Origin: Hirudinaria manillensis
Lineage: Eukaryota > Annelida > Clitellata > Hirudinida > Hirudinidae
Reading direction: 5' to 3'
Assembly (NCBI GenBank): GCA_034509925.1
Contig: CM067526.1
Span: 8,074,244-8,138,243, forward strand
Length of the DNA: 64,000 nt
Under the pieces are notes generated by a model. It had not been told where the DNA came from. It made no database searches and worked only from the letters and a program-made list of their open reading frames with translations. Positions 1-64,000 of the stretch are shown here, in pieces; position 1 is the first letter of the stretch; each line of letters begins with the position of its first letter. Both the position numbers and the translations under genes were made by a program.

Positions 1-985
1 ACAATATTGATTTCTTTACAAGTGGTTGCAACTACGCGAAAATAATCAATTCAGTTTCAATGAAGTTCGAGTGCGTTCCTCACTTTTCTGAAAATATTCA
101 AGAAGTTTAAAATCCATGAAAATGCGATTAAAATGAATTCTACTAAATGAAACCCGTCAAAGTCAGCCAAAGTCGTGTTCTATTGACTCAGCGATATTTG
201 CCGGCCAAGGTTCGAACCTAACTACCAATTAGATTCCCTTACCTAAATCACTCTTGAACCTCTTCCAAGACGATCCTCAAACTAAGATTTAATTATCACA
301 ACTTCAGTGTTGTTCTCAAATCCAACTAATACTTACAAAAGAAATGCAAACGAAGTGGATGGCAGCTATTTACTTATGATGATGATGAGGATAATAATAA
401 TAGTAACAACAAACATTCCGAAAAGCTTCGCTCAGAAATTCTTAAAACTGATTCCCTGAGTTCTTTAGATAGTTATTAAATCTGGACACTATCTCAAAAT
501 GGACCATCTGAAGAAATCAGGTCCACTACGTTAATATTAATTCGAAATCATCGAAAAAAAACAGCGGACCAAGGAAAAGTATGATGAAATGATGCGCTGT
601 GATAATTATAATGCATAATTGCTGGGATAATAATAGATCATTCTAATTTGCCATGAGAAAGGAAAAGCGCGCACTGTTGAATGCATTTCCAAACTAAGAA
701 TATCCAGAATAGCAAGAGTCGATTATTCGAACCTCGTTACCGGCTTGAAATGATCTTGGATACCAAATGAATCATAGAAAAGAAATTTTTGGAAAGTATT
801 GAACCTTATTACTGGTATTGAAATAGTGAAGGTATTGATTCCAACAGATCCTTTAAATAGAGAAGTAAGTTGGCCTTATGTCGTGGATATGGATAAGAAA
901 ATTGCGAGAGACATTTCGTAAAGAAACTCGAGGAGTACCAATTCCTAAAGATTTGCTCAGGCCTATCGCCACAAAAAAGGACACC

Positions 986-1029
<44 letters not shown>

Positions 1030-1194
1030 AAACTATGCCACCCTTCGGGACCTAGCAAAAGTGGCATAGTAGCGAGAGTAACGTAGTAACGAGGGTTTGT
1101 AAAAACGGCCTTATTTTATCAAATAAACACGGCTTTATTGTAAAAAAAAAGACTTTATTTTCTCGTGCATCTCGTTGTCTAGCCGATCTCATTC
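1..1194. other. AT-rich spacer, no gene seen
   Basis: No reading frame here has homology or splice structure that I recognise. It contains short GAT/AAT tracts near 375-405 and a TA dinucleotide run at about 990-1027, which by itself produces the YIYI-type frames on both strands. A palindromic GGTTCGAACC at about 208 resembles a tRNA T-loop, but no tRNA cloverleaf surrounds it. Confidence 0.6.
990..1027. repeat. (TA)n microsatellite
   Basis: An uninterrupted TA run of about 38 bp, seen directly. It lies just outside the CENP-B-like fragment. Confidence 0.9.
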
Positions 1195-1535
1195 TTGCAT
1201 TACACCGGACTTGCGAATCCACCGCTCCAGTTTCGCCCTGCACTGTCTTGAATGTGATGCCGTGGCGCTTCTTGAAATTGTCCAGCCAACCGTCGCTCGC
1301 TTTGAGATCCGGGATGTGCATCAGCTCGGCCAGTTTCATCGCCTTCTCCTTGACCGGATCGCCGATGACAGGCATATTCTGCCCTCTTGCTTGCTTCAGC
1401 CACATGAGCATTCCCTCATCGAGTTTCGGATAGTGATGAAACTCCAGCTTTGATTGCAGCCTCGATTTCATTCTTCTTGCTGAGAATGCCCTTCACTGTG
1501 GTTCTCTTAACATCGACGCATACCACTCCAAACTG
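1195..1535 (-). pseudogene. Decayed CENP-B/Tigger-type (pogo superfamily) DNA-binding fragment
   Basis: On the minus strand, one frame gives TTVKGILSKKNEIEAAIKAG, the usual N-terminal helix-turn-helix of CENP-B/Tigger proteins. A second frame continues with YPKLDEGMLMWLKQARGQN, then KASDGWLDNFKKRHGITF, the Tc5/CENP-B-type HTH. The two parts are in different frames with the switch near 1440-1460, so the sequence is frameshifted. No DDE integrase domain follows. This is therefore a relic of a pogo-superfamily transposon or a domesticated copy, not an intact gene. The family assignment rests on the W...FKKRHGI signature and is fairly secure; the element boundaries are not. Confidence 0.75.
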
Positions 1536-4500
1536 CAATAATCTTCACTCCAACTTGCAATTCTCACATAAAACCCTCAACATTCATTCTCATTCCTATT
1601 TATACTCCCAGTCAACTTTGCCTATCCTATCAATCAAATTCCATGGAATGTTCCATCACCTTCCTTAATCATCTCTCAACAAGTCCTGGGAAAATATTAA
1701 CCTGATCAAGTCTTAAAATTCAAGGTAATGTCTCTTAATTATGTCTACGACTGGGAATGTGTCCTTAACAATTATGGGTTAGATAAACATTGTCAGGACC
1801 TTGATGGCATAGTAGCGAAAGTAGGGATTGGCGTAGTAAATTTATTTTGTATGAATTTTGTCGGGAGCAAAAGTTTGTGTCGAGCAAAAGTGGACTAGTA
1901 GCGAGGTGACAAAGTAACGAGATTTGACTATATATGTATATTGCTTCTTCATTTCCAATAAAAACACATTAAGAGACAATAAACTCCATCTCAAGATGAA
2001 AAAAAAAAGACCGGACGACTCCAGTAGAAATTGTCGATATGCAATCGGACAAACGAACATTTGCCATAGTACAACCCTAATCTTTTAGTTATGTAATGAA
2101 CGTTACTAGGCAATCAACCATTCTTTGTAGTCTGAATAGTGCATTTATGAAATCTGAAATTAATTAGATAAACAAACATATAAAATAAAAGTGCCGTTGA
2201 TACTTGCTATAAGTACAATATTACAAGTCTGTTCAATGGTGTAAGAAGTTATTTTACAAGATATTCTGCATGTTTAGTGACATAATGTTAAAATATGATC
2301 AAACTTTGATTTTATAGTTTGATATGCGAGATGCACAAAATATTACCTTGCTAATTTCTTTGGTCTGAATGGGCAAGGATAACTGGATAAGTGACAGGCA
2401 AAAGATAACTCACAGCTACAAGCTTTATCGGTTTTCCATGGATTTTCAGTCAAGAAGTACGGTAAGATCAGGTTAAGGTCTAAGTGGGCTAGTCACCAAA
2501 TATTTCTACTGAGCTGTCTAGCTTTTGTCTGTCACTTATCCAAAGTTCATGAACAATGGGTACTTTAACAGGTATTTAAAATTTGTCCAACTTAATGAAA
2601 GTACTTTATAAAATGATCTTACATTATTTTTCATAAGTGATGCATGGTTCATTTTCAACATCGATTCAATTCATCGATAATTTAACTAAATAAGCTGACT
2701 GTCCAAATTTAAAAAAGCCATGAAATTAATTCATAGTTGTGACGTTTGATCCTTTACCTGAAAAAAATGTTAAATATCGATCGCTTGCGTGTGATTGAAT
2801 TTATATTTGCATTTGCATTACATTATTAAATATGAAACAATTTGTCACGAAAAAAAAACATATTATTGCTAATATATATAAGCTAATAAATTAAATCAAA
2901 GTATTTTCAATTTTATATAAATTTCAATTCGACGTCTCATTTGTAATTTTACAAATAAAATAAAAGAGATATCTTACATGACCAAAAGTTGAATAAAACC
3001 ACGATTTCGATAAATGCTTCAAACACATATTAAACCTTTTGCTGAATCTGAGAAAAATGAAGACGCGCTCTGGATTAGAACTGCATATGTACCAGCTGAT
3101 GTTTAAAAGTCATATTTAATAGCTCATGCAATGACATGAGTTGAATCGGATATGCATCGGATAAGCCTGGGATCCAAATAACCAAAGCAAGGAGATTTTA
3201 TTGATAAGTTTTGTTAAGTAATTGAGAATCGCAAGTTGAACAAGCGTGTCCAAAGATATTACACTTGAATTATACTTGTAATATACCTGTAATAAGTTTG
3301 TGCGCTATTATGCAGGCACATTAAACAAATTCAATCCTATATGATTTTCCACATCAAATGTTCTTAAGAACGTTTCTAGAATATGTTCCAAATATGGGCG
3401 AAACGGATTAAAATACCCGAACTTGTTTTCAAAGCTTAGTAATTACCTTCACTACAGCTTAGCAACAATAACAGTTATGCTAATAGATAAATAATCATCC
3501 TTACTACTAAGAATAATATTTATTTAAGATACTTTGTCTAGCAATCGTACTTTCTGAACGCAACACGCTCAATTGATGCAGTCCTATCGGTCCATCTGTT
3601 TACATAGAAAAAGAATTAAGCACGACTCCCAAACAGGCGATTATATTTGAATTTCCGAGAATTCTTTCGAAGCCCCTAAAAGCTAGCTATCATCTTTCTG
3701 AGCGTCAGCTAACTAGCAAGCTCAACCGACCCATTTTATATTCCATCAGGCAGTTGCAATGGCACGATATTGATGCTGTGATTCCTTCATCTATTGCATG
3801 TCTAGCCACGCATGCATCAACTATTTCTCTCTATCATAAACCCTAACTTCAGTATAAGTGAATCAAGACTAGAAAATGCAACAAAGAACACTTGAAGCTT
3901 TTCAAGATGGCACATTCAGTAAGTTCTCTCAATTTGGCCAAAGTAGACTTTATTTTGCAAGGTGAGATTATGCTCATCTTACAGCAAAGGACCAAAATCC
4001 TTTACACGTGACATAATATCCATTTTAAGAATAAAAACCATGGCTCTTTAAAAAAAATAAAAAAATCATGAAATAACAAAAAAAAATCTTTCAAATTACA
4101 CTTTACTTAAAACCTATTCAACCTAAAGATACAAAGGTATGGAGTGGATAAACTATGGCATCTCGGATGGCTGCCAAGGCCTGCTCCAATAACAATAAAT
4201 ATATAGTCAAGAAATACAAAACAAAATAAAACAGGAAAACATTAAAAAAAAAACTTCTGGACAGTTGACCATAAACCACAAAATAATTTCAACGTGACTT
4301 AAAAGAGTTCTCTTTTAATGCTACCAAGTTATGTAATAATGAGAATGTAAAAATAAATTAACAATGAAAATTACTTTCAAACTTCCCCAACGACACTAGA
4401 TGGCATCTCAAAAGCCCCAAATCCAATAGAGGCAACAAACAAAAATAATTCTCAGTATATAGAAATAATTTCTATAAAAAAACAGACCGTGGCGACATCA

Positions 4501-5468
4501 TCCTGCAAACATGTATAAGTAACTGTACTTACTTTTCATCGCACTCTTTAATCAAAATCATCTCTCGTTCCACTCCAATATGATCTAAGAATCAATCAAG
4601 AGTTCTAGGAAATCCAGGAAAAATGAATGCATAAACATTGAGAAATTGGCCATAACTTTTGGAACATTCCCAGTCTTATGTTTGCAAAGGAAAAACATAA
4701 ATTGATAAAAAAATAAAATAAACAATAGTAAATAACTAAAAATCATTGGAAAAGTATAAGTTGAAACAAAATTCAGGACTTAAATTTTATAGATTCTAGG
4801 AGACAATAAAGTTATTAAATAAGATATTTAATAAGATAATACTATCTAGTGTGACTAGGCATTCTTCATCAAAAACGAAGTATCTAATGTATAGGTCAAT
4901 CCTCAACAAGACAGTCAACAAATTAATAAGAAGTGTTGCCCTCCAAAGTACCAGCACGGAGCGCTAACCAACTCGTTATTTTCAAAATGACGAACGAGGA
5001 CATTTTTTCGAGCGAGTTAAATGAAAGAAATTAAACGAGAAACTAAATCCTTTTAAATGGAATTAAATGCACAAACTTATCATTTTTTGTCATCGAAGTA
5101 ATCCGAACGATTGTTGACAAGAAGCAACGGACTGAAAGTACAAGAACATCGAGGCCTCACAAATACTCGTGTGTGCATCGGAAAACTTTAAAAAGTGACA
5201 AAAATACTTGAGAGATCCTGGTCAAAAAGAGCCAAATGGAAGAATTGAATGGATTGGATGAGTTTAATCCATTTTCTAAATTTAGAAAAGCCATTTATGA
5301 CCCAAAAATCAGTCAGGACATTCAGAGCGAAGAATATAAAAGCCATCCGATCGACCGCACCGAGCAGTCGGTTCCAAAAAATAACGAAGGACGACCCTGC
5401 AGCGGTTTCCTTCGAAGCGGACGCATCACAATGGATGCATCCCACCTCTGGCAGACAGCCTCGTTCGA
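1536..5468. other. AT-rich spacer downstream of HMBOX1
   Basis: No convincing coding exon was found. Short direct motifs of the type GGCATAGTAGCGA occur at about 1065, 1805 and (diverged) 1890, all in the same orientation. The portion next to 5468 is probably the 3' UTR of the minus-strand HMBOX1 gene. Frames at 5188-5518 and the plus-strand frame at 5236-5805 are shadows of that gene and its UTR. Confidence 0.5.
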
Positions 5469-8400
5469 TCAGTCACTGCTGCCTAGTTCGCAATTCATTG
5501 CCACCTCCCCGCTCATGATGTCATCAAAAATGCTATCCCCATCTTGCTGGCCGTTGGAGAACATCGCGCTTCCTTCCGCGTTGCTCTCCCCGCACGAATA
5601 CGCGACTTCCGAGCAGCTTTCAAGCACGCCGGTTTCGGTAACGAGGGCGTCCTGCCTTTCTGAGAAGTCGTCGCAGACGGGTTCTTCCTCGCACGCTCCG
5701 TTCGATCGGCAGGGCGCAGACTCGGCTTTGGCTTTGCTCGATTCTCCGTTGATGGAGTTTTTGAAGTTGGCGACGAGATTAGAGAGAAACTCTGCCGTCT
5801 GCTGACTGAGTTCGGGAGTTCCCTTCTTGTTCGGAGGTAGGGGAATGATGGGCAGCTGCCCGGTCAAAGAGTAAATGGCTTGATTGACGGCGGCGGTTTC
5901 GACGCTCAGCTGCAGGGCCGCTGCCTCTGCCTCTCCCAAAAGAAGATTCTCTTTTGAATGGCCAATCATTACCTCATTTCCATTTCCAATTTCTATCCCA
6001 TTGAGTGCCTGTTGCTCCAACCTCTGTCCAATCTTGAGGGCTGCATGGTGGTTGAACAGAGACAGGCCAGATATAGTGGAGTAAAAGTGGGGATCGCTTT
6101 GAGTCAACGGCGGACGACCTCTCGTTCGAGTGAGGAAGGGACTCGCGGCTTCCATTCCGTCTGCTAAAGAAGTACTTATTATATTCACATCTCAGAAAAC
6201 ATAAAGTTTGTAATTCATGCTTTAATTTAAGAGACTCGACTTACCTTCTTTGAAAAGCCTTTTCAAATCCTTACGTTTATTGGCAAACCAATTTGAAATC
6301 GTTTGCACGCCGACCTTCTCTTTGTCTGAAAGGGCTCTTCCGGCTGCAATTAGACGGAGCTTCCAAAATTAGACGAACTTGTAATTCCAAATTTTACTTA
6401 AAACTTTGAACACTTTTCACCATTAAAATGAGTCAATTTAATAACATACATGCGAATAATTAACCGCTCGGGCACGTACTCAGTTTCTCGGTGGCAATGT
6501 TGCATGCTTTTGCAATCTCTTCTCTCCTTTTCAGAGAGGGATAATTCTCTTCCATGAAGCATTTTTCCAGGAGCTCCAAGTGGTTCGGTCGAAAGACGAA
6601 CCTCTCCCTTCTCGGGTAGGTGAGACCGGAGCTGGAGGACGTGCTTGGCACGGTGGTGACGGGCGGTGGGAGAACGTAACTGTCGGAATGATCCATCTCG
6701 ACGGAGGTTCCACCACTTTCGTTCAGGTCAGCCAGTCTGCTGGCTGCCAGCTGAGCTTGTCTGTTAGCATTCTCCTCTGAATCAAATAGTTTTACTTGAC
6801 TGCATATCTCAGTCATCAATTTTAAGTGAAATAAATGCATTTATTAAAAGCAAATAAAAATTGGATCACAATAAGTTCTGCCTTGTTTCCTTGCTAATTT
6901 TAAAATATTACTCCATGAGGGCCCAAATAGGGTTGCTCATACCTATAGCTGCTGGATTGTTCTTATAAGTGAGGTACCATTTCTTAATTGTCCTGCAACA
7001 TTTGTCAGACATCCCCATGTATTCTCCCTTCAAATACCTACTGATGTAAGCCTGGCTGATTCCTACATCAAATTGATATAATAAATCAAGCTAAAACAAA
7101 AATGTTAGACTCTGAGAAGTAATTTCATATTTTCATTAAATATTTCATTAGAATTCTAAATAAAATAAGATTGTGGTACCTGTCAGAGCTGCTATTTGAT
7201 GCTGTTTGACATTGTTTATGACAGTGAACTCTTTGATTTCTTCGCAGCACAATATTTCTTCTTGCCTTCACGAAAGAGAAAATGCATGCACTGAGCCTCA
7301 AAGTAAACACTCAATTTGTCAAAGACATAAGTCGCAATGAATAGGCAAGCATTTTGAACTTTTTGAAACTTCCAAGCTTTAGAGAGCCAATATTTGAACT
7401 ATTTTTTTTTTAGATATATTAGGATAATCAGATAAAAATGAAATTACTTCAGGAATGTGCCATCTTCATCAGCATCGTCCTTCACGACTCCATTCTTAAA
7501 GTTGAGTGACCTTCGAGTTAGAGTCCCTGCCCTAGTCTGTTTGTCATCTGAACCAGAAAGAGATTCCTCGGAGGCAGGGTTCACTTGACTTATTGGATTA
7601 CTCGAAGAGTTTGAAGTGACGGGCGTTTGAGGCTGTTGCGCGAGCGGTTGCTTGTCGGTCGGTGCCGTGTTGTTGTGCAGCTGCTTAATAATTTGTTGTA
7701 GCAATTGTTCCTGTTGCAAAGTCGACGTCTGAGGCGTCACCTTCACGGAGGACAGAGTCGGGGAGCTGGAAGAGACCAAGGAAGCTATTGTTTGTTGATG
7801 TTGAAGAAGTTGCTGCTGCAAAGGTAGCTGGGCAAACTGCTGAAGTTGTATAAGTTGAGATGGCAAAAGAGCAGTCGTAGCTGTGCTTGTCGTAGACTGT
7901 TGTTGTTGAGAGGCAGCAGCTGCTATAAGGGAAGTTATGATGGCCTGAGGAGACTGCGAATCAAAGAGATGCTTGGCTTGTTGCAATTGTTGCAGAGCCA
8001 TAAGCTGCTGTAGTTGCTGCACAACATTATTCTGTGGCTGTTGAGATTGCTGTTGGATCAATTGCTGTAAAACTGGAGACAAGTTGACTAGGGCCGTAGG
8101 AGGAGAGGCTTGAACGGCCGCGTTGTGTGCGGAATGCGTTTGATGGAGTTGTGCTTGCAACTGTTGAGGTAGTTGTTGAAGCTGCAGTGCAAGTTGAGAC
8201 TGCTGTGGTAATGGCGGCGACAGCAGTTGGGTAGCTGTTTGTTGTGGCTGATGTTGAAGTTGAGAACTTAAAAGAGATTGGGACACAGCCTGAGATAAAT
8301 TCAAAGGTAGGGAGGAAGTTAAGCTCGGTGCGGTGAGATTTTTGCCGACGCTCACTGTCGCAGCCACGGGCGTAATACTGTTGGAAGCAGCAGCTCCTAA

Positions 8401-9306
8401 TATCCCCAATTGTTGGAGAACTTGCATCACTTGGGTTTGTTGCTGTAATTGCTGGGAGGCACCAGAGGATTGCTGAGAAGTTGCTGACAATTGCAACTGC
8501 AAAGCATTTCCAGCAACGGCCACAACCGAGGTTGCGGGAGTGACGACAGATGCTGCAATCGCAGTAATCGAAGTTTGGCTCACGGAGGTTGATGCTTGAG
8601 GGGTCAGAGTGACCGGAATGATTGGCGATAAGAGTGGAGAAGTCATGTGAGGAATCTTTATACTGGAGAGAAGTGAGGTCTGAAGGTTTGTGGTCAAATT
8701 TGTGTTAGAGCTTGACATGGCTGGGACGAATGCCTGTCGACTCATAAGATTTTCTGCCAAAACTGCCACGGAACTTGAATTGATACCAGACTGAATAAAA
8801 TTAAAGAATATTTAAATTATTCAATATATATTTAATATTTGTTAATACAACTTATTTAGGTTCATATACTTATTTAGTCTATTCATATTCACTTGTGAAA
8901 TCACACCTTACTAATTGCAAAGTGTATGACTATAAAAAAATTAATATTAATTCATTAGTAGTACTCATAAATTGGAAAGAACAAAAGGTAATGTGCTAAT
9001 CGGTAATCACATGTAGCCTCTGTCCTCATAGTTTTTTTTTTTGATTGCATGTTTATATAACATTTGAAATTTTTCTAACAAACTGTTTTACTAAAGTTAA
9101 CTGCATTAGCAAACCTTCTGAGTCAATGAAGAAATGTTGACGATGTTTCCTAAGCATTGATCGATCAGATCGAAAGATTCGAATGCCATCAGGACCTGCT
9201 CTTTGGTCATTCCGCTGTTCCTAAGTCTTCTAATGAGCTCAGCCTGCTCCACTGTATACTTTTTCCCACCACTATTTGTCGGTAGAGACATCACGCAGCC
9301 TGGCAT
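5469..9306 (-). CDS. HMBOX1: HMBOX1/HOT1-like homeobox protein with large Gln-rich insert
   Basis: Seven exons on the minus strand: 9115-9306, 7448-8790, 7180-7265, 6943-7062, 6480-6776, 6245-6343, 5469-6160. The phases agree at every junction and give 942 codons plus stop. Exon 1 encodes an HNF1_N-type dimerisation motif (RLRNSGMTKEQVLMAFES), very like human HMBOX1. Exon 2 encodes about 447 residues rich in Gln, Ser, Thr and Ala. Exons 3-4 encode a POU-specific-like domain (ALTGISQAYISRYL). Exons 5-6 encode an atypical homeodomain (RRERFVFRP, REEIAKACN, then NWFANKRKDLKR). The last exon keeps the vertebrate-like C-terminal motif VETAAVNQAIYSLTGQ. Human HMBOX1 binds double-stranded telomeric repeats and acts in transcription; that role here is inferred from homology. 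The start at 9306 has A at -3; a second ATG lies five codons downstream. HNF1 itself was considered, but order and C-terminus favour HMBOX1. Confidence 0.9.
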
Positions 9307-10033
9307 CCTCACCTTTACAACATTTGTGAATGACGATCTTTCCTCACGCGTTCGTACTTCAAAAGACGTATTTATCAATTGTTCTACAGCAAACCTTTTC
9401 GAAATACAGAAATGCACACGCTATACAGCATATACAGCTCTAGCTCATATTAATTACACCACCGAAATAGAAACCGTCACAAAAATAAATAAGATTTTTT
9501 ATTTTTAAAAGTTAACTTAAAAGCCTTTTAAGAACGATTCTCGTCGAACTAAATGAGTCAACGCAAGACATGACGCTGCTCGGAACTGAGCTTATAATGA
9601 AAGCAGCTATTCTGGTACAGAATAATAAGGGAGGCCGTTCGGTCTTCAAGCAGTGGAATAATAATTTATTGATCGATGTTAATTAACCAATTCTTGCCAA
9701 GGAATAACCACTCATTTAACGAACCTATGCAGCCGTTTTGTGAAGCGAAAGTGAATTTTGATATTTATGGAGGCCTTTGTGTGGAATTTGGCGCCTTTTG
9801 AGGCGATTTCAGGCGAAAAATATGTTAGGAAAATGTAATAACAAACAATTGAAATATCGAGCTAGCTTTTTTAGGGATGTGCGTAAAAAAGCGCATGGGA
9901 TCTTATCAAATATTTTTTAATATTTTATGTGATGCTTGTTAATTTTTTTTATTGTTTGTCAAACTTTTAGATATTCCGAGGAGAACGTGCTTCATGTCTA
10001 AATACTTTAACAACGTTTGGAACGGTTTCTCAA
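9307..10033. other. Spacer between HMBOX1 5' end and SELENOP 3' end
   Basis: About 0.7 kb without a supported gene. It should hold the HMBOX1 promoter and 5' UTR. A frame open upstream of the chosen HMBOX1 start (to 9417) has no recognisable content and is treated as 5' UTR. Confidence 0.5.
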
Positions 10034-10039
10034 TTTATT
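10034..10039 (-). terminator. Poly(A) signal AATAAA for SELENOP
   Basis: The minus strand reads AATAAA here, about 180 nt after the proposed terminal UGA and about 95 nt after the SECIS-like hairpin. The order stop, SECIS, poly(A) signal is as expected for a selenoprotein mRNA. Confidence 0.5.
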
Positions 10040-10132
10040 AGTGTATTACAAAAATCATATAATGTTTGCCAAAAACGCTTATTGCTTAATACTAGGAAAA
10101 TAAGCATTCATTGAATCTATAACAAATGCTAT

Positions 10133-10200
10133 CCGCAATGATTGTTCGGGGACTCAGCTGCATCTCTGCTTTTGCTGAGTTCTTTCATGAACATTGTCGG
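10133..10200 (-). promoter_or_regulatory. Candidate SECIS element of SELENOP
   Basis: On the minus strand a hairpin with SECIS-like parts can be drawn. ATGA lies at 10188-10185. Eleven bases later AAAA (10173-10170) opens the apical loop. The stem ACTCAGC pairs perfectly with GCTGAGT. A GA dinucleotide at 10147-10146 sits opposite the ATGA. Below the core, GTT/AAC, CAAT/ATTG and CCG/CGG can form a bulged lower stem. Three A-C oppositions lie between the quartet and the perfect stem, so the fold is not ideal. The element starts about 17 nt after the last UGA in frame. In vertebrates SelP has two SECIS elements; I see only this one. Confidence 0.6.
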
Positions 10201-10216
10201 GGCATTTGGTGAAAGT

Positions 10217-12474
10217 TCATTCAAATTTCTCTGTTATGACTTCTCTGTGATGTCGTTCTATCCCAAATCAAATCAGACATGTTGAATTTGAGTTGCTCTG
10301 GTTATCAGTGGCGGTAACCGAATGATCAAATCAGGGTGAGTGTCACAAGGAGCCCACGGATCATAGTCATTGCATTGTGCCATTAATTGGTTCAGGATAC
10401 GTGTCATTGGTTCATTGATTTCAGTGTTGTTCCATGCTTCAGGATCACTGCCAAATGGTTCCATCTAGTTGACAATGCAAGTTTCATATTTCATTAACCC
10501 CTTGTCAAAGGCAGGTCTGCGGGTCTCATGAAATCCTTGATCATTCTCAAGTTTCTCCAGCTCCAGTGAATCATGGTCATTGAGCAGGAGCAGAGGGTCA
10601 CGGTCATTGGTTATGTCAGAGTATTTCTTGTTGGTTTGGACAAGTGCATATTAAAGGGCCACTGTTACTCCCAGATTGGCGACAGTTACAAGATGTGGTG
10701 AATGAGCTTCTGTGCTGAAGATCATATGCAGGTTCAGTTCGGATTGGATTTAGAAGAGGTTGAGCATAGCGAGTACAAAAGGGATCTGATACTGATGCTG
10801 TGTTAGGTGATTGCTGACAAAAAGTGAATGAAGCAATTTTAAGTTAAGCATTTAAAATTTTATGAAAGCATTCATACCTGACAACTACAATCATCAAAGG
10901 AAATGTGACAAATGTATTTTCTGGCATTATTTCTTGAATGCCTAGACCTTCCACAGTGTTCTTGCAAGAAATTATTAGTGAGTTCACAGTAACATTGCTT
11001 ATCTGGTCCAGTTGTTCTAACATGTCTGATTGTGCATGAACATCCATTCTTTCTTATCCCATTTTCGAATGAATTTCTTTCTTTGCAGATGCATTCCGAG
11101 TTAGGTCTCTGAAGTAGAGATTGCAGGTAATGACAGCATCTGGTATAAAAATGTCTCAAATGCTGATGCCTTTCAGCTGTTCTTCCTTCCTGGCAATCCT
11201 CTTCTGTAACTGTAGATCAAATCACAGCCAGCTGTTCCTCTCTGTTAACACTTCTTCTGACATGGTATCTAAATGTATCAGAACCTCCAGAAAGGATGGG
11301 TTGGAGATTAGTGGTACATGGTTCCCTATTTTGTCAGGATGCTGCACATGGACTTGCTGACATGACTTTTGTTATGGTTGTTTCAACAAATTGATCATTG
11401 ACATCCGATAAGGGGAAAGGCAAATAATTAGTCAGCAAACCTCAACTGCAATGACAAAATTTATATCTTTTTGAAATTTTTTCTTTGAAATAGATTAATT
11501 TAAAAAAAAATTGTTAAGCAGTCATTCTATAACAATATTAAGACCTGAGTTTTGAAGGTAAGGATTTGAGAATTCTTTGTTAAAAATGAATTTAAACAAT
11601 TTACTTAAAAGCTTTCCAACACACTGAGCAATTCTAACTAATTCAGTTCCAATTAATAACAATGTTTACCTGTCATAAATGAAGAGGTCATCTTGTGATC
11701 CACCTAGCTTGCTGTATAGATCATTCTGGATGGTAGATTGAAAGACAGGGAATCTAACCCCTTGAAGGTGAACTGGTGACAAATTTTCTTCACCGGAAGC
11801 TATATGTAAATGTCCATTAATACCCATGAACTTGACCTTTGGATTGGAGTTGCTGTATCTGTCACTTAAATTCTGCAATCTAGAATGGAATGATACATCT
11901 TCATAGCATTCAGTTGCCTAATAACTTTATAATAAAATAAACCATTTAAAATGAGTGTTTACATCAAACTTTATCTTATCAGTTTAATTCATTTTATGAA
12001 ATTCAATACTCAGAATTTGTTTAAACTAGTGGTGGATCTTATTTTGTTATTTTTATACTTTTTGCTGGGGGGCAAGGCAGATTTTAAAGTGACTCTTCTA
12101 ATTTTAGCATTTTTTTATGCCTATCATTCAATATTTCTAGTTAAATTCATCAAATATTAGTGTTTGGCCATCGAATGGCTGGTGTTTGCAAGTTGCAGAA
12201 TACAATTTTAAATAAGTTCAAAACCTTGGAGAATAAACTCCAACTCACAATCTAGCTTGTTGACTGCTATAGCCACTAGTTGCTTGCACGAGAGCAACCA
12301 CAACCACATTTCCAGAAGAATTAAACCAGTTGTCATTAACTTCTTGAACGTTTCCATTTGGACCCCTGAACAGTTTGTTTCTGTTCAATCACAGAGAGTT
12401 GTTGAAATTCGCGTCGGCAAGTACTACCAGTGAAAGCAGCACTGCCAGTGGCCCTAAGGCCAAAGGCCCTTTGA
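10217..12474 (-). CDS. SELENOP: Selenoprotein P, selenocysteine-rich (5' exon not located)
   Basis: Four exons on the minus strand: 12249-12474, 11670-11879, 10878-11445, 10217-10813, with consistent phases and good splice sites; 532 residues read if UGA is Sec. The N-terminus has a signal-peptide-like stretch (LAVLLSLVVLADA), then NSSGNVVVVALVQAT and SQDDLFIYD, matching the thioredoxin-like domain of SelP (human VTVVALLQAS and KDDFLIYDRCG). Four UGAs lie at 12389, 11442, 11334 and 11217 (low ends); the first two align with cysteines of human SelP (SSLC, YDRCG). The middle exon is Cys-rich. The last exon has 19 UGAs between 10618 and 10268, then UGA at 10219-10217, taken as the stop because it is only ~30 nt from the SECIS core. 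The frame holds no UAA or UAG until 10081. SelP is secreted and carries selenium between cells. The UxxC redox motif is replaced by SGYS. No in-frame ATG lies in the first exon shown, so a further 5' exon is needed. A normal annotation would call this a pseudogene or miss it. Confidence 0.85.
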
Positions 12475-15400
12475 CTGAGGAGGGCAAACCTCTCTTAAAA
12501 TAAAAGGTAAGATTGTTCAAGGTATGAAATTGCTTTTGGGTGCTTAATAGCCTGCAGACTAGCCACAAGTGAAATTTTATTTACTGCAATAATCAGCGAT
12601 TTGTAAGATTAGAATACCTTTTTCTGGATCAGCAGTTCGAGAAAACCTTGAAGTAGAAATGTAAGAAAATATTTAATTGGTGGCCGAACTATTGTGGAAG
12701 GCTATTTATGCGATTGCGCAGATCCTAAAGCTCAAAAGTAACAGCCGGGGAAGATAGGGTTACACGGGCTTGAGAATGGGAGAGAGCAGTTCCAAATCAC
12801 GTGATGAGGGCGAAGGTGAATTGAATTGCAATTCTAGCGTGGCGAATGCCGAGTAGACTGATTAATTTCTCAAGGGCTGAAATATGATGACAGCTAATCG
12901 TCTTTCTAAATATCTTCGCTTTCTGGTGATATTATTTGTAACGACTGTTTTAGGCGTAAAGCATTCACAACGGGTCTTTTTTAAAAATCTAATTTAGGAG
13001 CAAAGTCCACAGTAATAGATTGATTAGCCTTGTTTACTATCTCAAGAAGTCTGTTCATGATCTGAGGGTTCGCATTACGTGTATTTTTTAAACTGTTTTT
13101 CACAAACCCCAAGAACTCGACCTGAGTCAAGTGAGTAACGTATCAGTTCGTATCTAAAGAGACAATAAGTAGGCGAAAGCCCATCTGCTGCACAAATTTT
13201 GTGAAACAAGCAAACAGGTTGCAAGTAAATATCACTCTCACTGGAACCCGCTAAATAGGAACTCTTCAACTATATTTGGTTGGGGAGCCAAAATATTGAA
13301 AGTTAGTATCGCCGCATGCCGGAGAGGTCGGTGACAGGACTACTGGTCAATCGGGAGTGGGAGTGGAGCTGAAATGGCTTAAATGCCGAAAGGGAAGACC
13401 TCTAGCGTAGGCATCAATACAATAAAAGTCTTTTATGTTCAAATGTGCACCTATTTTTTTAATTCCCGATAAAATAACACATTATTCTAAGACTTTAAAA
13501 TGAGAATATTTTTCCGCGGCATTTTACCAAATTTGTTATATGCGACCCACTAAATTGTTTTCCGTGGAGCACTGCCCGCTTACAAGAAATGATTTTTTTC
13601 TTGCTTTTCTTTAAAAAAATCCCATTATTGAGGGCGGATTTAATACTGGCTACTTTGAATGTTAATAAAATATTTTTATGATTATTAAGACTTGATTAAA
13701 AACAATAATTTGTGCAGCCCGCGTACCTCTTCAGACGTTAAATTTCGGCTATCATAACTCTAAAGGTTGCGGATCTAAGCTCAAATGATTGGAAATAAAA
13801 TTTTTCAAAAGTAATTGCGCAGTAATTATCCCGACTAAAGTTCATCTGTCCATGACTTGAATTCTCGCGGTCATAATTGCCATCTGATGATAGCTGATGA
13901 TCAGGGATAAAGTGGGTTTTTAAAGTGAGACCTTAGAAAAATAGATACTAGAGGTTGGATATTTCTTAGTTAATACACTTGTATTCTTCTAGAATCTTCC
14001 CTGACCCTGAAATAAACTAAATCAAAGTTTAGGTGCTTCTCTTGGTCCCCAAAGTTTATAATTTAAGGAATGGTTAACTTTTTTGCACGTACTTGGAACA
14101 ATACCAAATATTTGTAATTTTTATAAAACAAAGAGTTACAAAAGGTCCTCACTTTTATTGATGGTCAAGGCCCGTCTTAATTTCTAATAAGGTATCAAAA
14201 TGATCAGAATTCTATGTAGTTGAAAATATTCGATTTTCTTATAAATATAAAAAAATAATTTACCATGTAATAATATGTATATATTTTATGGAAGTGCTAT
14301 AAACTTATTCATAAATCTTGCACAATAATAATATAAGGTTGTCCTTAAAGTCACTCATTTAGTTAAGTAATAGCAGGTTTATTTTGAGAAATATCAATCA
14401 CTCAGCCCTCTCAGGTAACAAACGGTTTCTGTTGTCTGAGATTAGATCTCCATCCGTTCACCTGCAAGCTTGATGGGGATTCATAAGGCTTCGGGCGCGA
14501 ATAGGAGAGACGATCAGGAAGAAATTACGTTTTAGACGCAGAGACACATATAACTATCATAAATAATAAAGAATGCAAAATAATATACTATTGAAATATG
14601 AAGCATTAAAAGAAAATATTAAATTTTTGTGAAAACCTGTACAGGAGAGATTAAATTGAAAACTAATTATATAAACTGGATAAATGACTACCCAAAACAA
14701 GGTTCCTACATCCAGTCTTATATTCGCCCTGGCACCCAATCAAACTGGATACTAGGTACATCCCAAGCACAAATCTTATGGAAACTACAGAAATGAACTC
14801 TTAATTCACGTTTTAAGTGAACAAATTAAATTCACTATTAGAATCTTCATAGAGCCATCTCAAATAATCGCAAATGAATTATTCCTTTCACGTGTTTCGA
14901 AAATGGCACTCGAGCTGGAGGTCGCTTGGGAATAATTGCATTGGATAATTTTGCACGACTTTCTCTTTCAATTTGCTTTCAATTTTAAACACGAAATAAT
15001 TTTAATCTCCAGCTAATTTTAAAAGCTCTCAGGCCACAAGATTGATTTGGCGATTAACATTTACTTTTATTTAACCTATTCCCATCTAACACACACCCGG
15101 GGGGGCGCGCCCGGGACCCATGCGGATAAATTTGCTAAGTCAACTACAAGTCATTGATTGTTTATTGAACTCCATACAAACGTTTAAATTTTTTCATTGA
15201 GATGTTGGTTTAAAGACTTAATTAAACTTGAATTTAAATTTATTCGTCAAATATTCGTAAATTCAAAGCATCGAGTTTGTAGTGAACATGGTCATAGTTG
15301 AACAACTACACGTATGATTTACTAATGACATCCAAAGCGTGTAAGCCTGACAACATTCTACACTGTCAACGACAACAACAACAGCAAGAACAACAATAAT

Positions 15401-17278
15401 GTTAATACTAATATTTATAATTGCAACGACAATTAATTTATAGAGGAGTTATAATTGATTTTTAGATGGGATGTTTTTTCATTAATTTGCGAGCATGGAA
15501 TGTCTTGAATTAGAAAATAATTTGACATAAATAATACAAAAATTAAAAAAAAAAAAACAAACTTTGTGAAACCTTCGCCAAATTCCAAGTTTGAAAACGA
15601 GGGTCGAAAGAATTGAAACAGGATACGAAATAAATTGCAATGAAAATCGATAAAAGTAGATTTAAAGAAAGGAAATATCGTAAACAATGCTTCATAAACA
15701 ACACAGACTTGGAAGTTTCGATAGTTTATTGCCATCAGGAGGATAATATTGATGTTCCCAGGATGACTTAACCCTTCTGATCATAAAGTATGAATCTTGA
15801 ATCCGTAAATTTGAACTCCGCTGATTTCACTTGGAGTGCATTTTAATTTAATTTCTGAATTGAAGTAGATTCGAAATGGAGATTAATGAAAACCTACGAC
15901 AGAGAGGCAGATAGTTCGATTGATAGTCCATCTTAGTGATTGAAAGTCTTGATTGAGAGGTCAATCAACGATTGAAATATTCAAATGTTCAATGAGATTG
16001 GAGACCATTCGAGTGGCCATGATTATAGTAATGACGGTGATTTGGTAGGCTTTGTTAAGTCCAGAACATTGCTTTTTTGAATATCATTTACAATCATTAT
16101 CATTACGACGTCCATCGTCAGAATCATCATCATCAACAACATCACAGGAAATTCAATATTAATTCAAGTGAAAAATAAAATTTTTTTTTTCTAATTCCGT
16201 CAAAAATACTTCAAAGTCTTTCCAGCTTTAAGCAAATTGAATCCAATCAGTCTATCAATTTCTGCGGGTCTTTAAAAATTTATATAGATCACTTATTATC
16301 ATTTGTTAATGATAATCATCATTAATTTAAAATAATTCGTTTAACCGGATATCAATTAATCAATTAGTCAATCAATCAATCAATCAGTATCGCGGAGCAT
16401 TTGAGATGAATTGGTTGATCAAATGTCATATTTGTTAAATCACATTTTTGTCATATTTATTAAATTAAAGCAACAACAACGTGCAAGTTATAAATGTAAC
16501 GTTGCGTTACCTTTCCCACGACAAAGTCCTAACAAAAAATCTTAGAGCACATCATCTTTTGGCACGAATTCATGGTTTCGTACGATTTGCAACCAGAAGC
16601 ATTTGCGTGCAAACTCTTATTTCATGTTCAGTCAATTTTTTTTTTGCAAGTTCATAAACATATTATTGATTGACACATATTAAAATTATTTATTAACATT
16701 ATTTATTTTTAATAATTTATATTTTCAACAAATAAAACAAAGTTTTTTGTTATTTTGCGCTTCAAAAAGCAGGTAAAAACATTCATTACTTCCAGGCAGC
16801 ATCACGCATTCTTTTTACTTCACGACATTCGCCATAATTAAGAAGATAATTATGTCATTAAAATAAATACTTTCTTTGTCATATTATTTACATTGTCTAT
16901 CCAGTGACCAAATCCATTCATGCATCCATCCACCCATCCAGCCATCCATCTGTAATTCTGCAGCTCGTCCAGCACAGTGGTTTGCATGTCCTTATCAGTA
17001 ACATCTCCGATGTTTTGCTCAGTTGGACAAATAATGATTTTATTTTGGGGATATAAAAGCACAATCCGAAATAAACTTTCCATTTGTTCAAATAAATAAA
17101 TGAAGATTTTTAACTGTAACTGTTATGGTTAAGTCCTTAATGCAAAACGATGAAAAATGGTGATGATGATGATAATGATGATGACGAATCTAAGGCGAAC
17201 TACTTACTAGAATTAAGCCTCGTCTATTGGTAAAACTAACATTTACGTTTCATGTCATGTTCTATAAAGTTTCCGATC
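12475..17278. other. Spacer, possibly holding the SELENOP first exon
   Basis: No coding exon could be supported. The missing 5' exon and promoter of SELENOP should lie here. Visible structure: a GC-rich palindromic patch at 15096-15115, short ATCA runs near 16370-16388, and CCAT/GGAT runs near 16920-16950. Small frames at 13075-13269, 15433-15735 and 16850-17083 look random. Confidence 0.5.
15096..15115. repeat. GC-only palindromic patch
   Basis: Twenty consecutive G/C bases flanked by AT-rich sequence. CCCGGG occurs at both ends and GGCGCGCC within. Base composition differs sharply from its surroundings. Confidence 0.85.
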
Positions 17279-17749
<471 letters not shown>

Positions 17750-20700
17750 TCAGTTTCCTGTGACCAGTTGAACATAAGGACAAGACACCCTTCGATAGCC
17801 AACCGCATGTTGCACGGTGAGTAGATCGCAATTGACTTCGCTATCCCTACTCGGTTCTCCGTCCCCCGCCGTGAGATCTCTCAGTCCTCCGGTGGATTGT
17901 GAACTCTCCATCGTCTGAGTTTCCTCGAAAGCATCACCGTTGACGCCTTCCTCGTTGACAACGCAGAACGAAGGTTGACAGCTGTCGACCGACGCACCGA
18001 TGCAGAACTTGGAATCAGCCCAGGTAGTGGACAGCCGGGAGTTTGTGGACGATGGCTGTTCCGTTTGTACAGAAATTGGCGCCGGAACCACGACTCTCTG
18101 GTTGCGGTCAAGAAGGGATATCGACTGGTTGCGACGAAGGACGCTCACTGCCGTGACGTTCGATGCTGGCAGCGAAGATGCAGCCCAGGGACGCAGAGGT
18201 GTTTCGTTGCTGGTCGACGAAGAAGGTAGCATGGTTTCTGAAGTTGGGAGCATGGCATCTGAAGTTTGACCGGACAGGAGGGATGTAGAAGTTGTCGTTC
18301 TTCTGAAATTGGCAGAGTGAAGGAAGGCAAAAGAATGTTTCTTTCGTGAGGCCAAAGCAAACAGGTGGCCTGTACTTCCGCTGTTATTTATGGAAGCTGA
18401 AGACGGTGAAAAAAAAAGAATTAACAAGAAAATAAGAAGATAATATATTCCATCCTAAGAGTTCTCAGGGCTGATGATCAATAACTTACTTTGCTTAATA
18501 AATACAATCAATTTGTGAAGCAATTTTCTAAACGGAGTGCAGTTTTATCGCAAATCATAATTAAATGGCTACAGTCAGCCTATAATTATCTATTATAATT
18601 GTAATTATATTGCAACCAACCTCTCAATCGACTCCTGAAAATGTCGCAAAATGAAATTAATTTTGCAACAAAATATGACTTCTGATAAGATCTTAAGAAC
18701 TCCTTAGGCCCCAAAAAATGCTCCAATAAATAAAAACCGTCTTTCAGTTATTCTTACGATAAATTGTGCCAAACAAATTTGTTACAGCAACGATAACATA
18801 ATGAAATTTAGACCAAACACATATTATTATTATTATTATTATTATTACTACTATTAATAGTAGTAGTAATAGTATTACTATCAAAACGATGTTTAAAATA
18901 ACGTGGATTCACATAATCTTCATTCACAAATCACTTTTAATCACTTCGAATGGATACCTTTCGCCTGTGCAGTTGTCGATTGTTCGCCTGAGCAGTTGGC
19001 GCCATTTTCGTTGATGGTCGGCAGCGTCAGTTGCGTGCCGTTGTTGGCGCTGTTGTTGCTGGACGATGTGCAGCCGTTGCTGCCAGAACTTGCTCCAGCC
19101 AGAAGTAGGAGCGACGTGCAACTGGTTTTGTGGGCTCCCAAACCGTTGCTTGTGGTGTGGTTGTGGTGGTTGTGGTGGTAATGCGACGGTCGCTCTTTCT
19201 GCTGCTTCAATTTGGCCGCTATGTCGTGCTTCAGACTGCGGTAGTTGTCGCGACTCGATTTTTCTCTGAATACCTGAAACTCCTGCAGGTACTTGTTTAT
19301 TTGGACATCTTCCAGGACCTGAAAGTTGGATGAAAGTGGCGACGATGGTGATGACGATGACGATTTTGAATTCCAACGGATGGACACGCATAAATATGGC
19401 TCAAAAAGAAATTAGTTTTGCATGCGGAGATGAAAATTTGTCAGAAGCGATTGGCTGGATTGTCAATCTATTAATAAACGTGCAAGTGACGCAATGGCCG
19501 GTTAAGCTTTAGCCACAGTCCGTCCTTTTGCAATCAGGGATTGATGTCTCGCGCCAAGAATTTGCGTGGAAAAAAGCTGCAAATGTTTAGCAAATATGAC
19601 CTCAATGTTTGACTAGGAAAAAAAGAAAGTATAAAGTTGCTGCACAAACATCGAACGATTAACAAGGAGAAGAGAGGACGATAGAATAAAAGGAAAGTAA
19701 ACTTGGAACAAGGAAGGAATAAATCATCGGGAGGCGAATGAAGGGTGCGACATTTTCGGAGAGAATTTCGAAACTTACATTAAACTAGTAGTTCAAAAAT
19801 GATGATTTATTTTTTAACCAAAGTAAATGATTTCAATTGTAATGGGTCACTGTGTGACTGAAATTCGATTTAAAAAAAAATTATTTTCAGCTTTCTAATT
19901 GTAGAAAAAAGCCCATCTTATTACATGTTAATGCTCATTACATTGCATGTTGAAAATATTTTCATTAATAAGTTTGCAAAACAAGCAGAATTTGAGGAAG
20001 AAAAAATATTTGAAGCGTTAAACTCGAAGCAACACTGGAAGTTCGCATGCTTTGAGGAAAAGCTCCATTTGTTTTTAGTCTGGCGGATCTGGAAAGGGAC
20101 CATAGTCCTCCCTTGTTAAAAGAAAGAATCTAATTTTTTAAAGCCTGACGACCGGGAAAGACAAAAAGATATTAATTTAAACTTTATGGTTACATTTATT
20201 TACTTAGACTGCATACATTACACTTACTCAGTGTTTAAATTACGTTTGCTTACATTACATTACATTACGTCACATTACAATTACGTTCATTTTCCCGGGT
20301 CTGGTCCTTCGCCAGGGCTTTTCTCCTTTTCCAAGTTTTGGTTCCCGCCAAATTGTTTTTAGATCCACCAACGTTTGCTTTAATTTTAAAAGATTTAGAT
20401 TTTTAGATAAACTCTCCAAATAACTCTCCAAATAATTTTCTACGTCGAATTACATTTAAGTTTTACATTTAGGATTGAAGAATTTAGTAAATTATAATAA
20501 TTAAGATATTAACGCTTTAAATTCGGATAAAAATCAGAGCTAATATTAGTAACATCCATCGGCTATTTTTAAATAATTATTCTGAAGAAAGCTGATGAGA
20601 TGGGGATGTTCTCAAAACATGCGACTTCCTAATTGGTTGTTGCAAGGGAATCCAACAAGTCTCCATTTGTGGCGTTAATTAAGAAAGTAAGAACATTTTT

Positions 20701-21380
20701 AAGCATTTATGGGTGCCGGTGATGCTTCGTTTATCCCATAAATTTTATGGCCTTAATGTCCCGAAGATATTTCATTAAAGGCACTTTTGTATGCCGAGCG
20801 AGGCGTAAATGCTGAGTTACAACAACGAAAACAGAGCTTCATTATTCCCATGCAAGAAGGAACAAAGTAGAAAACATTTGAGACGAATTCTAAGAAGTAG
20901 AAATTCACTAACCTTAGAATGTTTCCTCTTGATGTGCGAAGCGATGAGCAGAACGATTGACATTCCGTAGACTAGAACCACGGCGACCACGTAGTAGGTG
21001 GCACCGGTTACGTCGGCTGCTCTCTTGACGTTCTTGGTCTGCCTGCGCTCTTCTCTATAGGAGTACGAGGGCAAATACGAACCTTTCGACTGCTCGAGCG
21101 GCTGGTAGTGAGGCTGGTAACGTTTGTCGTCGTCGTCGCTGCCGCTCCTCAGCGCCCGATACCAACTGCTACCCTCGAGGAGGGACCAGTTACGGAACAT
21201 GATCGTTCCTTCGAAGGACTGGTTTATTCCGGGACCGGTCAGCTGGAACTTCAGCTGCTGCTGATGGTAAGAAGGAACGAGCGGCAAGGAGCTGTGGAAG
21301 TCGGTCGTCGATGGCGACGTGCTTGCGGCAGCGGCGGTGGTTGCGGTGAATGACATGTTGAAATTCATTAGGACTTTCAA
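17750..21380 (-). CDS. Single-pass membrane protein, unidentified (KCNE-like layout)
   Basis: Three exons on the minus strand: 20913-21380, 18958-19318, 17750-18396, giving 491 residues. The phases fit, and the last acceptor follows a strong pyrimidine tract. If the second intron is not removed, translation stops at 18941 and the protein has 281 residues. No cleavable signal peptide is seen. The N-terminal ~120 residues are Ser/Thr-rich with two N-glycosylation sequons (NQS, NWS), then one membrane segment (YYVVAVVLVYGMSIVLLIAS) and a basic stop-transfer HIKRKH. The cytosolic part begins VLEDVQINKYLQEFQVF and is later His-, Asn- and Ser-rich. A short glycosylated ectodomain, one helix and a charged juxtamembrane segment recall KCNE potassium-channel subunits, but I see no diagnostic motif, so no function is assigned. 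ATGs also occur at 21368 and 21356. Confidence 0.6.
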
Positions 21381-24300
21381 ATATTCAAGCAGGCAGTTTA
21401 CGATAAATTCTCGCCTAGAGGCCTTCCATTATGACAGATGGCTTTTGATTTCTCGAATGTTAGATCGATCTTTCTTAGAAAAATTTCATTCTCTGAATAT
21501 TTTTTTCACTGAAGGTTGACTAAGATGCTGGTGATGGTAGTGATGATGACTCGAGTGAAAATGACGAATATGACGAAGAAAGAACAGAAAGCTCATGTCC
21601 GTATCATCTCCATTTTGTTCCTTGCGAAATTGTTGACATTTTATTGGAGCGAATTCTTGAAATTTGTCATTCTGCAAAGTTCTTTGTTCTGCAAAGTGAA
21701 TTCAGAAAAACCAAATAACATTAAAACAAATTAGGCACACTAATAACTACTTGAATAATGTTATCATTGGTTACCATTACTGGCAAAAATAAGGAAAATA
21801 CTATAAATAGAAAGCAAACTAGCAAAACAATAACCGAAATTGAATGTCATAAAACGACAAAAATTATCATCAGGAGAAGAACATTGTATTTGTATTTGTA
21901 CCTTCATCACCTCTTATAGGGATTCACATGGCTTTTGATTAAACCAAGATGCAATAGTTGCATTGCTACGAAACAATATCCAGCAATAACGAATAGCTGT
22001 GATTCACAGTTTCAGATTGTATCCTCTTTCAGAATTTTCACAATTTCACTATTTTCTCAATTCATTGAATGGATGATGATTCACAGAAGTCCATCAACCA
22101 ATCCCAGGCGATCTTGAAGATGCCGTAGTGGAGTAGGATCAGCCTTGACCTTTTCATCTCTTGAACTTTGTACTCCGGCACCTCGTTCGATCCGCTCAGT
22201 GTTTTTATCTTAATTTACCAACGAATTGATTTCAATTTATAAAGAAATTATTTTTATTTGCGAGACGATGTTTTGTTTTCTCTTCGTTAAGCCCGAAATA
22301 ATGGACCATCCAAAAATTCATCTTGATACGCTAGCAATTTAGAGCGATACATCGTTGTTTTAAAGTTGTTTGCATTTATTTAACTCTCATAAAATTCAAT
22401 TTAGAGAAAAAAATAAAGTTTTCCAAGAACTTTTTAAGAAATTCCTAATTAACGACCTCAGTTTTAGTGTCGTGGCCAGTTCTCGGAACATCATTGAACC
22501 ACGTATTTCGGTAAAATTTCAATAAACAGACAAGTTTTATTCAAACCAGTCGATGATTTACTTTGCATTTTAAGTCATCATTGCTTGGATTTCAATATGT
22601 ATTTTTTATACTCATGCTTCACATCCATACTTGATATTAGAATTAACTTAAATTATAATAATTTAAATAATTGAGATATTGAAGATTTAACTGCTTAAAT
22701 CAGATATTAATTTTGCATGAATAGCGAAAGATCATTTGATAAGCAACTTATATTAAACATTAAATATTTTTACTCAAACATTTATTAATTTATTGAATAT
22801 TCCTTAAATTATAAAACTTTAGAATTAGTTATTAAAGTAAATAATTGTAGTTTTATTTATTTTTTTTAAATGTTAGAAACGGTGCATTATTAACTTTCGC
22901 ATCTGAAATTGAAAATCGGTGGATGCTGAAATCGTTAGCCTTGACACCTGTATTGGATGCACTCTGCACACCTTACAGGTAGATTTAACGTGCAGGTTCG
23001 TGTGTGTTTAAATGCACCTAAAAAAAATAGGGTGCAACTCGTCGATAGAATTGGAAGCTGAATTTTAAAACTTAGAATCTGATTTGAATTTATTAATTTA
23101 AAAAAAATATTAAATAAAAAAAATAAAAAAAAGGGCAATGAAGGCGATGCATTAGGGAGTGAATGTTATAAAATATATAATACTGTGGGTGAATGATTGG
23201 AGGGTGAAAGAATGAAAAACCTAAAGCACGTGCACAATGGAAGCAAATCATCAAAGGGGCCAAAAGGTACCTTTTCATGGCACAATGTTCACGAATCTCT
23301 GCAATTTTGCAAACAAAAAGGTGCTTTAAACTTTTGCTTTGAATGCAAACCTACATTTTAAGGAGGTTTGTCAGTTGGAGTTCGAAAATTTAATAATGGC
23401 AAGCCACGTATGCAGCTACGATGATTGTAATTTTTGTAATACATTGATTTAATGTATTAAACGCAAATTCGGAGTACGAACCACTCCTGTATTTGTTGTT
23501 TAAGTATTTATAAAATGTTCGCGCTTATTAATCGAAATTTGGTGTGTCACCCTTAATAAAACATGGGCATGTCGTTGGAGGTCCATAGCTTTGAATAAAT
23601 CTCTAACATTACATCTTTAATAGTTGCAAAAGGACATCAGATTCAAACTCAACGTATTTACATTAATTATAATTAAGAAAAAAATTTATGAATAAATGAT
23701 GAATTAATTAAATAATTGAATTAAAAATAAATAAAACAAAATTGAATTAAAAGGAACGGAATGAAACTTGAGTTGATTTGGAGTCTAACAACTCATTGTT
23801 TGACATTTCAATCAAGGAACGACTTTGATGCTGGAGAAATGTCAAAGAAGAGGAATGGATGTTGAGAGGCAGAAGAAAAAGTGAATGAATAAATGCATCC
23901 AGAATATGGATCGATGGAATGGCAAAAATAGAAGGAAAAAAGATAGAAATATGTGCGAAAATAAGACGGAAAAGTTGTAAAACATATTCTGTTGGTCACC
24001 AACATTCAGCGATGTTTGAAATAAATGCATTATGCATTGATGTTCGAGAACGGTTTTTGATTTCAACGAAATGCTTTGGCTTCAGGGTTTCAACGAGTTA
24101 CCTTTGATGCTCAGAACTTGATTGGTTGATTTAACTTCGTTTAAATTGGTTAAGCTCGGACGATGCTGTATTTTCTAGCGCAGTTGAATTTAAGGACTGC
24201 ATATAACTGGATAACCGTTATAAAACGACATTACGATTATAATAATAATAATTTCGTCAAATGTAGTATATTTAATATATTAGTATGTTTAATATAGTTT

Positions 24301-25033
24301 CCCGTAAAATGACAAACAATCGCGAAACTCGTGATTCGAGTGAATTAGGATGAATCTGTGTCTGGGGTTTCATGATTTCGGTCTTTTTCTGGAATTGGTC
24401 GGTGGCCCATTGTACATATTACATTATGCATCGAAAGGTCTAACAATTTATTTTTATGAACCATCGTGCAGTAAATATCGTGCTATCAAAAATTCAATGA
24501 ACACCGCAATATCATCGGATTAAAAAAAATATTTCCAATAAATCTAGAATCGGCAAAGATATGGGATTCATAGATGAAGCAACAATCGTTTCATTCAATT
24601 CGATGTCCGAGGACTCTCGTTACGGCCTCAGATTTGTCTGAACGCATTTCCCGCTCTCGCATAAATTTTTTTTGCCAAAAAATTTTCAGGCTTCCTGGAA
24701 TTTTTCCAACGATCCGCAAAAAGCCAGCCACGTGGAAGGGAAGAGCTGCCATAGGATGGATGCTGCAAGCCTTTCCTAACGTTGACGACCGATTCTCTAT
24801 TTATTCAACCAGGAATTATAACGACGATAGTATGGAACACGAGTCGTTGCAATATCATTTATCATTGAGCTCATTTGCTTCCATTATTCCGTTTGCTGCA
24901 TGTTCGATCTGGGACATAAATCACGTCGGGTGACAGAAAAGACGGAGTAGCACGACGTGGTATTTCGATAGATTAAGACAGCTGCCGATGGAGTGAAGTA
25001 AATATGGAGAAATAAATAAACAAATATGCCTGC

Positions 25034-25047
25034 GTTTCCATGGCAAC
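25034..25047. promoter_or_regulatory. RFX X-box-like palindrome
   Basis: GTTTCCATGGCAAC fits the RFX X-box consensus (GTNNCC-AT-GGNAAC). RFX factors drive ciliary genes. No adjacent gene start was found, so a function here is only a possibility. Confidence 0.4.
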
Positions 25048-26079
25048 TTGTAATATCTAATGTGCAAATGAACAATAAATGCTCGACGCGTTTATTTATT
25101 CATCCGAGCGAAATACCACATCGCACAACAAACGTTCAAAGGTAATTTTAAAACGCTGTAATAGTTTTAAGCAGATCAGCAAACGACGAACCAAAATATT
25201 ATAAATAACTAAATATCAGCAATATTAAAAGTAAAACAAATAAATAAGGTAAAATTAACAATAAATTATAAAAATAAACAAAGAACATCATCGGTCAACC
25301 GGATAAAGTATTGAGCTCAGCTGACGTTTTAATAGAAATTCTTGAACGTTTTTATTGACGACCAACTTGTTGAATAATTTTATTTCTATTATTTATTAAT
25401 ATTAATATTATTATATTATTTTTTTTTTTATTTGAGGAAAGCGCTTGAGGGAAGGACAAATATTTTTTTTTCGGAGTTCTTGTCACACTCAATCAATCAT
25501 CGGTGAATTAAACTGTCAATCATCAGCAAGAATAGGTGCGTTGAGTTCATTTGTTGTCTGAGATTGCCTCAAACTTCTGTTGAATAGGAGTCGGATTTTT
25601 TGGGCCCAAAATTGAGACTAATGGGGTCGGGGTTTTTCCAGATTATAAATGTTTCGGATTATACTATTGTTACAATTATTAATAAATAATAATAAAAGAA
25701 TAATAATAAGAATAAATAATAATAAATATTAAATAAGATATTAAACAGATTATTATGCTGCAAATCTATTAGGGGAATATTCGATGAAAACACGTTGTTG
25801 GACATTTCATTATGGAAGCAAATGTACAGGATTCGTGATCAGTTAAAAACGAGGGAAAGATGAAGGAGTGCTATAAAGCATTAATCTGCCTCGTGATGTT
25901 TTAGCGAGAACAACAAATAAGGAAATAGAATTAGATGGACGTGTTCAGAAAAAACAAACTGGAAAATTCAGTGGAACAAAAAAGAGATGCTGAAAAGGGG
26001 AGAGCGGATTGCAAATGTGTAAAAATAGGTGCCCGTGGTTGCATAAAATAGATGTTTAAGATAGGATATGGATGCCTAT

Positions 26080-26126
26080 TATGTATTACATAATTTAGAT
26101 ATTATGTATTACATAATTTAGATATA
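26080..26126. repeat. Tandem ~23-bp duplication containing a palindrome
   Basis: The unit containing TTATGTATTACATAA followed by TTTAGATA occurs twice head to tail. The core is itself an inverted repeat. Confidence 0.8.
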
Positions 26127-27496
26127 TTGAGTTCTAAGACTCAGAATATGAATCTTCCAATTAGTAACTAATCACACTTCAGAAGAGATATAATTAGATG
26201 TAATTAGTTTCTTTATTCTTACAATCTATTTTGTTTTAAATTCTCATCAACGACGTAAATCCCCGTGGAATGTTAAGCTGAGTTTTTTTTTTTACTTTGG
26301 AATTAAATTATTCTGTTTTTAAATAAGAAATATTTAAGCAGGTAATTTGTAATGATTTGGCAAATAAAAGTTTATTAACAGCGAATTTAGCGGGCTAATA
26401 ATAAACATGAAATAAAGTAAAAACAAATAAATTAGATTTAAAATTAAACTGAAATAAGATTGAAAAATATTGTGACTCAATGAGTTAGTAACTCATAATT
26501 TAAAATATCTCAGCAGAGACATGCTTCAACCCAAGATATTTTTCTACCGAGCTGATTGATTGATTCCAGCAGCCCATAATAACTGCCGTGACAATGCTTG
26601 TGACGACCCATCAGCATTACTTAATAAAGTAGCTCTTAACAAATAATACTAATTAAAATTAGTTGACTGAAAATGCCACCGATAGATGAAAACATGCCGT
26701 TCGCAACAAATAATTCAACTTTGGTTGATTCCTAAAACCAAAAGACAGCAATGAATTGCCGATGAGCTCAAAACCGGTGAAGTTAAGACGAATGCTCGGC
26801 ATGGATTTACGTGTCATGCCAAGCCAGGAAGAGATGTTGGATGAAGCGCTAGAGAAGGAAAATGGAGTTGATGAGGTCAAATAAGTGGATGTTATGGAGA
26901 TGTTGTTGAGTAGTTGTTGTTGAAAGGATATTGTTGAGTACTTGTTGTTGAGTGTTGAGATTGGTTTGGCGATGTTTTGAATATTGATGTTACGTTATGG
27001 CGTTGGTTACGACCGATTAGGTTGCTGCACGTGGATTACGAGTGAATTGTTGTGGGTGGCCGTTGATGAACAGAAAGTAAACACGAGGTTACGTAATGTT
27101 AAGGATGACAGAACGCGGTCGGAAGGGAGTCTCCAAGGATGACAAATTATGACGTCATCGCCAATCATTGTTCTTGACGTAAAATAATATATGAAAATTA
27201 TAATAATAAAACATTCATGATAATAATCATAATATATCCAGTATTATGATAATATCCAATAATTATGTTAATAATGAAGGATATTAATAAACATAAAGAC
27301 CATTTCTTAAAATCGTACAAGAGAAGATGACGATGAAATGACTTGGAAATAGAAAAAAAAAGAATAAAAATTAAAAATTGAATTCTTCAGAAACACGAGC
27401 ACCTTCTTCGCCATGGAATTTTCCAGCTTTTCGAACGACTTGAAGGGGTACCGAGCTTGTCCCTCGGATGTTTTTATGTGCGTGTAATTCGCTCCT

Positions 27497-27956
27497 GATA
27501 TACGTCTGTGATATACGTCTGTGATATACGTCTGTGATATACGGCTGTTATGCTCGTGATATACGTCTGTGATATACGGCTGTTATGCTCGTGATATACG
27601 TCTGTGATATACGGCTGTTATGCTCGTGATATACGTCTGTGATATACGGCTGTTATGCTCGTGATATACGTCTGTGATATACGGCTGTTATGCTCGTGAT
27701 ATACGTCTGTGATATACGGCTGTTATGCTCGTGATATACGTCTATGATATACGGCTGTTATGCTCGTGATATACGTCTGTGATATACGGCTGTTATGCTC
27801 GTGATATACGTCTGTGATATACGGCTGTTATGCTCGTGATATACGTCTGTGATATACGGCTGTTATGCTCGTGATATACGTCTGTGATATACGGCTGTTA
27901 TGCTCGTGATATACGTCTGTGATATACGGCTGTTATGCTCGTGATATACGCTTATG
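27497..27956. repeat. 35-bp minisatellite
   Basis: The unit is 35 bp (starts ACGGCTGTTATGCTC, ends TCTGTGATAT) and repeats with constant period from about 27541 to 27950, with a simpler GTGATATACGTCT subrepeat at the left end. About 12 copies, near-identical (one G-to-A difference seen near 27744). Degenerate GATATACG pieces continue to about 28210. Confidence 0.95.
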
Positions 27957-28957
27957 TTGTATTCTTGTGATACGCATCTGTGTGATATACGCCTGTGGTA
28001 TGCAGTTGTGACGTATTGCGTACGTGATATACAACTATGTTGTGATATTTTTTGCACATATTGAACAGAGATGATATGTTAGTGGTCCAAGCGGCTTTTC
28101 AGTTTGTGCTCAGAAATAAAATTTACGAAATTGTAAAATATAATAAATAAAATGTGTATATGTGAGCTTGTGATGTATACCTATGGTTTACGGATGTAAT
28201 ATACGCCTTTGAAATGTGCTCGCGATTTACACAAGTCTGGAGTTACAAGACATCAGATTACTTATTAATTCAACTAATGATCCTCTTTTAAAAAAGAAAC
28301 TGGAATATCGGTCAGTCAAAGAAGCTGTGACGACGACGACTACGATGACAATGACGATGTTGATGATGATGATGGTGATGATGATAATGATGATTCCAAT
28401 CTGAATAAAATCATAAAATAAATAATTTGTTTGCCTTGGCGTTTATCAATGAAAGTACGAGTTGAAAGAAATTGAAGAGCACGTCGTGGTGCATGGATTC
28501 GCGTCCTTCACGTTGGAGCGCCATGTTCAACAGCCATGATTAAGATGGCAGGAAATGACGTCATTAGAAATGAACGGAAGTCGTGACTGGAGATTGTTTT
28601 TGGTGGAATTTGTTTCAATAGAATTATTAATTAACCTCGATATAATAGCCTAATAATGCTTTACTAGATAGATGTTGATATTGCTGCTATTGAAGACGAC
28701 GACGACGATGATGATGAAGAAGAAGACGATGTTGTTAATGAAAATACAATGCAGATGATAGAAAACTTAGAAGCACTTTGGTGTCATTTTGATTCCAAGA
28801 GGGCTTTCTTAGTGCACGTAACCCTTAAAAATTATATTTTCATTCATTTAAGTTCTGCACTCAAATGAATACTTAGAAGTTCCTCCTGTTCGAGCAAAAT
28901 CATTTGTTGTTCAAGAATAACATACAAACACTCGCCATATTTCCTCAATAATAGTAA

Positions 28958-29134
<177 letters not shown>

Positions 29135-29983
29135 AGGTTCAATGCTAGATTTATATGATAGACTACCGATCATAATGTTTGATAATTTATTTTTTCCGAT
29201 GTTTTACTAATACTGATAAAAATTCACATAAAATGGCAGTCAGCAGGAAATAGAAAATTTCCAGTTTCAAATGTTTTATTTAGACACGCTGCAAAAATTC
29301 TGCAATTATTAAATTTTTGCTTAAATTCTGGAATCAGTGTAAAATTCAAGTTTTAATTCCTCGAAAAGTGACCGCATATAGATGAAACATTGGTTGATGA
29401 CGATGACTACGACGACGACGATGATGATGATGATGACAACGATGACGACGACTTCGTGCCTTGGACATCTCCATAATCGCATTGTTGATGAATCGTTAAT
29501 TTATCAACTTCTGTCCCTTCTTATTGCGTGGTTTCCACGAGCAAAAAAAAGACAAAAGCGGTGGCGAAAGAGTTGAATTGTGGCGATTATTTATTTTTCT
29601 TTTCGACCACGAAATAAAGTTCTTCTTGCCATGGATTGTGATTTCCTTTTGCCAAAGAATTTTTCAGAAGCAGGCAGCGGGGTATTTTAATGTTAAACTG
29701 ATTTTAATGTTAAAATGTTAAGGTTAAAACTCTCAATTTTCTTGTTTGTTGGAAAGATTGGCTCATATTGAAAATAGAATAGAATTAACTTTTAAGGCTG
29801 GTACCAAGTATGCTCTTGGAACGAGAATGGATCATTAGCCATTTTGAGGAATAGGCGTGAAATGGATATTATCCGGTAGATAAGGGTCAGGTCAATTGAT
29901 TCCCATTGAAGTACGTTACGTTATGTTTCAAAGGTTACACTAATTGGAATGTCAAAATTCGAAATCTACTAAAACTAGGCCGG

Positions 29984-29986
<3 letters not shown>

Positions 29987-30042
<56 letters not shown>
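29987..30042. repeat. (AAT)n microsatellite
   Basis: About 18 perfect copies of ATA/AAT. Confidence 0.95.
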
Positions 30043-30044
<2 letters not shown>

Positions 30045-30322
30045 CTGCTATTATTAAAATCGTCTATTAGGCCTATTAGGATTAGGCGGGTATAATTCAT
30101 TAAGCCGTGGTTATAAAATCAGTTAAAACTACATTAGAAATAAAAAAAAATATTCACGCTCTTCGGTGATATCGTTATTATTTGGTATCTTTTGGTTATT
30201 ACTTAATTCATTTTTCATGCCTTTCCTCATTTTCACATCAATTTTGGTAATTTTCGTAAATCCAACATTTGGTCACTAACCTGGGTTAATAAAAATCAAT
30301 AAACTCGTCGAGTCCTTCTATC

Positions 30323-30375
30323 GTCTACGGCCATATCACGTTGAAAACACCGTCCGATCACCGAAGTTAAGCAAC
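30323..30375 (+). pseudogene. 5S rRNA 5'-half fragment with internal deletion
   Basis: The sequence begins GTCTACGGCCATATCACG and ends CCGAAGTTAAGCAAC, the conserved 5' half of metazoan 5S rRNA. About seven bases around the expected CGGTTCTCG segment are missing (…ACACCGTCCGATC…). The 3' half, with most of the box C internal promoter region, is absent and replaced by AT-rich DNA. It is a pseudogene, perhaps a remnant of a 5S-derived SINE or a dispersed 5S copy. Confidence 0.85.
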
Positions 30376-32123
30376 ATATTACATATTATATATGTAAATA
30401 TTAGATCGATCACATAGAAGCCCTACACTTCTACGTAAGCAAATACAATTTTAATCAATTATAAAATCATTTTGGTCTGATAAAGCAAATAGGTTTTCAG
30501 ATTTGAAATCAGCGTCAAAATTACTTAAGAAAAAAATTAATAAATAACATTTAAGACTTCTTTATCTCGTATAATTTATCGCTAAATAATATCTACATAT
30601 TTCATTATTAATACGTCCGAAGAAACGAAGAAAACCCTAACAATACCTTTGGTTGTGAAAATGCTTGATATTATAAATGCGTAAAAATTGAAAAATACTG
30701 TGGTATAAAAAGGGTATCAGAGAGGTGATGGCGCGACCTCTGTCCACGGGTCGTTTGGCTGCTTAAAATATGTTCCTTCATAGAAAATGTTTTTATTGCA
30801 GTAAAATTGTCATAAAATCGCAATAAAATATTGCCAGGGGATGTTCAAAGGGACACTGAATGGGAGGCAAGTGCTTCTGAAAGTATACTCGATTAAAAAC
30901 ATTAATTCATGTTTATGTTCATTAAAACCTTTATGTCTTATTTATGTAATGCTTGTAACACAATGAAGTAAAAAGGCAGAATCCACAGCCAATCCTTGGC
31001 AACCTCTGATGAATAAATTGCATTCAAGGTTGATATTCAGTCAGAGAAGGAGTGCTTTCTTAGCGTCTGATTTGGAATACAAATCAGTTAGGAATACGAA
31101 TCAGTGATCAGATCGAGAAACAAAACGAAGCTAGACAACTTTGTCGTTTATTTCTTGTGATGCCTGAAAAGATCTGATTATTTTGTGAACATTAAGTCTG
31201 TAAAAATACGACATACTTGTAAACATTAGGTCTGCAATACTCTTCTCGGGGATAAACTTTGTAACCCAACTTAATCATTTGTAGTATCTCTTGTCTTTCG
31301 TTTTACACAATACAGGAACCACCATTGGTTCAACCATCCATCCATACACCTAACAATCCATCCACTCATCCGTCCCTCCATCCAACCATACTCTAAACCT
31401 CAGCTACTCAGCATCTGATATGTACTGCCGAAGCCGGACGTTAAATACAAGAAGCAGTAAAATAAGGAGAAGGAATGTGGAGGATTATTTCAGAGATTTT
31501 ATTGCCACGAGTGATGCCAAACTTTGGAAAGAATTTTTTTTAAGGATTTCATTCTGAAAAATAGCAAAAAATGTCAAAGATTTCGAGAGCGATTCTAAAT
31601 TACCAGAAAGTTTCCAACTCGAATTTAAAATGAAATCGAAACAATTACTTTTTATTCCTGGATCTTTCATGTGCATCTTCGTTTTTCAAGCGAACCATTT
31701 AAACTTAAGCAGGTCCACCAGTCATAAATTTCTTCCCCCGTCATTGACGTCGTCATCATTTATTTTTCATCATTCATCATCATCGTCGTCGTCGTCATCG
31801 ATATCGAGGTTAGGAAAGGTCAATTAAAATAAAACACGACTCTTATAGTAAAATGCTTTTAGAAGGAAATGCGAAAAAATGACGGTAATCAATGTGAGAG
31901 ATGATGATGATGATGATTTCGACGCGTACGAGGGCAGTGATGCGGCAACAAACGTAGTGATGTTGGCCAGTCTAATTGGCGAAAGAAGATTTGGTAGTAA
32001 AAGCAAACTAAAAGTTATGGAGCCCTTTCGTTTCTCGAAGAAGCGTTTAAGAATCATCATAAAGTCGATCCGAGCATGCCACGATGATTCTGCCATTTGC
32101 TGACCACCAATTGCAATACTCAC

Positions 32124-32226
32124 GTGGCCAAGCTGTCGTTCCATCACTTTTCTGCGTTTCTCGGTTCTGCCTGGAAATTGCAGAGGAACTTTCACGGATC
32201 CATCCTGGTCTCCGTCGGATGTGGCT
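32124..32226 (-). other. Isolated exon-like segment
   Basis: On the minus strand, a TTTGCAG acceptor, 103 nt open in one frame (contains DGSVKVPLQFPGRTEKRRK, ends RQLGH) and a textbook GTGAGT donor. Codon use is less AT-rich than the surroundings. It could be an alternative or distal exon of a minus-strand gene, possibly the membrane-protein gene at 17.7-21.4 kb, but no link can be shown. Confidence 0.3.
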
Positions 32227-35014
32227 CTGCAAATAGATTGAAATTTAATCCTTTGATTGAACTAAGACATGCTTACATACAATTAACTCGGATCGTGAAC
32301 TTAGATTACAAATAAATTTTAACTAATTTTAAGTCTAATCACCGTGACAATTGCCGGACAATTACATGACTTGTCGCTTAATTACTGCACCGGTAAAAAG
32401 TCAGAATCACTTGTCTTTGCAAATTGATTGCAATAAAAAAAAATAACAATAACAATAATAATAATAACAACAACAACAATAAGAAAAAGAAGAAGAAGAG
32501 GAAGACAAGGAAGAAGAATCTTCCACGAGAAAGAGACTTCAGTTGCGTAATTTTATTTGAAATGCAATCCTCAGCAGTCTCCCGTCGGAACAACAAGGTG
32601 CGGGATGAGACTCGCTTTCCACCGTTGAGACCGAGGCTGACGTGGAACTATGGAGAGATGCTGACCTGGAGGAGAGAGGAACGATCCTTGTGAGTGGTTG
32701 CGTGAGTGAGTGGAATGAATGACCGTGCGATTAAAAGAGTGGCGATGACGACGACGTTCATCATCATCATCGTTATCATCATTATCGTCATTATCGCCGT
32801 CATTTCGAGGCAGAAGTGACCAAACGATGACTTATTTGACAATTTAATAATAAAATAGCAAAAAAAACACCAAAAAATGATGACGTCACCGGTGGAAACA
32901 GAACGAGGATTTTATCTATTATTATCATTCCACTGTTCATGAATCTGTGAAGGTCTTCTTTTGTTATTTTCAATTCACGTGAAGATTTTAAACAACTTTT
33001 CAGAAAATGGTTTTTTAAAAAAATAATTTTATTTCCAGAATAAACAGGAATATTTCTATTTTTAAATTTAATATTTATTAATATTTATGTCTTGTTGTTT
33101 TTATGAAAATGAAAATCAATATATGTTTAATTAGCCATTGAAAGCTGTAAAGATATATATTATCTTAGTATTTATAGACTTAAGAAAATTATTTCGATTA
33201 AATTCAAATAAAAATAAATAAAAACTATTTAGAAGAAAAATAAAACAATCTACTCGCTAAATTGAAATTGTTAAGACAAAGTGGAGGTGGACGAATGAAT
33301 GAATGAACGAATGAATGAATGAAGAACGAATGAAAGGTCGTTGAAATCAATGGAAAAGTCAGTGGAAAAGAAATAAGTTCAAACAACTCAATTGATGCTT
33401 TGTTGATACGTAATTAATCTTATTGATATATTATTAATACGTAATTATATTATTACATTATTATGTAACTATTTTATTAAATTATATTATTATTATTATT
33501 ATGTAACTATTTTATTAAATTATATTATTATTATTTTTATTATTATTACTATTATTATTATTATTATTTCAGAAAAACAGTCTCGGTTTTTGAAAGATTT
33601 TCCAGAGAAATTAATTTATTTAAAAATTGAGAAAAGGAAGTGAAATTAATTTTTTGGAGAAAAATAAAATTGCAAATCAATGATTTAAAATCATTTTCTT
33701 ATTTTGATTTCTTGATTGATTTTGACGGTCAACGATGTCAACAACCTTTTGCATTAAAAACGTGGCCATGAAATGAATTGATGAACTCTGATGGTTTCTT
33801 GTGCTCTGCGAAACGAATCGAGTTTATTGCTTGGTTTGGGGTACTTTCTGCTCGTTCTTGTACTTGCACCTTGTACTTGTACCTTGTCCTTGTACTCTGT
33901 GCTTGTACCTGTACTTATACCTTGTAGTTTGTCTAGAAATAGTAGCAAGTGATAGCCGTGGGCTGGTTAATACAATTATTATATTTATGTTAAGATAATA
34001 CCACAATATGTATAAGTAATGTTGAATAAATAAAGTAATATTCCGTATACATCATGATTTCATATATCTGCGGTGTATGTTTACATTTAATTTATCCGGA
34101 AATTAATGTCAATGTTGATTAGAAGAACTAAAAGTTATTAAAATTTAAACATTTTATATGATTATAACTTTTTATTCTGCCAAAATTACTTGCTACACGT
34201 TAATATGCTACATCAGCACTTCGTCTCAAATGAATTCTCTCCCAAGTGTTTCTCCTTGCACTAGAGATATTCAATAACGAATACCTGAGTACTTGAAACC
34301 TTTGCGTATCGGGTGAAGTGGCGGAAATATTTGGATTGCACCACGTGATCAATTCGATTGAGTTCTAAAACAATCTGCTTCCATTTTTTATTTTATTCAT
34401 TTCACAGACTTTCTTTCATGCTTCTTTCCAAAATGTCATTCTAATGCTGAACTAGGGGCCGTCAGTGTCGTCATCATTTCTGTCATCATCTTCGTCGTCG
34501 TCGTCGTCATCGTCATGTCTGTCTCGGCTCTACCAACCATCATTTCATTTTAGAGCTTTCATCTCATCAGGTAGGGATCACAATAACAATAGCACGGATT
34601 GCAATTCATTCCTTTACAGCAGCCTGCGTTGATGTCGTGTTAAAGTTATTAACAACAATATCATTAACAACAACAATAAACAACAACAATATCATTAACA
34701 ACAACAACAAAAATATCAACGTCTTATGTCATAGGCAGATGCTTCTCTGGAGACATGACGTCACTGTTATCAAATTCAAAAGCTAAATTCCTACTGTCAG
34801 TCTTTTTTATATAAGATTAAACCGTTACCCCCTCTCTAACGTCATCATCATCATCATCATCGTCATCGTCGTCATCATCATCATCATCGTCATCCACATT
34901 CCACGTCAGACAATGACATCATTCAGGGTTGCAACCCCAGGGGAATAAAGCTTCTCGCTTTGTTTCCACAGAAACGCAAGAATGGGAATTGGGATTCCTT
35001 CGATTTTACGGTTA

Positions 35015-35165
35015 ATTTAATCATACATAATAATATAATTTAATCATATATAATAATATAATTTAACCACATATAATAATATAATTTAATCACATATAAT
35101 AATATAATTTAATCACATATAATAATATAATTTAATCACATATAATAATATAATTTAATCATTCA
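35015..35165. repeat. 23-bp AT-rich minisatellite
   Basis: A unit of the type ATTTAATCACATATAATAAT recurs every 23 bp (for example at 35061 and 35084), about six copies with small differences. Confidence 0.85.
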
Positions 35166-35625
35166 TAATAAGGATATTAGCTTCTAAATATGACAAAAAT
35201 ATTAACACTGTTTTAACAAGTTCAGTTCATCATGAAAAATAGATTTTGGCATTTTTTAAAATTTTAGCAATTGGTAAGAGGTCCAAAGTAACTCTTTTAC
35301 AATAAGATTGGAAAGACGTCTAAGTGTAGATTAATTGATTGAAATAAAGTGATTGATCGTTTGAACTATCAGGTCATTCAGAAAAGTTAGGAACTAATAA
35401 AATTATTGCAAGACTTTATGAAATAATTTTTTCGAATTGATGGAGAAAATATAATGTGAACCATTAATGCAGCATTTTTGCATGGCTTCCATGGATCCTC
35501 TAATTAAGTTGGAACATCGATCTAATGATTATTAATTGAGTTCCTTCCAGGATTAAAATCGAAAAAACAAATCCGGTCATTAATTAGGGCAGCATGAAGT
35601 CATTTAATTCGTTTAGCGCGAGGCG

Positions 35626-35639
35626 GTTGCCGTGGCAAC
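35626..35639. promoter_or_regulatory. RFX X-box-like palindrome
   Basis: GTTGCCGTGGCAAC is an almost perfect inverted repeat matching the RFX X-box consensus. It is about 0.5 kb from the 3' end of KDSR and is not at a recognised promoter. Confidence 0.4.
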
Positions 35640-36112
35640 GAAGCATTTTGGCGGAAGGATTCATCATGACGAACTTGTGTCGTCATCGTCATCATCACCA
35701 TCATCATCATCCCCGTCCTAAGTTCAACGTCAACCAACATTACGACGATGTTAACGCTGTTACGGTGATGCTAGCACCGGCACCAAGCTATCGACCCGCG
35801 GTAGAAGCTGCTATGACAATGTACCCCTTCCCTGTTTGCTTATCTTGTGCCGCGTCCATCGATTTACTCGGAAAAACTCCATCGTATCAGATTCTCCGCT
35901 CGATTTATCAACCACTCACGGGCACTTCAAATTTCTCTGCAGATGGAACGATGGAGGATATGAAAGGAAGCAAATTCAAAAGTTCAAACTTTAATGATTA
36001 TCAATCAAACGTAACGATTATCATGATTAGTTTCCTGGGATGACGAGAATATGACTAATTATTTACAAGGATTTTAAGTTTAATTGGCAGGTGCACTATC
36101 ATCAAGGTGCAG

Positions 36113-39100
36113 TCATTTTTTGTTGTTACATTTTGCAATGATTTGATTGAATTTGAAGAGATAAGCTATGGAAATGATCCTGAAGAAACCCATGGTTAAT
36201 ATCTGCAAAGAAAAAAATAAAAATAGCAAGACTTTCATGACTAACAACAAAATAAAATTTATTATTTATCTGAGTATCTTTGATTTAGAAACAAAGTCAT
36301 GTGAACATTTAATAATAAATGATATTATTTACAACTAATTAATATTTAATTAATGTCACCTAATTGATTACAACCTTGAACCATAAAAACAGAAGTGTTC
36401 ATAAAAATTATAGAAAAGTGAGATTAATGCATTTAATAAAATCATGTTATAATGAGATAAAATTGCAAGAAAACAATGTTTGATGCAATGACGCATGAAA
36501 AGTGATTCGTGCTGTTAACTGTTGCAAAGAATTTTGAACAGATTTTCATAAATGTCTAAAAAGAAAATGTTGAAATTGATTTCCAAATACAGTTTTAAAT
36601 CAAAGCATGGTTAAACTTGCACACTTAAATTAAACTTGCACACTTAAATTAAACTTGCACACCTGCAGCAAAGCTTCAGACGTGTGGGTTGCGGGTGACA
36701 TTCCCGAGGTCAAAGTTGAGAGAAAGAAGCCCTCGAAACCAATGTGGACGTTGAACTTTCCATTCTGTCGATGTTTAATCAAATCATTGCCTTGTAGTTT
36801 CAATCTATATTCAATTTATCGATCGGACTTAATAAAATTTAATTTAAATTGGTTTTTTCTAAATGAAATTAAAAAATTAATGAAACTCCACTCTCATCGC
36901 AGAAGCTCACAAACATGGTTGTAAAATGTTATGCATAGAAACATAACGAAGAACTGGATTTCATTTGCGTGAATTTAAATGAATGTCGTAATTACCAATA
37001 TGCATTTTAATTAGTTTATTAATAATAATTTAGTTATTATTATTACTAATGATAAACAATGTTAGTGATGATCAAAAGCATGCCAACAAGGTTGTCATTA
37101 ACATTTTTTCAAAATTTGAGAAATTCAAGTCAGACTCAATTGTCTTAGCATCAATATTGTAAAAATCACGTAAAATAACAAATATTATAATAAACTAGTA
37201 ATATATAAATAACAAATATTAAAGATAGATTATGCCTTACCACCACCCCTTTCATAATGTTCTTAGCGACATCTGCTGCCTCAAATAATCCAGATTCAGC
37301 TGATATGATGGCCGTTTCTAAAGGCTAACAAGAAATTCATGAAATTCTAATTAGTTGTATCAATTGATATTCAAATATAATACTTAACAGATTGAATATT
37401 AAATAGAAATGGACATTTTGTTCAATTTGGGCCAAAGTTTAAAAGAAAAACATTAAAACAAAAAACAAATGAATTACTTAAAACTTAAAACAACCCTGCC
37501 CTGAGACCAATTAAGCCAGGGTTTTACCATACTTATATACTTAATGTTGCAGCACACAACACGTTTGGGTGTAAAGTATTTTATTTCATACTCGGAAACA
37601 ATATTCTATCGAACCGTCGACAATAACTGTGCTTAAAACAAAGTTCCATCACCGAAACTTCTAGAATGTTCTACCTATTTACATTCCCTCAGCCCCTTCC
37701 AGTTTCTCAACAGGAACAGCTGTAACACTTAATTATAATAACCAATACATTACTATACTTATATACCTAATAACAATAATAATAATAATAACCAATGTAA
37801 TTCCATTAAAGAATTAAAAAATGAGAAATAAAAATAGTAAATAAAAAATAACCTTAGATTTCATCTCTTCATCATAGCCAGGAGTTTTGGTATCAGGTGG
37901 ATATGCCACACAAACTCTCACATTATGAGCTGAGACCTGATGATAATAATTTGACATAAATTACTTTGACTGATGATAATTTGACTGACATAAATTGATA
38001 TTGAATGCTTCCTTCAATGATCAATTAATCAATGACCAAAAACAACCTCCATTTGAAGAGCTTCGGCTAATCCTTTGAGTGCAAACTTTGAGGCACTATA
38101 GCCCGAGAATCCAAACAGACCCAGTTGACCTGCCTGCGAAGAAATGTAAACAACTCTGCCTCGTTTCCTTTCCTTCATTGAACCAATCACAGCTTTTGTA
38201 CAATAGAGGCTTCCAAAGTAATTGAGTTCCATGAGTTTCTGCTCGATTGAATTTTCCAATCAACCTTTCATTCACAACAATTCAGCAGGTAGACTGACCT
38301 TGAAAGAGTCTATTTGGATGTCTTCCAATTTGCCAGCAATAGAGAACCCAGCAGAATTTATTAGGACATCAACAGGCCCAAAGGTTACTTCTGACTTATC
38401 ACAAATTTTTATAATTACAATGAGGGGAAAATTGAACCAATTAATCAGTGATTCATTAAAAATAATAAAAACAATGGAAAATAAAAAAAACATATATTAA
38501 ATTCAAATGACAGGAGAGTAACAATACAATACAATTGTGTCTTACCTTTTTTATGATAGAATTTACATTCTCATAATCACTGCTAATATCAATAGAGAAG
38601 ACTTGGACATCATTCTGAAAATAGCGAACCAAGAATTTATTATGGCTTCATTCATCATTATAGCAATTACTTTCTGTAGAAAATAGACATATGCATATCA
38701 ATATACATTAAGTAACTATCCCAAGCTCACTTGTTCACTTCTGAATTTTTCCAACAGATTTTTTTTTGTTTGCATCAACTTTTCCTAAAAGACAACTAAG
38801 AAATCAATTAAGAAATCATTTCACATTGATCTTTGTTATCTAATCCAAAAATCTTAGCCCATAAAACTTAATGAAATGATAATCGACTCTGAAAGGCTAT
38901 ATCCTCAGAATAATTTATGAGTTAACAAATGACTAACAGGATCTCTTGCCAGAAGTGTAACCTTGGCACCTGCTCTGAAAGCTTCTTCTGCAAGGGCTTT
39001 GCCAATTCCGCTGGATCCACCAGTAATCTTCAAAGGAAACATTTATTCAGCAACACATTGTTATGAATCATTACAGAAATGTTGGGAATCAACCATCATA

Positions 39101-39206
39101 CCAAAACATGAGACCCTTGCAGATTGAATTTTACCGGGTTCGGAAGGAGATATTTTAAAACAATAAACGCCAACAGGGACAACCCCACAAATGCCTCAAC
39201 GAACAT
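36113..39206 (-). CDS. KDSR: 3-ketodihydrosphingosine reductase
   Basis: Ten exons on the minus strand: 39102-39206, 38938-39027, 38731-38784, 38546-38614, 38299-38394, 38047-38238, 37853-37936, 37241-37324, 36663-36764, 36113-36202, all phase 0, giving 321 residues (human about 332). KDSR reduces 3-ketodihydrosphingosine to dihydrosphingosine with NADPH, the second step of sphingolipid synthesis, on the cytosolic face of the ER. It is a short-chain dehydrogenase. Visible are an N-terminal hydrophobic anchor ([13 protein letters not shown]), the cofactor motif [11 protein letters not shown], the NSAG motif, catalytic Ser in [15 protein letters not shown] and the YSASK active site. The C-terminal part keeps [14 protein letters not shown] and a second hydrophobic stretch. 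Exon 9 uses the acceptor ending at 36765; an upstream frame extension was rejected because its phase does not fit. It is head-to-head with the GTPase gene, 320 bp away. Confidence 0.95.
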
Positions 39207-39526
39207 TTTGCAATATAATAAAAAAAAAAGTCGCGGTACGGAGTTATCAGCCCCAAGTAGGAGAGCGATAAAAAAACAAAATAAGGCTTCAAGATCTTTT
39301 ATTTGGCGGCCACGTTCCACGCCGAGGTTTGAATTTTGCTCTAATAAGTGATCGCATCTTTAATTTACAAATCGATGAATTAGCCCATCTTACATATTAG
39401 TCATACTTTTAATAATAATAATAATAATGCGTGCAGTGTTGCATAACTACTTATTGGCTATGTGCACTAATAGCAAAAGAAAATAAATGTTTTTGATGAT
39501 CCGCAGTGAAAAGCTATCAGTTGAAA
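39207..39526. promoter_or_regulatory. Shared upstream region of KDSR and the GTPase gene
   Basis: The two start codons face away from each other across 320 bp, which must hold both promoters. I see no TATA box or other definite element; an AAT tract lies at about 39410-39428. Confidence 0.5.
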
Positions 39527-42500
39527 ATGACCAAAAAAGTAGGCAAGGTACCTCTGGGAGATAATGACTTCTCTAATGAAACCTTGAATGAGAAGATTCT
39601 GAAGCAGTGTCATCATTTGTACTCTGATTCCGAAAGTGGTAAGATTTGAACTTTATTTTATTGGTTTTACCAGTTATGGACTTTTACGTGATTAAGAGTT
39701 TGGGATTTCTTAGGCTTAATAAAAATTGCAAAGAGAGTTTCTTTGGACCTGGTTGCTCCCAGGAAAAAAATAACAGTCCTTCTCATAGGAAACCATTCAG
39801 CTGGCAAAAGTTCTTTCATAAACTGGTAAAAGGTTTATTATAAAGCGTTTGAAAAGATTGAGAGTTTGAAAAAAAAATAACTCATTCATAATTCAATAAA
39901 TCATGATTCATAACGAAATTGTAATATTGATAAATTGATTATGTTCAATAAGTAACTATTTATGTATAAATATCATTATGGAAAAGTAATACTTTTGCTG
40001 AGTTCATTGCCAAACATTTCAAAATGATTCCCAAATTGTAATCCGTGTTCCATGTTGCACAACAAATCTAATTCATGATGAGAATAAGACTCCAAACTTA
40101 AGAATAAGTATTGATAACAAAATATGTTTTGAATTCAGCTTTTAATTTTTAGATGACTTTTTATTTTGCCTCTATTAACTTCAGGTATGTGGAAGAACAT
40201 ATACAGAAAACTGGAGTTGCCATTGAAACTCAGGGGGTGACGTTTGTCACCAGTGGCAAGAAAAGAGAAACATTTACAGTTGGTTGAAGATTGATGTTAA
40301 CTATTGATTGATTAAGTTTTAATAACTGTACCTGTAAATTATTGATGATTATAGGGGAATGCTACACTCCATCTCTATAGCCATTTTGAGCCACTTAGGG
40401 AAATCAATGGTTAGTAGTGAAGGATGTCAAGTAAATAATTAATTAGTTTTGTAACTATTTTTTCATCCCCAGCAAAATCTTTGACAATTAACTAATTGTC
40501 AAAGATTAATTGTAAGAATGAATCTTAAGTTTTAGATCTTTCACTAAAAAGTTTAATATTTTGTCATGTTTCATCACTGTTGCACATAAATTATCTATGG
40601 CACGTCACCACATTGATATCATAATCATAATCACAGGAGTGGTTGATTACCTCAGCACTGAGGTCTCCACCTCCAAAGAGAAGAAGTTCAATCTCGTGAC
40701 ATTCATTGATACTCCAGGATTGGTGGATGGAGGAATGAAGTATCCATTTGATATCAACAAAGCCATCGTCTGGTTAGGTGAGTTGGATGTGTTTTTTATT
40801 TTATTCTTTAACCTTTTCCAATTTATGCCATTATTTCCAATGTGGAATGATGAAAAAAAATATGTAATTAACACAGAACATATTTTTATTAAAATAATTA
40901 TGAATTATTTTTAAATTCATTTGCACGAAAGGCAATCTTGCCGACCTGATTCTTGTTTTCTTCGAGCCTGTGGGACAAGCCCTGTGCAAAAGAACATTGG
41001 ATCTTGTTGAGGAGTTGTCTCAGAAGAATGGAGACAGGATGAGGTTCTATCTGAGTAAAGCAGATGAAGCAGGAAATGAAGCTGATAGACAAGTTAGGAG
41101 TTAATTTTATTGCAAATCTTGAAAAAATATTTTTTTTTGTCACTTTGAGACTCAAAACAAATCAGAATTTAAAATAGTTACCAAAACTCCTGTTATACTG
41201 CCATCGAGATGCTATTATTAGTTGTATTCCTTATATTTATAATTTTGCATTCAGAAGGTGTTGATGCAAATAGTACAAGAGATTTGCAAGAGGCCTGCTC
41301 TCAATAAGACTAGTTTTGACATGCCAACCATCTACATAACAAATCATAATGCAAAGGTGAGGACATTGACATCATTGAGGTTGATAATATGATGATGATG
41401 ATGATCACAGTGATGCAGGAATGATCAAAGTGAAAATAAGAATAATGTTAATGTTTGTTTTTTAATTACATCATTATTATTATTATTATTATTATTAAAA
41501 TTATTTGTATTACCTCAGCAAACAAGGTGTTTGAACCAGATTGATGAAACTTGCAAAGAAATTGAAAAGACCATTAACCGAACAGTACAAAACACGTTAA
41601 ATTCTCTCGAGTTTGACTGTCAAAAGATTGCTTCTCTCATCGACCGGCGATTACAAGAAGACCAGTAATTTTACAAATTAACAAATTAATTTATTTATTT
41701 GTCGATTAATATCTGCTTGCAATAATAATATTTGAGCAGCATGCATCGGGTTATTAAAGCCTATAAAAGCTTCATATAAGTCCATCGAGGAGTTTGTTTG
41801 TTGGCACTGTTTGATGAAATTCTTGATTTGACTGCTAATTACTTTTAATGGTTATTGGAAGTTGGGTCTTAAATTATCTTGAGATATAACCTAAATGATT
41901 ATTAAGTTTATTATGACAAAAACATCCAGATTTTTATAAATTTTCATTTCAGAAACGTCCGCGAAAAGAACTCGGCCGCGCGAGTTCGCGGCTCCCTCTT
42001 GGGTGCTGTTGGCGTCGCCATACCTTCGTTTCTTTTTCTCTGCTTCGTGTCATCCCTGCTCGTCAAGGAAAGCCTTCTGCCTCTCACCGGAGGAATGGTT
42101 TTGCTCCTCGAACCTTTCGTGGTCAGTTCAAAGGGGAAGTGATGATGATGATGATGGTTTTGCTGCATGGGGGTGGCCGGTGTTGTTGGACCGTTTTGTT
42201 TGTCCTTTGTTATATTTAATTATTCATTATTCAGTCAATTATTCATTAATCAGTTGATTATTCAAATCAGCGACCGCTTTCCAAGCTATGGGCCCTTGCG
42301 TCGCCATCATTGGCGAGTTGCTTCACTGCTCTTCTCTTTGGAGTCCTTATGATTTTGTTTGCTAGGATTTATCTCAGGTGACAACTACAAATGTTTTATA
42401 AACCATCTTTCAAAAATTTATTTCCAAATTTTCCTATCGAACCAAATGATCCAACACGACCTGAAGTGGAGTTTTTATACGACTCAGGTCCATCGAGTGC

Positions 42501-42740
42501 ACTTTGACAAAGAAACAAAAACAGCAGCTCCTGGATGACAAGGAATATGTTCTGGATTATGTTAAAAAGAAAAAGGTAATTAATTAACTATTAATTAACT
42601 TATTAATCATCTGATAAGAATAATACTATGATACCATTAATGCCACAATTATTATGTGATGTCATCCAAGCCTTATACTTTTGCAGGATAACCTATACAA
42701 GCAGTATCTCGATGACTATGTGACGGACCACGAGATATAG
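39527..42740 (+). CDS. EHD/sarcalumenin-like dynamin-family GTPase with two C-terminal membrane segments
   Basis: Twelve exons: 39527-39638, 39714-39825, 40185-40278, 40355-40409, 40637-40777, 40932-41092, 41255-41356, 41519-41664, 41953-42121, 42271-42377, 42488-42575, 42687-42740; 446 residues, phases consistent. The G1 P-loop is GNHSAGKSS, G3 is DTPG within FIDTPGLVDGGMKYPFD, and SKAD is the likely G4. The stretch after G3 (YPFD then ADLILVFFEP) resembles EHD and sarcalumenin proteins rather than classical dynamins. There is no EH domain. Hydrophobic segments at about residues 325-346 and 372-398 suggest a hairpin or two-pass anchor near the C-terminus, followed by a Lys-rich tail. Family members bind and remodel membranes using GTP; the membrane involved here is unknown. 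AATAAA at 43262-43267 is a likely poly(A) signal. Confidence 0.85.
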
Positions 42741-43512
42741 TTACTGAGTTTTGTCATTTATTTAGTAATATGATATCAGTTCTTTGCATTCCTTACAATT
42801 ATTTGATGCTAACATTTTGTGATGGAATTAATTTGATTTAATTCATTAATTTTTTTCTCTGGTCATGTTTCATCATCAAAATATTAGTATTATTAATAGG
42901 TTTAGTATTAATGTTTTTATAGTTAGTGAACATTTGTTATTAAAGTAATTGAAGGAAGATATTTACCAGTGCCTACTATGTAACCTATAGGCATGCTCAG
43001 CCATTTCATAGATATTGGTTTTATTTCTTGTTTAGACATTAAATGAATTATTTCTTATTCATTTTAATGTTTTAATAATTGTGAAATGATGTTTTGGCAG
43101 GTTTCATTTTGTATATCATGGCATTATTTTCTTTGTTTTATCATATATTTTATTTTTATTGTGCACTTCATGTTCCTATGTCATCTGATAGTATTCATTA
43201 ATTATTTGGATTTAACCTGGTTTTAAATATTCTGTCCTTCCTTAAAATTTATTCTACTTTCAATAAATGTTCATATGAGATCTATAAAATTGTTTTTACG
43301 ATGAAGTCTTTTTCTATTTGTAAGTTACTGTTTAAAACTAGAATTTGATGAGGTACATTGAAAAAGAAATGTGTTTTCCCAAGATGTTGGGATTGATGTT
43401 AGCAGAGTCCGTCAATTTTGATTTTTTAAAACGAATGCAATATGGCACCTAAAGTTTTCTTTAGTTTACTTAGATAAAAAAGTGAATCAGTCTCACCCAC
43501 TTCCATGTCTCA

Positions 43513-43760
43513 GACGAGGGAGCGTTCATCGATGGGAGGAGCAGTGGACATCCAAAGACGGCCAAACCACACCAACCCTTCCTCGCGCTCAGTGAAAGGC
43601 GTCAAGACTCGTCATCCCGGTTTGGGTACCAGAATCAGTTTTGACTGACGTCCTGGCGAATTCAACTAAAGAGATGATCCCTAGAAGTATGACTCTGAGG
43701 AACTGACGCTACTCGCCGGCATATTAAGTAGGACAAGGAACATAGGTTGTGGTGGTTCAA
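43513..43760. repeat. Duplicated block, copy 1
   Basis: About 250 bp that recur, by eye at roughly 85-90 % identity, at 44237-44500 in the same orientation. Both copies share long perfect stretches such as CAACCCTTCCTCGCGCTCAG and GAGATGATCCCTAGAAGTAT. Copy 1 lacks nine bases present in copy 2 near 44280. The block is GC-richer than its surroundings. Confidence 0.9.
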
Positions 43761-44102
43761 TGAACTGTTTAGTCAAAAGAAAACGTTGGCAAATAAAACT
43801 CAACTGAAGCTGGAAATTGGTAAATTGCAATAAAAGTTTGCAGTCCTATGTTTGCAGTTGATATCGTGAGTTTGTAAATGCACATGCTTGTAAAGTATAA
43901 TTAATAAAATAATAATACTAATATCAATGAGGCCATTCATTTCTACCGCGATACTTTAAGTAATGATTGTGTTATTGATTTACTTTCACATTACGTTTTG
44001 CTTGAATTTAGAGGGTCGGCAACCATCTGATGATTATGCCGAAGTTGTGTTTCTAATTCACTCACGACTAGAGCCGTCAAGACAGTTGATCAAAAAATTA
44101 TT

Positions 44103-44117
44103 CCGACAGGGGGCGCC
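44103..44117 (+). promoter_or_regulatory. CTCF-like motif
   Basis: CCGACAGGGGGCGCC closely matches the CTCF core (CCNNNAGGGGGCGC). It lies about 130 bp left of copy 2 of the duplicated block. A matching motif lies to its right. Binding is inference. Confidence 0.45.
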
Positions 44118-44236
44118 CCGCTTACGAATAAACGGAAGCTAAGAAAAGGCACCTTGTCTGTAGCAGAAATTAACTTTAATTCGATAAAAAAAGTTGGAAC
44201 CAGTCGGAAAGCGACTCTCACCTCCCCACTCGCCTG

Positions 44237-44500
44237 AGACGAGAGAGAGCGTTCATCGACGGGAGGAGCAGTGGACGTCTTCGTTTCCAAAGACGACCAA
44301 ACCGCGCCAACCCTTCCTCGCGCTCAGTGAAAGGCGCCGAGACTCGTCATCCTGGTTTGGGTACCAGAATCAGTTTTGACTGACGTCCCGGCGAAGTCAA
44401 CTAAAGAGATGATCCCTAGAAGTATGACTCTGGAAATGGTCGCTTCTCGCCGGCATGATGAGTCGAACAAAGAACACCGATTGCGGTGTTTAAATGACTT
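44237..44500. repeat. Duplicated block, copy 2
   Basis: Second copy of the block described at 43513. In one plus-strand frame both copies stay open over about 40 codons and end at the same TGA (common end FGYQNQF), but differences are mixed, so coding is doubtful. Confidence 0.9.
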
Positions 44501-44645
44501 TAGAGCCAAAATGTTTACGAATTTACGATCAATTAATGTTGAGAATTGGTGAATTGTAAATTCATTAAATTGTGACGTTCGAAAGCCCACAATATACCTA
44601 TGGTTGCCCGAAAGCGTTCGAAAGAAGCTCCAAAGAAAACAAATT

Positions 44646-44660
44646 TCGACAGGGGGCGCC
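44646..44660 (+). promoter_or_regulatory. CTCF-like motif
   Basis: TCGACAGGGGGCGCC shares 14 of 15 bases with the motif at 44103 and has the same orientation. The pair brackets copy 2 of the duplicated block. Confidence 0.45.
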
Positions 44661-45844
44661 ATGTTGACGGACTAGCGGGAGTAAAGCACTAACCTCGTAG
44701 ACCAGTAAGAGCTCGAAGAGAGTTTTAAGTCCTTTGATTATATATTTTAGGTAATTGTTTATTGTATTTGATGAGAAAGATGACAATTGTTGTCTTGTCA
44801 GTTTCTTGAAATAGGGTATGAACGACGTTTCAATAATCGAGTAATGTTCTTGTGTCTTCCAGGCAAATTCTAAACTTTTTCAAAAATTATTTTAATTACT
44901 GGAAAACTGCAAAGGTCTACCTAGTGCATAAGTTAAAGCCAGTTCACGAACAAAGGGATAATCCATAGAAATTATTTTGCAAGTATTACAGTCATTTAGC
45001 TTCAATATCTTTGCGGTCCATTTCACACCCTTTTGGGACCGGATTTGGGCCGAGGGATGCCATTTAAAATTCCCTTTTATATTGCACCCACATCTAAATC
45101 TTTAACGTTTGACCTCTTAAAAGTCCATATCTTGTGACCCAGAAGTTTGTTTCGCAAGTAATGTTTCCTGATAAGTTGTAGCCGGATCTTGTTTGGGCCT
45201 CGAAGCTTTGGACATCTTAACTGATTTTGAGAATAAGGAATTGTGTTCAACGAATAAGGAAGATCGTGTTCAGACGTTTTAAACTGATATGCTGATTGAG
45301 TTCTCTAAGTTATGAAAAATATATGGAGAATGCGGATCGACATCTGACTGATGAGGTTTTACCAACTTCGCTACAAAGCGGTTCAAATCTCAACTAGCAC
45401 TCTGATAAGCATCGATGCTGCTTCTTACCAGGAATCCTAATTTCCAGGAGAATGTGGACGAGCATTGCACTAATTTGAACGATGAGGAATTGAACAAATT
45501 ATTAGGAAACGCTTATCGCGTAAGAATTAAATCACTGACCCACTCTCTTCTCAGCGGTATTTCTTCAAGAATGTGAGGCTGTACTTCAGCCTTCAGTTCC
45601 TCTGCAGTTGCGAGGAAAATTAAAACAATTTTTTATTGAACATAAAAATTCTAATTAAGTATTATCATTAATAATGAAATTATTATTATCAAAAAGGAAT
45701 TATTATTAGTAGTATGTTAATAAAAAAAGTATAATATATATAAATATATATATATATAGCATAAAATTAAATCCTTGGAATTCCAATCAAATTCAAATAT
45801 AAATAATTTCTAAATTGTTACAATGCTTTTGGAACTTGTTCGTT

Positions 45845-46155
45845 TCAAACGAATTCGTCGAGAACAACGCAGGGAATGCTGTGATTCATCGTTGTGTGTT
45901 GCTCGTGATTGAATATTGAGAGGTTGTACTCCGGAATGCAAACTTTTCTAAGGTCTGCAGTTGGAACGGTTTTTCCCTCTCCGGTGTTCCAATGGTCCAA
46001 ATACTTGCCGTCCACGAGCAACCATTTGACACATTTGAGCCAATAGAGAGCATGTTTACATACAAATCGCCAACAATCGACCCACGAGTGTAACATCAGG
46101 TACAACCAACCGGAGAGCAGCGGTCGCATTCCTTGCTTTCTCAGCCGGTCGGAAT
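45845..46155 (-). other. Open frame of unknown nature, possibly a terminal exon
   Basis: A minus-strand frame of about 100 codons ends at 45845. It is rich in Trp and Cys (for example CKHALYWLKCVKWLLVDGKY and a C-terminus CVVLDEFV). It has more varied composition than random AT-rich frames here and a possible acceptor near 46160. I do not recognise a family. A second minus-strand frame just upstream (46180-46331; Asp/Lys/Glu-rich, ending CVKQPT) may belong to the same or another gene. Confidence 0.25.
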
Positions 46156-46955
46156 GAACTCCAAGAATCTCTAGGTGGGCTGCTTCACGCAGCCAAATTT
46201 GTCATCGCGTTTCTCGTCATCCCCTTTTACCATCTCCTTCTCACTCTTCTCACCATCGCCATCATCATCAGCAGCACCAGTTTGTGCATCAGTTTTCGGT
46301 TTCAGTTGTCTTTTTAGCATCCTATTGCAGCAAATAAGGAAGAGCAGAAAAAAACGTTCACAATTCATGACGTCATCGTTATCACTATCATTACCAGCTC
46401 GATCGTAATCATTATCAAGATCGGCTCTCTCCTTATCTCTCCTCGGTTGGAGCGTTAAATGCACATTTGCAACAGCTTGGCATGCTTAAGAGCTTTGGAG
46501 CCTTTTTAAGTTTGCAGAATTCACATCGGCTTTGCAGTAGTTGAGAAAGTTTTGCTTCGTCCGCTTCATCTACTTCTTTCCAGTAGCTTTTCCGTCTTTC
46601 CACTGGTGGAAGTGAATCTAAGTTTTAATAGCGATTGTTCAAATTTCGAGAGCTTTTGTATTTATATCTAAGGATCGACTTTCCTTAGTGTTTCATTGAC
46701 TGGATTTTATTCAACGGGAGAAGTATGTCTAACTTAATATAGTTAACGTTATTATTTATTTGTCAGTTGAGCATGCGCTGGAAATGTTTTGTTTATTTTT
46801 AATCGATTAAACATTGGATATAAGCATATATTAGATACAAAAATAAACGTCATGGTTTTTGCGCTAAAGTAAGGCAAAATAAATATAAACTGTTAATTGA
46901 AGAGAAAATAGGTTTATTTACAATTTTATCATCAGATTAAGTAAAGATACAAAAA

Positions 46956-49900
46956 ATGTCTGGAAGAGCAGAAGCCGGAGGAGACATGGTTTTGATCAGA
47001 GGAAAGGTGATTTGGAGAATATTTTCTTGATTAATTAATATTATCCAATTAAGATTGTTCTGAATTAAGTGCGAAAGAAACCAATCTATGCTAATTGAGC
47101 TATTGTTTGATTATTTGCAAAGTACGTAGGATGTTCCACACATTAAAATTGTATTGTTGTGCTACTACGTCATCGACTTTGTTGATCATCAAAAAGATGA
47201 TCAGAACGAAAATACAGGTATTCATTGATGGAAGTTCGTAAGTCGGTGGGCATTTAATTATTTCAGGAGTCATTAGTTTCTTTGCTCTTGACTTTTATTA
47301 AACTGGTTTCTTTTGTAAAATCACATCAATTGCACGACTTGATTTCATCGCTGCAATAATCTCAAACGAGCCACGATGAATCCAATACTCTTGTTCTTCG
47401 ACAGCTTGCAGCCAAGTACGACCAGGCAGCAGAGGCAGAGGTCATCGAATGGTTTCGTCAACTCCTGAGCCTCAACCTGCCTGACGGAATGATGAACCTC
47501 AGCAGAGCTCTGAGTGACGGTCAAGCACTTATCAAGTTAGTTACCGATCCTGTCAATGTGGTTATCAAAGATTCTCCAGTTAATTAATACCAATTAAGTT
47601 AATTAAAAGATAAATAATTAAAAAATATCGATTGGGCTAGAAATTGTTTTAAGAAGTCAATTACAGCTAAAACTTTGAATTGTGGTAGCCGGAAATAGGA
47701 TAAAATCTTTCCTTAGGGTTGTTTATTCAAGATTTTACTTTAGTTTAACTTAAACACCTGATAAAAAAGACACTTTTTTATACAGGTTTTACTTAATCAC
47801 TTTTGATGGTAAATTGGGCAAATTAATTGATGTAACATTAGGACAACTTATATATTTACTAGACAATATCATCAATAAATTGATGATCTATTTCTTCATC
47901 TTTTCAGTCTCGCTAAGGTGGTTCAGACAAATTCTGAATATTGTCCACCAAATGCCGCCAAGATGGCCCTGAAAGGCAACAAGGGAGACGTTCCTTTCAA
48001 GCAGGTAGAATCCCTTGTTGAACCGCATTGACGGTAAATCGTTAAATAGAATCCAAGCATCAAACCTGCGTGAAGGTCGGTCGAATGCGGCAATAACGGC
48101 GACAGCCCTTATGTGTCGTGTTCAATACTCACTATGCACCTCCAGGGAATGCCCTCGGGCGGGTAGATATACAAATAACGACCGATTAAGAAGTGCCTTC
48201 GCTTGTTAGGATGCATTCAAAATATTAGCTAAGCACATTTATATTTTTCCAGATGGAAAATATCCAAACCTTCCTCAACTTCTGCGAAAATTACGGAGTT
48301 CCACGCAACAACCTTTTCCAGACTGTCGATTTGTACGAATGCCGTAACATGGCTCAAGTCTTGGCTTGCATACAGGGTCTTGGAAGCGAGGTACATTTTC
48401 TGCCATTTTATCCCAGCGAAACGAAACTTAATTATTAATTAACAAGTAAATTAAAAAGTAGAATTTTAAAATTCCAACAATTATTTAAAGTCAACGGACA
48501 ATCAAATTTATTAGGAAGTAATGAATAGGAACAAGCACTCATGCTTTAAATGAGAATATAGTAATATTTACGATATCAATTCAAGAAATCAATGTATGCA
48601 GTATTCGATAATATTTCATTAGTGAGTCGTTTAAGTCTTAAAGTCATTAGTGTTAGTAAATAAAATATAATTTATTAAAATAATAATTTAAAATAATTAA
48701 CATAATTTATTAAAAATTATTATTCAGTGTCAAAGAAATGGATTCAAAGGTCCAGTCATTGGACCAAAGCCATCTGAAAGGAACCAAAGGAATTGGTCAG
48801 TGGAGCAGCTAAGAAAGGGTCACACTATCATTGGTCTGCAGTCCGGAACAAACAAATTTGCCACCCAATCAGGAATGACCATTGGTGGAGTGAGACATGT
48901 TGCCGATATCAGAGCAGACGATTTGATCAAGGAGGGCCAAGGAGTTATTGGACTGCAGGCTGGCACAAACAAATTCGCCAGTCAAAAGGGAATGAGAATC
49001 GGAGCTGTAAGACACGTGGCTGATATCAGAGCAGACGATATGACAAAGGAAGGTCAAGGTGTGATTGGTCTCCAAGCTGGAACCAACAAGTACGCTACAC
49101 AATCAGGAATGACCATAGGAGGTGTTAGGCATGCCGCCGATATTAGGGCTGATGACATGACAAAGGAAGGACAGGGCGTGATTGGTCTGCAAGCCGGTAC
49201 GAACAAATTTGCTACCCAATCGGGAATGACCATTGGAGGAGTAAGACACGTAGCAGACATCAGAGCCGATGACGTATCAAAGGAAGGCTCTGCTGTCATT
49301 GGTCTGCAGATGGGCACCAACCGTTGCGCCAACCAATCTGGTTAGCTCTATAATTTGTTTTAACTAATTCATATTCGAATATATTAATACCTTTAATGGT
49401 GATAATCAGTAGTGGATCATTACAAGTTAACCCCAAAATTTTTCTAGATACAAATTCTAGTTATGTTTAATCATGTAATATCAATCTTTCTTAAAGGAAT
49501 GACTTTCGGAGGAGTCCGACATGTTGCCGATATCAGGGCCGATGATGTCACCAAAGAAGGTTCTGCTGTTATTGGCTTGCAGATGGGCAGCAACAAGTTT
49601 GCCAACCAATCAGGAATGAGCTTTGGTGCCGTTCGTCACGTCGGTTAGTTGCTACTTCAACGATATACATTGTAAATCATTGCATTGTGAGTTCGGGTTA
49701 AAAAGGGTTATAAAATTTGTGAGAAATATTTGAGCAATATTAAATATATTTATTGGCAACGCTTCAATAATTAACAAGAAAAATGATCGTCCTCAGCTGA
49801 TATCAGAGCCGATGACTTAACGAAAGATGGATCTTCAATCATTGGTCTCCAAATGGGCAGCAACAAATTTGCCAACCAATCAGGAATGAGCTTTGGAGCA

Positions 49901-50741
49901 GTGCGTCACGTTTCAGACATCAAGGTAGGGAATGATAATAACACCATTTCTTCATTCTCTTTGTCGATCAGGAATTGCTTCCATTTCTTCTATTTAATCT
50001 GTCAAATCAAGGTAGAAAATAATATCAATCGTCATGCGTTTCTGATAGGTCGACGAACTGTCCAAAGAAGGAGCAGGTGTTATCGGACTTCAGATGGGCA
50101 CAAACAAAGGGGCCAGTCAAACTGGAATGACCTTTGGGGGAGTTCGTCATGGTGGCGACATCAAGGTTATTTACTGTCGCCATTTATCTAAACTCTCCCA
50201 TATCAAAATATTCCCCTTTCCACACATTTCATCCGATTTAGCATTTAATATACTAATTAAAAAATTACTTCTTTCACTTTTTCCGCGTTTCGCAAATTTG
50301 ATTCTTCGAACAAACCTATTATTAATTAATTTGTCCTCAATAATAAGCTATATCTAATCTCATATATTTCAAATTTATTAAAAAAAAAACATTTTCCTCA
50401 TTTATTGTTGTAATATAATTGCTAAAGTTAAGTTTTTTTTTAATGTAAAGGTTGAAGAGCTGTCCAAAGAAGGTGCTTCCGCTGTCAATCTGCAATATGG
50501 CAATCCCCACGGTGCCAACCAATCTGGTATGTCATTTGGAGGAAGAAGAGACATTGGCGGTGTCTCTCCACAAGACAACTACTACAACCAGGGCTATGGA
50601 CAGGACCCCAACAACTATTACGGACAAGACCCCAACAACTACTACGGACAAGATCCTAACAGCTACTATGGACAGAACCCCGGCTATTACGACGGACAGG
50701 ACCAGAGTGGCAACTACTATGGCCAAGAAGCAACCTACTGA
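46956..50741 (+). CDS. Calponin-family protein: CH domain plus nine CLIK repeats
   Basis: Nine exons: 46956-47006, 47405-47535, 47908-48004, 48253-48390, 48728-49340, 49497-49643, 49797-49924, 50049-50165, 50451-50741; 570 residues, consistent phases. Residues about 18-140 are a single type-3 calponin-homology domain (EVIEWFRQLLSLNLPDG, FLNFCENYGVP, NMAQVLACIQGLG). Then come nine calponin/CLIK repeats with the core VIGLQxGTNKxAxQSGMxxGxxRHVxDI; the ninth is degenerate (VNLQYGNPHGANQSG). Repeats 1-5 share one large exon, while 6-9 are split among small exons. The C-terminus is a Tyr/Gln/Asn-rich tail with five GQDPNNYY-like units. Vertebrate calponins have three repeats; higher numbers occur in invertebrate relatives such as UNC-87. 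CLIK repeats bind and stabilise actin filaments, so a role in muscle or the actin cytoskeleton is likely. Confidence 0.93.
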
Positions 50742-52045
50742 TCACAACAACCATACATATCTTTAAAAAGCTAGTCAGAAACACTTAATCGAGTCGTTAT
50801 TAAACATTAGTTATTATACTTTAAAATATTCTTACCATAGCCTTTTTCGAAATGTACGGATAAATGAGATGCAAAGAGAACATTTAAACTGCAAAAGGAA
50901 CCCTATTCCTAACAAAATATGAATTTTGCAAAATACAATTGCAGTCCGAATGTACAGCTTTGCATTTAAGCTAAATGTCTCCCAAATCTAAATGTTTTAT
51001 TGTGTTTCTTGTGAACGTTTAAAAAAATTCTTGTGAAGGTCGGTGTGTCGTGTCTTCATTAATAACAAAATTTAAAATATAAAACCGTCACTTTAGAATT
51101 TGAATAATAGTCTTAAGAAATCTGTAGATTAACGAAGTTAAATTAGATCGACTGATGATTACAAAATGGAAAGAATTTATTCAGTCCCCTCAACTCAAAG
51201 TCGGTTACTAACTTAATAAGCTGATGGTATTAATAAGTACATTTACCTATCGCCATAAAGGGGATCTCTGGAATGGCCCCCGTGATGCAAGTCCGACCGC
51301 GGACGCAATAAAGGAGGGGCAAACCAGTCAAGGCCGCCTATTAATTAGCTTACGTCAGGACAAGAACTCGGTGGCACCTTAACCCCAATCTGATTTAAAC
51401 GATAATTTTAACCGCCCACCAAATATAATCAATGAAACCAAATAACTCGAATAATCTTCTACACATATAACATACTTTTTTTCAGAGGTCGTTCAACATT
51501 TTTGTGATAGATTGTATAATGTATAACAAAGGCATAAATTCAACCAAACTTCAACGGAAATGTTTTGAAAGGACAGCATAAAACATGAATGAAATAGAAA
51601 AATAGCATTTTACAAATGATTCCTCAGCCATGGCTTTAAAGTGATGTAGCCAGAAAAGTTGGAAAAGAAACTGATTAAAAACTAAACAAGCATGGCATAC
51701 AATCTAAAAGGAGGAAATCCACGGGCTAGAGCCATTATGAGAGATCTTTGGCACAAACCAGAAAGGTTAAACATATGTTACTTGAAACAATATAAAGTGG
51801 AAAATATAGTCATAAGAGCCATTAACTTATAAGTTGTTAATTTTATGAAAATAAAACTAAGACATAAAATTGTAATGCAGGAAGAAGAACAATAGCAGCA
51901 ACATTAACAAGAAAAACAGAGTATCATTCACTTGATAGACAATGCAGGGAAGAAACCAAATTCCAAAAGAGATATCATGATATATAATGGGAATATGATA
52001 AATGATAAAAGTTAGGCTTAATCAAAACAGACATAGGTGGAATGA
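50742..52045. other. Convergent 3' regions of the calponin and PAM genes
   Basis: 1.3 kb between two convergent stop codons, expected to be 3' UTRs. A small GC-richer stretch at about 51255-51380 is visible; no function seen. Confidence 0.5.
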
Positions 52046-55000
52046 TCAAATTTGTCCAGATTTGAAATTTGACACTGAAAATTCTTCTTCAGATTCACTC
52101 TCAAGTCTTTTGAGTTCCTCTTCTCTGATGGTCTCAGGAATTGAAGCTTTGCCAGTGACAAATGTTTTGACTATTTCTCCTGTTGATTTGCCATTGTATC
52201 TTCTGTTTACTTGGTGGGCTGCTTCTAGGTGCGAGTATCCCTTAAGATCCTTGCGTCTACCTTTGAGATATATTGCCATTCCGACGATAACAGAAAGAGG
52301 CAACACAAAAAGACAAAGTACGACAATAAAAATCAACGTCAACTTGTACTTTTTGTCCTCGACTCCATCTAAGTTATTTCCTTGATCATCAATCAATGTC
52401 TTCCCAACAGGCCTTCTGTGATATGTGACTCCAACTTTTTTTGAAGCCTTTTGTTTGTCCATGCTTGGAGCAGAATCGAATTTTAGGACGAGTCCGGGTT
52501 TATCTGCGATGGCAATTATCACGAAGCTTCCATCCGGACTGACGGTAATGTCATGAGGAGAAGATCCTGGATTGTGAAGAGGTGGCAGATTCCACTTTGA
52601 AAGAATTCTCCCCTGAGCTGGATCCACAATCATAGCAGTGAATATCTTCATTTCATGAGAATCCCCAAATGACACTTGTCCATTGACACAAAAAAGTTTT
52701 TCTTTTGCTGAATTGTAAGAAATTGCAAACAGTTCTGGTTTGAAATCATCTTGTCTAATTTCTTTCAGAAGCTTTCCTGTTGCATCATAGCTCAAAATCT
52801 TTGCATTCAACCTATCTGCAACATAAACAACTCCAAGAATTTCATCAATAGAAATACTATGTGGTAGGCCTGAGTTGCTATTCAATTCCCATGATTTCAA
52901 AAAAGTCCCAAATCTATCAAAGACCACGATTCTATTGTTACAATAACCGTCGGCAACATAAACATATCCAGTAAGATTGGTGGCAACACCTGCAGGCTTG
53001 CAGAAATGATTTGCATCTGATCCTGGCATAAACTCAGTGCCCAATGTTAATGCAGGTTGGATAATGCCATCAGATTTCAAGGAAGACAACTGAAATTTGA
53101 ATACTTGGTGCATGGCCACATCAGTAACCCAAATGGATCCTTCCCTGCTGAAGTGCAGCCCGTGAGGCAGATAAAAAAAATCTCTACCCCAGAAGTTGAT
53201 TGGAATCCCAGATGTAGCATTTAGTTGTACAATAACATTCTCATTTATTGGACCTGATCTTCTTTTCTGGTATATGTGACTGGAATCAAATGAATCACTT
53301 TCCCAAACCGTTTTCCCTCTTTGAAGAACATAAACAAATGAATTATCAGCAGAAACTCCAGACACCTGTCCAAATAGGAAATCACTTGGTAGTCTTGGCC
53401 AGTTATTAACAGGTTGAAGCAAAATCTCTTCGGTCGAATTAACATTAGCATGACTCGAAGTGTGATGATGGTGATGACCTGATTTATGACCTTCTCCAAG
53501 GGCATCAAGTTCAGGATTAGGTGGTAAAAGCTCAGTTGCTTCTGCAGGAGCATTTTTGGACAACTCTGGAAATTGGTCATTATCGCATAAAGTTATTGGC
53601 CTATTGTCATTGGAAGATTGGTAGTACATGATGTAAAAGTTGCACATCTCATCATTGTGTGTGCCACCTATATGTACATCACTCTCAAAACCTTCAGAAC
53701 TGTATACGCATTTTGCAACAAGATAATCATTATTCTTTATGGTGACCCCACTGTTGGCAACAGGCCAAAATGCCTGTGGCCAGCTTGGATTTCCTTTGCC
53801 AATTTGTGTCCAATTAGAACCATGTACCACATAAGCACTTATCATCAAACCCAACATGTGAGCATGAACCCTGAAGGCAAAAGGGTGGAGTTCAGAATTG
53901 TCAGTGTAAATGCATGAAACATTGCCTATAATCCTCTTTTTGTTGGCAGGGATGACCACATTAGAAGAATCCATAAGAAGAACACCTGCAGAATTTGGTA
54001 ATTGATCACTAGTTATCTTCATCAGGAGCTGAGTCTGATCGGGAAGGTTTATTACAGTTCGATAATGCACTTGGATCTGGAGATAGTCGATAAATTCATC
54101 CCCAATCACAAAGCCAACATCTTTAGGAAGATTTGTGGATGGGGCATTTCTGGCCCATGCAAAATATATGTAACTTGGTTGACAATCCCCATCACAATCT
54201 TTGGCATGCCCAAGTCTATTTGGTGAACCTGAACAGGCAAATAGGAGTAAATGGTGGACGTCTGGATTATCAGGAATAACTTCAAACCCAATGATGAAAT
54301 GCTTGCCAGAAAATGGAGGAGACCAATCCATACACACATAGGTATCTTCATCTGATGTTGTCACATTTGGCATTTGAATTTTATAAAAATCTTTTGAATC
54401 AGAAAGTTGGTTGTTATAAGAATTGTGGCTGTGGTCATGGTTTAGCATATCATCATGATCTCCACTATCTTCACGAGGCAGAAGAGACTTTACTTCAGGC
54501 GGTAGGGAAGACAAGACATTCTGGGAAGAGTCGCTATCACAAGTTGGTGCAATGGAATCAGCTTTCCTGTAGTACATGAGATTAAATTCACATATTTCAC
54601 CAATTTTAATACTAGGACTAGACAAGCAAGCCAGTACTAAATCATCTCCTCTAGTTATTGTACTGCTTGAGTTTATATGATGAAATGCTTGAGATGAATG
54701 AAGATTAGGTTTTCCAAATTTGATCCAGTTTTCACCCTTTTTCATGAAGCCTCTTACCAAAGACTCATTTGAAGAAGCGAAGGCAAATGGATACAGTTCA
54801 ACATCATTGTGAACTTCGCAAGAGGCCAGTCTAATCATTTGAGAATCACTTGAATTGCTTAATTCATTTAGTGTCACAGCTATCACTCCAGCTACATATG
54901 GTTTAGGTTCAGTATCAAGATTCAGCATAACACCTGACTTGGAGGTTGATGCATTACTTAAGTGAATCTTCAATTTAAGGTATTCAATAATGCTATCACC

Positions 55001-55390
55001 AAAAATTTCAAAGGCTACTTCGTTTGGTAAGGTGACTGACTCTATATTTTTATCAAAAACATAAAGCAGCTGTTCATTTTTACACTTTTTTGTGCAATCA
55101 TTCCAAAAAAGACTTGCATCCTGATCCCCTGAACACCCCATCACCAAAATCCGTTGATCATTTAAATTTCCAAGAAGTGGTTTAAAACTAGTGAGAAACA
55201 TCTTTTTAGATGGAGTCAATTTCCATGTTGTGCAAATATAATCACCACTTTTACTTTGGGTATCGTTTGGCATCAAAATTTCGTAAGATATCTCCTTGGA
55301 ATGAACAGATGTAAGCACTGCAAGTGAGAAATAAAAGAAGACACAAAACCATATGCTAATGTTGGACCAGCTGATATTTCTTCGAATCAT
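52046..55390 (-). CDS. PAM: Bifunctional peptidylglycine alpha-amidating monooxygenase with an extra dead PHM domain
   Basis: A single uninterrupted frame of 1114 residues; the frame is open upstream but 55390 is its first ATG (A at -3). A signal peptide (FCVFFYFSLAVLTSVHS) leads into two PHM-type domains. The first (about 34-275) has lost nearly all copper ligands: the HH pair is QR (79-80), the HxH site is gone, and the Met is Ile (266); one His (143) remains. The second (about 335-595) keeps VHH (379-380), VHY (442), HAH (509, 511) and the EMCN Met (582). A His-rich linker (about 636-643) leads to the PAL domain (about 665-970) with Arg 691, zinc histidines in LPHGL (743), LPHSI (844) and SPHDI (946), and DGYCNNR Tyr (816). 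A membrane helix (1017-1042) and acidic cytosolic tail follow. PAM converts C-terminal glycine of neuropeptides to an amide in secretory granules, using copper, ascorbate and oxygen, then zinc. Confidence 0.95.
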   Translation of the reverse strand: MIRRNISWSNISIWFCVFFYFSLAVLTSVHSKEISYEILMPNDTQSKSGDYICTTWKLTPSKKMFLTSFKPLLGNLNDQRILVMGCSGDQDASLFWNDCTKKCKNEQLLYVFDKNIESVTLPNEVAFEIFGDSIIEYLKLKIHLSNASTSKSGVMLNLDTEPKPYVAGVIAVTLNELSNSSDSQMIRLASCEVHNDVELYPFAFASSNESLVRGFMKKGENWIKFGKPNLHSSQAFHHINSSSTITRGDDLVLACLSSPSIKIGEICEFNLMYYRKADSIAPTCDSDSSQNVLSSLPPEVKSLLPREDSGDHDDMLNHDHSHNSYNNQLSDSKDFYKIQMPNVTTSDEDTYVCMDWSPPFSGKHFIIGFEVIPDNPDVHHLLLFACSGSPNRLGHAKDCDGDCQPSYIYFAWARNAPSTNLPKDVGFVIGDEFIDYLQIQVHYRTVINLPDQTQLLMKITSDQLPNSAGVLLMDSSNVVIPANKKRIIGNVSCIYTDNSELHPFAFRVHAHMLGLMISAYVVHGSNWTQIGKGNPSWPQAFWPVANSGVTIKNNDYLVAKCVYSSEGFESDVHIGGTHNDEMCNFYIMYYQSSNDNRPITLCDNDQFPELSKNAPAEATELLPPNPELDALGEGHKSGHHHHHTSSHANVNSTEEILLQPVNNWPRLPSDFLFGQVSGVSADNSFVYVLQRGKTVWESDSFDSSHIYQKRRSGPINENVIVQLNATSGIPINFWGRDFFYLPHGLHFSREGSIWVTDVAMHQVFKFQLSSLKSDGIIQPALTLGTEFMPGSDANHFCKPAGVATNLTGYVYVADGYCNNRIVVFDRFGTFLKSWELNSNSGLPHSISIDEILGVVYVADRLNAKILSYDATGKLLKEIRQDDFKPELFAISYNSAKEKLFCVNGQVSFGDSHEMKIFTAMIVDPAQGRILSKWNLPPLHNPGSSPHDITVSPDGSFVIIAIADKPGLVLKFDSAPSMDKQKASKKVGVTYHRRPVGKTLIDDQGNNLDGVEDKKYKLTLIFIVVLCLFVLPLSVIVGMAIYLKGRRKDLKGYSHLEAAHQVNRRYNGKSTGEIVKTFVTGKASIPETIREEELKRLESESEEEFSVSNFKSGQI

Positions 55391-55849
55391 TCTGTCACCG
55401 TTGCAGCTGACTAATACAACCCGAAAACACAAAATCTGAAATCGCAGCACGCGAAAATTCACGAACTACACATTTATAGGTATATCACCAACTACGTGCA
55501 GAATTGGATTGGACAAACACTCACGTAATTGGATTTTTACCTTCAAAATAGTGTTATATAGAATTTGGCCTATATTCTCGCATGTAAAAAATATTTTAAA
55601 TATGTTCTATTGCATTAGTTAAGATAATTATTATAATTATCGTTGTGTCGAAAAAGCATAAGCAAATATATAAACGTTACATGGTCACTCAAATTTAATA
55701 AATAAATATATCTTTAGATTTTTTTATTATATGCCTAATTTCAATCATGATTTGTACTTTTAGCCACATCATCGTTTTAGAGCGCGCAAGTTGTTTTGTT
55801 AGTTTTTATTTAGTCCTCGTAGCGATCCGAAAATAAGAGAGTTTTGGAT
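55391..55849. promoter_or_regulatory. Shared upstream region of PAM and ESCO
   Basis: 460 bp between diverging start codons. It must hold both promoters; no specific element is certain. Confidence 0.5.
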
Positions 55850-58800
55850 ATGGACTTTTTGACGTTGTCATTCTTTTATGGGAAAGGCAAAATCAATAAA
55901 AACAATTTGTCACAAAAGTCAAATTCTGATTCGGGAACCGATGACGCCAGGTATGTCAGAGATATGAAAGAAGACAGTAAAGCTGTTTCGTACAGCCTAA
56001 CCCAAACCAAGGAACTTCGGAAGAGAAAACTATCTGGAACTACGGGGTTGAAAAATATTGCCCCAAAAAATAAAATTCTTAGGCCATGTAACGATCAAAT
56101 AAAAACACCACAATTAGACAAAATAAATTCTGGGATTAACATTGCCCAGGAAATTGATCAAGAGATTCACAGTTGTGGCACTTCCAAAAAATTTTTTAAA
56201 AGCTCCCCAGCACACAGAGAATTGAACCGGTCATACAAAGGATTTCAATTACCTAGGAAACTGGGGTCAAAGTCAAAACTTGGTTCAGAATTGTTTAAGA
56301 GAATGTCACTGGCACACAAACCCTTGTCAGACAGATTGTATGTAAATGAGAATAATGAAGGAATGGATTCAATACTTTCAAACACAGAACATAAAAATGT
56401 TGCAAGTAATGATGTTAGTGATTCTGTTGAGGCAATTCATCAGTTTGGAGATCAAAATCATGCTTCAGCAAGTGGTGATTGTTTATTTCCTAAAGACTTC
56501 AATAATTTTAAAGTGTTCAATAATTTCAATCCATGATTTAATTTCCTTATGATCATTGTAGATGATGTATCATTATCTGGAAATAATTATGTTGACAAAA
56601 GCAAGCAATTTACACAACTCAGGTAAAATCAGTTAATTAGGTATTGACCATATTCATTCATTGATTAGAATTAATTTTTGAACACAAAATATGTATAAAT
56701 ATGTTTTTACTGCTTCCCTAAGTCGTTTTTGGAACTTTGCAAAAAGATTAATTTTTGTTCACATCTCAAATAATTACTAATAAAGGCTGACAGGTGATGG
56801 AAAGGTGGTGAAGTTAGGTGATGAGTCACCCACAAATACTCTCCTTAGTCCTAGAAGGTCAACAAGAATTACTACATTCAGAAGCAAAGATCAGTCCCAA
56901 CAAATGCTATTGGTTAGTTGTTTAACATTTTTTAAAGATATTTAACCAGATCTTTAGTACTAGCATCATTATCTATGTTTTTAATGTTTCCTTATTTTCA
57001 CTGAAATTCCAGGATTTTGGGCAGAAAATGGGCGGTCCAATCCAATGCGATGTCTGTGGCTTGACTTACAATAAATACGAACGGCATGATGAACAATTTC
57101 ACGCAAAGTACCACAGAAAATGTCTCTCGATTCTTAGATTTAATGTGAGGCATTTCAATTATGTTTTAAATTTAATTGTGACTGTTTGGCCAATAATCAG
57201 AGCATCTTATGTATCCTAAGATATTCATGTTTACCTGAAAATAAGAAAATTTATTAAATTTTATTTTCTTTTATTAAATTTTGTTTCCAGAAAATCTGGT
57301 AGGGCTTATTTTTGGGGATATCATATTCTTAAAAAGGCAATAATCTGCTAGCACGTTTATCACCTCATTGTAGAAAAATCACATTTGATGTGCCAAGTCA
57401 TTTATTATAGGTTGTTATTATTTTAAAATCAATAGAAATTCATTTACTACCAAATTAATCCTATGCCAGCTGATGATCTTAACTAGGACTTATTTTTGGG
57501 GAAACATGGTGTGATGCAAGAGCAGTTCTTAACAGGTTCACCATTTGTGTAGCACTCCTAACCAAAGGTGCACTCTGGTCATGTTGCAGATATGATGTTC
57601 AGCATCTCTTGCTCTTGTTATAAAAAAATATTACTCACATTTGGCACACCTTTATGATTGGCCAATCATTCATTGATTTAAGAATTTGAAAACAAATTAT
57701 ATAAAATTTACGATTTAAAATTCCCTCGCATTGATTAAGGTGTAAACTTATGCAGATATCTTCCACGGACAGAATTCTTCAAAGTTTCTCTGATGGAGGA
57801 TTAATCATAGTGCTGTTGGAATCTGATAAAAGTTGGACAAAAGTGAGTTTTTGTCATGTTTTTCTATAGTTTATTTATTTATTTTAAAACAAATATTTAC
57901 TTATGTTGAAGAAATCTTAATGTCTTCTGAAAATGTTTCCAAATTAGTATGTATTAATATAATATGTCATGCAATGTATTGTTATGTTCTTTGAGCAAAT
58001 TATTGATATTCTTATTTGTTAAAGGTGCAGAAATGGCTTAATTAGTTTTTTGTGAGAATATTGTTGTCATTTTTTAATTTTTTGTCAGCCATTTGTAGGA
58101 AATGCTTATCTAAATAGTTCTTAATATTGTATTGATATACATCTTGGCTTGGAGGCTTAAACTCTATAAGGTTGTTGTATCATGTTCACAACCAAACCCT
58201 GGTCTTCCACTTTTCACCTTTGAGAAATAATGTTTAATCAATGACATAAATAAGCTTGTTATTTCATGCCTAAAGAAACACATAAATGAACTACAACGAA
58301 TATTTTGTTAGGTCAACGAAATCAAGAAACAAGTTGACTCTGAACTTGGATTTGTTATTGAGAGGGGATCTTCAATTCCTTGTAAGGTAATTTTGCAAGC
58401 ATTTAAAATATCTATTTGAGACTGAAGATGTTTGCTTAAACAATCAGAAGAACCTGAGTGGACCAAAAACAAACAAAATCTATTATTATCATTATTATTG
58501 ATTTAAATAGCTCAAGCAGAACAATAATAAAATTATTTGCTCACACAGGCATTTCTATACATTAAAGACAATCAAGTCATTGGGTTCTGTCTGGCCCAAG
58601 CTATACAACAAGTTTGTTTTCCATGCTTATTCCTGTCTTGTGCTAAATTAATAAATAAGATAATTGCTCTTTCTGTTAACTTCCATTTCCTTGATTTTTT
58701 TTATGCTTGATTGTTCACATTTCAGGGTTATAAGATGGTCCACAAGAGTTCAAGAGATGATGACAATGTTGAGCAAGAACTCCCAAATGAGGTGAAACCT

Positions 58801-59110
58801 CAGCCATTTTGTTGCAGTGAAATTCCAGAGGTCGTTCAGTGCGGCATAAACAGGATCTGGGTTGCCAAGAATGAAAGGCAAAAAGGTGTGGCCACGAGAC
58901 TCGTGGACGCCTTGAGGTTGGAAGTTTGCATCCTTGCATCACCACAAAAAAATCTTACAAAAAACTGCTTACAGGGGACACTTCGTCCTAGGATTACCTC
59001 TTAGAAAAACAGATATTGCCTTCTCTGATCCTACACCTGATGGAATGGCTTTTGCTGCTAAATATACTGAATCTCCAAACTTCTTAGTTTACAGCAATTC
59101 TGGCCAATAA
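55850..59110 (+). CDS. ESCO: ESCO/Eco1-type cohesin acetyltransferase
   Basis: Nine exons: 55850-56474, 56562-56622, 56786-56912, 57013-57144, 57756-57842, 58312-58386, 58549-58611, 58726-58916, 58975-59110; 498 residues. These enzymes acetylate two lysines of SMC3 in S phase and so establish sister-chromatid cohesion. The N-terminal ~270 residues are low-complexity, Lys/Ser/Asn-rich and probably disordered; the start MDFLTLSFFYGKGK is loosely PIP-box-like. After LDFGQK comes the C2H2 finger (CDVCGLTY, then HDEQFHAKYH), as in all ESCO proteins. The GNAT domain has CGINRIWV, the acetyl-CoA loop RQKGVATRLVDALR, and the conserved end IAFSDPTPDGMAFAAKY. Whether it is ESCO1- or ESCO2-like cannot be told. 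The exon 1 donor was chosen by phase (AGTG/GTGATT); the frame runs on to 56536 unspliced. Poly(A) signal at 59117-59122; the next gene's 3' end is 134 bp away. Confidence 0.92.
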
Positions 59111-59116
59111 TAATTA

Positions 59117-59122
59117 AATAAA
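59117..59122 (+). terminator. Poly(A) signal AATAAA for ESCO
   Basis: AATAAA seven bases after the ESCO stop codon. On the opposite strand, AATAAA at 59206-59201 serves EXOSC3. The two 3' ends therefore probably overlap. Confidence 0.5.
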
Positions 59123-59244
59123 ATTGTTTTGAGTTTTTACTGCAAGTTGTTTTCAAAATTGTATGACGTGGGACGAGATCATTTTGCTGGTTTTGTTAAT
59201 TTTATTTTGAAATGTAAAAAAAAGTTAACTCAAAAATGTCTGCA

Positions 59245-60494
59245 TTAATTGGTTATGGGCAGTCCTTTTAAATTTTTTTGGGTTTCACAAGCTTCTGTGA
59301 AAGCATGGACGAGAGCCAAAGTCTCTTTTAAACTGCTTCCTTTCACCCAGATCCATCCGTTGTCTCCGATGGTGATTTCAAAGGCCAGCGGACCAGCAAT
59401 GTCGTTGAGTATGTTGGGCCCAGAAGAGGAAAGTCTGGAATGGTGGAAAAACAAGAATGCAGTGGATCAGTCTAGACAACAGTTGAAGTTAATGGGTAAC
59501 CTTTAACAATTGGTGACATCTTACAAACTTATATATATTGTATATATTAATACCTTCTTGCAAAATGTACTGGTAGCCTCATTAGAAACCCTCCTTCTTT
59601 TATGAGACCCATTCCAGAACTCATGTTCTTGGCATCAACACACGACATTGTGATTTCAATTGTCAGGTTGTCTGTTAACAGTCGACCATAAACGAGGTCA
59701 CCGACCTGGTTTAAATTTTTTTTATTAGAAATTGTGGCAATTGATTATGTTAAATAAAGTAAAGAAGTCCTTAAGTATTAGGCCTCCACAGAACTAAATG
59801 CTAAATCCATATTATTACACAATGTTTGTGCTGAAGTGTGAGTTAATGATTTGTTAATGATGCAGTAACTAAATTTAGTGCAAACCTCAATGTCTGGTTT
59901 ATTTCTTTTTGTGGCTCCCTCAAATGAAAGAGAAGAAAGAAGGGCTTGTTCACTGGCCCCAATGTCAACCAAAAAATTGTCTCCCATTTTTGTTGTCACA
60001 ACACCCATCACTTTGTCCCCTTTTGATGCTACATACTATAAAATATCAATCACTTAAAGTTATGAATCTTGTGGTCTGTGCAAACAAAAACTATAAGAAA
60101 TGTGTTTAATTTAAAGCATCAATATTTTAAAAGATGATTCGAATGTGCGACTGCAAAGCGAATTATAACTAAACCAATTAAAATAGACATTAAAAAATAG
60201 AAGTCGCATAAATAGATAAATCATCAATATCGATGCATCTTCGAGAGGTTGTTCACGATAGTCAAAGTGAAAGAACTTCAAGCAATAAAATAATAAGTAA
60301 CTGACACGTTTCTTTCGTGATTCAATCCAATAAATAGCAGATTTTTCCCTCTTTTTTAGAATGCCAGGAATAGTTGCATAAACAACATCGCTCTCCACTC
60401 GTAATCCGATACCCAAAACGGGAACAACGCCGTCACTACGATCTACTATAACAACATCCCCCGGCATAACCAAATCACCCGGCACAGCAGCCAT
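59245..60494 (-). CDS. EXOSC3: RNA exosome cap subunit RRP40
   Basis: Four exons on the minus strand: 60306-60494, 59886-60035, 59554-59705, 59245-59434; 226 residues, phases consistent. RRP40 is one of three S1/KH cap proteins on the exosome ring, which guides RNA to the nuclease in nucleus and cytoplasm. The N-terminal domain (about 1-60) includes [12 protein letters not shown] and IYWIES. The S1 domain follows ([48 protein letters not shown]). The KH domain carries the family signature [10 protein letters not shown] and ends with EACE. Human RRP40 has about 275 residues; the shorter N-terminus accounts for the difference. The start has GGG upstream and no alternative in-frame ATG before it. 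Confidence 0.95.
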
Positions 60495-61396
60495 CCCTAG
60501 TTTTTGTAGCGATAATAGGACTCGTTTGTAGTAATGTTTTCGTATTTTCTAGTTATGTTATGCATTTTAAAGTTAATAATGCTGTAATTGTTAACATAAA
60601 TATAACAATAATTTTAGACTAAAACAAATTGATTTCAATTTTAATTACGGTTTTTATGCAATGTAAAAGTAATTGAAATGATATGGAACTCTAACATAAA
60701 AAGCTTTAACATAAAAACATGTCCAGTATAATACATACAAATTAAATAGAACCAAATTATTCATATATCTATTTGCATTCATTTTAAACAACGATAATTT
60801 TGATATTGTTTACATAATAAGCTGGTTGATATTAGGCAGTCGTATTGTATCTGAGATTTGTCAATTTAATTAGTTTGGGTTTAGAAGTAAACTTTTCCTG
60901 TTTAGGGCAAACATTAGGATTTATGCTTGCAGGCGACGTCAAATAATTTTACTAAGATCTCCTACTAAAAAAGGTATTAGGTTAATTATGTTCCTTACTG
61001 ACCAAAAGTTCCGATGAAATCACTACATTTAGAGCAAAAATTTATTCGACAGCTAACAGAAATATGTTCAGTCACTTTAAAGCAGATAGACAGATTTTAA
61101 TCTATTTTGGTGACCACGCTTAACATGACCGTTTAGAAAAACTTTTAAAATATTTTTGAATATAAAACATTCAGTCAATTAACATAAAACAAAACAAAGA
61201 TAAGAAATAAAAAACCTCATCAACTTATAATAAAATCGTAAAAAGTTATTGTGTATTAATTTCGTTTTTGTCTTTTTTGCTTTATTGTTTTGAGAGAAGG
61301 AAATGTTACATCAAATAACATCATCTACATATATAAACCCAAGTTTTTTAAACTGAACATAATTCCAGTTAAATCTCAATCTGAAAGGACAATATA
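60495..61396. promoter_or_regulatory. Shared upstream region of EXOSC3 and WDR83
   Basis: 0.9 kb between diverging start codons, AT-rich. No definite element recognised. Confidence 0.45.
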
Positions 61397-63324
61397 ATGG
61401 TTGAAGCTTCCTGCCAACCAAGGGTGGAGATTGTAGAAAGACTTGCAGCATCCATAGACTGCAAGCAGAAGTCTGTCAGGGCTGTCAGATTTAATGGTGT
61501 GTTTCATTTTCATTAATAATAATAATTAATTCAATTCCAAATGATTAGAACATGTTTCTTAAATGCATTTTAAATATAATGCATTCATGTCTTTGACATT
61601 TTAGGTGATGGAGAATATTGTCTTACCTGTGGCTCAGACAAAACAATTAAACTGTGGAATCCTCACAGATCTTTGGAGTTGAAGACGTACCACGGGCATG
61701 GAAATGAAGTGTTGGATGCACAAAGTTCTTGTGACAATGCTAGCATCTGTTCTGGAGGTATGGACAGGTACGTCTGCAGTTGGGATGTTTCCACTGGGAA
61801 AAATCTTAGAAGATTTCGTGGACATAAAGGTAAACAAAATTAAAACAACTCGCGATTATTCTTAACCTGTTTATACTTTTGTTGAATGCAATCCTATATA
61901 AGCACTGAGACAGTGCAGTGAAATTAGCAATGTAATTGTTAAGTAATTGTTATGTTTAAGTAATTTTTACATAATTTCTTTTAAAAGGAAGAGTCAATTG
62001 TGTGATATTTAATGAGGAGGGTTCAGCAATTATATCAGGATCAGTTGAAGGACTCGTCAACATTTGGGATGTCAGAAGCAGAAAGCTCGAACCAATTCAG
62101 GTAATTGACTAATCTTTCTGATTTCATTTATTTATTTATTTGTGTGTGTTTAAATAACAATTCAAATGTTGGTCACCTGAAAAATATTCAGTTTGTCTTG
62201 GCATGTTTAATTTTATATAGTTCATATTATTTTTAATTAATTAAAAATCGATCCACTTTGAACCAATTTTTTAACCAATAACGAAACCACTTTTGCAGTC
62301 GCTCGACGAGGCCACGGATTCCGTGACGTCCCTTTGCGTGACGAGTTACGAGATTTTGACGTCGTCCGTGGACAGCCACGTCAGGAGATACGACATCAGG
62401 TGCGGACAAATGACCAGCGACTTCATCGGCAGTAAGTTCATCTCTCGTCGTTTCATCGCTTCGTTCGTAATCTTTTTATTTGTATTTATTTTTATTTGTA
62501 TACATACCACGTTAGTTATTTAATTAATTAAGTTAGTTAATATGCAAGTTAGTTCAGTAACTGCATATGATGGTGATGAAGTCATATTCTTGTTACTGAG
62601 ATGTTGTTGTGCCAAAAAAATGACATTCCAGTTGAATATTCATGACTTTCTTATAATTAAACTTTCATCTTTGCACTTAACTTTCAATCGATCCGACGTC
62701 ATTGACCGGAGTCGAATTCCTCAATAAATAATTTGTGCTTAATTGCAGGTCCAGTAACCAGCATAAGTCTGACGAGGGATGCCCAGTGCATACTCACTGC
62801 CACCCTCGACGACACTTTGAGACTCATCGACAAGAAGACAGGAGAGCTTTTAAATGAGTTAGCATCGTGATTTATTATTTAATTTATGTTCTTATTTGCC
62901 GTGATCGAACATCCGTCGACTAGTCAATCCGTTCTCCAGATACAAAGGCCACAAAAGTTCGGACTTCAAAATCGATTGCGTGATTTCCAGCGACGACAGG
63001 CAGGTACTTTCCGGTTCTCAAGACGGCTGCGTGCACATCTGGGATCTCATTAAGGTGAATTAAATAGTTTATTAAATTTAATAACCTCATAATTTATATA
63101 TTTACACTTTTTAATCAGCTAGAAATCGATTTTAGAAATATGAATTTCGAGATAACATTGTAATATTTCTTATTTCTCAGGCGACGCCCATTGGCCGACT
63201 GCAACACGGATCGGGTTCGATAATCCACTCTGCCAGTTACCACCCTACCAAACCCATGCTCCTCACAGCCTGCGATCAGAAGATATTCCTTTGGAAGTCA
63301 AGATTTGCAGCTGTGGCACCCTAA
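61397..63324 (+). CDS. WDR83: WD-repeat protein WDR83 (MORG1)
   Basis: Seven exons: 61397-61496, 61605-61829, 61988-62100, 62299-62431, 62749-62857, 62940-63054, 63181-63324; 312 residues (human 315). It is a seven-bladed WD40 propeller; diagnostic stretches are VRAVRFNGDGEYCLTCGSDK, IKLWNPHRSLEL, GHGNEVLDA, RRFRGHKGRVNCV, VDSHVRRYDIR and LLNEYKGHKSSDFKIDC. In other animals it is a scaffold for ERK signalling, interacts with PHD3, and is found in spliceosome complexes. Exons from 62299 onward are distinctly GC-richer than the earlier ones. Poly(A) signal AATAAA at 63384-63389. Confidence 0.95.
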
Positions 63325-63383
63325 GACAATCTCTGAGCACATAGTATTTACTGCTTAAATATTTGAATATTTGTTCTAATGTA

Positions 63384-63389
63384 AATAAA
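63384..63389 (+). terminator. Poly(A) signal AATAAA for WDR83
   Basis: AATAAA 60 bp after the WDR83 stop codon, and 80 bp before the stop of the opposite-strand frame at 63469, giving a convergent arrangement. Confidence 0.5.
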
Positions 63390-63468
63390 TAAAAACAAAA
63401 TAAGCGAAACCTTATAGTTTTTTTGTTATATTTTGGATTGTAAATTCGTTTAATAACGAAATTAAATA

Positions 63469-63786
63469 TTAAAAAAAAACACTTGGATCCGTTTGCTTCG
63501 ACAATTTGACAATAGGATTCCCTCCAAAATAAGGCAGGGAGCTACTTAAATCGCTATTCCAAAGGATGCAGTTGGACTTATCTTTCTGGTGGCCTCTCAC
63601 ATCTCCGCGTGCTTTACGATCAAAGGCTGCAATTTCGACGTGACGCTCGGGACGGAGGGTGCTGCGCCATGCAAAACGAAACCATGACGTGCTGGAAAAT
63701 TGCCCACAAATAGCAAAATATTCCACCTTGTTACATTCTAATCTTGTTACTGATTTGACTACTACCTTGAAGGGAAAAAACCTATT
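63469..63786 (-). CDS. Unidentified reading frame, probably a 3' coding exon
   Basis: A minus-strand frame open for about 100 codons ending at 63469. The part from about 63665 downward has a good acceptor (TTTTCCAG) and coding-like composition (STLRPERHVEIAAFDRKARG, CILWNSDLSSSLPYFGGNP). No ATG opens the frame, so it needs an upstream exon. A separate minus-strand ATG near 63884 (MADRKAALITR) is in a different frame and could be the first exon only if an intron joins them; I could not find one that fits. No family recognised. Confidence 0.35.
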   Translation of the reverse strand, partial: NRFFPFKVVVKSVTRLECNKVEYFAICGQFSSTSWFRFAWRSTLRPERHVEIAAFDRKARGDVRGHQKDKSNCILWNSDLSSSLPYFGGNPIVKLSKQTDPSVFF

Positions 63787-63931
63787 ATCATCATCGTCTC
63801 AGCTTTTGTATCTGATTCTTAATTGATTCCAGAAGTGCTGAAATAAGAGAACAACGCGTAATCAGCGCCGCTTTCCTGTCTGCCATTTGTTTGCAATTGG
63901 TGTCTTTTAGGTCAGGGAAAAAAGATGGCTG

Positions 63932-64000
63932 CCTCTAAGTTATTTACTGTGGCTCTTCCTTTTCATATTTATCCTTATAATAGGTTAATTTAACAGAGCT
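63932..64000 (+). CDS. Possible first exon of a gene cut by the window edge
   Basis: A plus-strand ATG near 63932 reads MAASKLFTVALPFHIYPYNR and then meets a possible GTTAAT donor near 63985. A pyrimidine-TTTTAG site lies just upstream. Too short to identify. Confidence 0.25.

Follow-up and report, generated by a model that had tools for sequence, protein, structure and literature searches.

On the minus strand of the window (the whole stretch of 64,000 nucleotides of Hirudinaria manillensis DNA analysed here), four blocks are separated by GT-AG introns (369, 224 and 64 nt) and join into a single reading frame that very probably belongs to a working selenoprotein P (SelP) gene, in which 23 UGA codons would be read as selenocysteine (Sec) through one SECIS element. 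The exon borders were picked to suit this frame, which is free of UAA and UAG, unlike the other two frames of the joined exons. The features of the locus are:

12249..12474, minus strand: exon 1, an open frame with a signal-peptide-like stretch, the start of the thioredoxin-like domain, Sec1 and the SxxS site; donor GTGAGT
12391-12389, minus strand: Sec1, UGA in exon 1, codon 28 of the known frame
11670..11879, minus strand: exon 2, an open frame with the remaining thioredoxin-like core, no UGA; SelP_N match
10878..11445, minus strand: exon 3, in which the SelP_N match ends, with a Cys-rich region
11444, 11336 and 11219, minus strand: Sec2-Sec4, UGA codons in exon 3
10217..10813, minus strand: exon 4, Cys/Sec-rich tail as far as the presumed stop UGA24
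10268..10618, minus strand: Sec cluster, 19 UGA (10618 to 10270) in 117 codons, several as UxU
10217..10219, minus strand: UGA24, presumed terminator, judged by its distance to the SECIS-like hairpin
10133..10200, minus strand: SECIS-like hairpin, from our own fold scans and descriptor; Rfam negative
10039 and 9953 (region 9948..10039), minus strand: AATAAA polyadenylation-like signals; others at 9921 and 9670

The locus has the look of a pseudogene because ordinary translation reads UGA as a stop. The original prediction held that a SelP gene is hidden in this apparent pseudogene, and the homology, splice sites, codon usage, hairpin and Sec-decoding genome described below concur. Its coordinates and its count of 23 UGA codons are exact, provided that the UGA at 10219-10217 is the stop: ahead of that position there is one UGA in exon 1, three in exon 3 and 19 in exon 4. 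The crowding of 19 UGA codons into 117 (10618-10268) was also recovered exactly. The frame had further been said to lack UAA and UAG across the whole gene, as it does; past UGA24 it continues through an in-frame UGA25 at 10156 to a first UAA only at 10081, with no UAG.

Exon 1 opens on a hydrophobic, signal-peptide-like stretch in a frame without a located start codon: the roughly 3 kb upstream allow 47 formal joins to a start exon, and none of the 25 listed was convincing. Profile searches of the genome (148 Mb in 23 contigs), with the best candidates scored, found one SelP locus. It has introns, and is therefore not a processed copy.

Several other features lie elsewhere in the window. On the minus strand, 52046-55465 holds an intronless frame of 1139 residues in which NHL repeats come after two copper monooxygenase (PHM) modules, an arrangement like that of a peptide-amidating enzyme whose PHM part is doubled. 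Two U3 snoRNA genes (43486-43696 and 44199-44431; 62.8 and 107 bits) and the DNA-binding domain of a Tc5-type transposase (1052-1492) are on the same strand. The plus strand carries five stretches of calponin-family repeats at 48701-49345, with a similar frame next to them at 49787-50191, and a long simple repeat at 17194-17824 in which three frames are open and which reads SINQSINQ.

One contig of 15,581 bases (C23) is the mitochondrial genome by content: cox1, which is sensible under code 5, cox2 and cox3 were placed by Pfam in that order. After cox3 come a frame without a Pfam match that we take to be nad6 and then, as we presume, the start of cytb, nad1, nad3 and nad2, all on one strand. 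As far as the contig could be read, this order fits that of annelids; together with the mitochondrial code, it suggests an annelid. A full-length cox1 with a score equal to the C23 copy is also found at C9:3026446-3027786, and represents either a nuclear copy or a misassembly.

SelP homology and the redox site

With Cys written in place of Sec, the spliced product matches the Pfam family SelP_N (PF04592) over residues 48-181 (1.4e-14, 54.5 bits, cut-off 23.2). In the raw genome, taken exon by exon, SelP_N reaches 18.1 bits and stays under that cut-off. BLASTP against an approximate human SelP sequence gave 33% identity (49/149 columns, E 2e-15). Both the Pfam match and this alignment uphold the SelP homology that had been proposed for the locus. 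A PDB sequence search with the product found no similar entry at E values of 1 or below.

The UxxC redox motif seems to be absent from the predicted protein: human Q-A-S-U-Y-L-C (again from the approximate sequence) aligns ungapped with Q-A-T-S-G-Y-S, and both the Sec and the Cys of the motif seem to be Ser here, i.e. SxxS. The first two UGA codons had been thought to fall on cysteines of human SelP. This holds for the second (11444), which the alignment places on the Cys of YDRCGR in the approximate human sequence, but not for the first (12391), which lies outside the BLASTP alignment and reaches the Cys of human SSLC by eye only, via a gap.

According to PMC2397514, the first Sec is among the SelP positions that are nearly 100% conserved in vertebrates, and SelP forms with Cys and forms without any Sec have been reported, so that UxxC is typical of SelP and not strictly defining. 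The replacement of UxxC by SxxS suggests that the protein is probably a selenium store or carrier and not a reductase, and we regard it as a putative dedicated selenium carrier.

Stop codons and codon usage

The triplet frequencies on the minus strand of the window are 0.0239 for TGA, 0.0302 for TAA and 0.0092 for TAG. The original prediction had argued that UAA and UAG should be at least as common as UGA in decayed DNA of this kind; this is right for UAA and for the sum of the two, but not for UAG alone, as TAG is rarer than TGA. Under these frequencies, at least 19 TGA per 117 codons have a probability of 5.7e-11, and zero TAA or TAG over 578 codons one of 8e-11. Dinucleotide shuffling of the cluster (n=5,000, giving 15,000 frames) yielded no frame with 19 TGA, the maximum being 18. 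TAA/TAG-free frames were common among the same shuffles (3,946/15,000), and the absence of TAA and TAG inside the cluster alone is weak evidence.

The codon-usage score was trained on four stretches elsewhere in the window, chosen for their long open frames; two of them have no Pfam match. In the cluster, the UGA frame scores 0.198 and the other two frames 0.026 and 0.067, and all of 628 overlapping background windows are below 0.198 (maximum 0.110). The SelP frame is also the top of the three in exon 1 (0.231), in exon 2 and, narrowly, in exon 3 (0.045 vs 0.037). At 10813-10619, the part of exon 4 that precedes the cluster, it scores below both other frames (0.047 vs 0.145 and 0.063), which counts against a SelP gene.

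Two other readings of the locus bear on these numbers. The first is that of a decayed SelP pseudogene whose frame has stayed open by chance, which would agree with the failure to find a start codon among the 25 listed of the 47 formal joins, and with Ser at the positions of both the catalytic Sec and the catalytic Cys of the approximate human sequence. Such a copy would nevertheless have had to escape every UAA and UAG before 10081, at P ~8e-11 under the local triplet frequencies, while keeping its GT-AG sites intact, coding-like codon usage in its cluster and a SECIS-like hairpin in place, and we consider it improbable.

The second is that the UGA-rich exon is read in another frame, or that an early UGA is the stop, which would leave the tail in the 3′ UTR. 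In exon 4, frame 1 contains 2 TGA, vs 21 in the SelP frame, is open over two long stretches and is the frame preferred by codon usage at 10813-10619 (0.145 vs 0.047). The same frame, however, carries 3 TAA and 4 TAG over the exon, one of them inside the cluster at 10465, and within the cluster it is the UGA frame that codon usage prefers (0.198 vs 0.026 and 0.067). As for an early stop, UGA1 at codon 28 would end everything ahead of the tail. Both forms of this explanation strike us as even less probable than a pseudogene, and a translated SelP frame remains the preferred reading.

The SECIS-like hairpin and the Sec machinery

Downstream of the SelP frame is a candidate SECIS element. The hairpin has a lower stem CCG-CAATG/CATTG-CGG, ATGA at 10188-10185 followed by an 11-nt helix side, an apical loop AAAA with a small extra stem, and GA at 10147-10146; its helix contains two A-C mismatches in addition to the outermost pair. 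A constrained-fold scan of minus 10300-8501 ranked the site at 10188 first. A stricter fold scan over both strands of the window placed the hairpin second of 9, behind a site at minus 9294.

That other site, about 900 nt downstream of the SelP hairpin, was considered as a second SECIS. It has a slightly better fold score (-20.3 vs -19.6), yet was set aside because it is downstream of the polyadenylation-like signals and inside a presumed HMBOX1-like frame. The frame belongs to the next gene downstream of SelP (window 5469-9420, minus strand), which has two long frames with no Pfam match at 0.01; we take it to be an HMBOX1-like homeobox gene, with minus 9294 presumably within its first part. 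One candidate is in register at the SelP locus, in place of the two-SECIS arrangement of vertebrates, a point against the SelP reading.

As a yardstick, we used four SECIS elements of the same genome, those of a GPx, two SelO and a SelT gene, each with a UGA-containing selenoprotein upstream; the identities of the SelO and SelT genes are presumed. The four elements and the hairpin have in common the order ATGA, 11 nt, an AAA apical loop, 11 nt and GA. A descriptor of this register that demands at least 7/11 pairs has the hairpin as its sole match in the window, with 8/11 pairs, compared with 8 or 9 in the yardstick elements. Shuffled sequence totalling 7.68 Mb contained 1 match at a level of at least 8/11 pairs with all 6 loop-side pairs formed, and 27 without the loop-side demand; these rates are somewhat flattering because the candidate was already known when the descriptor was written. 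The loop-side demand excludes two of the four yardstick elements as well, with 4 and 5 of 6 pairs.

The Rfam SECIS models gave nothing at the SelP locus, which is not among the 5 places that they listed genome-wide. This silence is not strong evidence, because the genome's own GPx element, at 22.5 bits, is also under the model's cut-off of 35; the yardstick elements together range from 22.5 to 24.5 bits. The fifth place, C3:1076721, is the best Rfam match (30.2 bits), and no selenoprotein was recognised in the 1.5 kb upstream of it. It was left out of the descriptor, as was a GPx-b SECIS candidate.

The genome appears equipped to use Sec, judging from its tRNA-Sec, SepSecS, SPS2, GPx, SelO and SelT genes. 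Three tRNA-Sec genes with a UCA anticodon lie within 2 kb on contig C2 and score above the cut-off, as do exons of SepSecS. The SPS2 gene reads GMKGUGCK, with single SPS exons each under the family cut-off. In-frame UGA codons are present in two GPx, two SelO and one SelT gene, at what we take to be the Sec sites of these known families; a third GPx-like place (C1:977897) lacks such a codon. Decoding of UGA by non-Sec means, for example by a suppressor tRNA, is hardly credible in view of the three tRNA-Sec genes, the single-UGA selenoproteins with UGA at the presumed Sec sites of their families, and the SECIS-like hairpin.

Some of these genes occur in repeated form. The SelO-like genes are a near-identical pair at C5:8286802 and C5:8309492, each with a SECIS-like element, and SPS exons of equal scores form two sets separated by about 43.65 kb, close to the end of a contig (C5:33770 and C5:77421), which reflects either a duplication or an assembly effect. 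At C11:6153689-6173371 there are 41 tRNA-like matches to the tRNA-Sec model (43.4 bits, below the cut-off) at a regular spacing of 490 nt, perhaps a tRNA-Ser array.

The end of the protein and a possible carrier role

Measured to the ATGA of the hairpin, the distance is 79 nt for UGA23 and 28 nt for UGA24; UGA25 falls within the 3′ arm. Most simply read, the protein ends at UGA24, which we consider likely; this codon may act as a stop because it is only 28 nt from the ATGA. Type 2 deiodinase, with its second UGA, offers a parallel. For Sec insertion, the minimum distance between UGA and SECIS is 51 nt, as cited in PMC3737529.

A stop at UGA24 departs from the rule, given in PMC3473315, that virtually no TGA serves as a stop in selenoprotein genes. 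This rule would favour a protein that ends at the UAA at 10081, with UGA24 and UGA25 as Sec (25 in total) and the hairpin within the coding region. The frame is indeed open through to 10081, its codon usage after 10217 is the highest of the three by a little (0.024 vs 0.005 and -0.147), and exceptions to the minimum distance are described for ciliates (PMC4967479). Against a 25-Sec protein stand the position of UGA25 in the 3′ arm of the hairpin and the 28 nt between UGA24 and ATGA, shorter than the 51-nt minimum cited in PMC3737529. We judge such a longer protein unlikely, and continue with UGA24 as the presumed stop.

Vertebrate SELENOP has UxU motifs, as does the tail here. It differs in having UxxC and two SECIS elements, where the present locus has SxxS, one SECIS candidate and a last UGA that is probably a stop. 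Mollusc SelenoP (Baclaocos et al. 2019) is reportedly encoded with up to 132 UGAs; it is likewise a very Sec-rich protostome SelP, with a different number of Sec. The succession of a SelP_N thioredoxin-like domain, a Cys-rich region and a Sec-rich region over the main coding exons is the same as in vertebrates (PMC2397514), where SELENOP has 7 to 18 Sec (PMC4699779) vs 23 here. Sea urchin SelP, which is from a different phylum, has 28 Sec and shares with the present protein an invertebrate origin, many Sec, a conserved N-terminal domain and a tail that cannot be aligned to other SelPs (PMC2397514), in keeping with the earlier statement that multi-Sec SelP is known from invertebrates. In the engineered mouse Sepp1 U40S (PMC5133445), the first Sec, in the thioredoxin-like domain, is also replaced by Ser; there only the Sec is changed, whereas both Sec and Cys are Ser in the natural protein proposed here. 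Among six invertebrates including the annelid Capitella, SelP was found only in amphioxus and Lottia (PMC3473315), and the titles and abstract beginnings of the small part of the literature that we searched held no report of an annelid SelP.

In the mechanism that we propose, a ribosome would meet UGA1 at codon 28, right after the signal-peptide-like stretch. With selenium present, SECIS-bound factors and tRNA-Sec would insert Sec at UGA1 and at the 22 later UGAs, the single hairpin in the 3′ UTR redefining all 23; with selenium absent, the leader alone would be produced. As UGA1 comes at codon 28, no useful product would be made without Sec, and the selenium supply would therefore gate the whole product. 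UGA24 would be too close to the SECIS for redefinition and would end the protein, which may be a secreted Cys/Sec-rich carrier of up to 23 selenium atoms. Taken as a whole, a natural SelP without the redox site (UxxC to SxxS), acting as a dedicated carrier, with its synthesis gated by UGA1 and with UGA meaning Sec 23 times and then stop by nearness to the SECIS alone, is a tentative proposal that we hold to be possible, somewhat short of probable.

The tail may record how it grew. Exon 4 contains three copies of a 19-nt DNA repeat, each of them inside the cluster (10609-10591, 79%; 10582-10564, the reference; 10372-10354, 74%), and every copy reads Q-U-x-U in frame. This is modest evidence, consistent with tail growth by duplication of a UxU module.

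Sec-rich SelP is already known from invertebrates, and what makes this copy interesting is its SxxS site, together with a terminal UGA so close to the SECIS. The locus is also an example of a gene fragmented by ordinary translation. Its 23 Sec-UGAs, one SECIS and a terminal UGA at 28 nt would provide a natural test of how distance decides between insertion and termination. SelP usually combines the roles of redox enzyme and selenium carrier; if the proposal is true, a natural SelP that lacks the redox residues and keeps a rich Sec tail would separate these two jobs.
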